A program made the translations under genes and the position numbers. This document shows, in pieces, positions 1 to 64,000 of a stretch of DNA of 64,000 nt. Source of the DNA: Ardenticatenales bacterium (GTDB lineage Bacteria; Chloroflexota; Anaerolineae; Epilineales; Epilineaceae); NCBI GenBank assembly GCA_020853525.1, contig JADYYS010000046.1, positions 62,001 through 126,000 of the forward strand. Direction: 5' to 3'. How positions within the stretch are numbered: position 1 is the stretch's first letter; each line of letters opens with the position of its first letter. The notes under the pieces were generated by a model, which made no database searches, was not told the DNA's origin, and saw only the letters and a program-made list of their open reading frames with translations.

Positions 1-54
1 CATCGGCCCGATTCCCGACGGGTCGGTCCTCCCTCCTCCCAACCAGGCGTGTCC

Positions 55-1275
55 ATGTACGAGCTCCCGCTCCCCCACGACCCCGAGGCGATCCTCGACG
101 CCTGCACCGTCCGCGGCCTGCGCATCCGCGGTCAGGGCCGGTTGCCGGTCCGCCGCGCCTCGGGTGCGCCGCACTGGCACATGGGCTGGACGGATCGCTC
201 CGGGACGATCGAGCTGACGGAGACGAAGGACGGCGCGATGCTGAAGGTGGCCGCCAACCGCGACGCCGGCTGGGCGTCCGGGTTCGCGCGGCGGCTGGGG
301 CGGACGCTGGCGCACGAGGCGGCGTTTGCGGCGGGGCGCGTCGAGCCGCTGGCGCCGCGGGTGCTCGTGATCGTCCATGACCCCGTCGTCGACGAGAAGC
401 ACGGCCGGCGGCTGAGCGAGCACATGGGGTGGAACGATCCGGACGCGCTCGTGGCGCAGTACGTCGCCGACGTGGCCGAGGCAAGCCACGGCCTCGTGCG
501 CTACGACGTGGTTCAGCGGCGGGCCGCGCCGTGGTGGCCGCCGAAGATCGACGGCTTCCGCTACACGCCCGCGGATTACCTGAAGCGCTGGAAGACGCGC
601 GACATGTACCAGCCGGATGCGATCGACTACCCCAAGCAGGTGAAGGCATTCGATCTCGTCAAGCGCTTCGAGCGCGACGAGATCGACGAGGTCTGGTTCC
701 TCACGTTCCCATACGCCGGCGACTGGGAGTCGACGATCGTCGGGCGCGACGCATTCTGGTGCAACTCGCCGCCCGTGGCAGGATTCGATGACTGCGCCGG
801 CCGCTTCACGCTGATGGGCTTCAACTACGAACGCGACGTAGGCTGCATGCTGGAGAACCTCGGCCACCGCGTGGAGTCCGTGATGGACCGGGTCTGGCGG
901 CGGCGCCACGGCGAGCGCAACCTCTGGCACCGCTTCACCCGCTACGACCAGACCCACCCGGGAGCGTCCCAGTGCGGCACCGTCCATTTCGCGCCGAACA
1001 GCGAGCGCGATTACGACTGGGGCAACCGGCGCGACGTGCTCAGCTACTGCGATGACTGGCTGGCGTTCCCGCGCCACGCCGGCATCGACGACGCCGCCGA
1101 CACCGAGGCGAACCGCATGCGGGCGAGGATGGTCGACTGCCGCGAGTGGGGCGGCGGCGACATGCGGGCCCACCACGTCTGGTGGCTGTCCCACCTGCCG
1201 CACGTCGCGGGGGAGACGGACGGTGTGGCCAACGAGTGGTGGCGGTTCGTAGCGGATCCGAACCGGGTGACGTAG
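55..1275 (+). CDS. conserved hypothetical protein, 406 aa
   Basis: I do not recognise a named family. The protein is soluble-looking, with no signal peptide or membrane segment, and is rich in Trp, His, Arg and Asp. Near residues 103-113 it has a beta-strand-like segment ending in VLVIVHDPVV. Its second half carries Cys- and His-containing stretches (CAGRFTLMGFNYERDVGC, GASQCGTVHF) that could bind metal, but no known metal motif is clear. I took ATG at 55 as the start; an in-frame GTG lies two codons upstream and neither has a strong ribosome binding site. The gene stands alone and converges on a hairpin and an opposite-strand small gene. The long uninterrupted frame and typical codon use make it a real gene. 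Function unknown. Confidence 0.75.
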   Translation: MYELPLPHDPEAILDACTVRGLRIRGQGRLPVRRASGAPHWHMGWTDRSGTIELTETKDGAMLKVAANRDAGWASGFARRLGRTLAHEAAFAAGRVEPLAPRVLVIVHDPVVDEKHGRRLSEHMGWNDPDALVAQYVADVAEASHGLVRYDVVQRRAAPWWPPKIDGFRYTPADYLKRWKTRDMYQPDAIDYPKQVKAFDLVKRFERDEIDEVWFLTFPYAGDWESTIVGRDAFWCNSPPVAGFDDCAGRFTLMGFNYERDVGCMLENLGHRVESVMDRVWRRRHGERNLWHRFTRYDQTHPGASQCGTVHFAPNSERDYDWGNRRDVLSYCDDWLAFPRHAGIDDAADTEANRMRARMVDCREWGGGDMRAHHVWWLSHLPHVAGETDGVANEWWRFVADPNRVT

Positions 1276-1304
1276 GCCACCATCGGACACGGCAATCACA
1301 ATGC

Positions 1305-1334
1305 CCGGTAGGGGCAGGTCCCCGTGCCTGCCCC
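1305..1334. repeat. short interspersed GTAGGGGC-type inverted repeat, copy 1
   Basis: A ~30-nt imperfect inverted repeat starts with CCGGTAGGGGCAGG and ends with CCTGCCCC. A second copy in reverse orientation occurs at 26210-26239, differing at about two bases. Related palindromes with other centres lie at 23177-23242 and 36286-36325. The element lies just downstream of a plus-strand gene, where it could fold in the mRNA 3' end. Confidence 0.7.
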
Positions 1335-1473
1335 GAAGGCCATTCCCAAACATCCGCCCCCGGCCCAAACGAATACGCTCGCACATCGTGAACGCCGCGC
1401 GGGGGGCGGTGGTTACGGTTCGTGAATCGTCGGGCATGGCTTGATGCGACGCCGACGCCGTCCGGCTGCAATG

Positions 1474-1515
1474 CCGAAGGCCGGACCCTCCCTGGAGAAG
1501 TGGTCCGGCCTTCGG
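1474..1515. terminator. bidirectional hairpin between convergent genes
   Basis: A perfect 14-bp stem (CCGAAGGCCGGACC at 1474-1487 with its complement at 1502-1515) encloses a 14-nt loop. It sits between a plus-strand gene ending at 1275 and a minus-strand gene ending at 1591, the usual place for a shared transcription terminator. No long T tract follows, so intrinsic termination strength is uncertain. The rest of 1276-1590 holds one short repeat and no other gene I can support. Confidence 0.55.
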
Positions 1516-1590
1516 TGTGTCCGCCCAGTCGCACCGGCTCCGGGGGGAGTTCGATGCGCGAGAAATCGGTGTGGGGGGTGCTGCTCGCTC

Positions 1591-1845
1591 TCAGCTCAGC
1601 TCGTATGGGCTGCGGACCAGCACCAAGTACGGCGAGCCCGACGTCGGCGCGCCCATGAGGCGGGCGCTGTCCGAGGCGGCGGCCGCAGGGACCGTGGGCG
1701 CGGCGTCGGCGCGGCGTCGCTCGGCTTCCAGGCTGCGCTGGCGGGCGGCCAGGGCCATGAAGTCGAGATCGACCGTCGTCGTCGCGGCGTCGTGCCATGC
1801 GGTGGCGATGGGATCCTGCCAAACGGTCTCGTGGTCGTAGAACAT
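1591..1845 (-). CDS. small hypothetical protein, 84 aa
   Basis: A small open frame starts with ATG at 1845, preceded by a good ribosome binding site (AGGAG, about 9 nt upstream), which is the main support. The N-terminal half (MFYDHETVWQDP onward) is polar and probably helical, followed by an Arg/Glu-rich helix (about residues 35-48) and an Ala-rich, then hydrophobic tail ending YLVLVRSPYELS. There is no signal peptide or known domain. A three-unit 13-nt direct repeat lies upstream at 1961-1999. It could be a small regulator or partner protein; a peptide precursor is possible but nothing around it encodes a maturation enzyme. Confidence 0.5.
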   Translation of the reverse strand: MFYDHETVWQDPIATAWHDAATTTVDLDFMALAARQRSLEAERRRADAAPTVPAAAASDSARLMGAPTSGSPYLVLVRSPYELS

Positions 1846-1960
1846 CGTCCCTGTCTCCTAAGAAGGTCACATGCGAAACGCAAAAGGGTGCTGATCAAAA
1901 CCAAGGTCGAAAGAGTCGGCTGCCAAACCCAACAACGTCCAAACCGTACCAGCGCACATC

Positions 1961-1999
1961 AAATGGCCTGTCGAAATGGCCTGTCGAAACGGCCTGTCG
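1961..1999. repeat. 13-nt direct repeat, three units
   Basis: Three adjacent 13-nt units read AAATGGCCTGTCG, AAATGGCCTGTCG and AAACGGCCTGTCG. They lie about 115-155 nt upstream of the 84-aa minus-strand gene, in a 281-nt non-coding stretch (1846-2126). The regular spacing suggests a protein binding array or a small tandem duplication. Nothing else in this stretch could be supported. Confidence 0.6.
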
Positions 2000-2126
2000 T
2001 CCGTTGCAGTCGGCCGGTCACCGCCGGACTCCGGACACTTCCCGATCGACCGCTGCTTGCAGGCTCTATGACGCCACGGCCGGTGGGGCGGATACGCGAA
2101 GTTTCGAGCGCCCCGGAGCCGAGCCG

Positions 2127-4256
2127 TCACGGTATCGCATCCTCGGGCGTCGCTCGGCGCCCGGCCCACGGGAGGTAGAGCATCGCGCGATCCATCCCCG
2201 CGGCCGGCGGCGTGTCCGGCAGCGCGTCCGGCAGCGCGTCCGGTAGCGCGCCGTAATCGGCGCGGCTGGGCACCTCGCCCGCCGCCACCCACGCCGCCGC
2301 GGTCTCGCGGATCGTCGCCCAGCGGAGGTGCGGCGATGCGGCGGAGCGGTCGGCCCACGCCGCCAGCGCGGTCACGTCCACGGGCGCGGCGTTGCCGTTG
2401 AAGGCACGCGCGTTGATCATCACGCTCGTCGACAGGACGGGCGGCAGCGCCTGGCCGCGGGCGACCGCGGCCGTGACGGCGCCGACGTAGGCGTCGACTC
2501 CCGCCGTGTCGCGGCTGCCGCCGCCGACGCTGATCAGGTTGGCGCCCGGATCGTGGACGGTCATCTGGGCGCCGCTCTTCGGCCGCCAGACGCCCGTCGA
2601 CCGATCGTCGCCCCCCGGGCCGTGCCCGGCGCGGTTGGCGAAGCCCCACGTCACCTCGGCCTGCCAGCGGGTCCCGTCCGGCGCCAAGAGCGGCAGGCGC
2701 AGCGCGTCGAACTCGGCGGCCAGCACGCCCGAGGCCACGCGGTTGGGGTGCGCGCCCCAGCCGGCCAGCAGCGCCGCGATGACGGGCCGATCGGCTGCGG
2801 CGTGGGCATGGACGTCCATGTCGACGCCCATCGCTTCGAGCGCCAGGACCGCTTCTTTGGCCCGCGGCTCGCCTCGGAGCCAGCCGATGTCGACGCCGAT
2901 CGACCAGCGCATCGCCGTCGGCTGCGCGCCGGCGCGGCCGGCGGCGGTCACGCGGCGGTAGAAGTCCAGCAACGCCGTCACATCGGGCCACGACTCGGGG
3001 TTCGTCTCGATGTGCATGGAGCCCGAGACGTAGACGATCGGGACGGCGGACGGGCGGGCGGTGGGCACCGCGGCCGGGGGCGCCGTGGCCGGGGGCGACG
3101 ATGTCGGCGCGGCTGCGGTCGGCGGGGACTCGGTATGCGCAGCGGTCGGCCGCGGCGTGGCCTGCTGACCGGTCAGCATCGTCCATAGCCCGCGGGCGTT
3201 CACGCTCTGCAGGCCGGCACGGCCGGCCGCCACTTCGGCCACCGTGCCCTCGTACAGCGTCCACATCGCGGCCTGCTCGGCGTCGGCAAGCAGCGGCGAC
3301 TGCAGCGTCGGGTCCCACGGCGGGCGGCGGCGGTTCTTCTGGTAAACCGTCACCCAGGCGGAGTCGACGGCGAAGAAGTCGTTGTCGTGCATCTTGATCC
3401 CGACGAAAAACGGCCCGCGCGCCCCGGCCGCCGTCTGCGCTTCGGCCACCGCTGCGTCGAGCACCGGTCCGGGGTCCTCGCCGACGTGCTCGAACAGGCG
3501 CAGGTCGACGTGCTCCGGCCGGACGTACAGCCCGCCGATCTGCTCGCCGACGTTCACGATCCGGCCGTGGACGATCCGCATCCGCGCGCCGAGCTGCCGG
3601 AACACGGCGGCGACGTCGGCCCCGATGGGGGCGTCGGCGAGGAACGCGCCGATCCAGGGCGTGTAGCCGATGGTGTCGGCGATGTAGGCGAAACCGCCCG
3701 GATCCTCGGTCGTCTGCCCGGTCACCGGATCGACGGCGTGCGTTTCGTAGCGCAGGATGGTGGCCTGCCGGTCGGCGGCCGCCATCGCCGCCAGGCCGAG
3801 CCAGTCATAGCTGGTATGGTACGGCCGCGGCGGCCGGTTGTGGCTGGAGACCTCGGCCACGGTCGAGGAGCGGAGGCGGTCGATGAGGTCGGGCGCCACG
3901 GTATCGTACAGGCGCAGGATCGTGTCGGTGAGGTAGACGTCGACGGGCACGCCGTGGCGCTCGTGGATGTCGAGGACGCGGCGGACGGTGGCGGCGCTCC
4001 GCTCGGGGTAGCTGAAGTCCTGCGTGTTCAGCGCGAACTGGGCGTAGGCGGCCGGCTGGGCGGCAGGCTGGGCGGCGGCCGGCGGGGCGGAGTGGTGCGC
4101 GGCGGCGAGGGCGGCGGTGAGGGTGATGGCGGTGGCGGTGGCGAGGGCGATGGGCACGGTCGGGCGAACGCCCCCGATGCGATCGGCGGGCGAGGCGGGC
4201 GCGGCGGACGGCGTCGGCGTTGGGGTGGACGGCGAGCGATCGAAGGGGGCAGGCAT
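2127..4256 (-). CDS. exported polysaccharide deacetylase-like protein, 709 aa
   Basis: The start is ATG at 4256, preceded by GGAGG six bases upstream; the open frame extends further but without support. A Pro/Thr-rich N-terminus precedes a hydrophobic segment (about residues 38-60) consistent with a signal peptide or anchor. The next region resembles the NodB/polysaccharide deacetylase-type barrel: FALNTQDFSYPERS followed by HERHGVPVDVYLTD is the typical first strand and helix. A Thr/Pro/Ala-rich linker near the middle separates this from a second module beginning PIVYVSGSMHIETNPESWP, probably another copy of the same barrel. The C-terminus contains the MLYLPWAGRR motif seen in other exported proteins here. 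I see no complete catalytic Asp-His-His triad, so deacetylase activity is unproven; a lectin-like or degenerate role is possible. Confidence 0.65.
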   Translation of the reverse strand: MPAPFDRSPSTPTPTPSAAPASPADRIGGVRPTVPIALATATAITLTAALAAAHHSAPPAAAQPAAQPAAYAQFALNTQDFSYPERSAATVRRVLDIHERHGVPVDVYLTDTILRLYDTVAPDLIDRLRSSTVAEVSSHNRPPRPYHTSYDWLGLAAMAAADRQATILRYETHAVDPVTGQTTEDPGGFAYIADTIGYTPWIGAFLADAPIGADVAAVFRQLGARMRIVHGRIVNVGEQIGGLYVRPEHVDLRLFEHVGEDPGPVLDAAVAEAQTAAGARGPFFVGIKMHDNDFFAVDSAWVTVYQKNRRRPPWDPTLQSPLLADAEQAAMWTLYEGTVAEVAAGRAGLQSVNARGLWTMLTGQQATPRPTAAHTESPPTAAAPTSSPPATAPPAAVPTARPSAVPIVYVSGSMHIETNPESWPDVTALLDFYRRVTAAGRAGAQPTAMRWSIGVDIGWLRGEPRAKEAVLALEAMGVDMDVHAHAAADRPVIAALLAGWGAHPNRVASGVLAAEFDALRLPLLAPDGTRWQAEVTWGFANRAGHGPGGDDRSTGVWRPKSGAQMTVHDPGANLISVGGGSRDTAGVDAYVGAVTAAVARGQALPPVLSTSVMINARAFNGNAAPVDVTALAAWADRSAASPHLRWATIRETAAAWVAAGEVPSRADYGALPDALPDALPDTPPAAGMDRAMLYLPWAGRRATPEDAIP

Positions 4257-4376
4257 CGCAACCTCCGGCAACGAAGCTGGGGCGGGGGAGCCGCGGGCGT
4301 GTTGCGGGCCGTAACGATGCAGCACGGGGCCGGGGTTGTAAGGTGCGCGAAAAAGAAGTGTGACGGGAGTGTGACG

Positions 4377-4412
4377 AGGGACGCCGATGCCGTAAGCGGC
4401 ACCGGCGTCCCT
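4377..4412 (-). terminator. probable intrinsic terminator
   Basis: A 16-bp stem with one mismatch (AGGGACGCCGATGCCG at 4377-4392 with 4397-4412) closes on a TAAG loop. Read on the minus strand it lies about 60 nt after the stop of the 71-aa gene and is followed within about 20 nt by a T-rich tract (CTTCTTTTTC). It probably ends transcription of the small-protein/NACHT locus before the deacetylase-like gene. The flanking 4413-4450 stretch has a short GGATCGAGCGAC direct repeat. Confidence 0.55.
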
Positions 4413-4470
4413 CGGATCGAGCGACGGATCGAGCGACGGATCGAACAAGGCGAGCGACGGACGCGATGGC

Positions 4471-4686
4471 TCAGAACGCCGCGGTGCAGCGGTACGTGCC
4501 GTCGTCCTGCAGATCGAAGGTCAGCCTGAGCTCGCTTGCGCTGCCAACCGGGACGGCAGCCTGCTGCACGAGGCCGGCGAGCGGGCCGACGCGCTCGTCG
4601 CCCTTCTTGGCGGTCGCAAACGTGTGGCCGGCGTTGATGAGCGCAGCCATGCTTGCTTCGAGTTGCTCTCGCGGGGATAGTGGCAT
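4471..4686 (-). CDS. small hypothetical protein, 71 aa
   Basis: ATG at 4686 follows a strong AGGAG site. The N-terminal half is helical (LSPREQLEASMAALINAG) and is followed by a Lys/Gly turn, a hydrophobic helix-like stretch and a beta-like C-terminus (LRLTFDLQDDGTYRC). No signal peptide or known domain is visible. It lies 109 nt after a 70-aa small gene on the same strand, and the gap holds two copies of a 22-nt repeat. Size, orientation and context suggest the two are accessory products of the NACHT locus, but this is inference. Confidence 0.55.
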   Translation of the reverse strand: MPLSPREQLEASMAALINAGHTFATAKKGDERVGPLAGLVQQAAVPVGSASELRLTFDLQDDGTYRCTAAF

Positions 4687-4696
4687 CGGAGTCTCC

Positions 4697-4741
4697 TGTT
4701 CTTTGATGTGAGTACCGGATGTTCTTTGATGTGGGTACCGG
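4697..4741. repeat. 22-nt direct repeat pair
   Basis: Two copies of a 22-nt unit (TGTTCTTTGATGTG, then A or G, then GTACCGG) sit one base apart, with a single mismatch. They lie immediately upstream of the AGGAG site of the 71-aa gene. A 23-nt period is close to two DNA turns, so an operator is plausible. Confidence 0.7.
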
Positions 4742-4795
4742 CTGCCGGGAACGCCGCTTCACGGGACGAAGGAGCAGATGGGTTTCGGCCGACCG

Positions 4796-5008
4796 CTACG
4801 GCACGAAGAGGTTGCCCTGCCAGCCCTTGTTCTTGTCCAGGCCGAAGAAGACCCGGAAGTGCGCCGGCTTGGCGCCGTTGGCGCTGCTGGCGGCGACCGC
4901 GATCAGGTCGAGGGATGGCGGGAGGTCGCCCTTCTTGTCGGACCAGCCGACGTTTAGGACGGTCTCGAGGCGGGTGGTGACTTGTTTCTTGGCTTGCTGC
5001 GGGGTCAT
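4796..5008 (-). CDS. small hypothetical protein, 70 aa
   Basis: The start chosen is ATG at 5008 (MTPQQAKKQV), because AGGAG lies 7 nt upstream; the longer open frame has no supporting site. The N-terminal ~25 residues are a polar helix, then come a Gly/Asp/Pro loop and a beta-like C-terminus (FRVFFGLDKNKGWQGNLFVP). No known domain or signal peptide. It is followed at 109 nt by the 71-aa gene and preceded by a 470-nt gap and the anchored protein gene on the same strand. Confidence 0.55.
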   Translation of the reverse strand: MTPQQAKKQVTTRLETVLNVGWSDKKGDLPPSLDLIAVAASSANGAKPAHFRVFFGLDKNKGWQGNLFVP

Positions 5009-5478
5009 GTTCGGACTCCTCATGATATTGACATCGAATTGCGGCGCGTCCGCATGCATGCGATCAGATACGCATACTTGAAGGAGACGTCGGAAGCATG
5101 CTGTATCGGCGAGCCGCGTCGGAGCAAGGTACTGCGTGCAGCTGGCGTGATGACTGCGTCGTATGTGCGGGAGGTCCTCGCGCAAGTCGGCGCCGAATCG
5201 AGCGAGACATGAGTTCGATCCCGAGATTTGCTCGAAGCGATAGGTGTGATTACTACAGGCGATTAGTGGATCGGAGCGAGTTCAGAAGGGGAGAAGTTGA
5301 AGCGCTGACAGCTGCTTGCTGAGACATCTTCTTTGTCCGCCGGTGCGCACTGACGGTCTCCTACGGAACGGTCTGGTCGCCAGGGATGTAGTTGTGTCCT
5401 CTTATCCCCAGCGACCAGCCGCTCCAAGGTGCGACAGGTAGTGATATCACACTGCTTGCGGATGTCGTGCCGATCCGG
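5009..5478. other. 470-nt AT-richer gap, no gene supported
   Basis: This stretch is visibly lower in GC than the rest of the window. Short open frames exist on both strands, but none has both a sound ribosome binding site and protein-like composition. An AAGGAG site 12 nt before ATG at 5098 on the plus strand could serve a 74-residue frame, but its Arg/Cys-rich product looks random. A promoter for the two small minus-strand genes may lie here; I could not fix its position. Confidence 0.4.
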
Positions 5479-6684
5479 TTACGGACACGACGTAGCAGGT
5501 ACTGGACAGTTGGTCCAAGTTGGCAGGTGGAGGTTCAATTGCGTGATCAGCTTGCCCGGATGTGGCGGCCGTGGCTGCGCGCTGGAATCCGGATCTGGCG
5601 GCACAGTGACGATGTCCGAGTAATACGTACAGACACCATTCGTAAATTCGACGAAGTAGCACTTGCTGGCAGAGGCATAGAAACCAAAAGAGCCGTTCGC
5701 CTTCAGCTGCATGCTGTTTTCAGGCTGCGCCTTTGGGTCTGGCGTCACCACTGTCGCCGAACCCACCTGAGAAGTCGTATGCCACTGCCAATCTCCCGAG
5801 TGGTTGTCCACCGAATAGCATGCTCCCGACGGCTGCGCAGCGCCATTCGTATTCGTGACTCCTTCAGTCCATCCCTGCACTTCTCTAAGGGTCACGGTCT
5901 GCCCCTGGTATGTGCCGTTCCTGCAAGTCGGCGTGCCTTCAACCACCAACGGCTGGTCGATGATGCCGCTGGGATCGCCAAGCTGGAGGATTTGTCCCAT
6001 GTAGCAGCCCATGTAGGCGACGAGCATGCCGTTGTTTGAATCCCGCTGTCGTTCCTGGCCGGTGCTCGTAAGGCACGTTCGCCGGATGCCCAGTGCCATC
6101 CATGCGCCCGTAGTGCACAGTTCCTTGAGGTCGAGCATCTCGTGCGGATCGTCACCGAAGATGACCTCATAATCACTCCCGTTCAGAACCATCAGTTCCG
6201 GATAGGGTATTTTGGTCGCCGGTCTGATATTGAGTTCTACGCGTGCAAGCGTCTCTGTCGACAGGCACTTGCCCTCCGCCTGCGCCCTCGTCACGCGAAT
6301 CGTGATCGGACTGATCGTCTGCACCGTGCCTGTCAGGGCCGGGGCCGCCGATGGCGGCGGGGGCGTCTCAATCGCACCTCCCGCTGTCGTCGGCGGTGCA
6401 CCGACCGCGCCATCCTCCTGATCGACGAAGAACTTGACCTCTACGACTCCATCCCCGAGATCGGTGATTGCCCCGCCGTTGCCGAAGATGAACTGCACGA
6501 TGCCCTTGTCGCCCGGCTCAGGGCTTGGACTGTCCTCCGACGTCACGGCTTGGTCCACCTGTGCCGGTGCCGCCACCGGAGCCCATTGCCTGCACAGAAG
6601 AATCCCTCCCAGGACCAACAGAACTGCGAAGAATGCTGCGGCGATGGCGCACATGATCGAGGGCGCGGACCGTCTGTCAGTCAT
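5479..6684 (-). CDS. membrane-anchored extracytoplasmic protein, 401 aa
   Basis: ATG at 6684 is preceded by AGGAG 7 nt upstream and overlaps the end of the NACHT-FGE gene, so the two are translationally coupled. Residues about 10-32 form a transmembrane helix (MCAIAAAFFAVLLVLGGILLC), which suggests an N-terminal anchor or uncleaved signal with the rest outside. A Pro-rich linker (about 105-125) separates a short N-terminal part from a Cys-containing C-terminal region with several Cys pairs (CMGC-like spacing around YMGCYMG) and beta-rich composition. No known domain is recognised. Codon use and base composition are lower in GC than the flanks. Linkage to an NTPase with a sensor-like C-terminus suggests a surface partner, but this is inference. 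Confidence 0.7.
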   Translation of the reverse strand: MTDRRSAPSIMCAIAAAFFAVLLVLGGILLCRQWAPVAAPAQVDQAVTSEDSPSPEPGDKGIVQFIFGNGGAITDLGDGVVEVKFFVDQEDGAVGAPPTTAGGAIETPPPPSAAPALTGTVQTISPITIRVTRAQAEGKCLSTETLARVELNIRPATKIPYPELMVLNGSDYEVIFGDDPHEMLDLKELCTTGAWMALGIRRTCLTSTGQERQRDSNNGMLVAYMGCYMGQILQLGDPSGIIDQPLVVEGTPTCRNGTYQGQTVTLREVQGWTEGVTNTNGAAQPSGACYSVDNHSGDWQWHTTSQVGSATVVTPDPKAQPENSMQLKANGSFGFYASASKCYFVEFTNGVCTYYSDIVTVPPDPDSSAQPRPPHPGKLITQLNLHLPTWTNCPVPATSCP

Positions 6685-9600
6685 GGTGAAGCTCCTGCTT
6701 GGTTGATCGTGTAGCAAGCCGAAAGCCGCCGTCGCGCGCGTAGATGGCGGCATGAACACCGAAACGACAAGTCGTCCTGGCCTCCCGAAGGCCGTACATC
6801 CAGCTCCCACCTCGTCGGACTCGCTGCGCGCACTTGTCTGACGAACAGTCGTGATGCGCGGAGTACGGGTAGGCGATATAAGCGGACGAGGTCCATTCGC
6901 CGACGTTGCCCGCTAGGTCGAGAATGCCGCATGGCGTGTCGCTGTTTGGGAACACGCCGACCGGTGCCAACCCTCGTAGGTGCGCCTCCACCGTATTACA
7001 CATCCCATCGCGTGCCGACCCCGGAAACGGAAACGCACGAGCGGCGAAGCCGCGAGCCGCCGCTTCCCACTGGACTTCCGTCGGCAGCGCAAATCGATCG
7101 CCGGACTGATGCGCAAGCCAGTGGGCGTAGGCGGCGGCCTCGTACCAGCTGATTCCGACGATCGGTAGCGATCTTCGGCTGGCCAAGCTGTCGCCGGAGA
7201 ATCGTGGCCCGCTGAATCGGACGTCCGGGTGCAGTCCGTGAAGGTAAGTAGGTAGCTCACTTGGGGGAATCTTGAGCTGCATACTCCACCGATCGTGGAG
7301 CTTGGCATCCATCATTCCGCGACGGTATTGCTCTTCGAGGAGATCGGGCTGTCGCCGGTACTGTTCGAGCACATCTTGGATGTTGTACCGGATACCTTCC
7401 GCGGTCCCCTCCCCCCGCCTCCACGCCGCCGCCGCCTCGGTATCCCACCACCGCTCATCCTCATACCCCCCCGCCTCCATGAACAACGCATACTCCGCCC
7501 GCGTCACCGGGAACTGCGCGATCTTGAACGCATCGAGCGTCACCTGGTGCTCCGGCGCCTCCTCCGGGTAGATGCTCCCGTCGCTCCCGATCGTGTACGT
7601 GCCGGCCGGGATCTCGATGAACGGCGGCAGGAGGTAGGCGTGCCCCTCCGGCCCGATGCCCCGGGTGAACCGCGGATCGCCCAGCTCGCCGAGGGCGAGG
7701 CCGGCGGCGATGCGGACGCGAAGGTCCACCTCCGGGTTGCGGGACGTTTCGACGAGGCGCCAGCGGAGGGACTCCTTGACGACCTCCGAGACGCCGCACG
7801 CTGCCTGCGCCGCCGCGCGGCCGGCCAGCACCGGGTTGCGCTCCGCCAGGTCCGGGATCAGGACGTCCGGCGTGCGCGTCAGGACGGCGGCCATCAGCGC
7901 CGTCTGGTCCCACACCGTGCCCGGCGGCGGCGGCAGCGGGTCGGCGATCGCAAGGCCACTGAGCGTCTCGTCGAGGCGCGGTTGGATCGCGTCGGCGCGG
8001 ATGGCCACGCGGACGCGATCGACATCGGGCGCGGCGGCGAACAGGCGCGCCGCGAAGTACTCCTGGATCAGCTGGTGGTGGAAGAGCACCTCCTCGCCCG
8101 ACCCGTCCTCATCCAGCACGCCGAGGTCGATTCCCGCCCGCAGCACCGTGTCGGCGGATGGGAGCACGTGCGGGTCCAGCAGCGCCCGTGCCTGCTCGTA
8201 TCCGACGCGCACGTGTGCCCCCTCGACCCCGCCGCGGCCGGCCTGCATCCCATAGGCCAGGCGGGCGAGCGACGGGATGAGTCGGCCCTCGTCCGGCAGG
8301 GCGTGCGGGTTGGCCCAGGCGCGCCCCTGGACGATCCGACGGCGGTCCCGCTCCGTCAGCAGGTCGTTCGATTGGAAGCGCACGTTCTCGCTCATCACCT
8401 CGCGGTGCAGCGCCGCCCGGACCAGCGACGTGAACAGCGTCACCGGGTCGGCGCTCGGGTCGCCGCCGCCCTCGATGTGGTGGATGAGCAGGCGCAGCAG
8501 GAACGGCGTCCGGAACAGGTCGCGCCGCCCGCCCACCGCCAGACCGTCGTCGATCACCGCGGCCAGCTGCGGGTTGTACTTCCGGACGAACTCGGCCAGC
8601 TGCTCGTCGTCGAGCGGCTGGATCTCGAGCTGCGGGACGCGAAGCGTCGGCGTCGAGAGCTGTGCGCTGTAGTCCAGACGGCGGCAGGCCACGAGGGCGC
8701 GGTTGCCGGGCCGGCCGGCGATCGTCGCGTGCAGATAGGTCTTCCACACCCCGATCCGCTCGCGGTTGTCGGCGTCCGAGGTGTGCGGCATCTCGTTGAG
8801 GCCGTCGAGCAGCAGGAGCACGCGGCCGTCGGCCAGCAGATCGTCCAGCGACGGCAACAGCGGGTAGCGGCGCGACCAGCGGTCGGCGAGCCACACCGCC
8901 GGCGGGGGCGGGATGGCGCCGAGTGCGTCGGCGCGGTAGTCGGACAGCGGCGCATAGAACGGCACGCGCCCGGCATCCGCCGGCGCCTCCAGTGCCGCGG
9001 CCGCCGCCTTCAGCTCGAGGTGGCGCAGCAGCGTGCTCTTCCCGCTGCCGGGCGCGCCGAGCAGCACGAGCACCGGGTCGGCGGTCCGATCGAGCGCCTT
9101 GACCAGGTCAGGGTAGCGCTCGACCTCGGCCCGCCAGCGCCCGTCGGCGGCCTCCTCGCCCTGGTCCAACAGCAAGGTCAGCTCGACGCAGCGGAAGAAC
9201 AACGCGTCGGGCGCGTCGGACCACGCCAGCACCCGGCTGGCCTGGTAGTCGATGAGGTCGACGATCGGCGCGTCCGCGCGCACCCCTTCGGCCGGCGGCA
9301 GCTGCGCCAGCGCTGCGAGGCCGTCGCGCCGAACGGTCTCCACCACCCAGCGCCGCAGCGACATCTGGTCGCCGAGCACGGGCAGCGGCACGGCGCGCTT
9401 GGCCTCCTCGGCCAGCGCCACGCGCTCGTGGAAGATCAGGCGTTCGGCGATCAGCTGGCAGCCGTCGTCGCCGCGGCGGTGGATCGTGCGCTTGGAGTAC
9501 GCGCTGATCGTCTGGATGTCGATGGACGGCATCCGCGACGGGCAGACCCAGCGATGGTAGACCACGCTCCACGCCTCGCGCTCGCCGTCGCGGGCGGTGA

Positions 9601-9877
9601 AGTCCGCCTGCAGCCCGGCGATGACCGTCTCGATCGGCTGCGGACCGTCGGGTACGTCGGTGCCGCGGTGGCCGGACAGGTTGCGCAGGACCAAGTCGCG
9701 CAGCACCGCCGCCAGCGTGCGGCCGACATCGCCGGTGCTGCCCGCCAGCGGATCCTGGGCGCGCCGTTGTCGGACAACGGCCAAGCGGCACAACGGGTGT
9801 TCCGCCAGCGCACGCGGATTGTCGAGGCGGCGCAGCGCCTGTTCGACGAGCTGTGGCGTGATGACGGCTTCGGTCAT
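6677..9877 (-). CDS. NACHT-family NTPase fused to C-terminal FGE/SUMF1-fold domain, 1066 aa
   Basis: Residues 1-260 are a helical N-terminal region with an HTH-like stretch near 120-150 (IQTISAYSKRTIHRRG). A P-loop NTPase follows: Walker A GAPGSGKST at 274-282 and Walker B LLLLDGLNEM at 354-363, the latter typical of NACHT/STAND proteins. A helical region to about 750 precedes an FGE/sulfatase-modifying-factor fold (753-1056) marked by IPAGTYTIGSDG, PVTRAEYALFM, LPTEVQWEAAARG, DLAGNVGEWTSS, RRGGSWMYG and DGGFRLAT. The two cysteines that make true formylglycine-generating enzymes catalytic are not at the expected places after RRGGSW, so the domain probably binds ligand. The start (ATG 9877) lacks a clear ribosome binding site, and the frame stays open to 10375, so the N-terminus is uncertain. 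Such NTPases act as conditional switches in defence or cell death. Confidence 0.85.
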   Translation of the reverse strand: MTEAVITPQLVEQALRRLDNPRALAEHPLCRLAVVRQRRAQDPLAGSTGDVGRTLAAVLRDLVLRNLSGHRGTDVPDGPQPIETVIAGLQADFTARDGEREAWSVVYHRWVCPSRMPSIDIQTISAYSKRTIHRRGDDGCQLIAERLIFHERVALAEEAKRAVPLPVLGDQMSLRRWVVETVRRDGLAALAQLPPAEGVRADAPIVDLIDYQASRVLAWSDAPDALFFRCVELTLLLDQGEEAADGRWRAEVERYPDLVKALDRTADPVLVLLGAPGSGKSTLLRHLELKAAAAALEAPADAGRVPFYAPLSDYRADALGAIPPPPAVWLADRWSRRYPLLPSLDDLLADGRVLLLLDGLNEMPHTSDADNRERIGVWKTYLHATIAGRPGNRALVACRRLDYSAQLSTPTLRVPQLEIQPLDDEQLAEFVRKYNPQLAAVIDDGLAVGGRRDLFRTPFLLRLLIHHIEGGGDPSADPVTLFTSLVRAALHREVMSENVRFQSNDLLTERDRRRIVQGRAWANPHALPDEGRLIPSLARLAYGMQAGRGGVEGAHVRVGYEQARALLDPHVLPSADTVLRAGIDLGVLDEDGSGEEVLFHHQLIQEYFAARLFAAAPDVDRVRVAIRADAIQPRLDETLSGLAIADPLPPPPGTVWDQTALMAAVLTRTPDVLIPDLAERNPVLAGRAAAQAACGVSEVVKESLRWRLVETSRNPEVDLRVRIAAGLALGELGDPRFTRGIGPEGHAYLLPPFIEIPAGTYTIGSDGSIYPEEAPEHQVTLDAFKIAQFPVTRAEYALFMEAGGYEDERWWDTEAAAAWRRGEGTAEGIRYNIQDVLEQYRRQPDLLEEQYRRGMMDAKLHDRWSMQLKIPPSELPTYLHGLHPDVRFSGPRFSGDSLASRRSLPIVGISWYEAAAYAHWLAHQSGDRFALPTEVQWEAAARGFAARAFPFPGSARDGMCNTVEAHLRGLAPVGVFPNSDTPCGILDLAGNVGEWTSSAYIAYPYSAHHDCSSDKCAQRVRRGGSWMYGLREARTTCRFGVHAAIYARDGGFRLATRSTKQELHHD

Positions 9878-9963
9878 TTCGGTCGGCAGCTCGTGCGTCG
9901 GGACGCGTGGCGGGGGGACCCGGTGTGGCGGGTCACGATGCAGTGGGAATGGAAGGGGTGGGA

Positions 9964-10008
9964 ACGGAAGCTGCGGGAGCGGAAGCTGCGGGAGCGGAAG
10001 CTGCGCCG
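9964..10008. repeat. 15-nt tandem repeat
   Basis: Three units of GCGGAAGCTGCGGGA (first and last imperfect) lie upstream of the chosen NACHT start. If translation began further upstream they would encode a Leu-Pro repeat (QLPLPQLPLP), which looks unlike a folded protein and supports the downstream start. The surrounding 9878-10523 stretch otherwise contains only a candidate promoter. Confidence 0.6.
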
Positions 10009-10009
10009 C

Positions 10010-10039
10010 AGTAAACACTGTTTCCGGCAGGAAAAGCAA
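10010..10039 (-). promoter_or_regulatory. candidate promoter for the NACHT-FGE operon
   Basis: On the minus strand TTGCTT (10039-10034) and TTTACT (10015-10010) are separated by 18 nt, resembling -35 and -10 boxes of a housekeeping sigma factor. It would give a leader of about 130 nt to ATG 9877. The match is moderate and sequence alone cannot confirm it. Confidence 0.25.
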
Positions 10040-10523
10040 ATGATCGAGGTGCCGACCGGAGGCGGTTGGGACGACGTGCGGCATCGCCGATCGCCCACGG
10101 CGCGGCGACGGTGTGGGCCGGCGGCGCGCGACCGGATCGGTCGCGGCCGGAAGGAGCACCGTCGTCGCGCCGTGGACGGCCGAAATGCTGAGAGAACCGG
10201 ACTCCTGCGCGTACGCAATCAAGGACTCGGACGATGGCGCACGCCGGTTCGTCGGCGTGTGCCCAACACATGCTGGTCGATCGCATTGCTCTGACTGTGA
10301 ATGCAGCCGAACCTCTCGAACGGCGCGCACGATGCGTGATGGGCGCACGGGAGCGACCTGCCGAAGATGGCCCATCGATCCTCCCCTCGCTCCATGCCGC
10401 CCGGATCGGCGCCCGCGCCCGCGCTCGATTGCGCGGTGGTGCCATTGTCCGGTTACGGCGGGGGCGATGGAAGGGGTGCAGGGGTCACAAAGGGGTCACG
10501 TCGGGGCCGCCATGGCGCCGCGC

Positions 10524-11357
10524 TCAGCCGCGCTCCACCGTCGGTTCGTACGCCGCCAGCCGCCGCGCCATCACGTCGACGGCGTCGGGGTTGTTGTCCA
10601 CGAGCACGAAGTCACACCCGTGCTTGGCCGCCGCTTCGCCGAGCGTGCCGCTGCCGGCAAAGAAGTCGAGACAGACATCGCCCGGTCGGCTGTGCACCTT
10701 CACGATCCGCTCCAGGATCGCCAGCGGCTTCTGCGTGGCGTAGCCCGTCTTCTCGCGCCCGTTCGTGCTGACGATCGTCTGCCACCACACGTCGGTGGGC
10801 GTCTTGCCGCGCGCCGCCTTCTCGGGACCGACCATGCCGGGGGCCAGATAGGGGATGCGGTCCATGCGCCCGTAGTCGAACGTATAGGCTTCGGGATCCA
10901 TCACGTACCACAGGATGTTGTCGTGCTTGGCCGGCCAGCGGCGCTTGGAGCGCGCGCCGTAGTCGTAGGCCCAGATGATCTCGTTCATGAAGCATTCGCG
11001 CGTGAACAGGGCGTCCATCAGCACTTTGGCGTAGTGGACCTCGCGGCAGTCCATGTGCAGGAAGAAGCTGCCCGTCGGCTTCAGCACGCGCCGACCTTCC
11101 TTCAAGCGCGGTGCGATGAAGCCCGGGAAATCTTCGAAGCGGTCGTCGTAGCCGCTCACGCCGAGCGACTCCGTGCGATAGCGCCGGCCCTGGAAGCCGG
11201 TTCGGTCGCCGCCGTCGTCGTCCCGCACCGTGCGCAGGCGCGTTCGGGTCTGGCGGTGGCCCGTGTTGAACGGCGGGTCGATGTAGATCAGGTCGACGGA
11301 CGCGCTCGGCAGCGTCGCCAGCACCGCCAGGTTGTCGCCCAGGATGATCCGCCCCAT
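10524..11357 (-). CDS. orphan site-specific DNA methyltransferase (N6-A/N4-C, beta-type), 277 aa
   Basis: The protein belongs to the N6/N4 amino-methyltransferase family. The catalytic motif IV (DPPF, residues 27-30) comes first and the AdoMet-binding motif (DFFAGSGTLGEAA, about 233-245) comes last, the circular order of beta-class enzymes. A central variable stretch (about 35-60, Arg/Asp/Gly-rich) and the region around WAYDYGARSKRRWPAKH should carry target recognition. No restriction endonuclease gene is near, so it is either an orphan regulatory methyltransferase or a marker for the neighbouring NACHT locus. Start ATG 11357 has no strong ribosome binding site, but MGRIILGDNL is the typical N-terminus of the family. 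Confidence 0.9.
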   Translation of the reverse strand: MGRIILGDNLAVLATLPSASVDLIYIDPPFNTGHRQTRTRLRTVRDDDGGDRTGFQGRRYRTESLGVSGYDDRFEDFPGFIAPRLKEGRRVLKPTGSFFLHMDCREVHYAKVLMDALFTRECFMNEIIWAYDYGARSKRRWPAKHDNILWYVMDPEAYTFDYGRMDRIPYLAPGMVGPEKAARGKTPTDVWWQTIVSTNGREKTGYATQKPLAILERIVKVHSRPGDVCLDFFAGSGTLGEAAAKHGCDFVLVDNNPDAVDVMARRLAAYEPTVERG

Positions 11358-11504
11358 GGGACACCGCCCTCCGAGGTCGCTCCATGCCGCCGTCAGGCGA
11401 CGACACGGGGCGTGCGAGACGATGTTAATACGACAACGGCGGAATCGCGCGCCGACGGCGTGACTTCTGCCCGGCCGCCGACGTTAGGCCGGTTGGCGGC
11501 CGTG

Positions 11505-11510
11505 TACAAT
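11505..11510 (+). promoter_or_regulatory. candidate -10 box for the secreted repeat-protein gene
   Basis: TACAAT lies 56 nt before ATG 11567 in the 209-nt gap between divergent genes. The -35 region is poor, so the call is weak. The same gap has a TTAATAC stretch near 11425 that may serve the divergent methyltransferase gene. Confidence 0.2.
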
Positions 11511-11566
11511 CGGTCGTCGCAGCGTGCGCTCGCGGATCGCCGAACCAATGCCCCCGGGAGGCCCCG

Positions 11567-13153
11567 ATGTCCATCCTCGCTCACCCATTCCGCCGCACCG
11601 CCGCGCTTTTCGCCGTGGTCGGTCTGGCCGTCTGCGCCGGCGGCCGTGTCGGCGCGCAGGACCGCGGCGGCGCCAACACGGCGCGCGAACCCGAGATCTG
11701 CGTCGGCGCCGGAACCGCGTTGGCCGTGCTCTCGCCGAGCGGCGCGATCGCCGATGTGATCGCGCCGCGGACGACGAGCCGCGGCTCGAACGTCGGGTCG
11801 GCCGCCGGCCCGGCGAAGATCGTGCTGACGAAACCCGGCCTGGTCGGCGCGTGCGCCGATTTCAGAGGCTACTGGACCGCCGGCGCCGCGGGCGCCGAGG
11901 CGGCGACGCTGCGGCTGATGGCCGTCGCCGCCGACGGCTCCGAGAGCGAGGTGGCCGTCCAGAACGTGGCCGACACCCAGACCGGACCCGCCACGCGCGA
12001 CGCCCGGCTGCGCGCCGTCGCCCGCGTCGAAACGCCCGGTGCCTCCCGCTTCGTCGCGATCCTCACCGTCCGCGCCGCGCCCGACGGCGGCGCAGTGGTC
12101 GAGGGGACCGTCCGGCAGACCGTCGACGTCGACCTGCGCCTGCCCGGCGCGATCGAGGGCCGTGTCGTCGGCGCGGATGGCCAACCGCTGGCCGGCGCCC
12201 TCGTCCGCGCCCAGGAAGTCCGCACGGACCGCCCGCTTGCCCTGCCGTTCGATCCGCCGCGCACGGACGCGCTCCAGGCGGACCGCGATCCGAACGCCGG
12301 CGGCGCGACGACCGACGCCGACGGGCGCTACCGGCTTCCGGTCATGCCCGGCACCTGGACGGTGCGCGTCGATGCGGCCATGCACAAGGTGCAGTGGTTC
12401 GACGGCGCCGCAGCGCAGCGCGACGCCGACCCGGTCGCCGTCGCCGCCGGCGCCACGGTGCCGAACATCGACTTCCAGCTCGCCGCCGCCGATCCGACCC
12501 CGACGCCGGTGCCGATGGCATCCGTCCGCGGCATCGTGCGCGGCGCCGACGGCCTCCCGCTCAAGGGCGCGCTCGTGCGCGCCCAGCGGGCGAGCAACAC
12601 CGCCGCCGGCGACCGGTCGACCCTGGCGGGCGGCAGCACGCGCACGGGCGACGACGGGACGTACGCGCTGAAGGTACCCGTCGGTAGCTGGCTCGTCGCG
12701 GCCGAAGCGGACGGCCACATCCGCCAGTACTGGGACCACCAGGTCGAGGCGCGCACGGCCGCCGTGCTGACGCTGGCGCTGGACGAGGCGCGCGGCGGCA
12801 TCGACTTCGACCTGGCGCACAAGCCGCAGGTGACGATCAAGGGCACGATCGTCCGGGCAGACGGCACCGCGGCCGGCAACGCGAACGTGATGGCGGTGCG
12901 GCGCGACGGCCCAACCGATCGGAACGGGCAGCTGCCGACGACAGGACCGAGGGTCAACACGAACGCCAGCGGCGCGTACGTCCTCGTCGTCGAGCCGGGC
13001 ACCTACGCCGTCGGCGCCGCGCCGAAGGCGGAGCGGTCGAGCACGCCGCCGGTCTGGCGGTGGTGGGACGGCAAGGGGGCGATCGCGGACGCGGATCTGC
13101 TCGTGCTGCCGGACGGGGCGGTACGGGAGGGGGTGCACATTACGCTGCCGTAG
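11567..13153 (+). CDS. secreted protein with carboxypeptidase-regulatory-like repeats, 528 aa
   Basis: ATG 11567 follows GGGAGG. A Sec signal peptide covers about residues 1-33 (hydrophobic core TAALFAVVGLAVCAGG, cleavage near VGAQ). After a beta-rich region of about 150 residues come three repeats of the carboxypeptidase-regulatory/prealbumin-like fold: AIEGRVVGADGQPLAGALV, ASVRGIVRGADGLPLKGALV and VTIKGTIVRADGTAAGNAN, each followed by a GxYxLxVxPGxW/Y-type strand. A Pro/Thr linker (DPTPTPVPM) lies between the first and second repeats. These folds usually stabilise or attach surface proteins; no enzyme domain is seen. It is monocistronic and followed by a strong hairpin. Confidence 0.8.
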   Translation: MSILAHPFRRTAALFAVVGLAVCAGGRVGAQDRGGANTAREPEICVGAGTALAVLSPSGAIADVIAPRTTSRGSNVGSAAGPAKIVLTKPGLVGACADFRGYWTAGAAGAEAATLRLMAVAADGSESEVAVQNVADTQTGPATRDARLRAVARVETPGASRFVAILTVRAAPDGGAVVEGTVRQTVDVDLRLPGAIEGRVVGADGQPLAGALVRAQEVRTDRPLALPFDPPRTDALQADRDPNAGGATTDADGRYRLPVMPGTWTVRVDAAMHKVQWFDGAAAQRDADPVAVAAGATVPNIDFQLAAADPTPTPVPMASVRGIVRGADGLPLKGALVRAQRASNTAAGDRSTLAGGSTRTGDDGTYALKVPVGSWLVAAEADGHIRQYWDHQVEARTAAVLTLALDEARGGIDFDLAHKPQVTIKGTIVRADGTAAGNANVMAVRRDGPTDRNGQLPTTGPRVNTNASGAYVLVVEPGTYAVGAAPKAERSSTPPVWRWWDGKGAIADADLLVLPDGAVREGVHITLP

Positions 13154-13184
13154 GCGGCGTGTCCGCAATCACGGGGGTGCCCTT

Positions 13185-13227
13185 CGAGAAGCACTGTGAA
13201 TCGATCGGCGAATCACAGTGCTTCTCG
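13185..13227 (+). terminator. 15-bp perfect hairpin after the secreted repeat-protein gene
   Basis: CGAGAAGCACTGTGA (13185-13199) pairs perfectly with 13213-13227 around a 13-nt loop, and is followed by TTT. It sits 32 nt after the stop of the upstream gene and could terminate its transcript. Its right arm is also the first unit of the direct repeat array that follows, so the hairpin may instead be an inverted operator. Confidence 0.45.
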
Positions 13228-13292
13228 TTTCGATTCACAGTGCTTCGCGACTCGATTCACAGTGCTTCTCGATCGGAATCACTGTGCTCCTC
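13211..13292. promoter_or_regulatory. direct repeat array with 22-nt phasing upstream of the CtaG-like gene
   Basis: Four copies of a unit resembling GATTCACAGTGCTTCTCG have their TCACAG/TCACTG cores at 13213, 13235, 13257 and 13279, exactly 22 nt apart. A fifth, inverted copy lies at 13185-13204. Two-turn spacing puts every copy on the same DNA face, which suggests cooperative binding of a regulator. The array lies 90-170 nt before the likely CtaG start. Confidence 0.55.
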
Positions 13293-13382
13293 GACCCGAT
13301 GCACGATGGATCGCCGGCCGCCGTCGAGGCGATCGCCCCGTCGGCGCTTGACCTGCCTCCCCCGCTGATCGACGATCTCCCC

Positions 13383-14258
13383 ATGTGGCCCGCCCGACCT
13401 CTGCCCCACGTCCCCGTCCCCGGCGAGTCCGCCGCCGCGTTGTGGCGCTTCGAGCCCGGCCTCATGCTCGTCCTCGCCGCGGCCGCGCTTGCCTACGCCG
13501 TCGCCCTCGCCGCGGCGCGCCGGCGCGGCCGTCCGTCCCACGGACCGTGGCGCGCGGTCGCCTTTTTCGGTGGGCTGGCGGCCGTGACGACGGCGCTGGC
13601 CGGACCGCTGGATGCGTACAACGACGAGAGCTTCCTCGTCCACATGCTCCAGCACTTGGTGCTCATGCAGCTGGCGGCGCCCCTGCTCGTGCTCGGGCGG
13701 CCGGTCCATCTGATCGTCCAGGCGCTGCCGCCGCGCCGCCTCGTCGGGGTGCTCCGGGCGACGGTCGGGCACCGCTGGCTGCGCCGGACACTCGATGTCG
13801 TGTGTCATCCGGTGACCGTCGCCGTGCTCTGGAACGTCAGCCTCGGCCTGTGGCACGTGCCGCGGTTCTACGAGGCCGCGCTGGCCGACCCGCTGATCCA
13901 CGACCTCGAGCACGCCCTGTTCTTCGCGCCGTCGCTGTTGTTCTGGTGGATCGTCATCGACCCGCTGCCGGCGCACCACCGGGCGTCGCCCCACGCGGCG
14001 TTCGGCATGGCGTTCGCCAACTGCATGGGCGGCGGGCTCGTGGCGGCGGCGCTGTTGTTCAGCCCACGCGTGCTCTACCCCACCTACCTCGCCGCCGAAG
14101 CCGCCGGCCGGCCGTGGGGCCTTGATCCCTTGGCCGACCAGCGGCTCGGCGGCGTCGTCATGTGGCTGACCGGCGCGCTCTTCTTCGGGACGATGTTCCG
14201 CGCCATCTGGCCGAGCCGCCGAACAGTGCCGGCGCTCGTCGTCGGCACCGGCGGCTGA
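13383..14258 (+). CDS. ctaG: CtaG/caa3-type cytochrome oxidase assembly factor, 291 aa
   Basis: A multi-pass membrane protein (about seven hydrophobic segments) with features of the CtaG_Caa3 family: WRFEPGLML near the N-terminus, FLVHMLQHLVLMQLAAPLLVLG in the second membrane region, WNVSLGLWHVPRFYEAAL, and HDLEHALFFAPSLLFWWIVIDP. The His residues in HMLQH, HVP and DLEH are the family's likely copper ligands. Family members help deliver copper to heme-copper oxidases, which fits the oxidase operon converging from the other strand 18 nt away. ATG 13383 gives the usual family length; ATG 13299 would add 28 residues of non-conserved sequence. Neither start has a clear ribosome binding site. Confidence 0.85.
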   Translation: MWPARPLPHVPVPGESAAALWRFEPGLMLVLAAAALAYAVALAAARRRGRPSHGPWRAVAFFGGLAAVTTALAGPLDAYNDESFLVHMLQHLVLMQLAAPLLVLGRPVHLIVQALPPRRLVGVLRATVGHRWLRRTLDVVCHPVTVAVLWNVSLGLWHVPRFYEAALADPLIHDLEHALFFAPSLLFWWIVIDPLPAHHRASPHAAFGMAFANCMGGGLVAAALLFSPRVLYPTYLAAEAAGRPWGLDPLADQRLGGVVMWLTGALFFGTMFRAIWPSRRTVPALVVGTGG

Positions 14259-14276
14259 AGGCGGCCGCCGGAGGGG

Positions 14277-15995
14277 TCACCGAATCCCCCACTGGATCGA
14301 ACTGAACTCGTACCACGACACGGCGTAGAGCACGACGAAGAGCGCCAGCCACGTCATCGCCAGCGTCATCGTGCCGGGCGCCTCGAAGCCGCGGCCCACG
14401 TGGGGCGCCGCCGGGGCGGGCGGGGCGAACGCGCCGGCGTCCACGTGGCCGATGTTCGGGACGTCGTTCCGCTTCCCGAGGAACACCGTGCCGGCGGCGA
14501 TGATCACGTACATCGTCCCGCCGATGATCGCGATCGTCGCGCCCAGAGCCGTGATCGCCAGCGCCATCTGGATGCGCGGGCCGTCGAACGTGCCGGCGGC
14601 GAACGGGTAGGCGGACAGGCTGATGTCCCAGTGGCGGCGCGGGACGCCCCAGTGGCCGGCCAGGCCCATCGCGATGCCGAAGATCAGCATGCCGGTCGTG
14701 AAGATGTAGGGCTGCACCTTGGCCCAGCCGGGCAGGAAGAGGTCGCGCCGTGTGATCAGCGGCACGAGGTAGTAGCTGATCCCCATGAACGCCAGGGTCG
14801 TGCCGGCGACGACGGTCATGTGGAAGTGGGCCGGGACGATCAGCGTGTTGTGGGCGATCAGGTTCAGCTGGATGCCGCCCATGATCACGCCGCTGATCCC
14901 GCCCAGGATGCCGAACATCGCAAACGAGAGCGCGAACGCGCTGAAGCCCGGCGAGCCCCACGGCGCATTGCGCAGCCAGGCGAACAGGCTGCCGGTGTGG
15001 CCTTTTTCACGCTGGGCGACCTCGACGGAGGCCGGAATCGTGAACGCGTGGATCATGCTGCCCATGACGGCGGCGTAGAGGAAGTAGCTGGTGTTGATGC
15101 CGCGCGCCCAGTGGCTCAGGCCCGGGTCGACGAGGATGTGGTGCATCGACCCCATTTGAATGAAGAGCACGTACAGCAGGAACGCCAGCCGGCTCAGCCC
15201 CTCGTTGATCGGCCGCGCGCCGACCATCAGGCTCGCCAGGCCGTACCAGATCGCCACCATCGCCGCCAGGTTCACCTGTTGCGCGCCGTGGCCGAAGCCC
15301 CAGAACAGCAGGCGGTAGACGCCCGGATCCGCCGTCTCGATCACGCCGAGGCGCGCGAGCCAGGCCGGGATGAGCGCCGCGGTGCCGCTGGCCAGCGTGA
15401 ACAGCGCCAGGATGGCGGCCACGACGAGGCCGAACGTGAACAGCGGCAGCGTGCGGATCCGGCCGGTGATCCGGGCGCGCGTGATCTGGACGAGGAAGTG
15501 GATCACCGCGATGAGCGCCCCGACGGCGAACACGAGGATGAACAGGTAGAACCAGTGGCTCGCCTCGAGCGGCGGGTAGGCCGTGAACATCACGGTGGCG
15601 TATCCCGAGAGCACGACGACCGCCGCCGCGACGGACCCGAAGAGCATCATGCCGTACGCCAGCCAGCCGACCTTGGGGGCGACCATCGGCTGGTTCAGCA
15701 GGATCGTGCCGCCGAAGATCAGCCCGGCGACCTCGAAGAACAGGATCCAGAACACCAGCATCGCCGCGCCGTGGGCGCTGACGAGGCGGTAGAACCATTC
15801 CGGGCTGCTGATCAGGTGCACCGCCGGCCAGCGCGTGAGCGCGATGAGGAGCGCCATCACGCCGCCCGTCGCCAGCCAGAGCACCGCGGTCACCGCGTTG
15901 ACGATGATCAGCCGCTCGGACGAGCGGTCCACGAAGAGGCCGGTCACCCCGCAGGTGCGGCCGACGGCATTTCGAAGCGCGCCACTGAGTGCCAT
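14277..15995 (-). CDS. heme-copper oxidase superfamily subunit I lacking the active-site tyrosine, 572 aa
   Basis: A polytopic membrane protein of the heme-copper oxidase superfamily, closest in style to type B (ba3-like) enzymes. Visible ligands are H75 (SAHGAAM, low-spin heme), H236 (GFGHGAQQVN, metal B), the H285-H286 pair (MHHILVDP) and H390/H392 (PAHFHMTVV). Oxygen reductases have Tyr four residues after the first metal-B histidine (HPEVY); here that position is Gln240 (HGAQQ). Loss of the cross-linked Tyr is a hallmark of nitric oxide reductase groups in this superfamily, so reduction of NO is as likely as of O2. ATG 15995 is chosen because CGGAGA lies 8 nt upstream. It follows the subunit II gene by 17 nt. 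Confidence 0.88.
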   Translation of the reverse strand: MALSGALRNAVGRTCGVTGLFVDRSSERLIIVNAVTAVLWLATGGVMALLIALTRWPAVHLISSPEWFYRLVSAHGAAMLVFWILFFEVAGLIFGGTILLNQPMVAPKVGWLAYGMMLFGSVAAAVVVLSGYATVMFTAYPPLEASHWFYLFILVFAVGALIAVIHFLVQITRARITGRIRTLPLFTFGLVVAAILALFTLASGTAALIPAWLARLGVIETADPGVYRLLFWGFGHGAQQVNLAAMVAIWYGLASLMVGARPINEGLSRLAFLLYVLFIQMGSMHHILVDPGLSHWARGINTSYFLYAAVMGSMIHAFTIPASVEVAQREKGHTGSLFAWLRNAPWGSPGFSAFALSFAMFGILGGISGVIMGGIQLNLIAHNTLIVPAHFHMTVVAGTTLAFMGISYYLVPLITRRDLFLPGWAKVQPYIFTTGMLIFGIAMGLAGHWGVPRRHWDISLSAYPFAAGTFDGPRIQMALAITALGATIAIIGGTMYVIIAAGTVFLGKRNDVPNIGHVDAGAFAPPAPAAPHVGRGFEAPGTMTLAMTWLALFVVLYAVSWYEFSSIQWGIR

Positions 15996-16012
15996 GTTCG
16001 TCTCCGGGTGCG

Positions 16013-16555
16013 TCACGGCACGACGGCGATCTGGCCGACCATCAGGTGGTGGCCGATGCCGCAGTACTCGTTGCAGACGATCGTGTATTCGCCGTCCTGC
16101 TTGGGCGTCAGCGTGATCGCGCTGACGTAGCCCGGCAGGACCTGGAAGTTGATGTTGTCCGGCTGGATCGAGAGGCCGTGCTGGACGTCGCTGGACGACA
16201 GGAGCAGCCGGTAGGTCTCGCCCTTCTTCAGGCGCAGCGCCGGTGTGAACTGGAAGCGCTCACCGAGCAGGTAGACGTCACCCGGCGGCGGGGCCACGAG
16301 CGGGCGGCCCTCGAGCTCGCCGACCTGGTGCGCGGCGATCGAGGCGTCGACCGCAGCCTTGAACGTGGCCGTATCGGTGCGATAGGACGAGAACGTCAGC
16401 TGCTGGTCGCCGATCGCCGGCCAGATGACGAAGATCATCAGGAACATCGCCAGCGCCCAGACGAGAACGACCATGAACCACAACCGTTCGTCGCGGCCCA
16501 ACGGCGACCACCACCGGGCGCCGGGTGCGACGAGCGTGCTCGATCGCTCGATCAT
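16013..16555 (-). CDS. CuA-type oxidase subunit II, 180 aa
   Basis: One N-terminal membrane helix (about residues 26-48) anchors a cupredoxin domain on the outer face. The binuclear CuA ligands are all present: H126 (DVQHGLSI), then C161, E163, C165, H169 and M172 in CNEYCGIGHHLM. It should take electrons from a soluble donor and pass them to subunit I, showing that the neighbouring tyrosine-less subunit I is fed through CuA rather than by a NorC-type cytochrome. ATG 16555 has GGAGAG about 9 nt upstream. It is the second gene of a three-gene minus-strand operon. Confidence 0.92.
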   Translation of the reverse strand: MIERSSTLVAPGARWWSPLGRDERLWFMVVLVWALAMFLMIFVIWPAIGDQQLTFSSYRTDTATFKAAVDASIAAHQVGELEGRPLVAPPPGDVYLLGERFQFTPALRLKKGETYRLLLSSSDVQHGLSIQPDNINFQVLPGYVSAITLTPKQDGEYTIVCNEYCGIGHHLMVGQIAVVP

Positions 16556-16694
16556 CGAATGCTCTCCAGTTGTCGGGGTGGATGCGGGCATGGCATGGGC
16601 CGTCGGGTTGCGTCGAAACGGCGCAACAGCCATCGTCGGCGCGGGCCGGATGACGCCGTGCGCGACGCCGTCCGACGGGCCTTCGGTGACGGGC

Positions 16695-16859
16695 CTACGG
16701 TTTGAACAGCGGCAGGCTGGCCAGCTCGATGAGACCCCAGACGATGTAGAACAGCGTCGGGACCACCAGTCCGAACATCGTCAGGAGGAACACGTCGTAC
16801 AGCACGGCCTGTTGCCAGGGCACGGCGGGCGAGGGCTCCGGCGGGTGTCCGTCGGTCAT
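16695..16859 (-). CDS. small single-helix oxidase-associated protein, 54 aa
   Basis: A Pro-rich N-terminus (MTDGHPPEPSPAVPW) is followed by one transmembrane helix (about residues 23-47, VFLLTMFGLVVPTLFYIVWG) and a short tail. AAGGAG lies 8 nt before ATG 16859. Its position as first gene of the oxidase operon and its topology fit the small extra subunit (IIa-like) found with ba3-type enzymes, though I see no sequence motif that proves it. A possible promoter (TTGTAC and GTTAAC, about 15 nt apart) lies in the 131-nt gap upstream. Confidence 0.75.
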   Translation of the reverse strand: MTDGHPPEPSPAVPWQQAVLYDVFLLTMFGLVVPTLFYIVWGLIELASLPLFKP

Positions 16860-16990
16860 CGCGGCATCTCCTTGTGCGGATGGCGGATGCTGCTCCCGGG
16901 CCGAGGTTAACACCGTTCCGCGCGCCGTACAAACGCCTCGCCGCGGCTCGGGATTGTGTCCGCCCGCACCCCGGGGTATCGTCGCGTGCG

Positions 16991-18547
16991 ATGATGCCGA
17001 CCGTGCCCGCACCGTGGTCGATCGAACGAAGCGCCGCCTGGCTCGTGCGCGGCATCGGCCTCGTGTATGCCGTCGCCGGCGCATCGCTGTGGGGCCAGAT
17101 CATCGGCCTCGTCGGCGCGCGCGGCATCCTGCCGATCGCCCAGCGGGCGGGCGATGCAACGGCGTCGTTCGGCGCGTGGTGGGCGCAGCCGTCGCTGCTG
17201 TGGCTTTGGCCGACGGACGGGGCGCTGCACACGGCGTGTGCGGCGGTCGTCATGGCGGGCGTTGCGCTCGCGCTGGCGCCGGGGCATCGGCCGCGGGCCG
17301 CCGGTCGAGCGGGCGCGCGACGCTGGACGCCGGCGTGGGCGTCGACCGCCGCCGCGGTCGTCGCCTGGGCGGGCTACCTGTCGCTCGTCGGCGTGGGCGA
17401 CGTGTTCCTCGGCTACCAGTGGGACGGACTGCTGTGCGAGGCCGGGTTCCTGACGATCTGGGTCTCCGCCGCCCTGGGTCGAGACGCGCGCGCGATAGCC
17501 GCCGGCAGCGGTGCCGGCGGCTCGACCCGCCGGATGATCTGGCTCTGCCGCCTCCTCGTCGCCCGCCTGATGTTCGCCAGCGGCCTCGTCAAGCTGCGGG
17601 GCGACGTCGTCTGGCGCGACCTCTCGGCGCTGTCGTTCCACTTCATGACGCAGCCGCTGCCGACGCGCGCGGCGTGGTATGCCCACCATCTGCCGCCGGG
17701 CGTGCTGCGGGCGATGACGGCCGGCGCGCTGGCGATCGAGCTCGGCGCACCGCTGCTCGTCTTCGGCCCGCGGCGGGCGCGTCGCACCGCGGCGTGGCTG
17801 TTCATCGCGCTGCAGCTGGCGATCGGGCTCACCGGCAACTACGGCTTCTTCAACGTGCTGACGGCGGTGCTGTGCCTGTCACTGTTGGGCGATGCGGCCC
17901 CGGCGCAAGCCACGGCCGACGTCGCGCCGACCGTGGCGCCGACCGTGGCGCCGACCGTGGCGACGACATGGACCGCCCGCATCGGCCGCGCCCTCCAGAC
18001 CGCCGTCGTCATCATCGTCCTCTGGCTGACGATCACCCCGCTCGCCCTCGCCGCCGGCTGGCGGCCGTCGTCGCCCGCCGCTGCGCCCGTCGTGGCGCCG
18101 TTCGTCGTGCTCGCCCCGTGGCGGATCGTGAACCCGTACGGCCTGTTCGCCGACATGACGACGGTGCGGCCGGAGATCGTTCTCGAGGGCACGCTCGACG
18201 GGCGGACGTGGCGGCCGTTCCCTTTGCGTTGGCTGCCGAGCGACGTGCACCGGGCGCCGCGCCTGGCCGGGCCGCACATGCCCCGATTGGACTGGCAGCT
18301 CTGGTTCGCCGCGTTGGAGGTGCGTGCAGGCGGCGAGGCGCCGGGCTGGCTCGGACGGTTCCTCGAGGCGCTGAAGCGGGGCGACCCGTCCGTCGTCGCC
18401 CTCGTGGCGGCCGATCCGTTCCACGGCCATCGGCCGATGGCGGTGCGCGCCGTCCTCGTCGACGACCGGTTCAGCGACGCGGCGACGCGGCGGCGGACGG
18501 GTGCATGGTGGGTCCGGAGCGGCGGACGGGTGGTGGCGGAGCGTTAA
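16991..18547 (+). CDS. lipase maturation factor family membrane protein, 518 aa
   Basis: A polytopic membrane protein with the diagnostic motifs of the LMF1 family: QWDGLLCEAGFLTIW (about 143-157), LMFASGLVKLRG (about 190), then a stretch with TQPLPTRAAWYAHHLPPG (about 218-236), and IELGAPLLVFGPRRAR. In animals LMF1 helps lipases fold in the ER; the role of bacterial members is unknown. A 12-nt tandem repeat encodes VAPT repeats near residue 315. The C-terminal third is a soluble domain beginning near FVVLAPWRIVNPYGLFADM. ATG 16991 (or 16994) has no clear ribosome binding site. It is divergent from the oxidase operon. Confidence 0.82.
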   Translation: MMPTVPAPWSIERSAAWLVRGIGLVYAVAGASLWGQIIGLVGARGILPIAQRAGDATASFGAWWAQPSLLWLWPTDGALHTACAAVVMAGVALALAPGHRPRAAGRAGARRWTPAWASTAAAVVAWAGYLSLVGVGDVFLGYQWDGLLCEAGFLTIWVSAALGRDARAIAAGSGAGGSTRRMIWLCRLLVARLMFASGLVKLRGDVVWRDLSALSFHFMTQPLPTRAAWYAHHLPPGVLRAMTAGALAIELGAPLLVFGPRRARRTAAWLFIALQLAIGLTGNYGFFNVLTAVLCLSLLGDAAPAQATADVAPTVAPTVAPTVATTWTARIGRALQTAVVIIVLWLTITPLALAAGWRPSSPAAAPVVAPFVVLAPWRIVNPYGLFADMTTVRPEIVLEGTLDGRTWRPFPLRWLPSDVHRAPRLAGPHMPRLDWQLWFAALEVRAGGEAPGWLGRFLEALKRGDPSVVALVAADPFHGHRPMAVRAVLVDDRFSDAATRRRTGAWWVRSGGRVVAER

Positions 18548-18552
18548 CGGGC

Positions 18553-18585
18553 GCGGCCGGCGGGGCAGTTCGCCGCGCCGGCCGC
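18553..18585. terminator. hairpin between convergent genes
   Basis: GCGGCCGGCG (18553-18562) pairs perfectly with 18576-18585 across a 13-nt loop, directly after the lipase maturation factor gene and before the end of the opposite small gene. It probably terminates one or both transcripts. No strong T tract follows. Confidence 0.4.
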
Positions 18586-18637
18586 ATTCGGTCGGTAAGC
18601 CCACCGATCGGTGAGCCCACGATTTGATCCACCTACA

Positions 18638-18796
18638 TCAGCCGTTCGCCCCGCCGTCGATGACGAAGCTGAGCGGCGTCGGCACATCGATGCCGAGGGT
18701 GTGTGCGGTGTACAGGAGGGCGAAGGCCACCGCAAGGCCGAACATGAACGTCGCACCGATCAGCCACAATGCCCGCAGGCGCATCCCGAGTTCCAT
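18638..18796 (-). CDS. small single-pass membrane protein, 52 aa
   Basis: ATG 18796 is preceded by TGGAGG about 9 nt upstream. A short charged N-terminus (MELGMRLRAL) leads into one membrane helix (about residues 11-33) and a polar tail with Thr/Pro and Gly. No family is recognised. It stands alone between a convergent gene and the MOSC gene upstream on the same strand, 134 nt away. The gap contains GACAC...GTGTC, a 5-bp hairpin, but no clear promoter. Confidence 0.55.
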   Translation of the reverse strand: MELGMRLRALWLIGATFMFGLAVAFALLYTAHTLGIDVPTPLSFVIDGGANG

Positions 18797-18930
18797 CGTC
18801 CAAACCTCCAAGCCGAAAAGGGGAAAAGCGTCGAATCGAACCGCAAGAGACACAACTTCCGTGTCTTCGTGGAACAAGACGCCGTGGGCGGCGAGGAGGT
18901 ACGCGGGATTCGGGCATTCTTACCAAACGC

Positions 18931-19404
18931 TTACCTTTCGCTGACGGGCGTCTCGACCCAGCCGACCGGATCGCCCACGCTGAGCGTGCCGCTGTCCAGG
19001 ACTTCGCCGAACGCACCGGCGCGCCAGTCCGGGTCGAGCGCCCGGCGGAGCCCGCTGTGCATCTCGTCCATCAGGGCGCACGGGCGGGTCTCGCCGTGGA
19101 TCCGGACGCGGATGCCGCCGATCGCAAGCACCCGCCCATTGCTGTGCGCCAGATCGACGCCGCGCACGAGCAGGTTCGCCCGGCGTGCCGATGGGTCGAT
19201 GGGGGCGCCGAGGTCATCCGTCACGGCGTCCCAGGCCGCGCGGGAGATGATCGTTACCTGGCGCCGGCCGCCCTGGTCGGCATTGCCGGCCAGGCCGACC
19301 CCGGCGATCGCCTCGGCGGCGGCAGCCGGGTCCATCTTGCCGCCGGCCGCGCGCTTGATCCAGATCGCTTCGAGCGTCGGCGGCATGGGTCGACCTTCTG
19401 TCAT
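18931..19404 (-). CDS. MOSC domain protein, 157 aa
   Basis: A stand-alone MOSC domain: LEAIWIKRAAGG at the N-terminus, the VGLAGNADQGGRRQVTI strand, NLLVRGVDL, and the conserved cysteine C109 in ETRPCALMDEMHSG. MOSC proteins carry sulfur or bind molybdenum cofactor, and stand-alone members have been linked to metal-sulfur cluster or molybdenum chemistry. The start is ATG 19404, with GGGAG 9 nt upstream. Just upstream lies copy 1 of a MITE-like element, which ends 38 nt before this start. Confidence 0.88.
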   Translation of the reverse strand: MTEGRPMPPTLEAIWIKRAAGGKMDPAAAAEAIAGVGLAGNADQGGRRQVTIISRAAWDAVTDDLGAPIDPSARRANLLVRGVDLAHSNGRVLAIGGIRVRIHGETRPCALMDEMHSGLRRALDPDWRAGAFGEVLDSGTLSVGDPVGWVETPVSER

Positions 19405-19442
19405 CGTTCGGACTCCCTTTGTCGGCGTTGCGCGCGTCGATT

Positions 19443-19645
19443 CTAGTGCGTGTCTGCAAACGGTGGCCACGGATAAGACCGGCGGCTGAAGCCGGCCGGC
19501 TGATGGCCTTCGGCCATTGCGCCCGCCTTCGCGGGCGCTTCAAACCTCGGGGTGCCCGCGAAGGCGGGCACCATGGCGACCCGCCAGGGGCGCCTCCAGC
19601 CGGCCAGCTTTAGCTGCCGGAGCTGGGTTTGCAGACACGCCCTAG
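19443..19645. mobile_element. MITE-like inverted-repeat element, copy 1 (203 bp)
   Basis: The element is flanked by CTAG on both sides. Its ends are inverted repeats (TGCGTGTCTGCAAAC at the left; the complement of GGCGTGTCTGCAAAC at the right). Inside are further nested inverted repeats, including two hairpins built on GCCCGCCTTCGCGGGC-like arms. A reverse-orientation copy of the same length is at 58136-58338, and a relative at 48907-49098. No open frame in it resembles a transposase, so it would depend on an enzyme encoded elsewhere. It fills the gap between the MOSC gene and the FAD oxidoreductase gene. Confidence 0.7.
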
Positions 19646-19716
19646 TGCCCCGCCACTGACGAATCTCCGGGTTCCCCACTCTGGTGGCAACTCCGAGCGT
19701 GCCCAGTGGCGCGGCG

Positions 19717-21072
19717 CTAGCCGCGGGTCGCCCGCGCGAGCCATGCCGCAGCACCGGGCACGGCGGCGGCGAGCCGCGCGGCGGGCTCGGCGGCGCGCGA
19801 CGAGAGGAGCACGGGCTGTAGCGCCCGCGCCAGGCGCATCCGACCGCCGAAAGCGCGCCGCCACGCGCCGTTCCATGCGGCGGCCAGGCGCGCGCGGTCG
19901 TCGTCGTCCAACCGCGATCCGGCGCCAGGCAAGGCGTGCGCGATGAGGTCGGCCAAGCGGACCGCGCCGCCCAGCGCCATCGCCTGCCCGTCGCCGGCCA
20001 GCGGGGCGATCATGCCGGCGGCGTCCCCGGCGAACAGCGCGAGCGCGTTGCCGCGATCTTTGAAGTGCAGCGAGACCTGCGCCACGGCATGCACGGTGTC
20101 GTCGGCCGGGGCGAGCCCCTGCAGGCGGGCGGCGAGGGCCGGGTTCGCCCGGCCGGCGGCGGCGAGGACGGTCGGCCAGGCCGCGTCGGCCAGCGGCGCG
20201 ATGAAGCGGCGGTGGAGGAGGAGGCAGGCGTTCACCGCGCCGGTCTCGATCGGCGCCAGCCCGCAGTAGCCGCCGTCGAAGACGTACAACTCGACCGAAC
20301 CGGCCAGTGCGGCGAAGTTCGCGCGGCCGACGTCGTCGTCCGTTGCCCGAAGGTGGCGCTTCAGGCCGAGGAACGGCGTTGTGCGGCGGAAGGTCGGGCG
20401 GTCGAGCGATCGGTCGAGGCGGTCGCGGCGGCCGTGGGCGCAGACGACGAGCGTGGCGCGCACCGTGCCGGCGATGCCGGAAGCGCCGGCACCGCCTCGA
20501 CCGATCGCTCGATCGCCGGGCGCGCGTGCGACCTCGACGATGCGCGTTCCGTCGGCCGCGGCGCGCACGGCCGTGGCCACCGTCCCCTCGCACACGCGGG
20601 CGCCGCACGCGCGGGCGTGGGCAGCGAGGGCGGTGTCGAGGGCGATGCGGCTGAGGCCCCATGCGGTGCCGGGCAGCGGGACGGCGAGCGCAAAGCCGCC
20701 GGGCGTCGTGAAGCGGGCGCGGGTCAGCGCGGGCGGGGCGAGGGCGGCGAGGTTGTCCCGGCAGCCGATCGTCCGGAGCGCCTCCTGGGCTTCCGGGCTC
20801 AGGAACTCGCCGCACAGCTTGTCGCGCGGGAAGCGATCGCGCTCCACGACGATGACGTGAAGGCCGTGCCGGGCCAGCAGGGCGGCCAGCGAAGATCCGG
20901 CCGGGCCGGCGCCGATGACGGCGACGTCGGCGGTGCGGTCCTCGACCGGTCGTGCCACGTCGTCCTCGGCGGCGCGAACCTCGTCCGCGCTCGAGACGCG
21001 GATGGCGTCATCACTGCGGACGACGTCGTCGACGCGCGCCCCGACGCCGGAGCGGATCGACGCCACGGTCAC
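19717..21072 (-). CDS. FAD-dependent oxidoreductase of the geranylgeranyl reductase/aromatic hydroxylase type, 451 aa
   Basis: The FAD-binding Rossmann motif is at residues 52-59 (VIGAGPAG), followed by RDRFPRDKLCGEFLSP, typical of geranylgeranyl reductase-like flavoproteins, and GDAAGMIAPLAGDGQAMAL for the FAD ribityl site. The first ~45 residues are a non-conserved Asp-rich leader. The GTG start at 21072 overlaps the stop of the methyltransferase gene by 4 nt (GTGA). As third gene after a type III polyketide synthase and a methyltransferase it matches SrsC of the Streptomyces griseus srs cluster, a flavoprotein hydroxylase that oxidises alkylresorcinols to quinones; function here is inferred from order and family. 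Confidence 0.82.
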   Translation of the reverse strand: MTVASIRSGVGARVDDVVRSDDAIRVSSADEVRAAEDDVARPVEDRTADVAVIGAGPAGSSLAALLARHGLHVIVVERDRFPRDKLCGEFLSPEAQEALRTIGCRDNLAALAPPALTRARFTTPGGFALAVPLPGTAWGLSRIALDTALAAHARACGARVCEGTVATAVRAAADGTRIVEVARAPGDRAIGRGGAGASGIAGTVRATLVVCAHGRRDRLDRSLDRPTFRRTTPFLGLKRHLRATDDDVGRANFAALAGSVELYVFDGGYCGLAPIETGAVNACLLLHRRFIAPLADAAWPTVLAAAGRANPALAARLQGLAPADDTVHAVAQVSLHFKDRGNALALFAGDAAGMIAPLAGDGQAMALGGAVRLADLIAHALPGAGSRLDDDDRARLAAAWNGAWRRAFGGRMRLARALQPVLLSSRAAEPAARLAAAVPGAAAWLARATRG

Positions 21073-21857
21073 CGCCCGGCCGTGTGCGCCGCCGTGCCCC
21101 GCTTGTCCGCGACGAGCTGCCAGCGGAACAGCGGCCACCACCGCAGGCGCGTGCGGTCCATCGGCCAGCCGGCGCGGGCGGCCAGCGCGCGCAGCTCGGC
21201 GCGGCGGAAGCCGCGCAGGACGCTCACCGGGCCGTCGTGCCGGATCATGCGGTTGCGAAAGGCGACGGCCGCGAGGGCGCGGAAGCCCCAGTAGGCCAGC
21301 GGGTGGCGGTGGAGATCGTTCACGACGACGCCGATCTCGGCGAGGGCGTACATCCTGGCGAGCGCCCGGACGGCATCCTCGTCGCGGAAGTGATGTAGGA
21401 CCATCGCGGCGTGTACGACGTCGAACCGGGCGCCGGGGGCGTCGGCGTCGATCGCGAGGAGGTCGGCCTGCACGGCGTTGAGCGACGGATGGGCGGCGCT
21501 GTGGCGCTGGGCGTACGCGACGGTGTGCGCGGCGAGGTCGATCGCCGTGACGTGCAGCACGGTGCCCCGCGCGGCGCAGGCCTCGATCAGGCGCCGCGGG
21601 GTGTCGGCGGCGCCGGTGCCGACGTCGAGCAGGCGGGCGGTCCGAGGGAGGACGGATGGATGGGGTGCCGCCAACCCGAGCAACCCAAGCACCCCCGCCA
21701 CGCTCGGCGCATACCCCCCGAGCAGCCGGTTGATCCGGGTCAGCTGCCGGAGCGCCGCCTCGAGCTCCGGCCCGCCGATGGACGGATCGTCCATCCACTC
21801 GTCGGCCGAGCTGCGGCAGGCGAAGCGGCCGGGGCGGAGGGCCGTCGGCGCCTTCAC
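21069..21857 (-). CDS. class I SAM-dependent methyltransferase, 262 aa
   Basis: AdoMet-binding motif I is RLLDVGTGAADTPRRL (about residues 75-90), with an acidic post-I strand (VTAIDLAAHTV) and motif IV-like FDVVHAAMVLHHF, where the LHHF signature is common in small-molecule methyltransferases. The GTG start at 21857 overlaps the stop of the polyketide synthase gene by 4 nt and the end overlaps the FAD gene by 4 nt, so the three are translated as a unit. It corresponds in position to SrsB, which methylates phenolic lipids. The C-terminus WRWWPLFRWQLVADKRG-like region is basic and may contact a membrane lipid. Confidence 0.85.
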   Translation of the reverse strand: MKAPTALRPGRFACRSSADEWMDDPSIGGPELEAALRQLTRINRLLGGYAPSVAGVLGLLGLAAPHPSVLPRTARLLDVGTGAADTPRRLIEACAARGTVLHVTAIDLAAHTVAYAQRHSAAHPSLNAVQADLLAIDADAPGARFDVVHAAMVLHHFRDEDAVRALARMYALAEIGVVVNDLHRHPLAYWGFRALAAVAFRNRMIRHDGPVSVLRGFRRAELRALAARAGWPMDRTRLRWWPLFRWQLVADKRGTAAHTAGR

Positions 21858-23149
21858 GTCGTGGCGCGCAGCACCGCGCCCTCGAGGCTGAGCCCGGGGC
21901 CGAAGCCGAGGGCGACGATGTCGCGGCCGACGCTGTCGCGGCCGACGCTGTCGCCGCCGACGGACCCGCGGCGAACCGGGGCGACGACCCCGTCGCGTTC
22001 GGCAGGCGAGCCGTCGCCTTCGGCCGCACCGCCGGTGCGCAGCCGATCGAGCTCGCGTTGCAGGACGAAGAAGATCGTCGCGCTGGACATGTTGCCGTAG
22101 TCCCGCAGCACGCCGTAGGCCGAGGCCAGGTCGGGCTCGTCGAGCTCGAGCGCCCGGCCGATGCCCTCGACGATCCGGCGGCCGCCCGGGTGGATCGCCC
22201 AGCCGGCGACGCGGTCGGGGCCGGTCCGGCCGCGGTCGAGGAGCGAACGGACGAACGGGTGGATCGCGCGGGCGAGCGTGTTCGGGACGGCGTCGGTCAA
22301 CGTCATGACGAAGCCGTGGTCGCCGATCCGCCAGCCCATCTGGTCGAGGCTGTCGTCGTGGACGGCGCTGCACGTGCCGAGGAGCGATGCATGCCCGCCC
22401 GGCCGCGCGCCGTCGGCCGCCCAGACGGCGGCGGACGCGCCGTCGGCGAACAGGCAGTTGGCGACGAGGGTTTCCGACGTGTCGTCGCGCTGGAAGTGCA
22501 GGCTGCAGAGCTCGACGCAGACCTGGAGGACGACGGCGTCCGCGTTCGAACGGACGATGTCGTCGGCCGTGCGGAGGCCGTTGAAGGCGGCATTGCAGCC
22601 CATGAAGCCGATGACCGTCCGCGCGACGGTCGGCTGCAAGCCGAGGCGGCGCAGGAGAAGCACGTCCGGGCCTGGCGAGAAGAACCCCGTGCACGTGCTG
22701 ATGACTAGGTGCGTCACGTCGCCGGGAGCGATCGACGCATCGGCCAGGGCACGCCGTGCGGCCTCGGCGCCGAGATCGACGCTGGCCTCGCGGAAGACGA
22801 CCATCCGCTCGGCCGTCGTCGGAAACGGATCGAGCGCCCAGTTGGCCGGAAAGAACGCGAACGCGGTCGGGTCGTCGCACGTGTAGTCGGCCAGGACGCT
22901 GTGGCGGCGGGCGATGCCGCTCTCGGCGTACAGGCGGCGGATCAGGCGGGCGCTGCGGGGGGGGCGGCCGCCGTTTGCTGCGCCGGTGACATCACCCGAC
23001 GATTCGCCGTCTTCCGCCGCGCCACGGCGCCGCTCCGCCGCGGCGGCGACGACGCGGGCCATGAACGCGCCGACGTCGGCCTGCGCGGCGCTGTGCGGGG
23101 GCGTGGCGGTGCCGAGGCCGTACAGCCGTGTGGTTACCCCCGTGCCCAT
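21854..23149 (-). CDS. type III polyketide synthase (chalcone/stilbene synthase family), 431 aa
   Basis: The catalytic triad of the thiolase-fold type III synthases is visible: C185 (GFMGCNAAFNGLR), H320 (WAIHPGGRRIVEG) and N353 (RDYGNMSSATIFF). The length is slightly above the usual 350-400 because of an Ala/Gly/Arg-rich insertion at about residues 37-68 and an Arg/Gly/Asp-rich tail. It should extend an acyl-CoA or acyl-ACP starter with malonyl-CoA to alkylpyrone or alkylresorcinol. ATG 23149 was chosen as the first residue of MGTGVTTRLYGLG; the upstream frame overlaps a palindrome. It is first in a three-gene cassette. Confidence 0.9.
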   Translation of the reverse strand: MGTGVTTRLYGLGTATPPHSAAQADVGAFMARVVAAAAERRRGAAEDGESSGDVTGAANGGRPPRSARLIRRLYAESGIARRHSVLADYTCDDPTAFAFFPANWALDPFPTTAERMVVFREASVDLGAEAARRALADASIAPGDVTHLVISTCTGFFSPGPDVLLLRRLGLQPTVARTVIGFMGCNAAFNGLRTADDIVRSNADAVVLQVCVELCSLHFQRDDTSETLVANCLFADGASAAVWAADGARPGGHASLLGTCSAVHDDSLDQMGWRIGDHGFVMTLTDAVPNTLARAIHPFVRSLLDRGRTGPDRVAGWAIHPGGRRIVEGIGRALELDEPDLASAYGVLRDYGNMSSATIFFVLQRELDRLRTGGAAEGDGSPAERDGVVAPVRRGSVGGDSVGRDSVGRDIVALGFGPGLSLEGAVLRATT

Positions 23150-23176
23150 CGGCCGTCCCCGCTCCCGGTTGTGTTG

Positions 23177-23242
23177 GGGCACGGCATGCCGTGCCCTCCG
23201 ACGATTTGCGTGATCCGTACGAGGGCACGGCATGCCGTGCCC
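23177..23242. repeat. two copies of a 20-nt perfect palindrome
   Basis: GGGCACGGCATGCCGTGCCC occurs at 23177-23196 and 23223-23242, with flanks (GTTGGGG and CCCCTAC) making the pair a larger inverted repeat. It belongs to the same style of GTAGGGGC-type palindromes seen at 1305, 26210 and 36286, with a different centre. It lies just upstream of the polyketide synthase start. Confidence 0.7.
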
Positions 23243-23250
23243 CTACACGG

Positions 23251-23538
23251 CGTCCGGGCGATGGCGCGGCGCAGGTCGTCGTCGGGCGTCCGGGCGACGG
23301 CGCGGCGCAGGACGTCGTCGGGCGTCCGGGCGATGGCGCGGCGCAGGACGTCGTCGGGCGTCCGGGCGATGGCGCGGCGCAGGACGTCGTCGGGCGTGTG
23401 GGTGATGGCGCGGCGCAGGTCGTCGTCGGGCGTCCAGGCGATGGCGCGGCGCAGGTCGTCGTCGGGCGTGTGGGTGATGGCGCGGCGCAGGTCGTCGTCG
23501 GGCGTCCGGGTGATGGCACGGCGCGGGTCGTCGTCGGG
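23251..23538. repeat. 36-bp minisatellite, eight full copies plus a partial ninth
   Basis: Eight units of 36 bp starting CGTCCGGGCGATGGCGCGGC follow each other without gaps; variant positions are mainly CCGGG/TGTGG, GAT/GAC and GGTCG/GGACG. The unit length is a multiple of three, so several frames stay open across it, but no frame has a start site or joins a known domain: the HerA-like gene stops at 23592 in another frame. I treat it as a non-coding tandem repeat between the HerA-like gene and the polyketide synthase gene. Confidence 0.8.
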
Positions 23539-23591
23539 CGTCCAAGCGGTGGCGCACGGAGCGGAAGCGTCGGGTGCGGTGGCGATGGCCG

Positions 23592-26009
23592 TCACACACC
23601 CCACGCCAGCGCGCACAACCGCACCACGACGTTCGCCTTCGTCGGCCGGAGGCTGACGGTTTCGATCTCGACGGCCGCCGGGTCGATCCGCGCCTCGATG
23701 GCCGCGACATCCTCCTGGAACGTCAGGTCGAGCGCTTCGATCTGCTCCTGCGCCGCAGCGACGTCGTCTTTGGCGCGGGCGACGTCCTCGCGCTCGCGCA
23801 TTCCGCGGGACACGCCGCGGGCGGCCTCCTTGGCCATGCCGAGGACGGTGCGGCGACCGAGGACAGCGCCGAGGATCGTGCCGGCCAGGCCGGTGCTCGC
23901 GTCCGTCCGCTCTTTGTCGACGCGTTGCTCCGCCTTGCGCAGGCGCTCCTCGAGCAGGCGCATCTTCGGGCCGTACTTGGCCTTGAGCGCGTCCGTCTGC
24001 CGGTCGCGTTCCTCGCGGGACGCCTCGCCCAGCCGCACCCGGAAGGCGCGCTCGTCCTCGTCGGGGCGGGCGTAGGTCTCGAGCTCGGGGCAGTAGAGGA
24101 CGGGCAGGTCGCTGTTGGCGTACAGCCACTCCGCCAGGTCCTTGCCCCAATCCTTGTAGTTCCGGGCCTGCACCGCCGGCGAGGGCAGCTCCGCGAACGG
24201 GATGCCCGGCACCGGTTCGGCTTCGAGGTCGTCGAGCCGAAGGCTCGTCGACGTGGCGGTCCCCCAGCTCACCGGCACGCCGGTGTCGTCGATCGGCGCC
24301 AGCAGGACGTGCTCGCGCGTCACGTCCACGCCCGTCTTGCGGTCGGCGAAGCGCACCGTGGCCACGCCGAGGGCGTGCGCGCGGTACGGGTCGCGGGCGA
24401 CGACGGGGCCGGGGCGCGGCACGTAGTAGACGCCGATGTCGGGCGGCAGGACGGGGGCGAGGCCGGCGCGGGCTTCGGCGGACGGGGCGAACGGCACGGC
24501 GCCGCCGTGGGCGTTCGCCCCGCCCGGGGACGAAGGGAGCGCGGATGCGGTGGCGGGGTGTGCCGGCACGGGCGCCGACGGGCGCTCGGGCTTGCGGCCG
24601 GCCATCAGGCGCTTGATCTGATCGCGCGCCAGCGGGCCGCGCAGGTAGCTCATCGCCCAGCGCGTCGTGAAGATGACGGGCGCGTTCTCGTGGACGTTGT
24701 TCATCAGGAAGACGCGCTTGCCGAGGCCGGCGAGCGTCTCCTCCATCTCGGCGCGGTCGAACCGGCCGGCGCCGGCGGCGGCGCCCTCGAGGCCGTCGAG
24801 GATCCGCTGCTTGTCGCGGTCCGTCTGGAGGCGGCCGATCAGCCAGGTGCCGATGTTGGACAGGCCCTTGTAGTCCAGATCGACCGGGTTCTGTGTGGCC
24901 AGGACGATGCCGAGGCCGAAGGCGCGGGCTTGCTTGAGAAGGGCAAGGAGCGGCGTCTTGCTCGGCGGGTTGGCGGTGGGGGGGAAGAAGCCGAAGATCT
25001 CGTCCATGTAGAGGATCGCGCGCAGGGATGTCGTGCCGCTCTGCATGCGCACCCAGCCGAGAATCTCGTTCAGGAGGAGCGAGACGAAGAACATCCGCTC
25101 GGCGTCCGAGAGGTGGCTGATCGTCAGGATGGCAGCGCGTGGGCGGCCGGTGGGATCGTGGAGGAGCCGGTCGATATCGAGCGCCTCGCCGGACAGCCAG
25201 ACGTCGAAGCCGGGCGCGGCCAGCAGGTTGTTCAGGCGCATCGCCAGCTCGTGGCGGTCGTCGGGCGCGTAGAACGCGTCCGTGGCCAAGGCGCCCACGG
25301 TGGCGAACGGCGGTCGCTGGATCAGACCGATCAGTTCGGCCAAGCCGACGTCCCGACCGCCGCGCCAGGCGTCCTCGAAGATCCGGGCGACGAGGATGTG
25401 CTCCCGGCTGCGCAGCGGGTCGGCGTCGATCCCGAGGAGAGAGAGGAGACTGGTGGTGGTCGTCGTGACCCGCTCGCGGAGGAGATCGGCGTCGTCGACG
25501 AGCGCGGGGGGCGGCGCGCCGAAGCTCTTGAGGATCGAGATCGGGATTCCGGCGCTCGAGCCCGGTGTGTAGATCGCGATGTCGGCCTTTCGGCGCAGCT
25601 GGTCGATCCGCGCGCCGTCCTGGCCCCAGTCGGCCAGGCCCTTCTGCCAAAGCGTGGCCTGCTGCGCGGCGAACTCGCCGACGCTCACGCCGGCCGTCAC
25701 GGCGTCGTCCGGGTTGACCCAGGGCTCGAAGTCCGCCGGGCGAAGCTCCGGGAACGTCAGCATGAGGTTCGTCAGATCGCCCTTGGGGTCGATGATGAGC
25801 GCCGGCACGCCGTCGAGCAGCGCTTCCTCGATGAGGCTGATGCACAGCCCGGTCTTGCCGCTGCCCGTCATGCCGATGCACAGGGCGTGCGTCGTGAGGT
25901 CGTTGGCGTCGTAGAGCAGGAGCTCGTCCGTTGCCTTCCTGGCCGTCATGTCATATGTCCGGCCGAGGTAGAACGTGCCGAGCTTCTCGAAGTCGGCGGG
26001 GGAGGGCAT
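23592..26009 (-). CDS. HerA/FtsK-like ATPase (helicase HerA-like), 805 aa
   Basis: Walker A is GMTGSGKT (residues 46-53) and Walker B is ILYMDEIFGF (about 345-355), with IIDPKGDLTNL after the P-loop and an ATQNPVDLDYKGL sensor-like stretch, all typical of the bacterial HerA-like DNA-translocase family. The C-terminal ~200 residues are a long Lys/Arg/Glu coiled coil, then a short hydrophobic end. The region around 470-520 is a Pro/Ala-rich linker. AGGAG lies 6 nt before ATG 26009. No NurA nuclease or defence partner is adjacent, so a specific role cannot be assigned; DNA processing or pumping is likely. Confidence 0.85.
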   Translation of the reverse strand: MPSPADFEKLGTFYLGRTYDMTARKATDELLLYDANDLTTHALCIGMTGSGKTGLCISLIEEALLDGVPALIIDPKGDLTNLMLTFPELRPADFEPWVNPDDAVTAGVSVGEFAAQQATLWQKGLADWGQDGARIDQLRRKADIAIYTPGSSAGIPISILKSFGAPPPALVDDADLLRERVTTTTTSLLSLLGIDADPLRSREHILVARIFEDAWRGGRDVGLAELIGLIQRPPFATVGALATDAFYAPDDRHELAMRLNNLLAAPGFDVWLSGEALDIDRLLHDPTGRPRAAILTISHLSDAERMFFVSLLLNEILGWVRMQSGTTSLRAILYMDEIFGFFPPTANPPSKTPLLALLKQARAFGLGIVLATQNPVDLDYKGLSNIGTWLIGRLQTDRDKQRILDGLEGAAAGAGRFDRAEMEETLAGLGKRVFLMNNVHENAPVIFTTRWAMSYLRGPLARDQIKRLMAGRKPERPSAPVPAHPATASALPSSPGGANAHGGAVPFAPSAEARAGLAPVLPPDIGVYYVPRPGPVVARDPYRAHALGVATVRFADRKTGVDVTREHVLLAPIDDTGVPVSWGTATSTSLRLDDLEAEPVPGIPFAELPSPAVQARNYKDWGKDLAEWLYANSDLPVLYCPELETYARPDEDERAFRVRLGEASREERDRQTDALKAKYGPKMRLLEERLRKAEQRVDKERTDASTGLAGTILGAVLGRRTVLGMAKEAARGVSRGMREREDVARAKDDVAAAQEQIEALDLTFQEDVAAIEARIDPAAVEIETVSLRPTKANVVVRLCALAWGV

Positions 26010-26074
26010 GGCGGGCTCCTGGGAGGCGGTCGGGCGCGGCGGCGTGCATTCGGGAGGATGGGGAAGGCGAGGGC

Positions 26075-26195
26075 GGACGGGTGTGGACGGGGGTGGACGG
26101 GGGCGGGCGGGGGTGGGCGCGCGATCGGATTATGCCATCGGCGGGGGGGATCGGGGTGGGGGGCGCGGGGGGTGGGGCGAGGCGGGGCAATGTGG
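26075..26195 (+). other. G-rich tract with quadruplex potential
   Basis: The plus strand carries many runs of three to seven G with short loops, such as GGGGGTGGACGGGGGCGGG and GGGGGGGATCGGGGTGGGG. It lies upstream of the HerA-like gene, within the 223-nt gap to the next gene, and could form a G-quadruplex on the non-template strand for plus transcription. No gene is seen in the gap. Confidence 0.5.
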
Positions 26196-26209
26196 CTGTT
26201 GATGGGGTG

Positions 26210-26239
26210 AGGGCAGGCACGGGGGCCTGCCCCTACCGG
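26210..26239. repeat. GTAGGGGC-type inverted repeat, copy 2
   Basis: This is the reverse complement of the repeat at 1305-1334 with about two differences. Its CTA supplies the TAG stop codon of the lipoprotein gene that ends at 26233, so the element sits exactly at the end of the gene. Confidence 0.7.
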
Positions 26240-28446
26240 ATCCACATCCATCGCACGGCGTGGCCCTCGATCGGGATCGTCGCCTCGACCCGGCGCACTT
26301 GTGCCGGGTCGATCGGCGCAACGCCGACGCCGGCCTTCGTCACGTCGACGGACCACGGGCCGTCGACGGCGTCCACCGGCACCGTCCAGCGCTCCGGCAT
26401 GTCCGCCTCGCCCGCCCAGACGGCGAGGACGACGAGATCGCCGGCGGTGCGGCCCGTGATCCGGCCGGTGGCCGGGTCGAACGATGCGGCGAGGGGTAGC
26501 ACGCGGAGCGAGGTCGACCACGAACCCAGCGTCAGGGTGACGACGTCGCCGCCGGTCAGGACGCCCGTCGCGGCGGGCAGCGTCGCGGTGTAGCGGTCGC
26601 TCGCGTCGGCGGCCGCGGTCGCGCGGTCGGTGCCGCGGCGGACGACGACGGACGAGCCGCCGGCGGCCTGGCCCCTGACGGTCCGCGTGCCGACGTCGAC
26701 CTCGATCGTCGGGCCGATCAAGCGGGCGCGGCGGAAGTGACCGCCGGCCAGCCGTTCGACGACGTTCAGCTCGATACCCGGCCGCGGCAGCGCACCGTCC
26801 AGCCAGGCGGACTCGGCCGGGGCGAAACGATAGCCGCCGTCCGCACCGGCCGTCGTCTTCGCGTCCAGCGGCGACGTGCGCATCAGCTCCAGCGCGGCGC
26901 CGGGCGCGGCCGTGCCGGTGACCACCTCGCCCTCCGGTTCCACGGTGGCCGTCAGCCGGCCGACCTCGACCTCGGCCGGCACACCGTCGAGCGTTGCCCG
27001 CACGGTGTCGCCGCTCTGCGCGCTGACCGGTGCCCCGGCGCCGTCGCGCAGGACGACCGATGCGATCTCGACCCACGGGTTCGTCGTACGGCCCGCGGCG
27101 ATCGTCCGGCCGGCGCGCACGAGCTCGATGTGCGCGTCGGCAAAGTACAGCGCCTGCACGCCGACGACGGGTTGGCCCGGCGCGACGTGGAGCATCGGAA
27201 TCTGGTAGCAGTAGAAGATCCGGTCACCGTCGGGGAAGTGGTTGGTGACGTAGTAGTGGGACGCGGGGTGGAGGGCGACCCCGGGGGTCACGGACCACCG
27301 CCCGTCGGCGCCGACGGTGCTGCGCGGCTCGTCGATCTCGCCCGGGTACCACGGGTTCCAGAGGGTGACGTCGAGTGCGCCGCCGGCGACGCCGATGCCG
27401 GCGAGGGTGCCGTGCTCGAGGTCGTGCACGGCGTGGAAGGCCGGCACGCGAAGGCGGAGATCCGTCTCGCCGTCCGTGACTTCGACGATGTCGCCCGGAC
27501 GGGCGGGCGTGCGTCGGAACGCGGCGTCGTGCGCCCAGACCGTCGCCCGGCCGGCGTAATCCGCGACGCCGCTCCCTGCGGCGCGCCTTTCGCCGTCCGC
27601 TCCGCGAAGCGTGACCGTGACGAGGGCGTTCGGGCGGACGAAGGCCGTCACGTCGCCCGGGTGGAGCGAGACGCGCAGGAACGGCACGCGGCGCGGCGCG
27701 TGCAGGCGGACGCCGCCGACGGTGACGGTGGTCTTGACCTCGTCATCGCCGCGGAGCGCCACGCCGGCGCCGAGGTGGATGACGAACGATCCGTCGGCGC
27801 CGGCGATGGCCCGTGCGCTCGTTGGCGGAGGGGCGGTGGCGGCGTCGCCCGACGGGAGCGACGTCGTGCGGGCGTACGCGGCCTGCGCCGGGGGCAGGCC
27901 GCCGTCGGCGATGCCCTGGCGCGCGCCGGTGACGGCGACGTCCAGCAGCGCCCCGGCGGCCGTCGTGCCGCTGACGGTGTCCGTGCCCCGGCCGAAGTGG
28001 AGCGCGACGTCCGGGATCGTCCAGTCGTAGGCACGACCGCGGTCGGTGAGGTGCAGCCGGTCGCCGCCGGCAGGCGCGACGTCGCCCCCTTGGCCGTCGA
28101 GGAGGACGGTCGACCATGCGCCGCCGCGGCCGTCGATGCCGGCGGATGCGATCGCCCGTAGCGTGCCGTCCCGGGAGCGGAGCGTGATGGACAGCGGGCC
28201 GACGGCGCCGGGTGGGAGGTGGCCGCTGACGGACGATTCGGCCTCGGTGACGGCGAGCATTGCGCCCATGTCGGCCCTGCGCTCCGCGGCGCCGATGTCG
28301 ATGCCGTCGGCAGTGCGCGATCCGTCCGATGCGTCGCCTGCGGGGCTGGTGGGCGTCGGCCGGCAGCCGGCCAGCGCGGTGCCGGACGACGCCACAAGGG
28401 CAGCGGCCACAAGGGCGGCGGCGGTGCGGTGTGAGCGTGTCCTCAT
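26233..28446 (-). CDS. surface lipoprotein with beta-sandwich repeats, 737 aa
   Basis: ATG 28446 has GAGG 6 nt upstream. The N-terminus is a lipoprotein signal (hydrophobic AAALVAAALVASSG, lipobox ALAGC). The rest is beta-rich, with recurring units containing GDxV-type turns, xGRATVWAHDA, VTGTAAPGAALEL and VRGQAAGGSSVVV, resembling Ig-like or carboxypeptidase-regulatory repeats. It shares this style with the 934-aa protein at 54268-57072 (for example SGDTVRATLDGVPAEVEVG against GDRVRLRTIDGGAPADAVL), suggesting the two are distant paralogues. No catalytic domain is seen. The stop codon lies within a GTAGGGGC repeat. Confidence 0.72.
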   Translation of the reverse strand: MRTRSHRTAAALVAAALVASSGTALAGCRPTPTSPAGDASDGSRTADGIDIGAAERRADMGAMLAVTEAESSVSGHLPPGAVGPLSITLRSRDGTLRAIASAGIDGRGGAWSTVLLDGQGGDVAPAGGDRLHLTDRGRAYDWTIPDVALHFGRGTDTVSGTTAAGALLDVAVTGARQGIADGGLPPAQAAYARTTSLPSGDAATAPPPTSARAIAGADGSFVIHLGAGVALRGDDEVKTTVTVGGVRLHAPRRVPFLRVSLHPGDVTAFVRPNALVTVTLRGADGERRAAGSGVADYAGRATVWAHDAAFRRTPARPGDIVEVTDGETDLRLRVPAFHAVHDLEHGTLAGIGVAGGALDVTLWNPWYPGEIDEPRSTVGADGRWSVTPGVALHPASHYYVTNHFPDGDRIFYCYQIPMLHVAPGQPVVGVQALYFADAHIELVRAGRTIAAGRTTNPWVEIASVVLRDGAGAPVSAQSGDTVRATLDGVPAEVEVGRLTATVEPEGEVVTGTAAPGAALELMRTSPLDAKTTAGADGGYRFAPAESAWLDGALPRPGIELNVVERLAGGHFRRARLIGPTIEVDVGTRTVRGQAAGGSSVVVRRGTDRATAAADASDRYTATLPAATGVLTGGDVVTLTLGSWSTSLRVLPLAASFDPATGRITGRTAGDLVVLAVWAGEADMPERWTVPVDAVDGPWSVDVTKAGVGVAPIDPAQVRRVEATIPIEGHAVRWMWIR

Positions 28447-28635
28447 CGTCGACCTCATCGTGCGGGAGGCAAGGGCCTGAGTATAGGTCGGGATGCACAA
28501 CTCCGGGCGGGTGACGGGCGAGGGATCAACGGGCATCGGATCACGGGCCAAGGATCAACGGTGTCAGCCGTTGATCCGCACCGAACCGCCTCCGCCCACC
28601 GACGCGAACCCGTCCGCGCCCACCGACAGCCTCGA

Positions 28636-29538
28636 TCAATCCCCCGTTTCGACCACCGGCAGCACGAAGTCGATGCCCTCCGCGACGCGCCCCTCGCGCA
28701 CCTCGAAGCTCATCCCCTCGACGTCGAGCTCGCGTGCCAGCGCATGGAACCAGCGGCATGCAGCGTTGTGCTTGTCTGCCAGGTCGGTCAGGTCGCGGAC
28801 GCAGAAGAGGTCCGCCAGGCGGGCGGCGTCGGCCGGCGGCAGGTCCGCATGCAGGTAGCGGTTGCCGAAGTCGAAGCGGAGCGGGCGGTGGCGGAGGCCC
28901 AGGAGGGTGACGAGCGGGCGGAGCGTGAGGCCGTGGAAGAACGAGACGGCGTCGATCAGGCGGCCGCGGGCGATGTCCTTGACGACGAGCGGCTGGAAGA
29001 GGTCGAAGCGGGCGACGGCGTCGTCGTAGGCGCGCCGCATGCGGGCGCGGTGGGCGGTCGTGTCGAACGGCGGCGGGGCGGTGTGCGGGGCGCCGGGGGC
29101 GCCGCGGTCGAAGAGGACGCGGGCGTGGCCGTGCTGCTCGGGGGCGAGGAACCGCTCCGGCACGCCCGGGCGGACGACGACGAGGTCCAGCATGACGAAC
29201 GGTCCGGCAGCGGCGACGCGATAAAAGCGCTGGGCGTGGCCGTGCCAGGCGGGCTCGGGGACGTGGAAGCGATGCGTGATGCCGCCGCCGCCGGACGCAA
29301 GGGCGCGCTCGACGGCTTCGAAGATCGCGTCGATGGTGGCGGGTTCGTCGTCGGCGGCGAGCAGTTGGACGTCAGCGTCCGACCAGCGGTCCGCGCGGCC
29401 CCATGCGGCCGAGCCGCCCTCCCACGCCGCCAGGACGTCCGGCCGATCGCGCACGGCGTCGACGACGACGGCGACGAGGGCGGCGCGGTCGAGGGGGTAG
29501 GTCGCGGCGGGGTCCGCATCGGCGGGGGGGGTGGACAT
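28636..29538 (-). CDS. nucleotidyltransferase-fold protein, 300 aa
   Basis: The DNA polymerase beta-like nucleotidyltransferase signature is GGSAAWGRADRWSDADVQLL (about residues 41-60), with the G-S and D-x-D positions expected for metal and nucleotide binding. A third acidic residue may be the Asp in FVMLDLVVV. The C-terminal half is helical and contains HGLTLRPLVTLLGLRHRP. Such proteins transfer nucleotides to antibiotics, proteins or RNA, or act in toxin-antitoxin pairs; no partner is visible. GGAGG lies 7 nt before ATG 29538. Confidence 0.75.
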   Translation of the reverse strand: MSTPPADADPAATYPLDRAALVAVVVDAVRDRPDVLAAWEGGSAAWGRADRWSDADVQLLAADDEPATIDAIFEAVERALASGGGGITHRFHVPEPAWHGHAQRFYRVAAAGPFVMLDLVVVRPGVPERFLAPEQHGHARVLFDRGAPGAPHTAPPPFDTTAHRARMRRAYDDAVARFDLFQPLVVKDIARGRLIDAVSFFHGLTLRPLVTLLGLRHRPLRFDFGNRYLHADLPPADAARLADLFCVRDLTDLADKHNAACRWFHALARELDVEGMSFEVREGRVAEGIDFVLPVVETGD

Positions 29539-29624
29539 GATCGTACCTCCGGCTGGTGAGTCGATGTCGTGGCTCGTGTCGGCGGTGCGCAGCCGAACCG
29601 GGGCCGGTCGTTTGACGGTGTTGG

Positions 29625-32600
29625 CTACCTCACGGGGAACGTGCGGACGCTGAGCGGCAGGTACACCTTGCCGCGGCCGGCATCGACGGTCCCGCGCGGC
29701 GGCGCGATCGTCGTCGTGGCCGAAGGCGTCGTGGCGGACGGTGTCGGTGCGGTCGGGGTTGGGCCGATCGGGGTCGGCGCCGTGCGCGCCGGGGTTGGCG
29801 GCGTGGCGGGCGGTTCACCGAACGTCAGGACGTAGAGTCCGCCGAGGGCATTGGCGACGAAGGCCCGTCCGTCGGCCGCGGCGAGGTCGATGTCCTGGCG
29901 GTCGGGGAAGTTGGTCTTGCCGAGGTCGGCCGGGGCGGCGGGGTCCGTGATGTCGACGGCGTGCACCGTGAAGCCGGGAGGGGCGTCCAGGGCGATCCAG
30001 GCGCGGTTCCCGGCGACGGCGACGGCGCGCGGGAAATCGTCGAACGGGAGGGTGGCGAGGCGCTTCGTGTCGCGTGGGCCGGCGGCAGTCCAGATGTCCA
30101 GGCCGTCCGTGCTGTTCGCCAGGAAGAGCCGGCCGTCGGCGTACGCGATGTCGGCGGCGCCGCCGGGAACGGGCCACGATCCGGCGGGGGGCAGCGAGCG
30201 CGGGGTGCGCGCGTCGAAGGCGAGGAGCATGGTCGCGTCGAAATCGCCGGCCAGCACCCAGACGGTGTCGGCCGAAGCGGCCAGGGCGAAGCCGTCCGCA
30301 ATCCGCTTCTCGCCGAGGATCTTCGGCGCGGCCGGGTTCGCTACGTCGAAGACGAAGAGGCCGTCGGGCGTCAGGCCGAAGCCGAGCCGGCCGACGACGA
30401 CGGAGCGCTCGAGCGTCGGGATCTCCTCCGGCGACGGGAGGGTCGTCGTCAGGCGGGTGACGTTGAGGGGGTCCTGCACGTCGTAGGCGCTCAGGCCGAG
30501 CGGTCCGCCGGGTACCCAGGCGGTGCCGGCCACGAGCGAAAGGTCCTCGCCCGGGGTCAGGAAGCCCGACAGGCGGCCGAGCGGCGATCGGCCGATGCTG
30601 CGCGGTGCGTCGAGGCTGTCGAGCAGCGTCAGCTGCCGGTGGTCCGCATCCCAGCCGCTGAGCGCCGCCAGCCGGCCGCCGTCGACGGCGACCTCGACGA
30701 CGGCGCCCGCCTGATCGACGGACGCGACGACGTGCGGCGCCGACGGCGCGGTGCGCGGAATGGCATGGACGATGCCGGCGGTGCCGCGCACCCAGGCCGT
30801 GTCGCCGTCGACGGCCAAGCCGGCGGCGGGCTCACCCGTGACCCAGCGCGCGGTGACGGACGGGTGGGTGGGGTCGGCGACGTCCACGCGGAGCACGCCG
30901 CCGGCGCCCGTGGCCAGGAACAGCGCGTTGCCGTCCAGCCGCGGGTCGGCCGCGCCGCCGGGCAGTGCGAGGCGCGCGGCGATGCGCGGCCGGGTGGGTG
31001 CGGCGGCGTCCACGACGACGAGGCCGTCCGTCGGGCTGGCGCCGTACAGCCAGCGACCGTCCGTGGCCAGGCCGGAGAGCGTGAGGCCGGGCAGCGTGGC
31101 AACGACGGTCGGGGCGGCCGGATCCGTCAGGCCGATGACCGTCAGGTCGTCGCCGGCGGCGAAGGCGTGGCCGGCGGCGACGACGACGGCCGGGACCGGA
31201 CGCGCCAGATCGACGAACGCGACGTCCCGCGGGCGGGCGGGGTCGGCCACGGCAAAGATGCGCACGCCGAGGGCGTCCGCGCCGGTCGATGGTACGACGA
31301 CGTGGTCGCCCAGAACCGCCGGGCGGTGGCCGAGGCCGGGCGATTCGATCGCCCCGAGCTGGGTTGGGTTGGCGGGCGCGGCGAGGTCGACGATCCGGAG
31401 TCCGCCGGCCAAGCCGTCCTCGGCCACGTAAGCGGTCGTGCCGTGGACGGTGAGCGCGCCCGAATACGTGCGGTGGTGGCCGGACGGCGAGCCGTCCAGC
31501 GAACCGACAGCGGTCGGTTGGGCGGACTTGGCGACGGCGTACACCCGCAGCCCGGCCCCGCCGGCCGCCACGACCAAGTGGTCGCCGAAGCGGGCGAGGT
31601 CGCTCAGCTCGACCCCTGGGAACGCGCTCAGGTCGATGCGTGACCCGCCCGGGTTGGCCAGCGGGCTTCCGACGTCCAACACGTGGAGCGCGGCGGTGTC
31701 GGCCACGACGGCCACGCCGCCGGCGACGGCGACGGCACGCGTGCCGGAGTCCGAGGGCAGGGCGAGGCGCATGCGCGGCGCGGCCATCGACCGTACGTCG
31801 ACCACCCACAGGCCGTCCTGGCTGGCGCACCAGGCGACGTCGCCTTCGACGGCGATGCGCTCCATCGCACCGGCCTCGAACTGGCCGCGCACCGCCATCT
31901 TCCGCGGATCGGTGACGTCGACGGCGGTCATGCCGAGGCCGTCGGCCAGGAACAGGCGGTTGCCCGACAGCGCCATGGCGCTCATGAACACGCTCGGCGG
32001 CTGGACCTCGCCGAGCGTCGTCATCTTGGCCGGGTTGGAGATGTCGAGCGCCACGAGCTGGTCGTTGTCGCCCTTGATCGTGACGTACGCGCGGTCGCCG
32101 GCGGCGACGATCTCACGGGGCTCGCCCTCGCCCGGCGCCTCCCAGCGACCGAGGAACGTCGGCTTGGCGGGATTCGACAGATCGACGGCCATCACGCCTT
32201 CCACGCTGTCGGCGAGAAGGACGGTGTTGCCGATCGCGGCGGCGCCGCCCGCCTCGCCGCGGCCCTGGTAGCGCCCGACCTCGCGCGGCCGGGCCGGATC
32301 GGTGACATCGAAGATCAGCAGACCGAGCGTCTCGTCGATGGCGTACACGCGCCCCGGCGCGGCGACGATCTCGGACAGCAGCACCTCGGCCGGTTCGCTC
32401 AGGCCGAGCATGCGCGGCGTGCGCGGTGTCGAGACGTCGACGACCGCCAACCGCGGGCCGATGCCGACGTACGCCGTCGGGCCGACGAGCACGGCGCTGA
32501 CGGCAGCGGCGCCGATGTGGTTGGCGAGGACGCGCGGCGCGGCGGGGCGGGCTAGGACCGCGTCCGGGGCGCTGGTGGCGAGCAGCGCTGCGGTGACGAG

Positions 32601-32708
32601 CACGGCCAGTGCGCACCGAGCGGTGGAGAGAGCGGTGGAGAGAGCGGTGGCGAAACCGGGCCGTCGGCTGGCGGGCTGGGCAGACCGGGGTCGCGGTGCG
32701 GCATCCAT
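29625..32708 (-). CDS. secreted LVIVD-repeat beta-propeller protein, 1027 aa
   Basis: AAGGAGG lies 8 nt before ATG 32708. A signal peptide (about residues 30-53, CALAVLVTAALLATSAP) precedes many ~40-residue LVIVD repeats, each with a strand like LAVVDVSTP, LLIFDVTDPARP, MAVDLSNPAKP, LRIVDLAAPANP or LFVFDVANPAAP followed by a xxGxxxVPG-type turn. They should form two or more beta propellers on the cell surface. After a Thr/Pro/Ala linker (about 970-1000) the protein ends in KVYLPLSVRTFPVR, the hydrophobic Tyr-Leu-Pro motif shared with other exported proteins here. It probably binds a ligand or protein; no enzyme motif is seen. Confidence 0.87.
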   Translation of the reverse strand: MDAAPRPRSAQPASRRPGFATALSTALSTARCALAVLVTAALLATSAPDAVLARPAAPRVLANHIGAAAVSAVLVGPTAYVGIGPRLAVVDVSTPRTPRMLGLSEPAEVLLSEIVAAPGRVYAIDETLGLLIFDVTDPARPREVGRYQGRGEAGGAAAIGNTVLLADSVEGVMAVDLSNPAKPTFLGRWEAPGEGEPREIVAAGDRAYVTIKGDNDQLVALDISNPAKMTTLGEVQPPSVFMSAMALSGNRLFLADGLGMTAVDVTDPRKMAVRGQFEAGAMERIAVEGDVAWCASQDGLWVVDVRSMAAPRMRLALPSDSGTRAVAVAGGVAVVADTAALHVLDVGSPLANPGGSRIDLSAFPGVELSDLARFGDHLVVAAGGAGLRVYAVAKSAQPTAVGSLDGSPSGHHRTYSGALTVHGTTAYVAEDGLAGGLRIVDLAAPANPTQLGAIESPGLGHRPAVLGDHVVVPSTGADALGVRIFAVADPARPRDVAFVDLARPVPAVVVAAGHAFAAGDDLTVIGLTDPAAPTVVATLPGLTLSGLATDGRWLYGASPTDGLVVVDAAAPTRPRIAARLALPGGAADPRLDGNALFLATGAGGVLRVDVADPTHPSVTARWVTGEPAAGLAVDGDTAWVRGTAGIVHAIPRTAPSAPHVVASVDQAGAVVEVAVDGGRLAALSGWDADHRQLTLLDSLDAPRSIGRSPLGRLSGFLTPGEDLSLVAGTAWVPGGPLGLSAYDVQDPLNVTRLTTTLPSPEEIPTLERSVVVGRLGFGLTPDGLFVFDVANPAAPKILGEKRIADGFALAASADTVWVLAGDFDATMLLAFDARTPRSLPPAGSWPVPGGAADIAYADGRLFLANSTDGLDIWTAAGPRDTKRLATLPFDDFPRAVAVAGNRAWIALDAPPGFTVHAVDITDPAAPADLGKTNFPDRQDIDLAAADGRAFVANALGGLYVLTFGEPPATPPTPARTAPTPIGPTPTAPTPSATTPSATTTIAPPRGTVDAGRGKVYLPLSVRTFPVR

Positions 32709-32827
32709 CGCCGGGCCTCCTTGGTGGTCAATGGCAGGGGTGGGGAGAGGGGTCGCGGGCGGCGGCAGGGTACACCGAATCGGCGGCGCGGGGCCAGCGG
32801 TTGCGCCCGAGTGGGGCATCCCTCGGG

Positions 32828-35557
32828 TCAGCGGCCGCCCCACGGCAGCCACGCGGACTCGACCAGCGCCCCCTCGAACCGCACCGCCGCCGGTGGGCCA
32901 AGACGCACGCCTGCCGCGTCGAACGTGCCCGTCGCCGCCTGCTCCACGCGCAGGCGCGGCGGCTGCGGGCCGCGCAGGCGTTGGAAGCGGACGGTTGCCA
33001 CGCGGCCGGTGCCGGTGACCGTGGTCGAGGCGACTGCCGTGGAGGGAGATGCCGTCGAGTCGGACGCTGCCGCGGCGGACGCGGCGCCGAGCGCAAGCGT
33101 GCCGGCGGCGCCTGTCGGGCCCAGAACGAATTGGCCCGGCGCCAGGAAATCGCCTCGCTCGATGCCGAGGATCCGGACGGCCGAAGGGTCGTAGTGGAGC
33201 GTCGCCTCGTACGCGGCCATGCCGGCGACGGCCTGAACGAGAACCGCGATCTCGGAGCCGTCGGACTGGGCGATGACGGCGTCGGGGCGAAGGTGCAGCC
33301 GCGGGACGCGGGGCGCGAGGACGATCGAGCGTGGGCGGAGTGTCGGCGGGGCAGGGACGACATCGGCGCCGGGTCGCGCGCCGGCGGCGGCCGGGTCGAT
33401 GGCGGTGGCGCGCGTGTCGGCGCCGGGCGGGGCGGCCACGGCCGGGCCGGTCGACGCGACCGGCAGGAGGGCCGGCATGGGCCGGGCCCGGCCGCTCGTG
33501 AGCGGGAAGAGCGGATCGTTCGCCAGCGTCCACGTGGCGTGCGCGACCGCGTCGGCCATCTCGTCGAACATCGGCCAGTGGATGTTCGCGATCGTGTCGC
33601 AGCGCTGGTGATAGCACGGGTCCATGAGAGCGCCCGCCGTGCCGCGGTAGCGCTCGGCCTGCGCGGGGCTCATCGCCTGGTTAAGGCCGGTAAAGAGTCC
33701 GCCGACCGGGATGCCGGCGGCGCTGAAGTACGCATGGTCGGAGCGGCCGGTAACGATGGTCGCCTTCTCGTGCGGGACGCCCAGCAGATCGAACCAGCGC
33801 GCGAAGAGATCCTCGATCTGATCGGCGCCGTCCGACTCGGGGAGGCTGTCGTACAGGCCCCGGATGGGGTTCGGGGAGGCGATCATGTCGAAGTTCAGGT
33901 AGGCGAGCAGCCGGGCTCGTTCGTCGGGCGGCAAGGCCTCGACGTAGCGCCGCGAGCCCCACAGGCCGAGCTCCTCGCCGCCCCACAACGCGAACCGGAG
34001 TCGGTGTCGCGGTGTGGCGTCGAGGCGCGCCACCTGGCGGGCGATCTCGAGAACGGCGGCCACGCCCGATCCGTCGTCGTTGATGCCGGGGCCGGCCGTC
34101 ACGCTGTCGAGGTGGCCGCCGATCATGACGACGCCGTCGTCCTCGCTCTTCGGCCACTCGGCGATGACGCTCTGGCCGGGCAGGTCGACGGTCGCCGACT
34201 CGGTCTTGATGTGGGCACGGACGGCGGTTCCGGCGCGCAGCTGCGCCACCATCGCCTCGCCGACGGCAAAGCCGGCGCCGAGGACGGGCACGCTAGCTTC
34301 GGCGCGCAGCGTCACGTCGAAGACGGCCGTGCGGTTGTCCTGGCCCTCGTTGAACACGACGACCGCCGCCGCACCGGCCGCCACGGCATGGCGGAGCTTG
34401 TCGTCGAACGGGCAGGTGCCGCGCTGGACGAGGGCGATGGCGCCGGCCGGAAACGCCGCGAAATCCGCCGCCTCGCAGCCGCTCGTGCTCCCGTTGGCCG
34501 CCGCCGGCGGCGGGACGACGACGTCGACCGCCGTCACCGTGGCCGTCACGTCGCCCGAGCCCGAGAGCGAGCTCTGGACGAAGTCCGTGCCGAGGACGAA
34601 CGCCCGGGTCTCCGGCGCCAGCAGTGCGAACGTGGCCGGCGGCGGGCTGCGGTGGCCGGGGTAGGTGAACGGGCGGACGTCGACGGTGTATCCGACGGCC
34701 TCGAGCTGCGCGCGGGCGTACGCCACGGACTGCGCGTAGCCCGGACTGCCGATCGCCCGGTGCCCGCCGTTGCCGTCGGCGATGCCCTGGAGAGCCTCGA
34801 GGTGCCCGCGGAGCGCGTCGAGCGTGACGGCCCGGCGCAACACCGTGCTGTCGGCGCTGTCCGCGCCCGCCGGCGGTCCGCACGCGCGTCCGAGCCGCCC
34901 GGCGATCGCCTGCACGTCCGCCGCGCCGATCCGCCCGTCGTGGTCGAAGTCGATGGCGGCCGCGAATCCGGCCTCGCCCGCGCGGGCGTCGAATGCGGCC
35001 GCGACGCGGCCGAGGTCGGCGTCGTCGACCGTCCCCGTGCCGTCCAGATCCCCGCGACACCCGACATAACGGTCGATGTTCATGTCGCCGCCCGTCCAGG
35101 CGTACAGCGTCCGCTCGGCCACCCAACCGCGCGTCCCGGCGTTGCCGCGGGCGCGGACGAGGATGCGTGCGCGGGTGGATTGGCCGTCGACGGCGGCGAT
35201 CGGCACGCTGACCGTCACGGGGAAGCGCGCGCTGGCGCCGGCGGCCAGCGCGTGGGCAGGGGCGAACGACAGCGGCCAGGAGTCGGCGGCACCCGGTTCA
35301 ATCTCCAGGTTGAAGACGTGCGGGCTGTCGAACGTGTTCGTCACCGCCATCGTCGTCGTGATGACCGCGCCGGGGGCGGTGGCGAAGAGGGCGGGTTGGG
35401 GCGGAGAGGCGTGCGGGGTCTGGTCGGGGGCGGCGGCATTGAGGATCGGCCGGCCGCCTGCGGTGCGCAGGACGAGGCAGGCGAGCACGGCGCTTGCGGC
35501 CGCGCGGGCGACGAGGGGGCGTCGCGGTCGGCGCAGGCGGGGCGGGACAGCGGGCAT
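32828..35557 (-). CDS. secreted M28-family aminopeptidase with dockerin and cohesin-like domains, 909 aa
   Basis: ATG 35557 has GGAG 6 nt upstream. A signal peptide precedes a beta-rich region (about 50-150). Next is a dockerin-like EF-hand pair (GDLDGTGTVDDADLG and DFDHDGRIGAADV, about 168-224). The M28 zinc peptidase follows, containing a PA insertion (VQRGTCPFDDKLRHAVAAGA) and the metal ligands in GGHLDS, INDDGSG, GGEELGLWGS, NFDMIASPN and CDTIANI. After a Pro/Ala linker the C-terminal ~140 residues look like a cohesin fold (HYDPSAVRILGIERGDFL, then GRVATVRFQRL). Presence of both a dockerin and a cohesin on one chain suggests self-assembly or surface attachment. The C-terminus is SAWLPWGGR. 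Confidence 0.85.
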   Translation of the reverse strand: MPAVPPRLRRPRRPLVARAAASAVLACLVLRTAGGRPILNAAAPDQTPHASPPQPALFATAPGAVITTTMAVTNTFDSPHVFNLEIEPGAADSWPLSFAPAHALAAGASARFPVTVSVPIAAVDGQSTRARILVRARGNAGTRGWVAERTLYAWTGGDMNIDRYVGCRGDLDGTGTVDDADLGRVAAAFDARAGEAGFAAAIDFDHDGRIGAADVQAIAGRLGRACGPPAGADSADSTVLRRAVTLDALRGHLEALQGIADGNGGHRAIGSPGYAQSVAYARAQLEAVGYTVDVRPFTYPGHRSPPPATFALLAPETRAFVLGTDFVQSSLSGSGDVTATVTAVDVVVPPPAAANGSTSGCEAADFAAFPAGAIALVQRGTCPFDDKLRHAVAAGAAAVVVFNEGQDNRTAVFDVTLRAEASVPVLGAGFAVGEAMVAQLRAGTAVRAHIKTESATVDLPGQSVIAEWPKSEDDGVVMIGGHLDSVTAGPGINDDGSGVAAVLEIARQVARLDATPRHRLRFALWGGEELGLWGSRRYVEALPPDERARLLAYLNFDMIASPNPIRGLYDSLPESDGADQIEDLFARWFDLLGVPHEKATIVTGRSDHAYFSAAGIPVGGLFTGLNQAMSPAQAERYRGTAGALMDPCYHQRCDTIANIHWPMFDEMADAVAHATWTLANDPLFPLTSGRARPMPALLPVASTGPAVAAPPGADTRATAIDPAAAGARPGADVVPAPPTLRPRSIVLAPRVPRLHLRPDAVIAQSDGSEIAVLVQAVAGMAAYEATLHYDPSAVRILGIERGDFLAPGQFVLGPTGAAGTLALGAASAAAASDSTASPSTAVASTTVTGTGRVATVRFQRLRGPQPPRLRVEQAATGTFDAAGVRLGPPAAVRFEGALVESAWLPWGGR

Positions 35558-35604
35558 CGGGGGCTCCACGGGTGCGGGCGGCATCGAGATCCGGTCTTGG
35601 CCGG

Positions 35605-35844
35605 CTGTTCCGTGACCACAGCATTGTTGCCGTTGTCACGCCGGCGGTGCTGGCCGAGGTGGTTCATGTTTTGACGGATGCTCGGCGCTTCGCGGTTCCG
35701 GCATCGATGCCGGACGCGATCGCCTTGGCCGATCGTTACCTGGACGGCGCCAATGTGGAGTGCCTGGCCGACACGGCCGTGGCCGCGATGGCCCCCGCCG
35801 CCTGGGCTACGACGCTGTGCTTCGCAGGCGCCATCGCACGATGA
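35605..35844 (+). pseudogene. remnant of a PIN-domain (VapC-like) toxin
   Basis: In one plus-strand frame the sequence reads VTPAVLAEVVHVLTDARRF followed by PASMPDAIALADRYLDG and VECLADTAVAAM, which matches the middle of VapC-type PIN ribonucleases. The N-terminal Asp-Thr-Asn motif and the C-terminal acidic motif are missing, there is no start with a ribosome binding site, and no antitoxin gene is adjacent. It is most likely a decayed toxin fragment in the gap between two minus-strand genes. Confidence 0.4.
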
Positions 35845-36214
35845 AGCCGAGGATCCCGCCGAGGACGAGCCCGAAGCCGAGGGCGGTGCCGGCGATCACC
35901 GCGTACCGGATCGCGACGCTGCCCAGCTTGGCGTAGTCCGCGGCGTATTCGGGGTGGTTGTTGATGTACGTGCCGAAGAATGCGTTCTGGACGAGCGCTA
36001 CCCAGACACCCGATAGCGACGACGTCGCCAGGCTTTGCGCCACCGGTGCTTCGGGGCGGCGGCGCATGAGCGCGACATACCACGCGACGTAGATCACCAG
36101 CCAGCCGACGATCTCCCATGGTTGCGGGTTCAGCGCCGTGAACGTGAAGAGCACGGCGCTGGCGAGGCCGAGCAACGACCACGTGAACGCATGGCGCCAA
36201 TCGATCCGGGGCAT
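35807..36214 (-). CDS. small integral membrane protein, 135 aa
   Basis: The start is ATG 36214 (MPRIDWRHAF), with AAAGGA about 9 nt upstream; the longer frame lacks support. Four hydrophobic segments are visible (about 10-27, 32-50, 62-80 and 98-125). An Arg cluster (LMRRRPEAP) follows the second, suggesting a cytoplasmic loop. I do not recognise a named family, though the size and topology are those of widespread uncharacterised membrane proteins in Chloroflexota. It is transcribed alone, downstream of the vWA protein gene. Confidence 0.65.
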   Translation of the reverse strand: MPRIDWRHAFTWSLLGLASAVLFTFTALNPQPWEIVGWLVIYVAWYVALMRRRPEAPVAQSLATSSLSGVWVALVQNAFFGTYINNHPEYAADYAKLGSVAIRYAVIAGTALGFGLVLGGILGFIVRWRLRSTAS

Positions 36215-36285
36215 GGGCGGACGTCCTTTGGGCGGAAGCGAATCGAGGCTGCAAATATAGAACGGATGATCTGGTTCGTCCATTT

Positions 36286-36325
36286 GGCCGGTAGGGGCGA
36301 AGCAATTGCTTCGCCCCTACCGGCC
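36286..36325. repeat. 40-nt perfect palindrome, GTAGGGGC type
   Basis: GGCCGGTAGGGGCGAAGCAA is followed directly by its exact reverse complement. The arm contains the same GTAGGGGC word as the repeats at 1305 and 26210 but a different centre (GAAGCAATTGCTTC). Its CTA forms the TAG stop of the vWA gene (ends 36317). As a hairpin it could protect or terminate the transcript. Confidence 0.8.
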
Positions 36326-39300
36326 GCCCCAGAACGCGTCCTTCGGACACGTCCGAGCCTCATCGGCCAGCCCTGCATAGATCGCGGCGAGGTCGGCGGG
36401 GGTCGGTGCCGCGTAGTAGCGACCGGTCGTGCCGGCGAGGCGGGCCAGGAAGGCGCCGTCGACGTCGGCGCCGAGGCCGATCGTGAAGATCCGAATGCCC
36501 GCCGCGCGCGCCGCGGCGGCTTCGGCCTCGGCCCGTTCGGGGCCGTCGTCCTGGCGGCCGTCCGTGAGCAGCGCGATGACGCGCGTGGTGTCGAGGCGGC
36601 CCGCCGGGCCGTTCAGCTCGGCGCGGGCGGCGGCGAGGCCGGTGTCGATGCGCGTGCCGGGGGCGAGCGTGATCCTGTCGATCGCGGCGTCCACGGCGGC
36701 CCGATCGCCCGTGAGGCCGATGAGCGTGGTCGCGGTTTCGTTGAAGGCGATGACGGCGACGTGGTCCGTCGGCATCGTGACGACGCCGGCGAACGCGTGC
36801 GCGGCGGCTTTGGCGGCGGCGAGCTTGTCGCCGGCCATGCTGGCCGAGGCGTCGATGGCGAGCACGACGTCCAGCGGCTTGGCGCGCAGCTCGCAGCTCT
36901 CACGCAGGCCGAGCGGCAGGTAGATCGCGCCGGGAACGCGCGTCGGCGTCGGCGGCGGGGGCGAGGCCGTCGGCTCAGGCGTCGCGACGCGCGTCGCCGT
37001 CGGGGTCGGCGGGGCGAAGACCTCGACCTCGGGCACCGGGAAGACGATTCGGCCCGGCTTCCCCCAGCCGTCGACGTAGTCGGCCACGGCCTGGACGTTC
37101 GTCGGGTGGCGTCCGAGCTGTTGCGGTTCGACGTCGAGCGTGAAGCGCGACGGGCCGTAGGGCAGCGTCGCGATGTCCCACGCCACATCGGCGCCGGCGA
37201 CCACGGCGCCGGCCGACGGGCTGCCGGGGACGAGGCGCATGTTGACCGGCAGCGTGTCGACGAGGCGCAGGTTCGTGGCCAGCGCTTCGGGGACGTGGTA
37301 GCGGACCATGCGGTGCTGGGCGTCGGCGAAAGTGAACACGACGTCGGCGTCCGAGCTGGCGAGGGGCTGGGCGTCGGCGTTGTACGGGCCGCCGATCAGG
37401 CGCGACCGCCGCCAACCGACGCGGTCGCCGTCATACACGACGATCTGCGTGCCGGCGTCGCGCGCCTGCTGGGCCACCGCCTCCGCCGGCGGATAGTACC
37501 GACAGTCGCCGTCGCGATACTCGAAGTCGCGATTGCAGTAGTCGGGATGGAAGAGGATCATCACCCTCCGCCGGGTGGACGCCGGATCGAAGGCTGCCTG
37601 CGCCACCTTGATGCCTTCGCGCAGCACCGGCGCGGTGTTGTAGCAGTAGGCGTAGTTGTACTCGCCGAATTCATACGCGCCGCACGTCGGCGGCCACCGG
37701 CGCGGGATCTTCTGGATCGCGGTGAGCGCCTTGGCTTGGTCGTTCGTCAGGTCCAGTTCGACCGAGGCGTCGCGGAAATAGGCGACGACGCCGAGGCGGT
37801 GCTGCCGGAAGTCGATCCGCGACACGAGCCGGCGCAGCAGCTTGACCGTCTTCTCGGCCGGGTCGGGCGTTCCGAGGTCAGGGTGATACATCGTGACCAC
37901 GATGATGTCGCTTGGTTCTTCGCCGATCCCGCAAACACCGTCCAAGCCGAGCGCGACGGTCGCCGTGTCACCGAGCGCGAGCCGCGACGGGTCGGCCGTC
38001 TTCGAACCGATAACCGTGCACGTCGCGTCTCCGGGCACGGGCAGCGCCGGGTCGTCGGGCGGGGCCGGGAAGAAGACGCTGACGACGCTGGACAGGCCGT
38101 CCGAGACGAAGACGCGGCCGGTATCGTCGGCGGCGACGGCCGACAGCGTCAGCGGGTCCGCTGACGGGAACGGACGGGCGTCGAAGCGGGCGGTGACGGT
38201 GCCGTCCGGGGCATAGCGCTCCACGTAGCCGGCCTCGCGCAGGCCGAAGAGCACGCCGTTCACGCCGCCGGCGATCGCGCGGACGTCGGCGGTGACCGGG
38301 ATGTCCGCCAGGCGCGCGCCGTCCGGGGCGAAGACGACGGCGACATCGCGGTAATCGTCGAGCGCATAGATCCGGCCGTCGGGGCCGACGCTGAGGTCGA
38401 CGTATGGGTTGACGGTGAACGTCGTCGCGGTGTCGTCGGGCAGATCCCACTCGGGCTGGCGGCCGATGCCTTCGCGGGGCGTCAGGATCAGCTTGGCATC
38501 ATCCTGTTTGCGCGTCGGCAAGCGCTCGTACACCAGGGCGACGACGAAGTCGGACGGGTCGTGGTAGGCCAGGTCGATGACCTGCAGGTACGTCCGGTTC
38601 TCGCTGCCGAGGTCCTTGCTCCGCTCGAACGACGGCGTCGTGAAGTTCCGCGTCCAGATCGGCTCGAGGATCTGGATCGTCTGGCCGTACTCGAGGGCCT
38701 CGACGCTCCGGAAGCGCCCGACGCCGTGCTCGTCCTCGATCCACGTCGCGCCGCCTTGGAGTTGCGGCACGCCCGGCGTCGGTTCCGCTCCGCCCTGGGG
38801 CGTGGCCGTCGGCCGATCGACCTCGCCGCCGCCGGCCTTGCCGCGGTGCTCCAGGCGGTAGTAGCCGAAGATCTCGCCCGCCACGCCCGTCCCGTCCGCC
38901 CGCTCGATGCTCATCCGCTGCGTGACCCCGGCCGACTGGCGCGTCGTCAGGCCCACCGTGCCGGCGGCGGCGCCCAGCGGCCGGAAGAAGCGGCCGTAGC
39001 GTGAACCGTCCAGGACGAACACCTGCTCCGGCGCCGGCGCGCTGACGAACCACGGCGCCACGAGCCCGCTGTCGTCGTTTGCGTCGCGGCCGGTGAGGAA
39101 GACGCCTTGCGGCGTCGCCATATCGAGATCGCGGTACTGGACGACGGCCGGCGTGCGCGGCAGTCGCGTGTCCTTGCCCCGCCGCGTGCCGAAGCACGGC
39201 CCGACGTTCGGGTCGTAGTCGGCGACGGCGTAGTACTGGCCGGTCGCCAGGCGCACGCGCACGGCGCGCACCGTCTGCTTGCAGATCGTGCCGTTGCCGG

Positions 39301-40237
39301 CGCTGCCGGCGATGACGTAGCTGAAGCCCGCCGGCGACAGACGGCAGGCGCCCGTGCCGTCGCCGACCCAGACGTTGTCGTCGCCGAGCGCGAAGACGAC
39401 GCCGGCGCGGCACTGGTTGTAGGGCGGGCTGCCCTGCTTGGGGCTGAACTTGGGGGCGTTGAGCAGGTAGGTCTTGCGATGTTTCGCCCCGCCGGCGTCG
39501 AGGTCGAACAGCTGGACGCGCAGCTCGTTCAGGTCGCCTACGGCGATCGTCTTTCCGTCGGCGCTGACGCTGACGTCGCTCATCAGCGTGAACTGGCCGT
39601 CGCCGCTGCCGAGCCGGCCGAAGGCGAACAGGCGGTTGCCCGCCGCGTCGAAGGCGACGATCGCGTTCGCCTCGCGGTCGGCGACGTAGACGCGCCCGTC
39701 CGGCCCGACAGCGATCGCGGCGCCGTCGATGTCCTTCCACTCCGCCGCAAAGGCGCCGTCGAGGTCGAAGGTGACGACCCGGTGCGTGCCGGTGTCGAGG
39801 ACATAGAGCTTGGCGGCCGCCTGGTCGATCGCCAGCCGCCCGACGCCCCCGAGCCGTGCCGGGCCCTCGCCCGTCGCGCCGAACGGCGGCAGGAACGTGC
39901 CGCCGGGCAACATCGTATGGACGCCGCCCGCGCCGGCGTCGGCGACGTAGACCCGGCCGTCGAGCGCGACGTCCAGCGCGACGACGTTCTGGAAGATGCC
40001 GGCGGCCAGCGCCCGGCGAGCGGGCCACTGGGTGATGCGGGTGTAGGCGTCGAGAGGGGCTTGGGCCGGGCCGGCCACCGTCTGTGCGCCCGCGTCGTCG
40101 ACGCGTCGCGACCTGCCGCCTACGTCGGGCGAGGCGTGAACGGGCGCCGACGCGGTGGCGAGCACGGCGATCGCGGCGAGGGCCAGGGTCGCGACGGGGC
40201 GCGGGCGGGCGAACCATCGAGGGAGCGGACGGCGCAT
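36317..40237 (-). CDS. secreted NHL-propeller and vWA-domain protein, 1306 aa
   Basis: AGGAGGG lies 6 nt before ATG 40237, followed by a signal peptide (LALAAIAVLATASAPVHA). Residues ~60-330 form an NHL/SMP-30-like beta propeller (VALDGRVYVADAG, KLYVLDTGTHRVVTFD, DGRVYVADREANAIVAFD). A beta-rich middle and a second propeller part (about 560-690) precede a vWA-like domain (about 830-960, IIVVTMYHPDLG, GVVAYFRDASVELDL). After a CARDB/DUF11-like region and a Thr/Pro linker, the motif AIYLPLGLRESC leads into a classical vWA domain with MIDAS residues DASASM and T/D at LLTDGRQDDG (about 1110-1290). The Tyr-Leu-Pro motif is therefore internal here. Probably an adhesion or sensing surface protein. 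Confidence 0.85.
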   Translation of the reverse strand: MRRPLPRWFARPRPVATLALAAIAVLATASAPVHASPDVGGRSRRVDDAGAQTVAGPAQAPLDAYTRITQWPARRALAAGIFQNVVALDVALDGRVYVADAGAGGVHTMLPGGTFLPPFGATGEGPARLGGVGRLAIDQAAAKLYVLDTGTHRVVTFDLDGAFAAEWKDIDGAAIAVGPDGRVYVADREANAIVAFDAAGNRLFAFGRLGSGDGQFTLMSDVSVSADGKTIAVGDLNELRVQLFDLDAGGAKHRKTYLLNAPKFSPKQGSPPYNQCRAGVVFALGDDNVWVGDGTGACRLSPAGFSYVIAGSAGNGTICKQTVRAVRVRLATGQYYAVADYDPNVGPCFGTRRGKDTRLPRTPAVVQYRDLDMATPQGVFLTGRDANDDSGLVAPWFVSAPAPEQVFVLDGSRYGRFFRPLGAAAGTVGLTTRQSAGVTQRMSIERADGTGVAGEIFGYYRLEHRGKAGGGEVDRPTATPQGGAEPTPGVPQLQGGATWIEDEHGVGRFRSVEALEYGQTIQILEPIWTRNFTTPSFERSKDLGSENRTYLQVIDLAYHDPSDFVVALVYERLPTRKQDDAKLILTPREGIGRQPEWDLPDDTATTFTVNPYVDLSVGPDGRIYALDDYRDVAVVFAPDGARLADIPVTADVRAIAGGVNGVLFGLREAGYVERYAPDGTVTARFDARPFPSADPLTLSAVAADDTGRVFVSDGLSSVVSVFFPAPPDDPALPVPGDATCTVIGSKTADPSRLALGDTATVALGLDGVCGIGEEPSDIIVVTMYHPDLGTPDPAEKTVKLLRRLVSRIDFRQHRLGVVAYFRDASVELDLTNDQAKALTAIQKIPRRWPPTCGAYEFGEYNYAYCYNTAPVLREGIKVAQAAFDPASTRRRVMILFHPDYCNRDFEYRDGDCRYYPPAEAVAQQARDAGTQIVVYDGDRVGWRRSRLIGGPYNADAQPLASSDADVVFTFADAQHRMVRYHVPEALATNLRLVDTLPVNMRLVPGSPSAGAVVAGADVAWDIATLPYGPSRFTLDVEPQQLGRHPTNVQAVADYVDGWGKPGRIVFPVPEVEVFAPPTPTATRVATPEPTASPPPPTPTRVPGAIYLPLGLRESCELRAKPLDVVLAIDASASMAGDKLAAAKAAAHAFAGVVTMPTDHVAVIAFNETATTLIGLTGDRAAVDAAIDRITLAPGTRIDTGLAAARAELNGPAGRLDTTRVIALLTDGRQDDGPERAEAEAAAARAAGIRIFTIGLGADVDGAFLARLAGTTGRYYAAPTPADLAAIYAGLADEARTCPKDAFWGGR

Positions 40238-40334
40238 CGGAGCCCTCCTGGCGCACACGAGCGGGATCATCTCGCCCAGCGTACAGCCCCGCGAAACGGA
40301 AAGAAGCGGGAAATGGGACAGCAATGCGTCAGCG

Positions 40335-41948
40335 CTACGACGCGGACGTCTCGCCGTCGTCGCTCACCGGCAGCTCGAGCTTCGGGAACAACACCCCCCC
40401 CTCCGCCACCGCCGTTCCCGGCGCCAGCCGCCCCCACGCCGTGCCCTCCACCCACGTCAGCCCACCGCGGGCGTCGGGCAGGCCGAGCTGGCGGGCAACG
40501 GCGTCGGCCGTGGTCGGGAGGAACGGCTGGAGGGCGTAGGCGACGAGGCGCAGCGCTTCGGCGGCGACGTAGAGCGACGTCGCCAGCTTGGCCTCGATCG
40601 CCGGATCGTCGCGCCGTTTGGCGAGCTGCCAGGGCTCGGCGACGACGAGGAAGCGATTCGCCTCGGCCAGCACCGTCCAGATGGCCTCGAGGGCGTCGTG
40701 GTTCAGGTAGTCGGCCATCGCGGCGGCGACGCGGTCGCCGAGCACCGCCGCGGCTTCAACCAGCGGCGCCGACTCGTCGTCGAGCGCGCCGTCGACCGTC
40801 GCGGGAACGCGCCCGCCATAGTAGCGGTTGATCATGCTCGTCGTGCGCCGCAGCAGGTTGCCGAGCTGGTCGGCCAGGTCGGCGTTGTGGGCGGCGACGA
40901 AGCGCTCCATCGTGAAGTCGCCGTCTTCGGTCGAGCGGATGTGGCGCAGCAGGTAGTAGCGCAGCGAGTCCAGGCCGTAGGTGCCGACGAGGTCGAGCGG
41001 GTCGAGGACGTTGCCGGTCGACTTGCTCATCTTGCCGCCGGAGAGCGTGATGAAGCCGTGGACGAAGATCTCGGTGGGCAGCGGCACGCCGGCCGAGAGG
41101 AGCATCGCCGGCCAGTAGATGCAGTGGAAGCGGATGATGTCCTTGCCGACGATGTGGACCCGGTCCGGGCACTCGGCCCACCAGCGCCGGTACGCCGGGC
41201 CGTCGCCGGCGTAGTCGAGGGCGGTGATGTAGTTGGACAGCGCGTCGTACCAGACGTACATCACCTGGCCCGGGTCGCCGGGCACGCGGATGCCCCAGCC
41301 CTTGGCGCGCGCCTCGGAGCGCGAGACGCTGAAGTCCTCCAGGCCGCGGCGGATGAAGCTCAGCACCTCGTTCTTGCGCGACGGCGGCGCGATCCGAAGC
41401 GTGTCGCTCTCGATGAGCGCCTCGAGGGCGTCCTGGTAAGCGGACAGGCGGAAGAACCAGTTCTCCTCGGCCACCGTCTCCGGCACCGTGAAGTGCGTCG
41501 GGCAGCGCCCGTCGACGAGTTCGTCCGGCGCGTAGAACTGCTCGCAGCCGATGCAGTACAAGCCCTCGTACGACCGCCGATAGAAGTCGTCGTGCAGCGC
41601 GCAGGCCTCCCAGAGCCGGCGCGCGCCCTCGGCGTGGCGGGGCTCGGCGCTCGTGCGGATGAAGTCGTCGAACGACAGGCCGAGCGGCGCGCGAAGGTCG
41701 AGAAAGCGCTGCGAGTTGCGCTCGACGAGGTCGGCGGTCGGAATCCCTTCCTTCTCCGCCGCCTGGACGTTCTTCAGGCTGTTCTCGTCCGTGCCCGTCT
41801 GGAAGCGCACGTCGCGTCCCCGCAGCCGCTGGTAGCGCGCGATGGCGTCCGTCAGCGTGTACTCGAGGGCATGGCCCATGTGCGGGACGCCGTTGACGTA
41901 GGGGATGGCGGTGGTGATGTAATAGGGGGTGGCGTCGCGGTCGCTCAT
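40335..41948 (-). CDS. metG: methionine--tRNA ligase, 537 aa
   Basis: Class I methionyl-tRNA synthetase charging tRNA-Met in the cytoplasm. The HIGH-like motif is HMGH (residues 23-26), the KMSKS motif is intact (GGKMSKSTGN), and a single zinc knuckle is formed by C132, C135, C149 and H152, like that of the Thermus enzyme. The C-terminal anticodon-binding helical domain is present; there is no C-terminal EMAP/tRNA-binding extension. The ATG 41948 overlaps the stop of the upstream NfnB/NfnA-like gene by 4 nt, an unusual coupling for metG. It is probably the essential copy. Confidence 0.97.
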   Translation of the reverse strand: MSDRDATPYYITTAIPYVNGVPHMGHALEYTLTDAIARYQRLRGRDVRFQTGTDENSLKNVQAAEKEGIPTADLVERNSQRFLDLRAPLGLSFDDFIRTSAEPRHAEGARRLWEACALHDDFYRRSYEGLYCIGCEQFYAPDELVDGRCPTHFTVPETVAEENWFFRLSAYQDALEALIESDTLRIAPPSRKNEVLSFIRRGLEDFSVSRSEARAKGWGIRVPGDPGQVMYVWYDALSNYITALDYAGDGPAYRRWWAECPDRVHIVGKDIIRFHCIYWPAMLLSAGVPLPTEIFVHGFITLSGGKMSKSTGNVLDPLDLVGTYGLDSLRYYLLRHIRSTEDGDFTMERFVAAHNADLADQLGNLLRRTTSMINRYYGGRVPATVDGALDDESAPLVEAAAVLGDRVAAAMADYLNHDALEAIWTVLAEANRFLVVAEPWQLAKRRDDPAIEAKLATSLYVAAEALRLVAYALQPFLPTTADAVARQLGLPDARGGLTWVEGTAWGRLAPGTAVAEGGVLFPKLELPVSDDGETSAS

Positions 41949-44900
41949 CGTACGGGTCCCGTCTCGTGCGCCAGCACGTGATCCAGCCACAGGTTCGCCA
42001 GCTTCTCCTGCACGGTGTTGGCCCGCAGCCGGGCCGCCAGGTGATCGAAGTCTACCTCGTCGAGGCGCTGATCCTGGTTGAGGCACGAGAACACCACCGA
42101 CTCGGCGCCGGTCACCGGGTCGACGTGCTTCTGGAGGCACTGCGCGCAGACCTCCTTCATCATGCACTGCATGGGCGAGTTGATGCTTCCGATCGCCACG
42201 GGGTCCTTGGCCAGATGCGGCGCCAGCACGCCCCGCCGCGCGTCCTTTACGGCGCGCATCATCCGGTCGGAGCCGATGGCGATGATGCGGTCGACCGTCG
42301 GCAGCGGCACCAACGGCTCGCCGAAGCGGCCCTCGCCGTACGCCAGGATGGCCTGCACGATGTTGCCGCGGAAATGCACGTCCTGCGCCCGATGCGGAAC
42401 GATGGCCTCGCCGCTGTCGGTCGACCAGATCACCTGATCGGTCGCCGCCTCGATCTCCTCGCGCTTGAACAGGTCCTCGCCGCGCTTGTAGCCGCCGAAG
42501 TAGACCACCCGGTTGCCGTGGTCGCGCAGCGCCCGGGCGATCGAGAAGAGGACGGCGTTGCCGAGGCCGCCGCCGGCCAGGAGGACGTTCTCCCCGTTGG
42601 GAATCTCGGTCGGCGCGCCGGTCGGACCCATGACGACGACGCGCTCGCCCGGCGTCAGGTGGGCGCACAGACGGCTGGACGCGCCCATCTCCAGGATGAT
42701 GAGCGAGAGCAGCCCGGCGTCCTTGTCCACCCAGGCGCCGGTGAGCGCCAGCCCCTCCATCATCAGCCGCGTCCCGTTCACCAGCGGGCTGGTGGTTTCA
42801 TAGCTCTGCAGTCGATAGAACTGCCCCGGCTCGAAGCGCCGCGCCGCCAGCGGGGCGCGCACGATGAGCTCGACGATCGTGTCCGTCAGGCGGTTGACGG
42901 CGTGGACCCGCGGCGTGAGCGCGTCGGCCAGGCGGGCGGCGAAGGCGCCGAACTCGGCTTGGGACATCGGCAAGGACGACGTCGCGGCCAGCGGCACGGA
43001 TGGCGGCAAGGATGTCGGCGAGGGGGTCGACCCTTCGGACCCTTCGGGAGCGCGGTAGTCCCGTCCGACCTCGTTCGGCGTCGGATCGTCCGCGAACAGG
43101 GCCGCCACGTGCGGGAAGCCGAACTTGGCCGAGGCCATCGCCTTGACGACGTTGCCGGCGAAGACGGGGTGGTTGTCGCCGTAGAACGAGATCAGCCGCC
43201 CGCCCTGGTCGTACGAGGTGAAGAACGCGTCGGTGGCGCCCTCCGCCGGCACCGGCCGCCAGCCGCCGTCCGCCGTGCGCTCGGCGCGGTGCCCCAGAAA
43301 GAACCGCCCGCGCGTGTCCAGCCCGAGGCTGCCGGGATGCTCCTTGGCGTAGCCGATGTTGGGTGATGTGCCGGCGGCCACCATCACGCTGCGCGCCGGC
43401 AGCGTCACGGCGCGATCCGTGGCCTTCCAGCGGCCGTCGACCATCGCCTGTACGCGGAAGCGCAGCGCCGCCACCGCGCCGTGATCGTCCAGCACGGCCT
43501 CCTCGGGATCCATGCACTCGGCGATCTGAATGCCCTCCTCGAGCGCCTTGGCCACCTCTTCATGGTTCAGGCGGTAGGCCGGCGAGTCGTCGAGGCTCTT
43601 GCGGTAGGCCAACGTGACGCCGCCCCATGCGCGCAGGAGCGGCGTGAAGTCCGGCGCCTCGCCGGCGGCGGCGGCGCGCGCCCGCTCGGCGCGGATGGCG
43701 CGGCCGTGGGACAGGAACTCCTCGAGGACGTCGCGCTCCTCATCGTCCATCCGGGTCCAGACGCGCGCCTCTCCGCCTGCCGCGGCGATGCCCTCGACCC
43801 GCAGCAGCATCTTCTCGACCTGGACCGGGTAGTACGCCATGAGCTCGGTGGCCGTATCGACGGCCGTCAGGCCGCCGCCGATGACGACGGCCGGCAGGCG
43901 CACCTGCAGGTTGGCCAGCGAATCGCGCTTGGCGGCGCCGGTGAGCTGGAGAGCCATGAGGAAGTCGCTGGCCTTGCGGATGCCGCGCGCGAGGTTGTTG
44001 CGCATCTCGATGACCGTCGGCTTGCCGGCGCCGGCCGCGACGGCGATGTGGTCGAAGCCGAGATCCCAGGCGTCCTCGGCGGTCAGCGTGCCGCCGAAGC
44101 GCACGCCGTCGAAGATGCGGAACGCGGTGCGGCGGGCCAGGGTCAGGTGGAGGAGCGTCAGGAAGTTCTTGTCCCAACGGACCGTGATGCCGTATTCGGA
44201 CACCCCGCCGAAGCCCTCCAGGATGCGCTCGTCGAGCGACCGGTAAAGGGCGGCCCACGACTCGATCGGCCGCGGCGCCGCGCCCGCGTCGGGATCGCCG
44301 ACGAACGCCGCGTCCAACGGCTCGATCTTCAGACCGTCGATGCCGACGACGCCGAAGCCCTCGTTGAGGAGGTGGTGCGCCAGCGTGTAGCCGGCCGGCC
44401 CCAAGCCGACGACCAGGACGTTGCGGCCCCGGTAGGGCAAGGGATAGGGCCGGCGGACGTTGAGCGGGTTCCAGCGCGTGAGGAAGCCGTAGATCTCGAC
44501 ACCCCACGGCAGGCGCAGGACATCCGTGAGGGCGCCGGTCTCGATCTGGGGGATGTTGACGGGATCCTGGGTCTGGTAGATGCAGCCCTTCATGCAGTTG
44601 TTGCAGATCCGGTGGCCGGTGCCCGGGCACATCGGGTTGTCCACCATCACCAGCGCCAGCGCGCCCAACGGATCGCCGTCGCGCATGAGGACGTGGGCCT
44701 CGGAAATCTTCTCGTCGAGCGGGCAACCGTCGAGGACGATGCCGAGCGGGTTGGTCTTGTAAGCGCCGTCCGGTGTGTGGAGGCCCTTGGAGCACGAGTC
44801 TTTGTCGCGCTCGTGGCAGTAGATGCAGTAGTGCACCTCGGCGAGCACCTCGCGCTGATCCATGCGCCGATCGGTCAGCGCGAAGCCGTCGCGCCGGCGC

Positions 44901-45790
44901 CACGCGGCGTGCGGCCCCTCGATGACCTCGGGCACGTCGGCCCGCGGGCGTTCGATCCGCACGAGCGCGTCGTAGTCGGTGGGCTCCGGCGCGTGGAAGC
45001 TCACCCAGCCCGCGGTCTCAGGATGCCCCGCTGGGTTGTGGACCCGCGCGGCGCACCAGGCGGCCAGGTGGGCGATGACGCGGGCGACGACGGCCGCATC
45101 GTCGACGCCGTCGTCGACGATGCCGAGGGCATCGCGCAACGCGGTCACGACGCCGCGGGCGGGTTCGGGCAGAGGCGCCGCCGGGCCGTTGGCCTTGACG
45201 TGCGATTCGGCATCCAGGAGCAGGCACGCCAAGCGGGCGGTTTTCGCTTCGAGGTCGTCGGGACGGAGATCCTGGCGGTCACCGACGTCCGTCGGAGCGG
45301 CCGGACGCACCGGCAGGGGCGGGTCCGCAGGCGTCGCCGGTGCCGCGTCGGGCCGCGGGGCGAACGGCCAGCGCGGGTCGGCGTGCAGCGTCGAAAGGTC
45401 GGCCTCGGCCGCCGCGGCGGTCGCGGCGGCGGCTTCGGGCGTGACGCCCGCCTTGCCGCGGGCCAGCGCGCGCCGGCGCACCAGATCGATCTTGAAGCGG
45501 AAGACCGGGTCGTGCGCGCGGATGCCGGCCCGCAGGAGCGCGCGCTCGTCGTCGATGCCGAACAGCCGCGCCACGAACGCCGAGACGTGCGGCGCCGTGG
45601 CGGTGAGGATGGCGGAGGCGTCGATCGGGCCGAGGGCGTCGGGGGCGGCGCACCAAGCGGCGTAGCGGTCGACCAGGGCGGGGTCGACGGCGCGCATCTC
45701 GGCCAGGAAGACGTCGTAGAGGTCGCGCAGCCGCGCGGCATCGTGCAGGTCAGCGTAGGCGAAGCCGGGAATGCCGGGGATGAGGTCCAT
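41945..45790 (-). CDS. fused flavin oxidoreductase: GltD/NfnB-like plus PyrK/NfnA-like domains, 1281 aa
   Basis: Residues 1-300 are helical and unassigned. Cysteines 322, 325, 333, 356, 388, 396, 399 and 403 could bind two [4Fe-4S] clusters. A GltD/NfnB-like domain follows with FAD motif VGLGPAGYTLAHHLL (about 461) and a second nucleotide-binding motif VVIGGGLTAVDTA (about 660). After a Ser/Pro linker (about 925-945) comes a ferredoxin-NADP reductase/PyrK-like domain (RRFEPGQFYRLQSYE, VVVMGPTGAPTEIP, VLLAGGGLGNAVLFS) ending in a Cys cluster (CMMKEVCAQC). The order resembles NfnB and NfnA on one chain, which suggests electron bifurcation between NAD(P)H and ferredoxin; glutamate synthase small-subunit-like function is an alternative. 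Start ATG 45790 has a weak site. Confidence 0.8.
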   Translation of the reverse strand: MDLIPGIPGFAYADLHDAARLRDLYDVFLAEMRAVDPALVDRYAAWCAAPDALGPIDASAILTATAPHVSAFVARLFGIDDERALLRAGIRAHDPVFRFKIDLVRRRALARGKAGVTPEAAAATAAAAEADLSTLHADPRWPFAPRPDAAPATPADPPLPVRPAAPTDVGDRQDLRPDDLEAKTARLACLLLDAESHVKANGPAAPLPEPARGVVTALRDALGIVDDGVDDAAVVARVIAHLAAWCAARVHNPAGHPETAGWVSFHAPEPTDYDALVRIERPRADVPEVIEGPHAAWRRRDGFALTDRRMDQREVLAEVHYCIYCHERDKDSCSKGLHTPDGAYKTNPLGIVLDGCPLDEKISEAHVLMRDGDPLGALALVMVDNPMCPGTGHRICNNCMKGCIYQTQDPVNIPQIETGALTDVLRLPWGVEIYGFLTRWNPLNVRRPYPLPYRGRNVLVVGLGPAGYTLAHHLLNEGFGVVGIDGLKIEPLDAAFVGDPDAGAAPRPIESWAALYRSLDERILEGFGGVSEYGITVRWDKNFLTLLHLTLARRTAFRIFDGVRFGGTLTAEDAWDLGFDHIAVAAGAGKPTVIEMRNNLARGIRKASDFLMALQLTGAAKRDSLANLQVRLPAVVIGGGLTAVDTATELMAYYPVQVEKMLLRVEGIAAAGGEARVWTRMDDEERDVLEEFLSHGRAIRAERARAAAAGEAPDFTPLLRAWGGVTLAYRKSLDDSPAYRLNHEEVAKALEEGIQIAECMDPEEAVLDDHGAVAALRFRVQAMVDGRWKATDRAVTLPARSVMVAAGTSPNIGYAKEHPGSLGLDTRGRFFLGHRAERTADGGWRPVPAEGATDAFFTSYDQGGRLISFYGDNHPVFAGNVVKAMASAKFGFPHVAALFADDPTPNEVGRDYRAPEGSEGSTPSPTSLPPSVPLAATSSLPMSQAEFGAFAARLADALTPRVHAVNRLTDTIVELIVRAPLAARRFEPGQFYRLQSYETTSPLVNGTRLMMEGLALTGAWVDKDAGLLSLIILEMGASSRLCAHLTPGERVVVMGPTGAPTEIPNGENVLLAGGGLGNAVLFSIARALRDHGNRVVYFGGYKRGEDLFKREEIEAATDQVIWSTDSGEAIVPHRAQDVHFRGNIVQAILAYGEGRFGEPLVPLPTVDRIIAIGSDRMMRAVKDARRGVLAPHLAKDPVAIGSINSPMQCMMKEVCAQCLQKHVDPVTGAESVVFSCLNQDQRLDEVDFDHLAARLRANTVQEKLANLWLDHVLAHETGPVR

Positions 45791-46118
45791 TGAGCATCAA
45801 CCGTTCGGTGGGCACGGATCCGTCGGCGCCGACAGCGTGATGTGCCGAGAAGCGTGGCGGTGCGAGCACGTGGTGTTGCGGCCCCCCACAGGCCTCCGGC
45901 GCACCGATGCCGGTCGCGCGCGAACGGGCGGACCCCCGAAGCGTCCGACCGGCGCCGCGGCATTGTCGACGAATCGGGCCTGCGGTCAATCCGCGGCCGT
46001 GGGGCTCGGCGGGTGCGGCGGCCGGCGGGACACGCGTATCCCTGCCGGGCGCCGCGGCGTTACTCTCCGCAACAGTCCCCAGCCGTCGCCGCAGGGTCAG
46101 TCAGGAGTCCGCCCGATC
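45791..46118. other. 328-nt gap between divergent genes
   Basis: This stretch separates the flavin oxidoreductase gene from the ABC exporter operon and must hold both promoters. I see no strong -35/-10 pair. The plus-strand frame upstream of ATG 46119 stays open but has Arg-rich, non-protein-like composition. No gene or repeat is supported here. Confidence 0.5.
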
Positions 46119-47180
46119 ATGCCCTCCATCGTCGTCGACAACCTGCGCAAGACCTTCGCCGCCAAGCGCAAGTCGGCGGGCCTGACCGGCAGCCTCAGGG
46201 CCATGGTGCGGCCGGACCGCACGACGGTCGAGGCGGTGCAGGGGCTGTCGTTCCGGATGGACGACGGCGAGCTGCTGGGGTTCATCGGACCGAACGGGGC
46301 CGGGAAGTCGACGACGATCAAGATCCTGACGGGCATCCTGTATCCCACGTCCGGCACGGCCGAAGTGCTCGGATTCGTGCCGTGGCGGGAGCGGCGGAAG
46401 CTGGCGTACCACATCGGCACGGTGTTCGGCCAGCGTTCCCAGCTCTGGCCGCACCTGCCGGCCATCGACACGTTGGCGTTGTTCGGCAAGATCTACGAGC
46501 TGGACCATCGCACGGTCAGGCGCCGCATCACCCTGCTGAGCGAAGCCTTCGAGATCACGCACCTACTCGAGACGCCGGTGCGCAAGCTGTCGCTCGGCCA
46601 GCGCATGCGTTGCGAGGTCGCGGCGTCGCTCCTGCACCAGCCGCGGCTGATCCTGCTGGACGAGCCTTCCATCGGCCTCGACCCGGTGGCCAAGCAGCGC
46701 ATCCGCGACATGATCATCCGCATGAACGCCGAGGAGGGGGTCGGCGTCCTCCTCACGAGCCACGACGCGGGCGACATCGAGGCGCTGTGCAAGCGCGTGA
46801 TCATCGTCAACCACGGCCAGATCGTGTACGACGACCGCGTGAGCGCGCTCAAGCGGCGATACCTGACCGTGAAGGACGTGGGCGTCCGATTCGTCGAGCC
46901 CATCGCCGGCGATGTCGACATTCCCGGCGCCGAGGTCGTCAAGGTGGGCGGCGGGGGATACGGGCTCAAGCTGCGCTTCGACACGACGGTCACGCCGGCG
47001 GCGGAGCTGCTGGCGCACATCGGCGCGCTCGGCGGGGTCGAGGACGTCACGATCAGCGACCCGTCGCTCGAGGACGTCATCCGCGTGATCTACGAACAGG
47101 CGGCGGCGGGGGAGGCGATCAGACCCGCTGATGGCTCCTGGCCATCGGTCGAGCCGGAAGGGTCGGAGGGCGCACCGTGA
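46119..47180 (+). CDS. ABC transporter ATP-binding protein, 353 aa
   Basis: The nucleotide-binding domain has Walker A FIGPNGAGKSTT (residues 55-66), Q-loop VFGQRSQLW, signature LSLGQRMRCE and Walker B LILLDEPSIGLDP, with the switch His in LTSHD. The length includes a C-terminal extension of about 100 residues (from about 250) typical of ABC-2 exporters of the PF06182/DUF4162 group. The two following genes encode its permeases. AGGAG lies 11 nt before ATG 46119, and the end overlaps the first permease gene by 4 nt (GTGA). Substrate unknown. Confidence 0.94.
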   Translation: MPSIVVDNLRKTFAAKRKSAGLTGSLRAMVRPDRTTVEAVQGLSFRMDDGELLGFIGPNGAGKSTTIKILTGILYPTSGTAEVLGFVPWRERRKLAYHIGTVFGQRSQLWPHLPAIDTLALFGKIYELDHRTVRRRITLLSEAFEITHLLETPVRKLSLGQRMRCEVAASLLHQPRLILLDEPSIGLDPVAKQRIRDMIIRMNAEEGVGVLLTSHDAGDIEALCKRVIIVNHGQIVYDDRVSALKRRYLTVKDVGVRFVEPIAGDVDIPGAEVVKVGGGGYGLKLRFDTTVTPAAELLAHIGALGGVEDVTISDPSLEDVIRVIYEQAAAGEAIRPADGSWPSVEPEGSEGAP

Positions 47181-48019
47181 GCGTCGGCGCGGCGGTCGAG
47201 CGGCGGGTCGAGGGCTCGCAGGTGCGGAGGTCGGCCGCCAAGTACGCCGCCGTTGTTCGCACGCAGCTGGCGCACGGCCTGGCCTATCCGGGTGACCTGG
47301 TCATGCGCTCATTGACGATCCTCATCTTCATGTGGGTGTTCATTCACCTGTGGCGATCGACGTACGCCGCCACCGGCCAGACGTCGGTGCGCGGCCTGAC
47401 GCTCAACGACACGCTGTGGTACCTGGTGTTGGCCGAGTCCATCACGCTGTCCAAGCCACGGGTGGCCACGGCGATCGCGCAGGCGGTGCGCGACGGGTCG
47501 GTGGCGTATCAGCTGTCGAAGCCGTACAGCTTTCTGGGCTACCAGGCGGCCGTGACGGTGGGCGATGCGCTGGTGCGCGGGGCGGTGACGGTGCTCCTGG
47601 GCGGCGCGCTTGTGGCCGTGATGGTCGGGCCGCCGCCGTCGATGCTCGGGTGGCCGCCGGCGTTCGCGGCGGTGATCGCGGGCTGGCTGATCGATTTCTG
47701 CATGGCCACGCTGATCGGTCTGATGGCGTTTGTCGTCGAGGATGTCGCGGCGTTCGAGTGGATCTACTCCAAGCTGATCCTGGTCCTGGGCGGCGTGCTG
47801 CTCCCGCTCGACTTCCTGCCCGACGGGTTCCGCCGCGTGGCCGAGGCGTTGCCGTTCGCGTACACCACCTGGGCGCCGGCGCGGCTGTTCGTGTCGCCCG
47901 ACCCCGCCCTGTTCGTCCGGCTCTTCGGCATCCAACTGGCATGGCTGGCGGGGCTGGCGCTGCTCGTGGCGATCGTCCACCGGCAGTGCACGGCGCGCCT
48001 TGCGGTCAATGGCGGGTAG
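47177..48019 (+). CDS. ABC-2 type permease subunit, 280 aa
   Basis: A six-helix membrane protein of the PF06182 family: cytoplasmic N-terminus with AAKYAAVVRTQLAHGLAYPGD, then segments such as LTILIFMWVFIHLWRS and later DVAAFEWIYSKLILVLGGVLLPLDFLPDG, which is the family's hallmark. GTG 47177 overlaps the ATPase gene stop by 4 nt. It pairs with the next permease to form a heterodimeric exporter; some family members export viologens, but the substrate here is not predictable. Confidence 0.88.
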   Translation: MSVGAAVERRVEGSQVRRSAAKYAAVVRTQLAHGLAYPGDLVMRSLTILIFMWVFIHLWRSTYAATGQTSVRGLTLNDTLWYLVLAESITLSKPRVATAIAQAVRDGSVAYQLSKPYSFLGYQAAVTVGDALVRGAVTVLLGGALVAVMVGPPPSMLGWPPAFAAVIAGWLIDFCMATLIGLMAFVVEDVAAFEWIYSKLILVLGGVLLPLDFLPDGFRRVAEALPFAYTTWAPARLFVSPDPALFVRLFGIQLAWLAGLALLVAIVHRQCTARLAVNGG

Positions 48020-48887
48020 GCGGGCGGACATGGCCGGCGAAGCCGTGACCGGCGGGGCGCTCGCGCGGCTTTGGCGGCGTGTGCGCGCGGCCGTCCGGTC
48101 GGTCCGCGTGGAGACGCGTTTCGTGCTGGCCCTGTGGCGGGTCAACCTGCTCGCGGCGCTCGAGTACCGCACGGCCTTCATCAGCCAGGTCGTGGGCATG
48201 ATGCTGAACAACGCCGCGTTCCTGGTCTTCTGGGCCCTGTTCTTCGAACGCTTCCCGAGCGTCGGCGGCTGGGGGATGCCGGACATGCTCCAGCTCTTCG
48301 GGATGACCGCCACCGGCTTCGGCCTCGGCGTCGTCCTGTTCGGCAACGCGCTGAACCTGGCCGACATCATCGCCGACAACGGTCTCGACGCCTACCTGGC
48401 GCTGCCGCGGCCGGTACTGCTCCACGTCCTGGCCGGCAAGAGCCGGCTGAGCGGCTGGGGGGACATCGCCACGGGCGTCCTGTGCTTTGCGCTGACGGCG
48501 GATCCCGGTGCGGCCGCCTGGGGGCGATACGCGGTGGCCGCGCTGGCGTCGATGACGGTGTTCGTGAGCTTCCTGGTGGTGGTGGCCAGCCTCACGTTCT
48601 GGATCGGCGGCGCCTCGGCGTTGTCGGCGCAGGCCATTCATGCGATGCTGGCGTTTGCGACCTATCCGCTGACGATCTTCGATGGTACGGCCAAGCTGAT
48701 GCTGATGACGGTGATCCCGGCGGCCTTCATCGGCGCCGTCCCGGCCGAGTTCGTGCGCGGCTATTCGGACCGGTCGCTGCTCCAGATCCTCGCGGCGGCG
48801 GGCGTGAGCCTGGCGCTGGCCGTCGTCCTGTTCCACCGCGGGCTGCGGCATTACGAGAGCGGCGGGATGGCGGTGTCGGCGGGATAG
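48009..48887 (+). CDS. ABC-2 type permease subunit, 292 aa
   Basis: A second PF06182-like permease, with helices around AFISQVVGMMLNNAAFLVFW, FGLGVVLFGNALNLADIIADN and the end AVVLFHRGLRHYESG, a typical C-terminus for the family. ATG 48009 overlaps the previous gene by 11 nt; ATG 48030 is an alternative starting at MAGEAVTGG, and sequence does not decide. With the two upstream genes it forms a complete ABC exporter operon. Confidence 0.87.
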   Translation: MAGRRADMAGEAVTGGALARLWRRVRAAVRSVRVETRFVLALWRVNLLAALEYRTAFISQVVGMMLNNAAFLVFWALFFERFPSVGGWGMPDMLQLFGMTATGFGLGVVLFGNALNLADIIADNGLDAYLALPRPVLLHVLAGKSRLSGWGDIATGVLCFALTADPGAAAWGRYAVAALASMTVFVSFLVVVASLTFWIGGASALSAQAIHAMLAFATYPLTIFDGTAKLMLMTVIPAAFIGAVPAEFVRGYSDRSLLQILAAAGVSLALAVVLFHRGLRHYESGGMAVSAG

Positions 48888-48906
48888 TAGTAGACGGTCA
48901 CGCGAC

Positions 48907-49098
48907 GATCTGCGGATGACGGTGAGTCGCAATCCACCGGCAGCTGAAGCTGGCCGGCTGCAGGCGCCCCTGGCGGGCCGCCATGGTGCCCGCCTTCGCG
49001 GGCACCCAGAAGTCCGAAGCGCCCGCGAAGGCGGGCGCAATGGCCGAACGCCACCAGCCGGCCAGCTTCAGCTGCCGGTGGTTCGTCGTCCGCAAATC
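48907..49098. mobile_element. MITE-like inverted-repeat element, copy 2
   Basis: A 27-bp perfect inverted repeat (48934-48960 with 49055-49081, starting CCACCGGCAGCTGAAGC) is enclosed by weaker outer arms (GATCTGCGGATGAC against GATTTGCGGACGAC). Inside are the same two hairpins (GTGCCCGCCTTCGCGGGCAC-like and CGCCCGCGAAGGCGGGCG-like) seen in copies at 19443 and 58136. It is the most diverged copy at the ends. It fills the gap between the ABC exporter and the caspase operon. Confidence 0.65.
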
Positions 49099-49244
49099 GA
49101 GATGTGACGGGCTACGAGTCCGCCTCGATCGGCCCCGATCGGCGATCCGTCGCACCGCACCGCCAGAGAGCGACTCGCCCCGCGAGGCACGCGGTGCCAT
49201 GATTCCACGCGGACGCATCGCCGCGGCCGCCAAAGGAGGCAACC
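49099..49244. promoter_or_regulatory. leader region of the caspase operon with short palindromes
   Basis: Two short palindromes are visible: CGATCGG and its complement at 49126-49141 with a 2-nt loop, and GGCAC-GCG-GTGCC at 49186-49198. Either could be an operator or a leader hairpin. No -35/-10 pair is convincing. The region ends in an AAGGAGG ribosome binding site for the caspase gene. Confidence 0.3.
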
Positions 49245-50168
49245 ATGTCCCTCCGCGCCCTGTTGGTCGGGATCAACGAGTTTGCGCCGTCCGATGTGCC
49301 CTCGCTGCGCGGCTGCGTGAACGACGTGCTGCAGATGCGCTCGATCCTCGCCGACCGCTACGGCTTCGCCGCCGACGACGTCCGCGTGCTGACGGATGCC
49401 GAGGCGACGGCAGGCGGTATCCGCGAGGGCCTGGCGTGGCTCCTGTCCGGCTACGGCGGCGGCGGCACGGACGTCCGGTTCTTCCACTTCTCGAGCCACG
49501 GCACGCACGTCGCCGACGCCGACGGCGACGAACCGGACGACGAGGTCATCGTGACCGCCGACCACGACTGGGACCGCCCGTTCCGCGACGACGACCTGGC
49601 CGCGCTCTTCGCCCCGATTCCGGACGACGTCAACTTCACGTTCCTGGCCGACTGCTGCCATTCCGGCACGATCCAGCGCGACATCGAGATCCTGCCGCGC
49701 TTTGTGCCGCCGCCGGACGCGGAGCTGCGACGGATCAACGCCCGCCAGAGCGCGCTGGCGCAGAGCGCGGTCGATGCGTTCCAGGCCTCGGTCACGGCCT
49801 TCCTCGGCGCCCACCCGGCCGCGACGCCCGCCGACCTGCAGGCCGTCACGCCGCAGCTGCAGGCCGAGGCGATGAAGCGGCTTGCGCGCAACCGGTTCGG
49901 GGCGGTGCGGACGGATCGTCACGTCCTCATGGCCGCCTGCCAGGACCGCCAGACCTCGGCCGATGCGCGGATCGACGGTGCGTGGCAGGGCGCCTTCACG
50001 TGGAGCGTCGCCACCACTCTGGCCGAGGCCCCTTCGCCGCCGACGTACAGCGCGCTCCTGGCAGCCGCGGGCAGGAAGCTCGAGGATCGCTTCACCCAGA
50101 TCCCGCAGCTGGAGTGCCCGACCGCCCTCGCGGACCGTCCGTTCCTCACGCCCCTCGCGGCGCGCTAG
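49245..50168 (+). CDS. caspase-family peptidase (C14, metacaspase-like), 307 aa
   Basis: A caspase p20-like domain covers most of the protein: the first strand RALLVGINEF with LRGCVNDVLQM, then the catalytic His H85 in FFHFSSHGTH and the catalytic Cys C138 in TFLADCCHSGT. No prodomain or membrane segment is seen. After the p20 part comes a helical region (about 155-215) and a short C-terminal module ending in LECPTALADRPFL. AAGGAGG lies just upstream of ATG 49245. The CHAT-protease gene starts 2 nt after the stop, so two distinct caspase-like proteases are made together. Metacaspases usually cut after Arg or Lys and act in cell death or stress; the role here is inferred. Confidence 0.93.
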   Translation: MSLRALLVGINEFAPSDVPSLRGCVNDVLQMRSILADRYGFAADDVRVLTDAEATAGGIREGLAWLLSGYGGGGTDVRFFHFSSHGTHVADADGDEPDDEVIVTADHDWDRPFRDDDLAALFAPIPDDVNFTFLADCCHSGTIQRDIEILPRFVPPPDAELRRINARQSALAQSAVDAFQASVTAFLGAHPAATPADLQAVTPQLQAEAMKRLARNRFGAVRTDRHVLMAACQDRQTSADARIDGAWQGAFTWSVATTLAEAPSPPTYSALLAAAGRKLEDRFTQIPQLECPTALADRPFLTPLAAR

Positions 50169-50170
50169 CC

Positions 50171-52933
50171 ATGCGGGTGGCCGCCGGCAAGCTCGGGTCG
50201 CTGACCGTCCTGGTCACGGCGTCCAAGGGCAGCCCGACCGGCCGGATCGTCGTCACGGCGTCCGGCGACGCGACGGCGGTCGGCGACATCGAGCTGGGCG
50301 CGGCGGGCGCCGGATCCCGCCGCCGGGCCGGCGACGGCGGGGACGCCGGCGACGGCGGCGGGCACAACGCTGCCGGCGCTGCGGACGACGTGAAGGCGAT
50401 CGGCCGGGCGCTGTTCGAGCGGTTGCTGCCGGTGGGCGATATTCGCGACCTGTACGAGCGGACGCTGGCGGGCCACGACGGCCTCGCGCTCCGGCTGCGG
50501 ATCGACGGCGACGGGGCGGCGGCGCTCCTGTCCGAGCCGTGGGAGCTCCTGTTCGACCCGGCCCGCGGCCGCTTCCTGGCGACGCACGGCCCGTTCGTCC
50601 GCCAGCTGCTCGGCCTCGATGGCCCGAGCGCGCCGCTGGCCGTCTCGCCGCCCTTGCGGGTCCTCGTCGTCCTGGCCGAGCAGCCTGACCTGCCGCGCCT
50701 GCAAGGCGAGGCCGAGGCCGGCCACATCGCGGCCGCGCTGCGCCGGCTCGTCAGCCGGCGGCACGTGGTTCTCACGACGTTCACCGCCGTCTCGCTCGAA
50801 GCGCTCGAGGCCAAGCTGGCGGCGGAGCGCGACGCCGGTCGGAGCATCCACGTCGTCCACTTCGTCGGCCACGGCGCGGTGTCGCCGACGGACGGCCGCG
50901 TGGCGCTGGCGCTGCGGCGGCGCGAGCGGGACGGGGACGGCGGGGGGAGCGGCGAACGGCGCGGCGACAGCGGAGCCGAGCACGGCGGCATCGGCGACCG
51001 AGGCGACTTCGGCGTGGCCGGCGGCGCTGCCGATTCGGCGCCGGATGCCCTCGATGCCGGCCTCGTGACGGGCGCGCAGCTGGCGGGTGCGCTCGAACCG
51101 TTCAAGAACGATGTGAAGCTCGTCTTCCTGAGCGCGTGCTTCAGCGCCGCGCCGCCGACGACCGCCGCCCGGCTGTCCAACTGGCTGGCCCGCGACGTGC
51201 TGGCGCTCGGGATCCCGTGCGTGATCGGGATGCCGACGACGGTGCCCGACGGCCTCGCCGTGCGCTTCGCCCGCCGCTTCTACGGCGCGCTGGCCCGCGG
51301 GCGCGGCGTGGACGCCGCGTTGAACGACGTGCGCCGCCAGACCGTCGCGTTCGACGGCGGCGCCGGCGATCTCGCCCAGCTCCCGATCTGCTACCTGCGC
51401 GCCGACGACGGCCGGATCATCGCCTGGACGGGCGATGACCTGCCCTGGACGCTGCGCACCGTGGTGCCCAAGCTGGCCGACCGCGTGCCGCGCGCGACGC
51501 TCTGGTTCGCGAGCACGGTCGCCGCGGTCTTCGTGGCCGCCGGTCTGTCGCGGGCGTGGGCCGGTTCGTGGCTGTCGCGGATCGTCGACCCGCAGCCGAT
51601 GCGGGCGCACCTCGGCATTGCGGTCGCCGCATTCGACGGGCCGGCCGAGGCGGCGCGCCACGTGGCGCAGGCGGTGTTCGACGACATGCGCGCGGTCGTG
51701 AACGCGGACGAGGCGGCGGGGGTGGACGTGTGCGGACGGTTCCTGGAGTGGCGGGCGTGCGTGCGGCCGCCGGAGGCCGTCGGGCACGCGCAGAGCGCTG
51801 CGGCGGGCGGCTGGCTGGCCGGCCTCGCGGCACCCCCGGCCGAGACGCTGGCTCGCCGGATCGCCGCCCGTGTCGTGGTGTATGGCCGCGTGTCGGAGGA
51901 CGCGCGCTCGCTCCAGCCGTATTTCTACATCGACCCGCTCCTCCTGCCCGGCGCCGAGGAGATGGCCGGGCGGTTCGAGCTCGGGCCGCCGGTGACCCAG
52001 GAGGGCAGCGACCCGCGCAGCCCGGAGTTCCAGGTCCAGCTGGCGCGGCGCGTTCGGCCGCGGATCGAGGCGCTGCTCATCGCGTTCAAAGGGCTGGCCT
52101 GCGCCACGGTGCACGATGTCGCCTGCGCCAAAGAGCACTTGGCGGCGGCGGCCGGCCTGGCCGAGCACTGGCCCGCGGGGCAGGGACGGGACGTCATCGA
52201 GCTCTGGCTCGGCAATCTGGCGCTCCGCCTCGGCCGGCTGGACGAAGCCGAGGCGCACTTCCGCGCTTCGCGGGCCGACAACGCCGATTACACGCGCGCC
52301 GATCTCGGGCTGGCCGAAGTGGTCTACCAGCGCGCCCACGCCGGCTGCTCGGCCGCAAGCGCCGATCTGGCAGGGCTCGCGCGCGCCCGCGCCGCGTTCG
52401 CGAAGGCGAAGGCGGCCGTCGACGAGCCGCCGGAAGCGCGGAGCCGCCTGAAGGCCGGCTACGGCCTGGCGCGGGTGGACTTCTGTGTCAGCCGAACGGG
52501 CACGGAGGACCGCTGGGCCGCTGCCGATGCGGAGCTGGCCACCGTGATCGAGACCGCCGGTCCGACGATGGTCGAGCTGGCGGCGCTGGCGCACGGGATC
52601 CGGGCGTACGTGCACGCGCTGCGGACGGACGACCCGGCGCTGCGGCGCGCGGAGCGGCTGGCCCGGGCGCGTGCGGAAATCGAACAGGGGTGCGATCTCG
52701 TCCGCGGCGTGAACTCGGCGATCTGCGGCCATCTGCAGCTCGCGCTGGCCGGCCTGCTCACGCGCGCCGAACCGACGGCCGCCGCGCTGGCGCGGGCCGA
52801 GGCGACGCGGTTGGCGCCGACGCCGCCGGCCACCGAGGCGTCGGGCGCGTCGGGCGCATCGGACGCGGCGGAGACGCGGTCGGGAGGGGCGACGGGGATC
52901 ATCACGGGGTCGGCGGCGGGCGACGCGCCCTGA
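50171..52933 (+). CDS. CHAT-protease domain protein with one membrane helix and TPR-like C-terminus, 920 aa
   Basis: ATG 50171 is 2 nt after the caspase stop. Residues 1-160 include a sandwich-like region with SEPWELLFDPARGRFLA, typical of the part preceding CHAT. The CHAT (caspase HetF-associated) protease has H234 in VVHFVGHGA and C323 in VFLSACFSA; a low-complexity Gly/Asp/Arg insertion (about 252-290) separates them. A transmembrane helix lies at about 443-462. The region after it (about 475-630, starting AHLGIAVAAFDG) resembles the beta-alpha sensor part of FlgO/TolB-like proteins, and TPR-like helices follow (about 640-850). The protease is probably inside and the repeats outside. The tail is disordered. 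CHAT proteases are effectors in several bacterial defence and death systems. Confidence 0.88.
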   Translation: MRVAAGKLGSLTVLVTASKGSPTGRIVVTASGDATAVGDIELGAAGAGSRRRAGDGGDAGDGGGHNAAGAADDVKAIGRALFERLLPVGDIRDLYERTLAGHDGLALRLRIDGDGAAALLSEPWELLFDPARGRFLATHGPFVRQLLGLDGPSAPLAVSPPLRVLVVLAEQPDLPRLQGEAEAGHIAAALRRLVSRRHVVLTTFTAVSLEALEAKLAAERDAGRSIHVVHFVGHGAVSPTDGRVALALRRRERDGDGGGSGERRGDSGAEHGGIGDRGDFGVAGGAADSAPDALDAGLVTGAQLAGALEPFKNDVKLVFLSACFSAAPPTTAARLSNWLARDVLALGIPCVIGMPTTVPDGLAVRFARRFYGALARGRGVDAALNDVRRQTVAFDGGAGDLAQLPICYLRADDGRIIAWTGDDLPWTLRTVVPKLADRVPRATLWFASTVAAVFVAAGLSRAWAGSWLSRIVDPQPMRAHLGIAVAAFDGPAEAARHVAQAVFDDMRAVVNADEAAGVDVCGRFLEWRACVRPPEAVGHAQSAAAGGWLAGLAAPPAETLARRIAARVVVYGRVSEDARSLQPYFYIDPLLLPGAEEMAGRFELGPPVTQEGSDPRSPEFQVQLARRVRPRIEALLIAFKGLACATVHDVACAKEHLAAAAGLAEHWPAGQGRDVIELWLGNLALRLGRLDEAEAHFRASRADNADYTRADLGLAEVVYQRAHAGCSAASADLAGLARARAAFAKAKAAVDEPPEARSRLKAGYGLARVDFCVSRTGTEDRWAAADAELATVIETAGPTMVELAALAHGIRAYVHALRTDDPALRRAERLARARAEIEQGCDLVRGVNSAICGHLQLALAGLLTRAEPTAAALARAEATRLAPTPPATEASGASGASDAAETRSGGATGIITGSAAGDAP

Positions 52934-52969
52934 CGGGCGACGCGCCACCACGCACGGGGAGGTCGGATC

Positions 52970-54256
52970 ATGGCCGCAACGGAAGCCACAGGCACGATCA
53001 CGGCAGCGGCGCGGATGCGCCGGCCGTTTCGACGACAAGCGAGCGGGCGGGAGCGGGGCGCGCGCGCATCCGAACCGCGCCGGATCATCGGGTGGCTCCT
53101 GTTCGCGGCCTTCGCGGGGGCGACCGTCGGTTGCGGCGGCGGTCGCGGCGATGCAGGCGGCGAGGCGGGCGGCGAGGCGGGCGGCTCCGTGGACATCGGC
53201 GGCCGCGAGCGCGGACCTTCGCCCGTGGCGGACAACCCGGCATCGCCGTCGTCTCCGGCCGCGGACGAGCGCGCATCGACGGCCGTGTCGCTCGCGGCGC
53301 CGACGGATCCGCCGTTTGGTGCGCCCGCGGATCCGCCGACGGCGGCACCGGCCGGCGGCGATGGGGACGGCGGCGGCAACCTCGAGATCATCGACGTGCC
53401 GGACGGCGACATCGAGCAGCTGCTCGACGCCACGGGGATCGCCTTCGGCGGCGCCACGATCGAGGAGATCTGCCTGTTGCCCGGGCGGTTCGCGGATCGG
53501 ATCACGGGCGGGCCGCAGGTCATCGTGAGCGAGGACGTCCGGTTGGCCACGCGGGTCGTCGTCGCGGTGCTCGGATTCTCACCGGGCGCGCCGATCGAGG
53601 TGCGGGTCGCCGATCCGAACGACGACGAGGCGGCTGCGTTCGACCTCGCGGCGGATGGCAATGGTTGTGCCGTCGGGCGCTGGATCGTCTCACCCGAGCG
53701 CCCGGTCGGCGACTACCTGGTGTACGCATCGGACGGGAACGTCGAGGCGATGCTGCCCGTGCCGGTGGCGCAGCCGGACGGCCCGCGGCTCGTCGTTGCG
53801 CCGAACGAGGTCGTCGCGGGCGAGGTCGTGACGGTCGCGTTGGCGGGCTATCCGGCCGACACGCGGCTCGAACTGGTCCTCTACACGCAAGGCCGTGGCC
53901 CGGACGCGTGCGGCGACGGGTTCCCCGGCGCATGCTGGCGCTTCCGCCAGGCCTTGCGCACCGGCGCGACGGACGGGCGCGGCGGCCTGGTCGTCCGTCT
54001 GCCCACCGCGCGCGGCGACGCCGGCGAGACGTTCCTGGTGACGACGAACCCGCGGCCGGAGATGTTTCCGCAGGATGTCCAGAACGAGGACCTGATGTTC
54101 AGGCTCGTCGATCGGCAGCGATCCGAGATCACGCCCGAGGCGCCGCCGACGTACACGTTCGAAGAGGCGGTGCCCACCGCGGCCGCCCCGCCGTGGCTCA
54201 GGCCGCGTGGGCCGCGGTGGCGGGACCGGCTGGCGACGCCGGTGGTCGCGCCGTGA
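52970..54256 (+). CDS. probable lipoprotein downstream of caspase/CHAT genes, 428 aa
   Basis: GGGAGG lies just upstream of ATG 52970. After an Arg-rich N-terminus of about 37 residues comes a hydrophobic segment (IIGWLLFAAFAGATVGCGG) with a lipobox-like cysteine at 55; the long N-region is unusual, and ATG 53015 would shorten it by 15 residues. A Gly/Ala/Pro/Asp linker (about 58-145) follows. The C-terminal ~270 residues are beta-rich with two or three similar units (VVVAVLGFSPGAPIEVRV, RLVVAPNEVVAGEVVTVAL), like bacterial Ig-type domains. It is 36 nt after the CHAT gene and in the same direction, so it likely belongs to that operon as a surface or periplasmic component. Function unknown. Confidence 0.68.
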   Translation: MAATEATGTITAAARMRRPFRRQASGRERGARASEPRRIIGWLLFAAFAGATVGCGGGRGDAGGEAGGEAGGSVDIGGRERGPSPVADNPASPSSPAADERASTAVSLAAPTDPPFGAPADPPTAAPAGGDGDGGGNLEIIDVPDGDIEQLLDATGIAFGGATIEEICLLPGRFADRITGGPQVIVSEDVRLATRVVVAVLGFSPGAPIEVRVADPNDDEAAAFDLAADGNGCAVGRWIVSPERPVGDYLVYASDGNVEAMLPVPVAQPDGPRLVVAPNEVVAGEVVTVALAGYPADTRLELVLYTQGRGPDACGDGFPGACWRFRQALRTGATDGRGGLVVRLPTARGDAGETFLVTTNPRPEMFPQDVQNEDLMFRLVDRQRSEITPEAPPTYTFEEAVPTAAAPPWLRPRGPRWRDRLATPVVAP

Positions 54257-54267
54257 GCGTGCGGCGA

Positions 54268-57072
54268 TCACGGCCGCGCCGCGTGGCCGATCGGCAGGTA
54301 TAGACGCCCGCCGGGCCGGACCTCCGTCGGCAGACGGAATCGCACCTCGTCGCCCGACGGCAGCACGGCGGCGAGCTCGGCGCGGCCGACGGCGCATGCG
54401 TCCGCCGGCGGCGCGGCGAAGGCGATCGTGCCGAGCGGGTCGGCGACATCGACGGCCGTGCTGAAGTCCGATGGGCCGTGACACCAGGCGTACCGCCCGT
54501 CCGTTTGCGGCGTGAGGTCGTGGACGACCTTCACCGGCTGGTCGGGGTGGGTGAGGCCGACGGTGGCGCCGAGTCGATCGTCCCACCAGCCGACGAGCGG
54601 CACGTGCGGCAGGACGTGGCGGCGGCGACCGTCGTCGACGAGGAGGGTTTCGCCGGGGGCGGGGTGGTGGATCGTCCCTGCGGCGGCGGGCGCGTCCGTC
54701 GTCCAATGGCCGTCGCCGTCAGCGCGGACGGTGAACAGCGGGCGGTCGTCGCCGCGGGCCGTGCGGAGCGTGAGCGTGACGGCGCTGAACGGTTCGGCCA
54801 GGCCCTCGACGGGGCCGTTGTTGACGACGCGCACGTGCTCGTACACGCCGGTGGAGAAGAGGCGGTGGCCGTCGGCGAGCGGATGGATCAGTTCGACGGT
54901 CAGGCCGGGCTGCATGAGCTCCCACTCGCCGCGGGCGAGCTCGTAGTCGCAGACGCCGTTCCCGTCCGCCGTCGTCGAGGAGTCGAACGGCGCGAGCGAC
55001 CCTTCGGGAGCGCGGAAGCGGACGAGCATGCTGCCGTTCGGCGGGCAGTTGCCGACGACGCTGCGTGCGCTCGTGTCCACGTGGGCGCTGAACGGGACGA
55101 GCCGCAAGCTCGCCGTCGCACCCTCGTCCGGCAGCACGACGACCTCGTCGTCCGGGCGGAGGACGAGCGGCGTCACGCCGTCGGATGCACGGACGCGCGC
55201 GCTGCAGGACGGCGCGTCGTCGCCGACCGTGCACTGCGCGCCGCCGATGACCTCGCCGCCGCGCGCGACCTCGACGGCGGCCGCGAGGCCGGGATGGCCT
55301 TCGACGATGACCCGGTCGCCGCCGACCTGGGCGCTGGCGCGGAAGACCGGAAAGCGGAGCGTGGAGCGGTAGCCGTCGGTGGCAGTTGCCGCGACGGCCA
55401 CGGGCACCCCGGGCGCGAGGTCGGCGATGTCGGTGAAATCGGCTTCCCATTCCCCATCCGTGCCCGCGGCGACGTCGATGGCGCGGCCGTCGCGGTCGCC
55501 GCCGACGCGGACGGTGATCCGCGCGCCGGGCAGCGCGGTGCCGTGGACGATGTCGCGGTTCGCGAGCGCGGCGGCGCGCAGGGGGGCGGCGGTGAAGGTC
55601 GTGACAGCGAGCGAGCCGCCGGGCAGCGACTCGCTCTCCTGCGAGACGCCGGCACGAAGGACCATGTGCGCGCCGAGAGGCATCGGCGCGCCGGAGCCCG
55701 AGCGAACGGTGATCGCAAAGGTGCCGTCCGCGGCGACGACGCCGGATCCGTCGACTTCGTCGTCGGCATCGACGTCCACCCAGACGCCCGTGCCGGCCGT
55801 GCCTCGGCCGCGGACGCGCACGATGGCGGGGTCGACTTCGTCGACCGCCCACGGCATGGCGCGCACGGACCACGCGATGGGCGCCGTCTCGTCGTCGGTA
55901 CCGACGTCGACAGGCAGGGTTGAGGTCAGGTCCACCTGTCCGGCAAGCGACACTTCCCAATCGGACGCCCCGGCCGGGACCTCGAAGGTGTGCCGGAATC
56001 CTGCGGCCGAGAGCGCATACCGACCGCTCGGCCACGGCCCGTGCGAACGGAGCACATCGGCCGCCAAGTCGAACGCAAGGTACGCCGGCAGCTGCGTGAC
56101 CTGCGGCGATGCCGGGGCAGGGGGCGCAAACGTCAACTGGCGGCAGCCGGCGCGCACCGGAAAGACCTTGGACCAGCCGTCGCCGTCGTCGACGCGCAGC
56201 ACGAGGAGTGTCGGCGCCCGTCCGCCGCGCCACGCGATGGCCGTGCCGGCGGCTTGCGCCCACGCACTGTGACAACGCAGTGCGGCGGCCATCCGGTCCC
56301 CGGACTGTCCGCTTACCTCGATGACGGGGTCGCCCAGCCGGACGACCGCCCGCGGCACACTCCACGACGCCTGCGTCACGACGCCCTCGACCGCGGCGGT
56401 CACCGCCCCGCTCGCACCCGGCACGAGGTCGAGCTTGCCGGCCAGATCGGCCGTCCACGTCCCGTCCGCGCCGACCGAAGCGCTCGTGAACGAGAATGCC
56501 CCGTCCGGCCGGTTGGCGGTGATCGACACGCGCGCGCCGGCCGGTCCGGTGCCCGTCAGGCGGTCGGCGGCCGCGTCGACGGCGGTCACCGTCACGTCGC
56601 CGACGGTCAGCACGGCGTCGGCGGGCGCGCCGCCGTCGATCGTGCGCAGGCGGACGCGGTCGCCCGGGACAAGGCGTACGGGGCGGCGCTGGAACGGGCC
56701 GGCGGTGACGAACGCGAACTCGAGGCTGCCGTCGTAGATCGTGGCGGCGCGGGCCGTGGTGCGGGGGGCGTCGGGATCGCACGCCGGCGGGGTGCACGCG
56801 CCGGCGCGGGACAGGAGGGCCGCCTCCACCCAACGGGTCGGCGCGCTCTCGTCCACGCCGGCGAGCCGGGCGAAGACATGGTGGCCGCCGGAGAGGAGCG
56901 TGACGTTCTCGAAGTGCGTCGGCTGCGGTGCGGGGCCCTGTGCGCGCGCGGGCGGCGCAGACGGGCTCGCCGAAGACAGGGCAAGCGCGAACACGACGGC
57001 GATGGTGGCGGCGGGGGCGGTGGAGGCCCGAGTGGCAGGGGTGCGGCGAGGACGTCGGGGTGGGGGGATCAT
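54268..57072 (-). CDS. secreted beta-repeat surface protein with C-terminal Tyr-Leu-Pro motif, 934 aa
   Basis: ATG 57072 has GGAGAG upstream. A signal peptide ends near APPARAQG (about residue 45). Much of the protein is built of beta-sandwich-like repeats (GDRVRLRTIDGGAPADAVL with VTVTAVDAAADRLTGTGPAG, and DEVDPAIVRVRGRGTAGTG), each of about 90 residues, related to repeats of the 737-aa lipoprotein at 26233-28446. It ends with RLYLPIGHAARP. No enzyme domain is visible. It converges on the caspase operon from the other strand, only 11 nt away. Probably an adhesin or envelope protein. Confidence 0.75.
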   Translation of the reverse strand: MIPPPRRPRRTPATRASTAPAATIAVVFALALSSASPSAPPARAQGPAPQPTHFENVTLLSGGHHVFARLAGVDESAPTRWVEAALLSRAGACTPPACDPDAPRTTARAATIYDGSLEFAFVTAGPFQRRPVRLVPGDRVRLRTIDGGAPADAVLTVGDVTVTAVDAAADRLTGTGPAGARVSITANRPDGAFSFTSASVGADGTWTADLAGKLDLVPGASGAVTAAVEGVVTQASWSVPRAVVRLGDPVIEVSGQSGDRMAAALRCHSAWAQAAGTAIAWRGGRAPTLLVLRVDDGDGWSKVFPVRAGCRQLTFAPPAPASPQVTQLPAYLAFDLAADVLRSHGPWPSGRYALSAAGFRHTFEVPAGASDWEVSLAGQVDLTSTLPVDVGTDDETAPIAWSVRAMPWAVDEVDPAIVRVRGRGTAGTGVWVDVDADDEVDGSGVVAADGTFAITVRSGSGAPMPLGAHMVLRAGVSQESESLPGGSLAVTTFTAAPLRAAALANRDIVHGTALPGARITVRVGGDRDGRAIDVAAGTDGEWEADFTDIADLAPGVPVAVAATATDGYRSTLRFPVFRASAQVGGDRVIVEGHPGLAAAVEVARGGEVIGGAQCTVGDDAPSCSARVRASDGVTPLVLRPDDEVVVLPDEGATASLRLVPFSAHVDTSARSVVGNCPPNGSMLVRFRAPEGSLAPFDSSTTADGNGVCDYELARGEWELMQPGLTVELIHPLADGHRLFSTGVYEHVRVVNNGPVEGLAEPFSAVTLTLRTARGDDRPLFTVRADGDGHWTTDAPAAAGTIHHPAPGETLLVDDGRRRHVLPHVPLVGWWDDRLGATVGLTHPDQPVKVVHDLTPQTDGRYAWCHGPSDFSTAVDVADPLGTIAFAAPPADACAVGRAELAAVLPSGDEVRFRLPTEVRPGGRLYLPIGHAARP

Positions 57073-57173
57073 TCGTCGCTCTCCGGGGCGGGCGGGATGT
57101 CGTTACCGGGTTGAACCGTGCGCGGCGGGCGGAGGATAGAGCGGCGGGATGGCCGCCTGCCCCGCCGGCGGGC

Positions 57174-57179
57174 TATAAT
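57174..57179 (+). promoter_or_regulatory. -10 box for the small conserved gene
   Basis: A perfect TATAAT stands 34 nt before ATG 57214 in a GC-rich divergent gap (57073-57213). No good -35 is at the expected distance, so the promoter may rely on other contacts such as an extended -10 or an activator. Confidence 0.4.
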
Positions 57180-57213
57180 CGCTGGTCCCGACGACCTCTG
57201 CCCGGAGCAGCGC

Positions 57214-57519
57214 ATGCAGTTCTCGAAGCTCCTCATGACCTGGAACATCATCCGGGGCCAGGAGCAGGCCTACGTGGCCTTTCACGCCAAGGAGTTCGTG
57301 CCGGGCCTGATGGCCTTCGGCCTGCACCCGGTCGACTCGTGGTTCACGATGTACGGCGAGGGGCCGCAGGTGATCGTCGGCTGGGTGGCCGAGGACGCCG
57401 AGGTGATCAAGCAGGCGCTGGCCTCGGACGGCTGGGCGACGCTGCGCGACACGCTCGAGGAGCACGTAACCGACTTTACGTCGCGGATCGTGCCGTGGGA
57501 GAGCTCGTTCCAGATGTAG
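57214..57519 (+). CDS. small conserved protein, 101 aa
   Basis: GGAG lies 7 nt before ATG 57214. The sequence is well structured: MQFSKLLMTWNIIRGQE, HAKEFVPGLMAFGLHPVDSW, then VIVGWVAEDAEVIKQAL and a helical end RDTLEEHVTDFTSRIVPW. Patterns of alternating hydrophobic residues suggest a ferredoxin-like or NIPSNAP-like fold, but I cannot name the family. The 3' end overlaps the FmdB-type gene on the other strand by 44 nt. Confidence 0.75.
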   Translation: MQFSKLLMTWNIIRGQEQAYVAFHAKEFVPGLMAFGLHPVDSWFTMYGEGPQVIVGWVAEDAEVIKQALASDGWATLRDTLEEHVTDFTSRIVPWESSFQM

Positions 57520-57976
57520 GACTCGCCGCCGATCCCGCCGATCCCTTCGATCCTTCCGGTGCGGCACCGGATGCGGACGATGGTGCGGACGGCGGCGACG
57601 TGTCCCCGGAGGACGACCCCGAGCCCCCGGACGACGAGCCGTCGCCCTTGCCGCCCCCGTCGCCCTTAGCCGCATTCGCGCCCTGCGCTCCGCCGTCGCC
57701 TGCCGCCGCATCGCCCTTGGCTCCGCCGTCCGCCTTGCCGTCCCCCTCGCCCGACCTGCCGCCGTCCTTGGACGCCGCCGGCTTGCCGGCCGACGAGCGC
57801 TTGCTGTCGTGGAGGTACCAGCCGCTGCCCTTGAAGACGATGCCGGCGGCGGAGATCCGCCGACGTGCCTTGGGCGCGCCGCAGACCGGACAGTCGCGGA
57901 TCGCATCTTCGCTGAAGCGCTGAACGCGCTCGAACTCGGCTTGGCAGGCGTCGCACACGTATTCGTAGGTTGGCAT
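57476..57976 (-). CDS. FmdB-type zinc ribbon protein with long disordered tail, 166 aa
   Basis: The first ~60 residues are the FmdB/putative regulatory zinc ribbon: MPTYEYVCDACQAEFE with C8 and C11, then C29 and C32 in CPVCGAP, followed by ISAAGIVFKGSGWYLHD, the typical family end. The remaining ~105 residues are Gly/Ser/Lys/Asp-rich and disordered, which is longer than usual. This tail overlaps the end of the opposite-strand gene. The family's role is unclear (proposed regulator of formamide/amide genes or ribosome-linked). Confidence 0.85.
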   Translation of the reverse strand: MPTYEYVCDACQAEFERVQRFSEDAIRDCPVCGAPKARRRISAAGIVFKGSGWYLHDSKRSSAGKPAASKDGGRSGEGDGKADGGAKGDAAAGDGGAQGANAAKGDGGGKGDGSSSGGSGSSSGDTSPPSAPSSASGAAPEGSKGSAGSAASPTSGTSSPTARSAT

Positions 57977-58135
57977 CGTCGCACGGCTCCGGATCATCGT
58001 TCGTCGGACGACGGATTGTAGCCGGGTCGCGCGATTGTGGAACGCGCGCGTACGCCGTCCCTGAACACGCATCGGAATTCCGACTGGGGTCGTTGTCCGC
58101 GGGCTCTGCGGTGACGACACTGCAGGGACGGAGCA

Positions 58136-58338
58136 TTAGGGCGTGTATGCAAACCCAGTTCCGGCAGCTAAAGCTGGCCGGCTAGAGGCGCACCTATCGG
58201 GTCGCCATGGTGCCCGCCTTCGCGGGCACCCCGAGGTTTGAAGCGCCCGCGAAGGCGGGCGCAATGGCCGAAGGCCATCAGCCGGCCGGCTTCAGCCGCC
58301 GGTCTTTTCCGTGGCCACCCTCTGCAAACACACCCTAG
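58136..58338. mobile_element. MITE-like inverted-repeat element, copy 3 (203 bp)
   Basis: Flanked by TTAG on the left and CTAG on the right, with ends GGCGTGTATGCAAAC and the complement of GGTGTGTTTGCAG. Internal sequence is a reverse-orientation match to copy 1 at 19443-19645, including both nested hairpins. The CTA at its right edge supplies the TAG stop codon of the sugar-phosphate transferase gene (ends 58335), so insertion was at or next to that stop. It accounts for most of the 57977-58334 gap, where no gene is seen. Confidence 0.7.
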
Positions 58339-59774
58339 TACGCCCCGGTGCCGAGGAGGACCGTCGGCACGGTGCGCAGCAGGATCCGCAGATCCAGCAT
58401 GAGAGACCAATTCTCGGCGTAGTACAGGTCGAGCATGACCATCTCGTCGAACGTGAGCTTGCTCCGGCCGCTGACCTGCCACAAGCCCGTCATGCCGGGC
58501 GCGACGTCCAGCCGCCGACGGTGCCACGGCTGATAGCTGGCGACCTCGGAAGGGAGCGGCGGCCGCGGGCCGACGAGGCTCATATCGCCCCGCAGGACGT
58601 TCAGCAGCTGCGGCAGCTCGTCGATGGACAGCCGGCGGATCCAGCGCCCGACGCGGGTCACGCGCGGGTCGGCGCGCATCTTGAAGATCGGACCCTCGGC
58701 TTCGTTGTGGGCCTGCAGGTCCGGCAGCACTTCCTCGGCGCCCGGGACCATCGAGCGGAACTTGAAGAACGTGAAGGTTTGTCCGTGCCGGCCGACGCGG
58801 GTCTGGCGGAAGAAGATCGGGCCGGCGCCTTCGAGGCGGATCGCCAGCGCCGTCAGCGCCAGCACGGGCGCCGTGAGCGTGAGGGAGACGAGCGCGAAGC
58901 CGACGTCGAGCGCCCGCTTCAGCCGCAGCCGCCAGCCTTGGATGACCGGCTGGCGGACGGCCAGGAGCGGCACGCCGCCCAGCGCGTCGCTGTCCACCCG
59001 GTTCAAGCTCAGCTGGAACAGGTCGGGCACGATCCGGACCCCGACGCCGCGCGCCTCGCAGTCCGCCACCATGTGCGCGATCCGCTCCCTGGCCGTCCAC
59101 GGCAGCGCCAGGATGACGAGGTCGACGCCGCCCTCGCGCAGCAGTCGGCCGAGCTGGCGCGTGCTGCCGAGCGGCGCCCAGCGGCCGATCGCCTTGTCCA
59201 GCTTGTCCGGGTGGTCGTCCAGGAAGCCGACGACGTCGTAGCCGAGGCCGGGACGGGCCAGCAGGTTGCGCATGACCGCCCGCCCGGCCTCGCCCGCCCC
59301 GACGATCAGCGTGCGCTGGACGCCGATCCCGCGCCGCCGCTGCCAGCGCTGCCACGCGCCGTCGCCGACGCGCACCAGCGCCAGCACGAGCACCGTGGCC
59401 ACCGCGGCGTACGGCAGCATGAGGCGCGACTGGGCGAGCGGCCGGACGCCGTACAGGACGATCGTGAGCAGCGCGACGCCGACGATCGTGCTCGTGGCCT
59501 GCTCGTAGACGACCTCGAACCACGGTGTGTTGCGGCGGCGGGTGTAGAGCCCCTCCAGCGCGCAGAGCACCACGATCAGCCCCGAGAGCACGAGACCCCA
59601 CGGCTGATAGACCGACCACGGCAGACGGTTGAACGGCCCGATGTCGCCTCCGACCTCGAAGCGGTAGCGGAGGATGTAGGCCAGATACCAGCCGAGGTAG
59701 ACCGCGGCGAGGTCGGCGACGGGGAGGATGAGGCGGCGGCGAAGCCACGGGCGGGGGGCCGAGGGACGCGTCAT
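58335..59774 (-). CDS. exopolysaccharide biosynthesis polyprenyl glycosylphosphotransferase (WbaP/WcaJ-like), 479 aa
   Basis: Several N-terminal membrane helices (about 12-120) are followed by a Rossmann-like region (TLIVGAGEAGRAVM, about 154) and the bacterial sugar transferase domain (about 283-479): KRALDVGFALVSL, FFKFRSMVPGAEE, DELPQLLNVLRGDMSLVGPRPP and GMTGLWQVSGRS. It would transfer a sugar phosphate to undecaprenyl phosphate at the membrane, starting polysaccharide assembly. It ends in GTGAY, the usual family C-terminus. ATG 59774 overlaps the stop of the glycosyltransferase gene by 4 nt. Confidence 0.93.
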   Translation of the reverse strand: MTRPSAPRPWLRRRLILPVADLAAVYLGWYLAYILRYRFEVGGDIGPFNRLPWSVYQPWGLVLSGLIVVLCALEGLYTRRRNTPWFEVVYEQATSTIVGVALLTIVLYGVRPLAQSRLMLPYAAVATVLVLALVRVGDGAWQRWQRRRGIGVQRTLIVGAGEAGRAVMRNLLARPGLGYDVVGFLDDHPDKLDKAIGRWAPLGSTRQLGRLLREGGVDLVILALPWTARERIAHMVADCEARGVGVRIVPDLFQLSLNRVDSDALGGVPLLAVRQPVIQGWRLRLKRALDVGFALVSLTLTAPVLALTALAIRLEGAGPIFFRQTRVGRHGQTFTFFKFRSMVPGAEEVLPDLQAHNEAEGPIFKMRADPRVTRVGRWIRRLSIDELPQLLNVLRGDMSLVGPRPPLPSEVASYQPWHRRRLDVAPGMTGLWQVSGRSKLTFDEMVMLDLYYAENWSLMLDLRILLRTVPTVLLGTGAY

Positions 59775-61147
59775 GGGCGGACGGTGCGGCGGCGGTCGGG
59801 CGCGCTGGCCCTCACCCTGACTGAGCCCTGAACGGGCTCGGTCGGCCCCTCTCCCGTTCTACAGGAGAGGAAAAGGGAGGGTGGCTTGATGTCGGACGTG
59901 TCGGAGGCCGCCTCTCCCGCTGCGCAGGAGAGGCGGATGGGGGGTGAGGGCCGGGTACGATACGCCTGTCCCCGGACCGCCCGGTACACCTCCACGGTCA
60001 GCTCGGCGGTGCGATCCCACGTGAACAAGGCGGCTTGCGCTCGGCCGAGCGCGGACAGCGACGCGCGACGTGCGGGATCGTCGAGGAGCGCCCGCAGCGC
60101 CGCGGCCCAGCCGTCGACGTCGTCCGGGCCGACGGTCAGGCCGGCGGCGCCGACGACCTCGGGCAGGCTGGAGGCGTCGCTCACGACGACGGGCGTGCCG
60201 CAGGCCATGGCCTCGAGCGCCGGCAGGCCGAAGCCCTCGTAGCGGCTTGGAAAGACGAACACCTCGGCAGCGGCGTAGAGCAAGGGCAGATCCGCCGCAG
60301 CGACGAATCCCGGGAGGATGACGTGCGCTCGTATGCCGAGGCGGTCGGCGATGGCGGCCACGTCGCTGTCCCCCCAGCCGGGCGCACCGGCGATGACGAG
60401 GGCGGGCGGCGTGTCGGATCCGTCCGTCGATGCCCCGGGCGTGCCGCCTTCGCTCCCCCGCACGCGCGCATACGCCGCCAGCAACACGCCGTAGTTCTTC
60501 CGCGGCTGCATCGTCCCGACCGCGAGCACGTACCGCTCCGGCAGCCCGGTTCGGCGGCGGAAGGCGGCGATGTCGGCCGGGCGGGACGGGGCGAAGGCAG
60601 CGTCGACGCCGTTGGGTACGACGTGGACGCGGTTCGGATCGGCACCGAGGGCGTCGACGAGCTCGCGGCGGGTGAAGTCCGAGACGGCGATGAGGGCGTG
60701 GGCGTGGCGCACGGCGTGGCGCGTGACGGCGGTGAGGTAGCGGGCCTGGCGGCGTGGGAACGTCTCGGGCACGCGGACAAACGAGAGGTCGTGAACGGTG
60801 ACGACGGCCGGCGGTGCGCCGAGCGCGGGCATGGCGTACGCGGCGCTGTGGAACACGTCGACATGCCGCCGACGGAGCGCCAGCGGCAGCGCGAACTGCT
60901 CGTAGGCGATGCGGAGGCTCCGCCGGCGCGTCCACGCGGGCGCCAAGGCGATGTCGACGGCGGGCGGCAGGACGCGCCGGGCCCGTGCGTCGGCGGTGAA
61001 CGCCGTGACGGCGACGTCACCGCGACGGCCGAGGGCATCCAGCAGGGCGACGATGTAGCGGTGGATACCGGCGGCGCGGTGATCATCGGACAGCGAGAGA
61101 AGGAGCGCATTGAGGCCGACGCGGAGCCGGGCTGGCGAGCGGGACAT
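59771..61147 (-). CDS. glycosyltransferase family 4, 458 aa with element-derived tail
   Basis: A GT-B fold retaining glycosyltransferase: N-terminal GLNALLLSLSDDHRAAGIHRYI, PNGVD (about 178-182), GTMQPRKNYGVLL and the EX7E motif in EGFGLPALE (E304 and E312). It uses a nucleotide sugar and probably extends the lipid-linked sugar made by the next gene product. The real domain ends near residue 392; the remaining ~65 residues are encoded mostly by a repeat element (59808-59952) read through in frame, and look like junk (PPIRLSCAAGEAASD). The stop overlaps the next gene by 4 nt, so the insertion kept the coupling. Confidence 0.9.
   Translation of the reverse strand: MSRSPARLRVGLNALLLSLSDDHRAAGIHRYIVALLDALGRRGDVAVTAFTADARARRVLPPAVDIALAPAWTRRRSLRIAYEQFALPLALRRRHVDVFHSAAYAMPALGAPPAVVTVHDLSFVRVPETFPRRQARYLTAVTRHAVRHAHALIAVSDFTRRELVDALGADPNRVHVVPNGVDAAFAPSRPADIAAFRRRTGLPERYVLAVGTMQPRKNYGVLLAAYARVRGSEGGTPGASTDGSDTPPALVIAGAPGWGDSDVAAIADRLGIRAHVILPGFVAAADLPLLYAAAEVFVFPSRYEGFGLPALEAMACGTPVVVSDASSLPEVVGAAGLTVGPDDVDGWAAALRALLDDPARRASLSALGRAQAALFTWDRTAELTVEVYRAVRGQAYRTRPSPPIRLSCAAGEAASDTSDIKPPSLFLSCRTGEGPTEPVQGSVRVRASAPDRRRTVRP
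59808..59952. repeat. 145-bp element with 11-bp terminal inverted repeats inside a coding region
   Basis: It begins GGCCCTCACCC (59808-59818) and ends with the exact complement GGGTGAGGGCC (59942-59952). Internal hairpins include CGCCTCTCC with GGAGAGGCG (59909-59935). It lies in the 3' part of the glycosyltransferase gene and stays open in frame. Such CCCTCACCC/CTCTCCC repeats are scattered in many bacterial genomes; it is probably a non-autonomous mobile repeat. Confidence 0.7.
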
Positions 61148-61200
61148 GGGGGGGAACTATACGGGGGTGGGGGCGGGGGGGCAATGCGTTGGGGGTGGGA

Positions 61201-63201
61201 TCACGACGCGTGGGCGATGGCGGTGACGGCGTCGGGGTTCACGAGGGAGGAGGTGTCGCCGGGCGGCAGGCCGAGGTGGGCGCTGCGGACCATGCGGCGC
61301 ATGACCTTGGCGTTGCGCGTCTTGGGGAGGTCGGCGGCGAAGAGAATGGCCTTGGGGGCGAGCGCCTTGCCCATCGCGGCGACGACGGCGGTACGGAGTT
61401 CGGCGCGGAGGGCTTCGGACGGCTCCGCGCCGGCGCGCAGCACGCAGAAGCACACCAGGGCGCTGCCCTTCACGTCGTCCGGCACGCCGATCGCCGCCGC
61501 CTCGACGACGGCCGGGTGGTGGACGAGGACGGACTCGACCTCGGCCGGTCCGAGGCGCTTGCCGGCGATCTTGATCGTGTCGTCCGAGCGGCCGAGGATG
61601 TACCACAGGCCGTCTTCGTCGATCGCCGCGAAGTCGCCGTGCACCCAGACGTCGGGGAAGCGGGACCAGTAGGTCTCGATGTAGCGGTCGGGGTCCTTCC
61701 AGAAGCCGCGCGTCATGCCGATCCACGGCGCGCGGATGACGAGCTCGCCGACGGCGTTGCGGACCGAGCGGCCGGACTCGTCGACGACGTCGGCGGCGAT
61801 GCCGGGGCACGGGCCGCTGAAGGCGCACGCTTTGAGGGGCAGGATCGGATTGCCCATGACGATCCCGCCGGAGATCTCGGTGCCGCCGGAGTAGTTGATG
61901 ATCGGCACCCGCCCCCGGCCGACCCGCTCGAAGAGCCAGTGCCACGGATCGGGGTTCCAGGGCTCGCCGGTCGAGGCGAAGGCGCGGACGCAAGCGAGGT
62001 CGTGCGCGGCGTGCGGTGCGTCGCCGTGCGGGACGAGGCCGCGAACCCATGTGGGCGACAGGCCGACGACATCGACGTTGTGGCGGGCGACGAGCGACCA
62101 GATGCGGTCGGGGCCGGGGAAGTCCGGCGCACCGTCGTACAGGACGCACGTGGCGCCGAGGAGCAGCGAGCCGAAGACGAGCCACGGGCCCATCATCCAG
62201 CCCATGTCCGTCATCCAGAAGATCCGGTCCCCGGCGTGGACGTCCGTCCCGAACGCCATGTCCTGGGCGGCCTTCACCGGGAAGCCGCAGTGCGTGTGCA
62301 GCGCGCCCTTGGGCTTGCCGGTGGTGCCGGAGGTGTAGATCAGCATGAGCGGGTCTTCGGCGGCGGTGTCGGCGGTCGGGGCGTCGGTGGCTTGCGATGC
62401 GACGAGGTCGTGCCACCAGTGGTCGCGGCCGGGCGTCATGTGGACATCCTGGCTGGTGCGGCGGAGGACGATCATGTGCCGGAGCGTCGGGATCGAGGCG
62501 GCGGCGTCGTCGGCGACGGGCTTCATCGGGCTGGGCTTGCCGCGGCGGAAGGCGCCGTCGGCGGTGAGGATCGCCTTGGCGTCGGCGTCGACGAGCCGGC
62601 CGATGATCGCTTCGGCGCCGTAGCCGCTGAACAGGGGCAGGGCGATCGCGCCGATCTTCGCGATCGCGAGCAATCCGACGACGATCTCGGGGACCATCGG
62701 CATGAAGATCCCGACGGCGTCGCCCTTGCCGAGGCCGAGCGCGGTGAGCGCGTTGGCGGCGCGGTTCACCTCGGCGCGCAGCTCGGCGTAGGTGAGCGTG
62801 CGCTCGACGCCCTCCTCGCCCTCGAAGATCAGCGCGGGCTGCGCATCGGTGGCCGTGCCGGCGTGCTTGTCCAGGCAGATGTGGACGATGTTCATCCGGC
62901 CGCCGACGCACCACACGGGCCACTGGATGCCGCGGGAGAGGTCGACGACGTCGGTGTAGGGCGTGGAGAAGCGGATGTCGAGCCAGCGGAGGACGGCGTC
63001 CGTGAACCAGGCGACGTCGTCCGTGCTGCGCCGCATGAGGGCGTCGAAGGCGTCGCGCACTCGGTCTGCGCTGCCGGCGGCGTCGACGCCGCCGACGAGG
63101 ATGCCATGGGCGGCCATGAATGCCGTCAGGTTCGCGCGGGCGATGTGCGCGGGCGTCGGACGCCAGACGATCGGGCCGCCGAAGGTGAAGGGGTCGGACA
63201 T
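61201..63201 (-). CDS. AMP-forming acyl-CoA/acetate-CoA ligase-like, 666 aa
   Basis: The ANL-superfamily core motif [16 protein letters not shown] (about 295-310), [21 protein letters not shown], the A7/A8-like [29 protein letters not shown] and the terminal lysine region [14 protein letters not shown] are all present. The length and N-terminal ACAS-like region ([21 protein letters not shown]) match acetyl- or short-chain acyl-CoA synthetases. It activates a carboxylate with ATP and CoA in the cytoplasm; the exact acyl chain cannot be read. Start ATG 63201. It is divergent from a lipoprotein gene at the window edge. Confidence 0.92.
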
Positions 63202-63270
63202 CTGGTACTCTCATCCGGGGCGGGGGCGCTCGACGCGCGGTCGGACGGCAGGCTGAGGGAGAGGGTACCG

Positions 63271-64000
63271 ATGCACGGCGCTTGTGCCAAGCGGTTCATG
63301 CGGGTTGCGGCGCTCGCGGCGGGGGCGGTCGTCGTCCTGGGCTGCGGGCGGCAGGATCTCGCGCCCACGGGCGCCGGTGTCCCGTCCGATCCGGTCGTGC
63401 CCGCGACCACCGCGGTCATCACCCAACTCCACGTCCCGCTCGACCGCGTCGAGAGGATCAGCCGCTTCCGCTCCGGCGTGGGCCACGACTACAACGACGG
63501 CGCAGAGCGCTGCCGGAGCATGAAGCACTACTTCCAGTTCACCGGCGGCGAGCCGGGCGAGCCGCACGCGCCGTCGTGGACGACGGTGCCGATCGTGTCT
63601 CCCCTCGATGGCATCGTCGTCGGGATCGAGGACGAGTGGGCGGGCGATCAGATCCGGATCCGGTCGGCCGCCGATCCGCGTCTCACGGCCGTCCTGTTCC
63701 ACGTCCGGCGAAACGCCGACGTCGGCGACGGGCTCGTCGTTCGGGCAGGTCAGGCCCTCGGCTTCCACGCCAGCGACGAGACGATGTCCGATCTGGCGGT
63801 CGAGGTCGAGGACGCGTCCGTGCCGCACGGGCGGCGTTTGGTCTCGGCGATCGAGGCAATGGGCGATGCGGCGTTCACCGCGCTCACGGCGCGCGGGATC
63901 GGAACCCGTGCGGCGCTGATCATCGGGCGGGCGGAGCGCGACGCGCGCCCGTTGGTCTGCGACGGCGAGCGGTTCGCGTCGGCGGCGGATGGGTCGGATG
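63271..64000 (+). CDS. lipoprotein, possible degenerate M23-like domain; cut off by window end
   Basis: An open frame from ATG 63271 runs without a stop to the end of the window. GGGAGAGGG precedes the start. The N-terminus is a lipoprotein signal (ALAAGAVVVLGCG, Cys at about 25). Next is GVGHDYNDGAERCRSMKHYF, then TVPIVSPLDGIVVGIEDEWAGDQIRI, which resembles the start and the SPxDGxV strand of M23 peptidase-like folds (zinc His in GHDYND). Later zinc ligands of active peptidases are not obvious (LFHVRRN could hold one), so it may be a non-catalytic relative. At least 243 residues are seen; the C-terminus is outside the window. Confidence 0.7.
   Translation, partial: MHGACAKRFMRVAALAAGAVVVLGCGRQDLAPTGAGVPSDPVVPATTAVITQLHVPLDRVERISRFRSGVGHDYNDGAERCRSMKHYFQFTGGEPGEPHAPSWTTVPIVSPLDGIVVGIEDEWAGDQIRIRSAADPRLTAVLFHVRRNADVGDGLVVRAGQALGFHASDETMSDLAVEVEDASVPHGRRLVSAIEAMGDAAFTALTARGIGTRAALIIGRAERDARPLVCDGERFASAADGSD

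Follow-up and report, generated by a model that had tools for sequence, protein, structure and literature searches.

Genes of the operon

The window (the whole stretch of DNA that was analysed, 64,000 nt) carries three minus-strand genes in series between positions 14277 and 16859, met by a plus-strand gene for a copper assembly protein:

16695..16859, minus strand: 54-residue single-helix peptide, first in the operon, before subunit II
16013..16555, minus strand: subunit II with a CuA site; its reading frame is open from 16633, and the start MIERSST is placed by comparison with relatives
14277..15995, minus strand: subunit I, a heme-copper protein of predicted eNOR type; 572 aa when started at the ATG at 15995
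13299..14258, plus strand: CtaG-type copper assembly protein (PF09678, Caa3_CtaG, 208 bits); its reading frame opens at 13218, with a putative start at 13299

The reading frame of subunit I opens with a GTG at 16016, and homologs favor the ATG at codon 8 (15995) as the start; residue numbers used here are those of the GTG-started frame. Its product matches the Pfam COX1 model (PF00115, 202 bits) and subunit I of the Thermus thermophilus ba3 oxidase (phmmer 1e-42). Subunit II matches Pfam COX2 (PF00116) and, by profile, ba3 subunit II. It lies directly upstream of subunit I, with a gap of 17 nt if the ATG start is assumed, and such a CuA subunit II is found next to subunit I at 85 of 86 family loci. 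The CuA site, which a sequence-only reading had called complete, has all of its ligands (H, C-x3-C-x3-H, M), and these are unchanged in 8 aligned relatives. Eight aligned relatives have a conserved counterpart of the 54-residue peptide in this position, and a lenient search found it at 73/86 family loci; it is possibly a small third subunit. The CtaG-type gene is convergent with subunit I, their frames ending at 14258 and 14277 with 18 nt between them, exactly as that reading had it. Of the 86 loci, only the five Thermomicrobium-like ones have CtaG beside the operon; the other 81 lack it there. The CtaG proteins of Thermomicrobium roseum and HRbin28 (L015:1237-2598 and L028:3210-4604) bear a C-terminal cupredoxin domain related to eNOR subunit II. 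Upstream of the operon, no FNR/NnrR-type box was found.

Active site and family placement

Subunit I retains the low-spin heme ligands H82 and H399, the high-spin heme ligand H397 and the CuB ligands H243, H292 and H293; the residues previously numbered H75, H236, Q240, H285/H286 and H390/H392 correspond to 82, 243, 247, 292/293 and 397/399, and all are present. Gln247 occupies the position of the cross-linked tyrosine, helix VI reading HGAQQVN where oxygen reductases have HPxVYFW. Species genomes were scanned with a seed alignment that joined the window protein to those of Thermomicrobium, Defluviimonas and Thermus. The scan gave at least 80 loci from many phyla, and these were combined with plasmid and phylum matches in a family alignment of 105 proteins, with 19 B-family oxygen reductases alongside. 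Ten residues are invariant in 105/105 members: E95, H243, Q246, Q247, N249, H292, H293, H323, H389 and H397. H243 and the HH292/293 pair are common to both groups, whereas these oxygen reductases lack E95, Q246, Q247, N249 and H323: in them position 95 is I/L/A/T, 246 is V, 247 is Y (19/19), 249 is W and 323 is T. The substitution of glutamine for tyrosine in HGAQQ, already remarked from the sequence, is thus no sequencing accident, and with conservation in every member a chance Gln at 247 is ruled out; open frames and conserved ligands likewise rule out a pseudogene or frameshift. The combination of E95, QQ-x-N and H323 provides a simple annotation test for separating eNORs from oxygen reductases. 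In two Thermus members, encoded on Thermus thermophilus plasmids (L017, L018), the low-spin heme ligand His399 is replaced by Lys (HFK vs HFH); the window protein keeps the His.

The AlphaFold model of subunit I (42 sequences; pLDDT 87, pTM 0.89) has as its nearest solved structures the B-family oxidases 7deg and 1xme, and profile comparison selects the same ones. With the ba3 enzyme of T. thermophilus (1xme; see also 7deg) the window protein shares the fold, the CuA subunit, the heme and CuB ligands and the equivalents of Y248, S309 and subunit II E15. It differs in that ba3 Y237 is replaced by Q, the preceding V by Q, the W at +6 of the CuB His by N, Y244 by V/I and T312 by H. Within the K-path, Y258 and S320 (equivalent to ba3 Y248 and S309) are invariant in the family, T326 (ba3 T315) is T or S in most members, and subunit II E23 aligns by profile match with ba3 E15; the replaced Y244 equivalent is V/I in the family (V in the window) and that of T312 is H. 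By residue comparison, a K-type proton path from the cytoplasm looks largely retained, so the enzyme may conserve energy. One proton channel has been predicted for eNOR (PMC8756737).

A tyrosine supplied from another helix was sought at both known cross-link positions. The ba3-type position in helix VI is Gln in 105/105 members, with no Tyr. For helix VII the reference was the cbb3 oxidase of the own genome, which has its Tyr 6 residues before the HH pair; the window protein, unlike C-family oxygen reductases, lacks this Tyr and has I286 there, and L or I occurs in all 105 members. As far as the alignment goes, the enzyme is without Tyr at either known cross-link position, and the check for a compensating residue proposed with the original reading came out in its favor across the family. 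The conserved tyrosines that the family does possess are at positions 282, 311, 314 and 234. Y282, conserved in 104/105 members and replaced by Phe in 17/19 oxygen reductases, lies on helix VII and could be taken as a substitute redox residue, as could H323 on helix VIII, in which case the protein would be a true oxygen reductase. The ba3 fold, CuA subunit, CtaG partner and seemingly retained K-like path are all oxidase features, and C-family oxidases illustrate that the Tyr can be relocated to helix VII. However, Y282 precedes the HH pair by 10 residues, as against 6 for the cbb3 Tyr, and so sits roughly one helical turn farther away from the metals; the cbb3 position itself is Ile or Leu throughout the family, and NO reduction has been reported for relatives (PMC11388526, PMC8879329). 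We consider an oxygen reductase of this kind improbable.

The tree comprised 31 members of the family, 15 B-family oxygen reductases (T. thermophilus ba3 among them), 3 A-family enzymes and 6 outliers. The family forms one group (98/98) and the oxygen reductases a separate one (100/99). In this phylogeny, which the sequence-only reading had called for, the window protein, with HGAQQ in place of the HPxVY motif, groups with Gln-bearing relatives and stands apart from proven oxygen reductases. It pairs with a 72% identical protein from a genome of its own family, followed by Thermomicrobium roseum and close relatives. Assignment to eNOR is based on published residue criteria and on groups named in the literature rather than on a joint tree with reference eNORs (Rhodothermus marinus, Natronomonas), and by these the window protein is probably an eNOR. 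The eNOR family is defined by Gln at the Tyr position together with a cupredoxin subunit II (PMC8756737). Its alphaproteobacterial ba3-a1 members, which are without the catalytic Tyr, were described as a clade sister to the true B oxidases (PMC6431628) and renamed eNOR after reported NO reductase activity with cytochrome c (PMC8879329); among NO reductases with kinship to the B-family oxidases, eNOR is now counted as biochemically characterised (PMC11388526). A caution is that weak NO reduction is also seen in ordinary ba3 and caa3 oxidases (PMC8780969). The window operon resembles eNOR, ba3-a1 included, in its Gln for Tyr, full heme/CuB His set, upstream CuA subunit II, apparent K-type path and denitrification context, and differs in belonging to a Thermomicrobium-like sub-branch with CtaG beside the operon and an own genome without recognisable nir. 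It is an additional member, in a Thermomicrobium-like lineage, of an already known family.

Other NO reductases of the superfamily differ at the same position. The cNOR and qNOR enzymes, which share the expected function of NO reduction, have Glu in place of the Tyr, no CuA and a c-heme or quinol donor, as opposed to Gln and CuA in the window. The bNOR (CuANOR), sNOR and gNOR groups are B-family-derived and have a cupredoxin-type subunit II; published residues set them apart, with Asn in bNOR (CuANOR) and sNOR and Asp in gNOR. An assignment to one of these CuA groups, to nNOR or to an unnamed group beside eNOR could draw on their common B-family derivation, some having CuA (PMC11388526), and on a tree that omits their references. 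In Table A4 of PMC8756737, however, sNOR and CuANOR are listed with N, gNOR with D, cNOR/qNOR with E, and eNOR alone with Q, which leaves such an assignment less probable still than an oxygen reductase. In a search for sNOR, gNOR and bNOR references on plasmids, the weaker matches inspected all carried oxidase annotations, with no NOR annotation among them.

Divergent COX1-like proteins also came to light. Downstream of 11 of the 80 eNOR loci listed lies a second one of about 450-500 aa (L031:7771-9255, L032:2321-3691, L035:7704-9212, L041:9972-11414 and seven more loci), in which the heme His and the first CuB His are kept (GGGHxLQ) and the CuB HH pair is lost; the five placed in the tree form a clade of their own (100/100), and the three scanned have no NCBIfam match. 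Genome G002 encodes another (L013:927-2633, minus strand), 31% identical to the window's protein and on a long branch, with Tyr in place of the heme-a3 His (AYVH) and YH in place of the HH pair.

Genomic context and physiological role

Genes of denitrification recur around the family. Strong NirS matches (E<1e-60) lie within 6 kb at 6/86 family loci, and in genome G090 a NirK gene (360 bits, cut-off 296) is directly upstream of subunit II with a heme O synthase downstream of subunit I, an arrangement similar to one reported in Ardenticatena, where NirK and eNOR genes share an operon (PMC4653789). Thermus plasmids carry genes for an Rrf2 regulator and a DUF542/ScdA_N (Ric-like) protein after the operon, and in one record (TF24) nirS is also close by. 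Unlike proteobacterial eNOR operons, the window operon has no adjacent CyoE, SCO or cytochrome b. Proteobacterial operons often contain a fusion of cytochrome b with 4Fe-4S and FlpD-like domains (e.g. L016:11435-13012), matched at 65/86 loci, which is possibly an electron-input module.

In a phylum survey of 301 genomes (20 carriers, 281 non-carriers), nir/nos genes, i.e. nirK, nirS or nosZ, occur in 18/20 carriers and 39/281 non-carriers (Fisher p 1e-12, a value inflated by kinship, which the test ignores). Carriers span 9 families, in 8 of which a carrier with nir or nos is found. Only 4/21 phylum genomes whose sole B-family enzyme is the Tyr-type have nir/nos, and an enrichment limited to carriers of the Gln-type enzyme again speaks against an oxygen reductase. 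This context supports NO as the substrate. Together with the tree and the residues, it favors the reading first made from sequence of a CuA-fed NO reductase, for which the evidence points to eNOR as the family.

Besides the window enzyme, the heme-copper proteins of the own genome comprise an oxidase of the A family, a cbb3 oxidase and a single odd COX1-like protein, and none of them is recognisable as a NOR. A 452-aa COX1-like protein (L004:1363-2718, minus strand; own genome C24:37339-38526) matches PF00115 with 97 bits, apparently lacks the first CuB His and has only weak, cbb3-like NCBIfam matches. The genome encodes a full Sec-type NosZ (820 bits, cut-off 625). It has no NirS, no NarG and no NirK over the cut-off (best partial match 72 bits), so by known genes the organism is no nitrite-to-NO denitrifier. 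Most simply, the enzyme would turn NO that comes from outside, or from sources not recognised, into N2O, and NosZ would carry this on to N2. The missing nitrite reductase, and the Lys that Thermus members carry for a low-spin heme His, might instead suggest that the main role is another one, for example just to scavenge or sense NO, or to act on a different substrate; with all catalytic ligands of the window protein intact and NosZ in the genome, we regard this as the least likely of the alternatives considered.

Proposed mechanism and wider observations

The genes at 14277-16859 on the minus strand thus very likely encode a CuA-fed eNOR-family NO reductase, for which CtaG is the probable assembly factor. 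Electrons would enter the CuA site of subunit II from a periplasmic donor, presumably cytochrome c or a cupredoxin, and pass through the low-spin heme (H82/H399) to the heme/CuB center (H397; H243, H292, H293), where two NO would be converted to N2O and water, the B metal being taken as copper. A cross-linked, redox-active Tyr would be unneeded because NO reduction splits no O-O bond in one four-electron step, and Gln247 with the co-conserved H323 may stand in for the Tyr and Thr of oxygen reductases. The K-type path would remain open from the cytoplasm for proton uptake, making energy conservation possible, while the enzyme would supply N2O to NosZ and clear external NO. A more specific proposal, which we put forward as speculative and rather unlikely as a whole, is that the paired and invariant Gln247 and H323 near the active site, in place of Tyr and Thr and with the K-type path open, create an electrogenic NO-reduction center with its own proton donor, serving respiration on external NO rather than nitrite denitrification in a Nir-less, NosZ-bearing lineage.

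Annotation pipelines would label this operon a cytochrome c oxidase, and its recognition as a NO reductase would be a useful correction. NCBIfam has no model for the subunit I family, only oxidase models matching, far under their cut-offs, and the public records of such operons that we fetched are named cbb3- or ba3-type oxidases. With eNOR operons annotated in this way, surveys overlook the turnover of NO and N2O. The operon also adds a Thermomicrobium-like lineage combining eNOR and NosZ with no recognisable nitrite reductase, which would be a consumer of both NO and N2O.

Elsewhere in the window, a 36-bp tandem repeat of 8.5 copies (23249-23589) lies just outside a gene for a chalcone-synthase-like type III polyketide synthase (21854-23233, minus strand). 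At 6677-11357, a minus-strand gene for a NACHT-type ATPase with an FGE-sulfatase domain adjoins one for an N6/N4 DNA methylase on the same strand.
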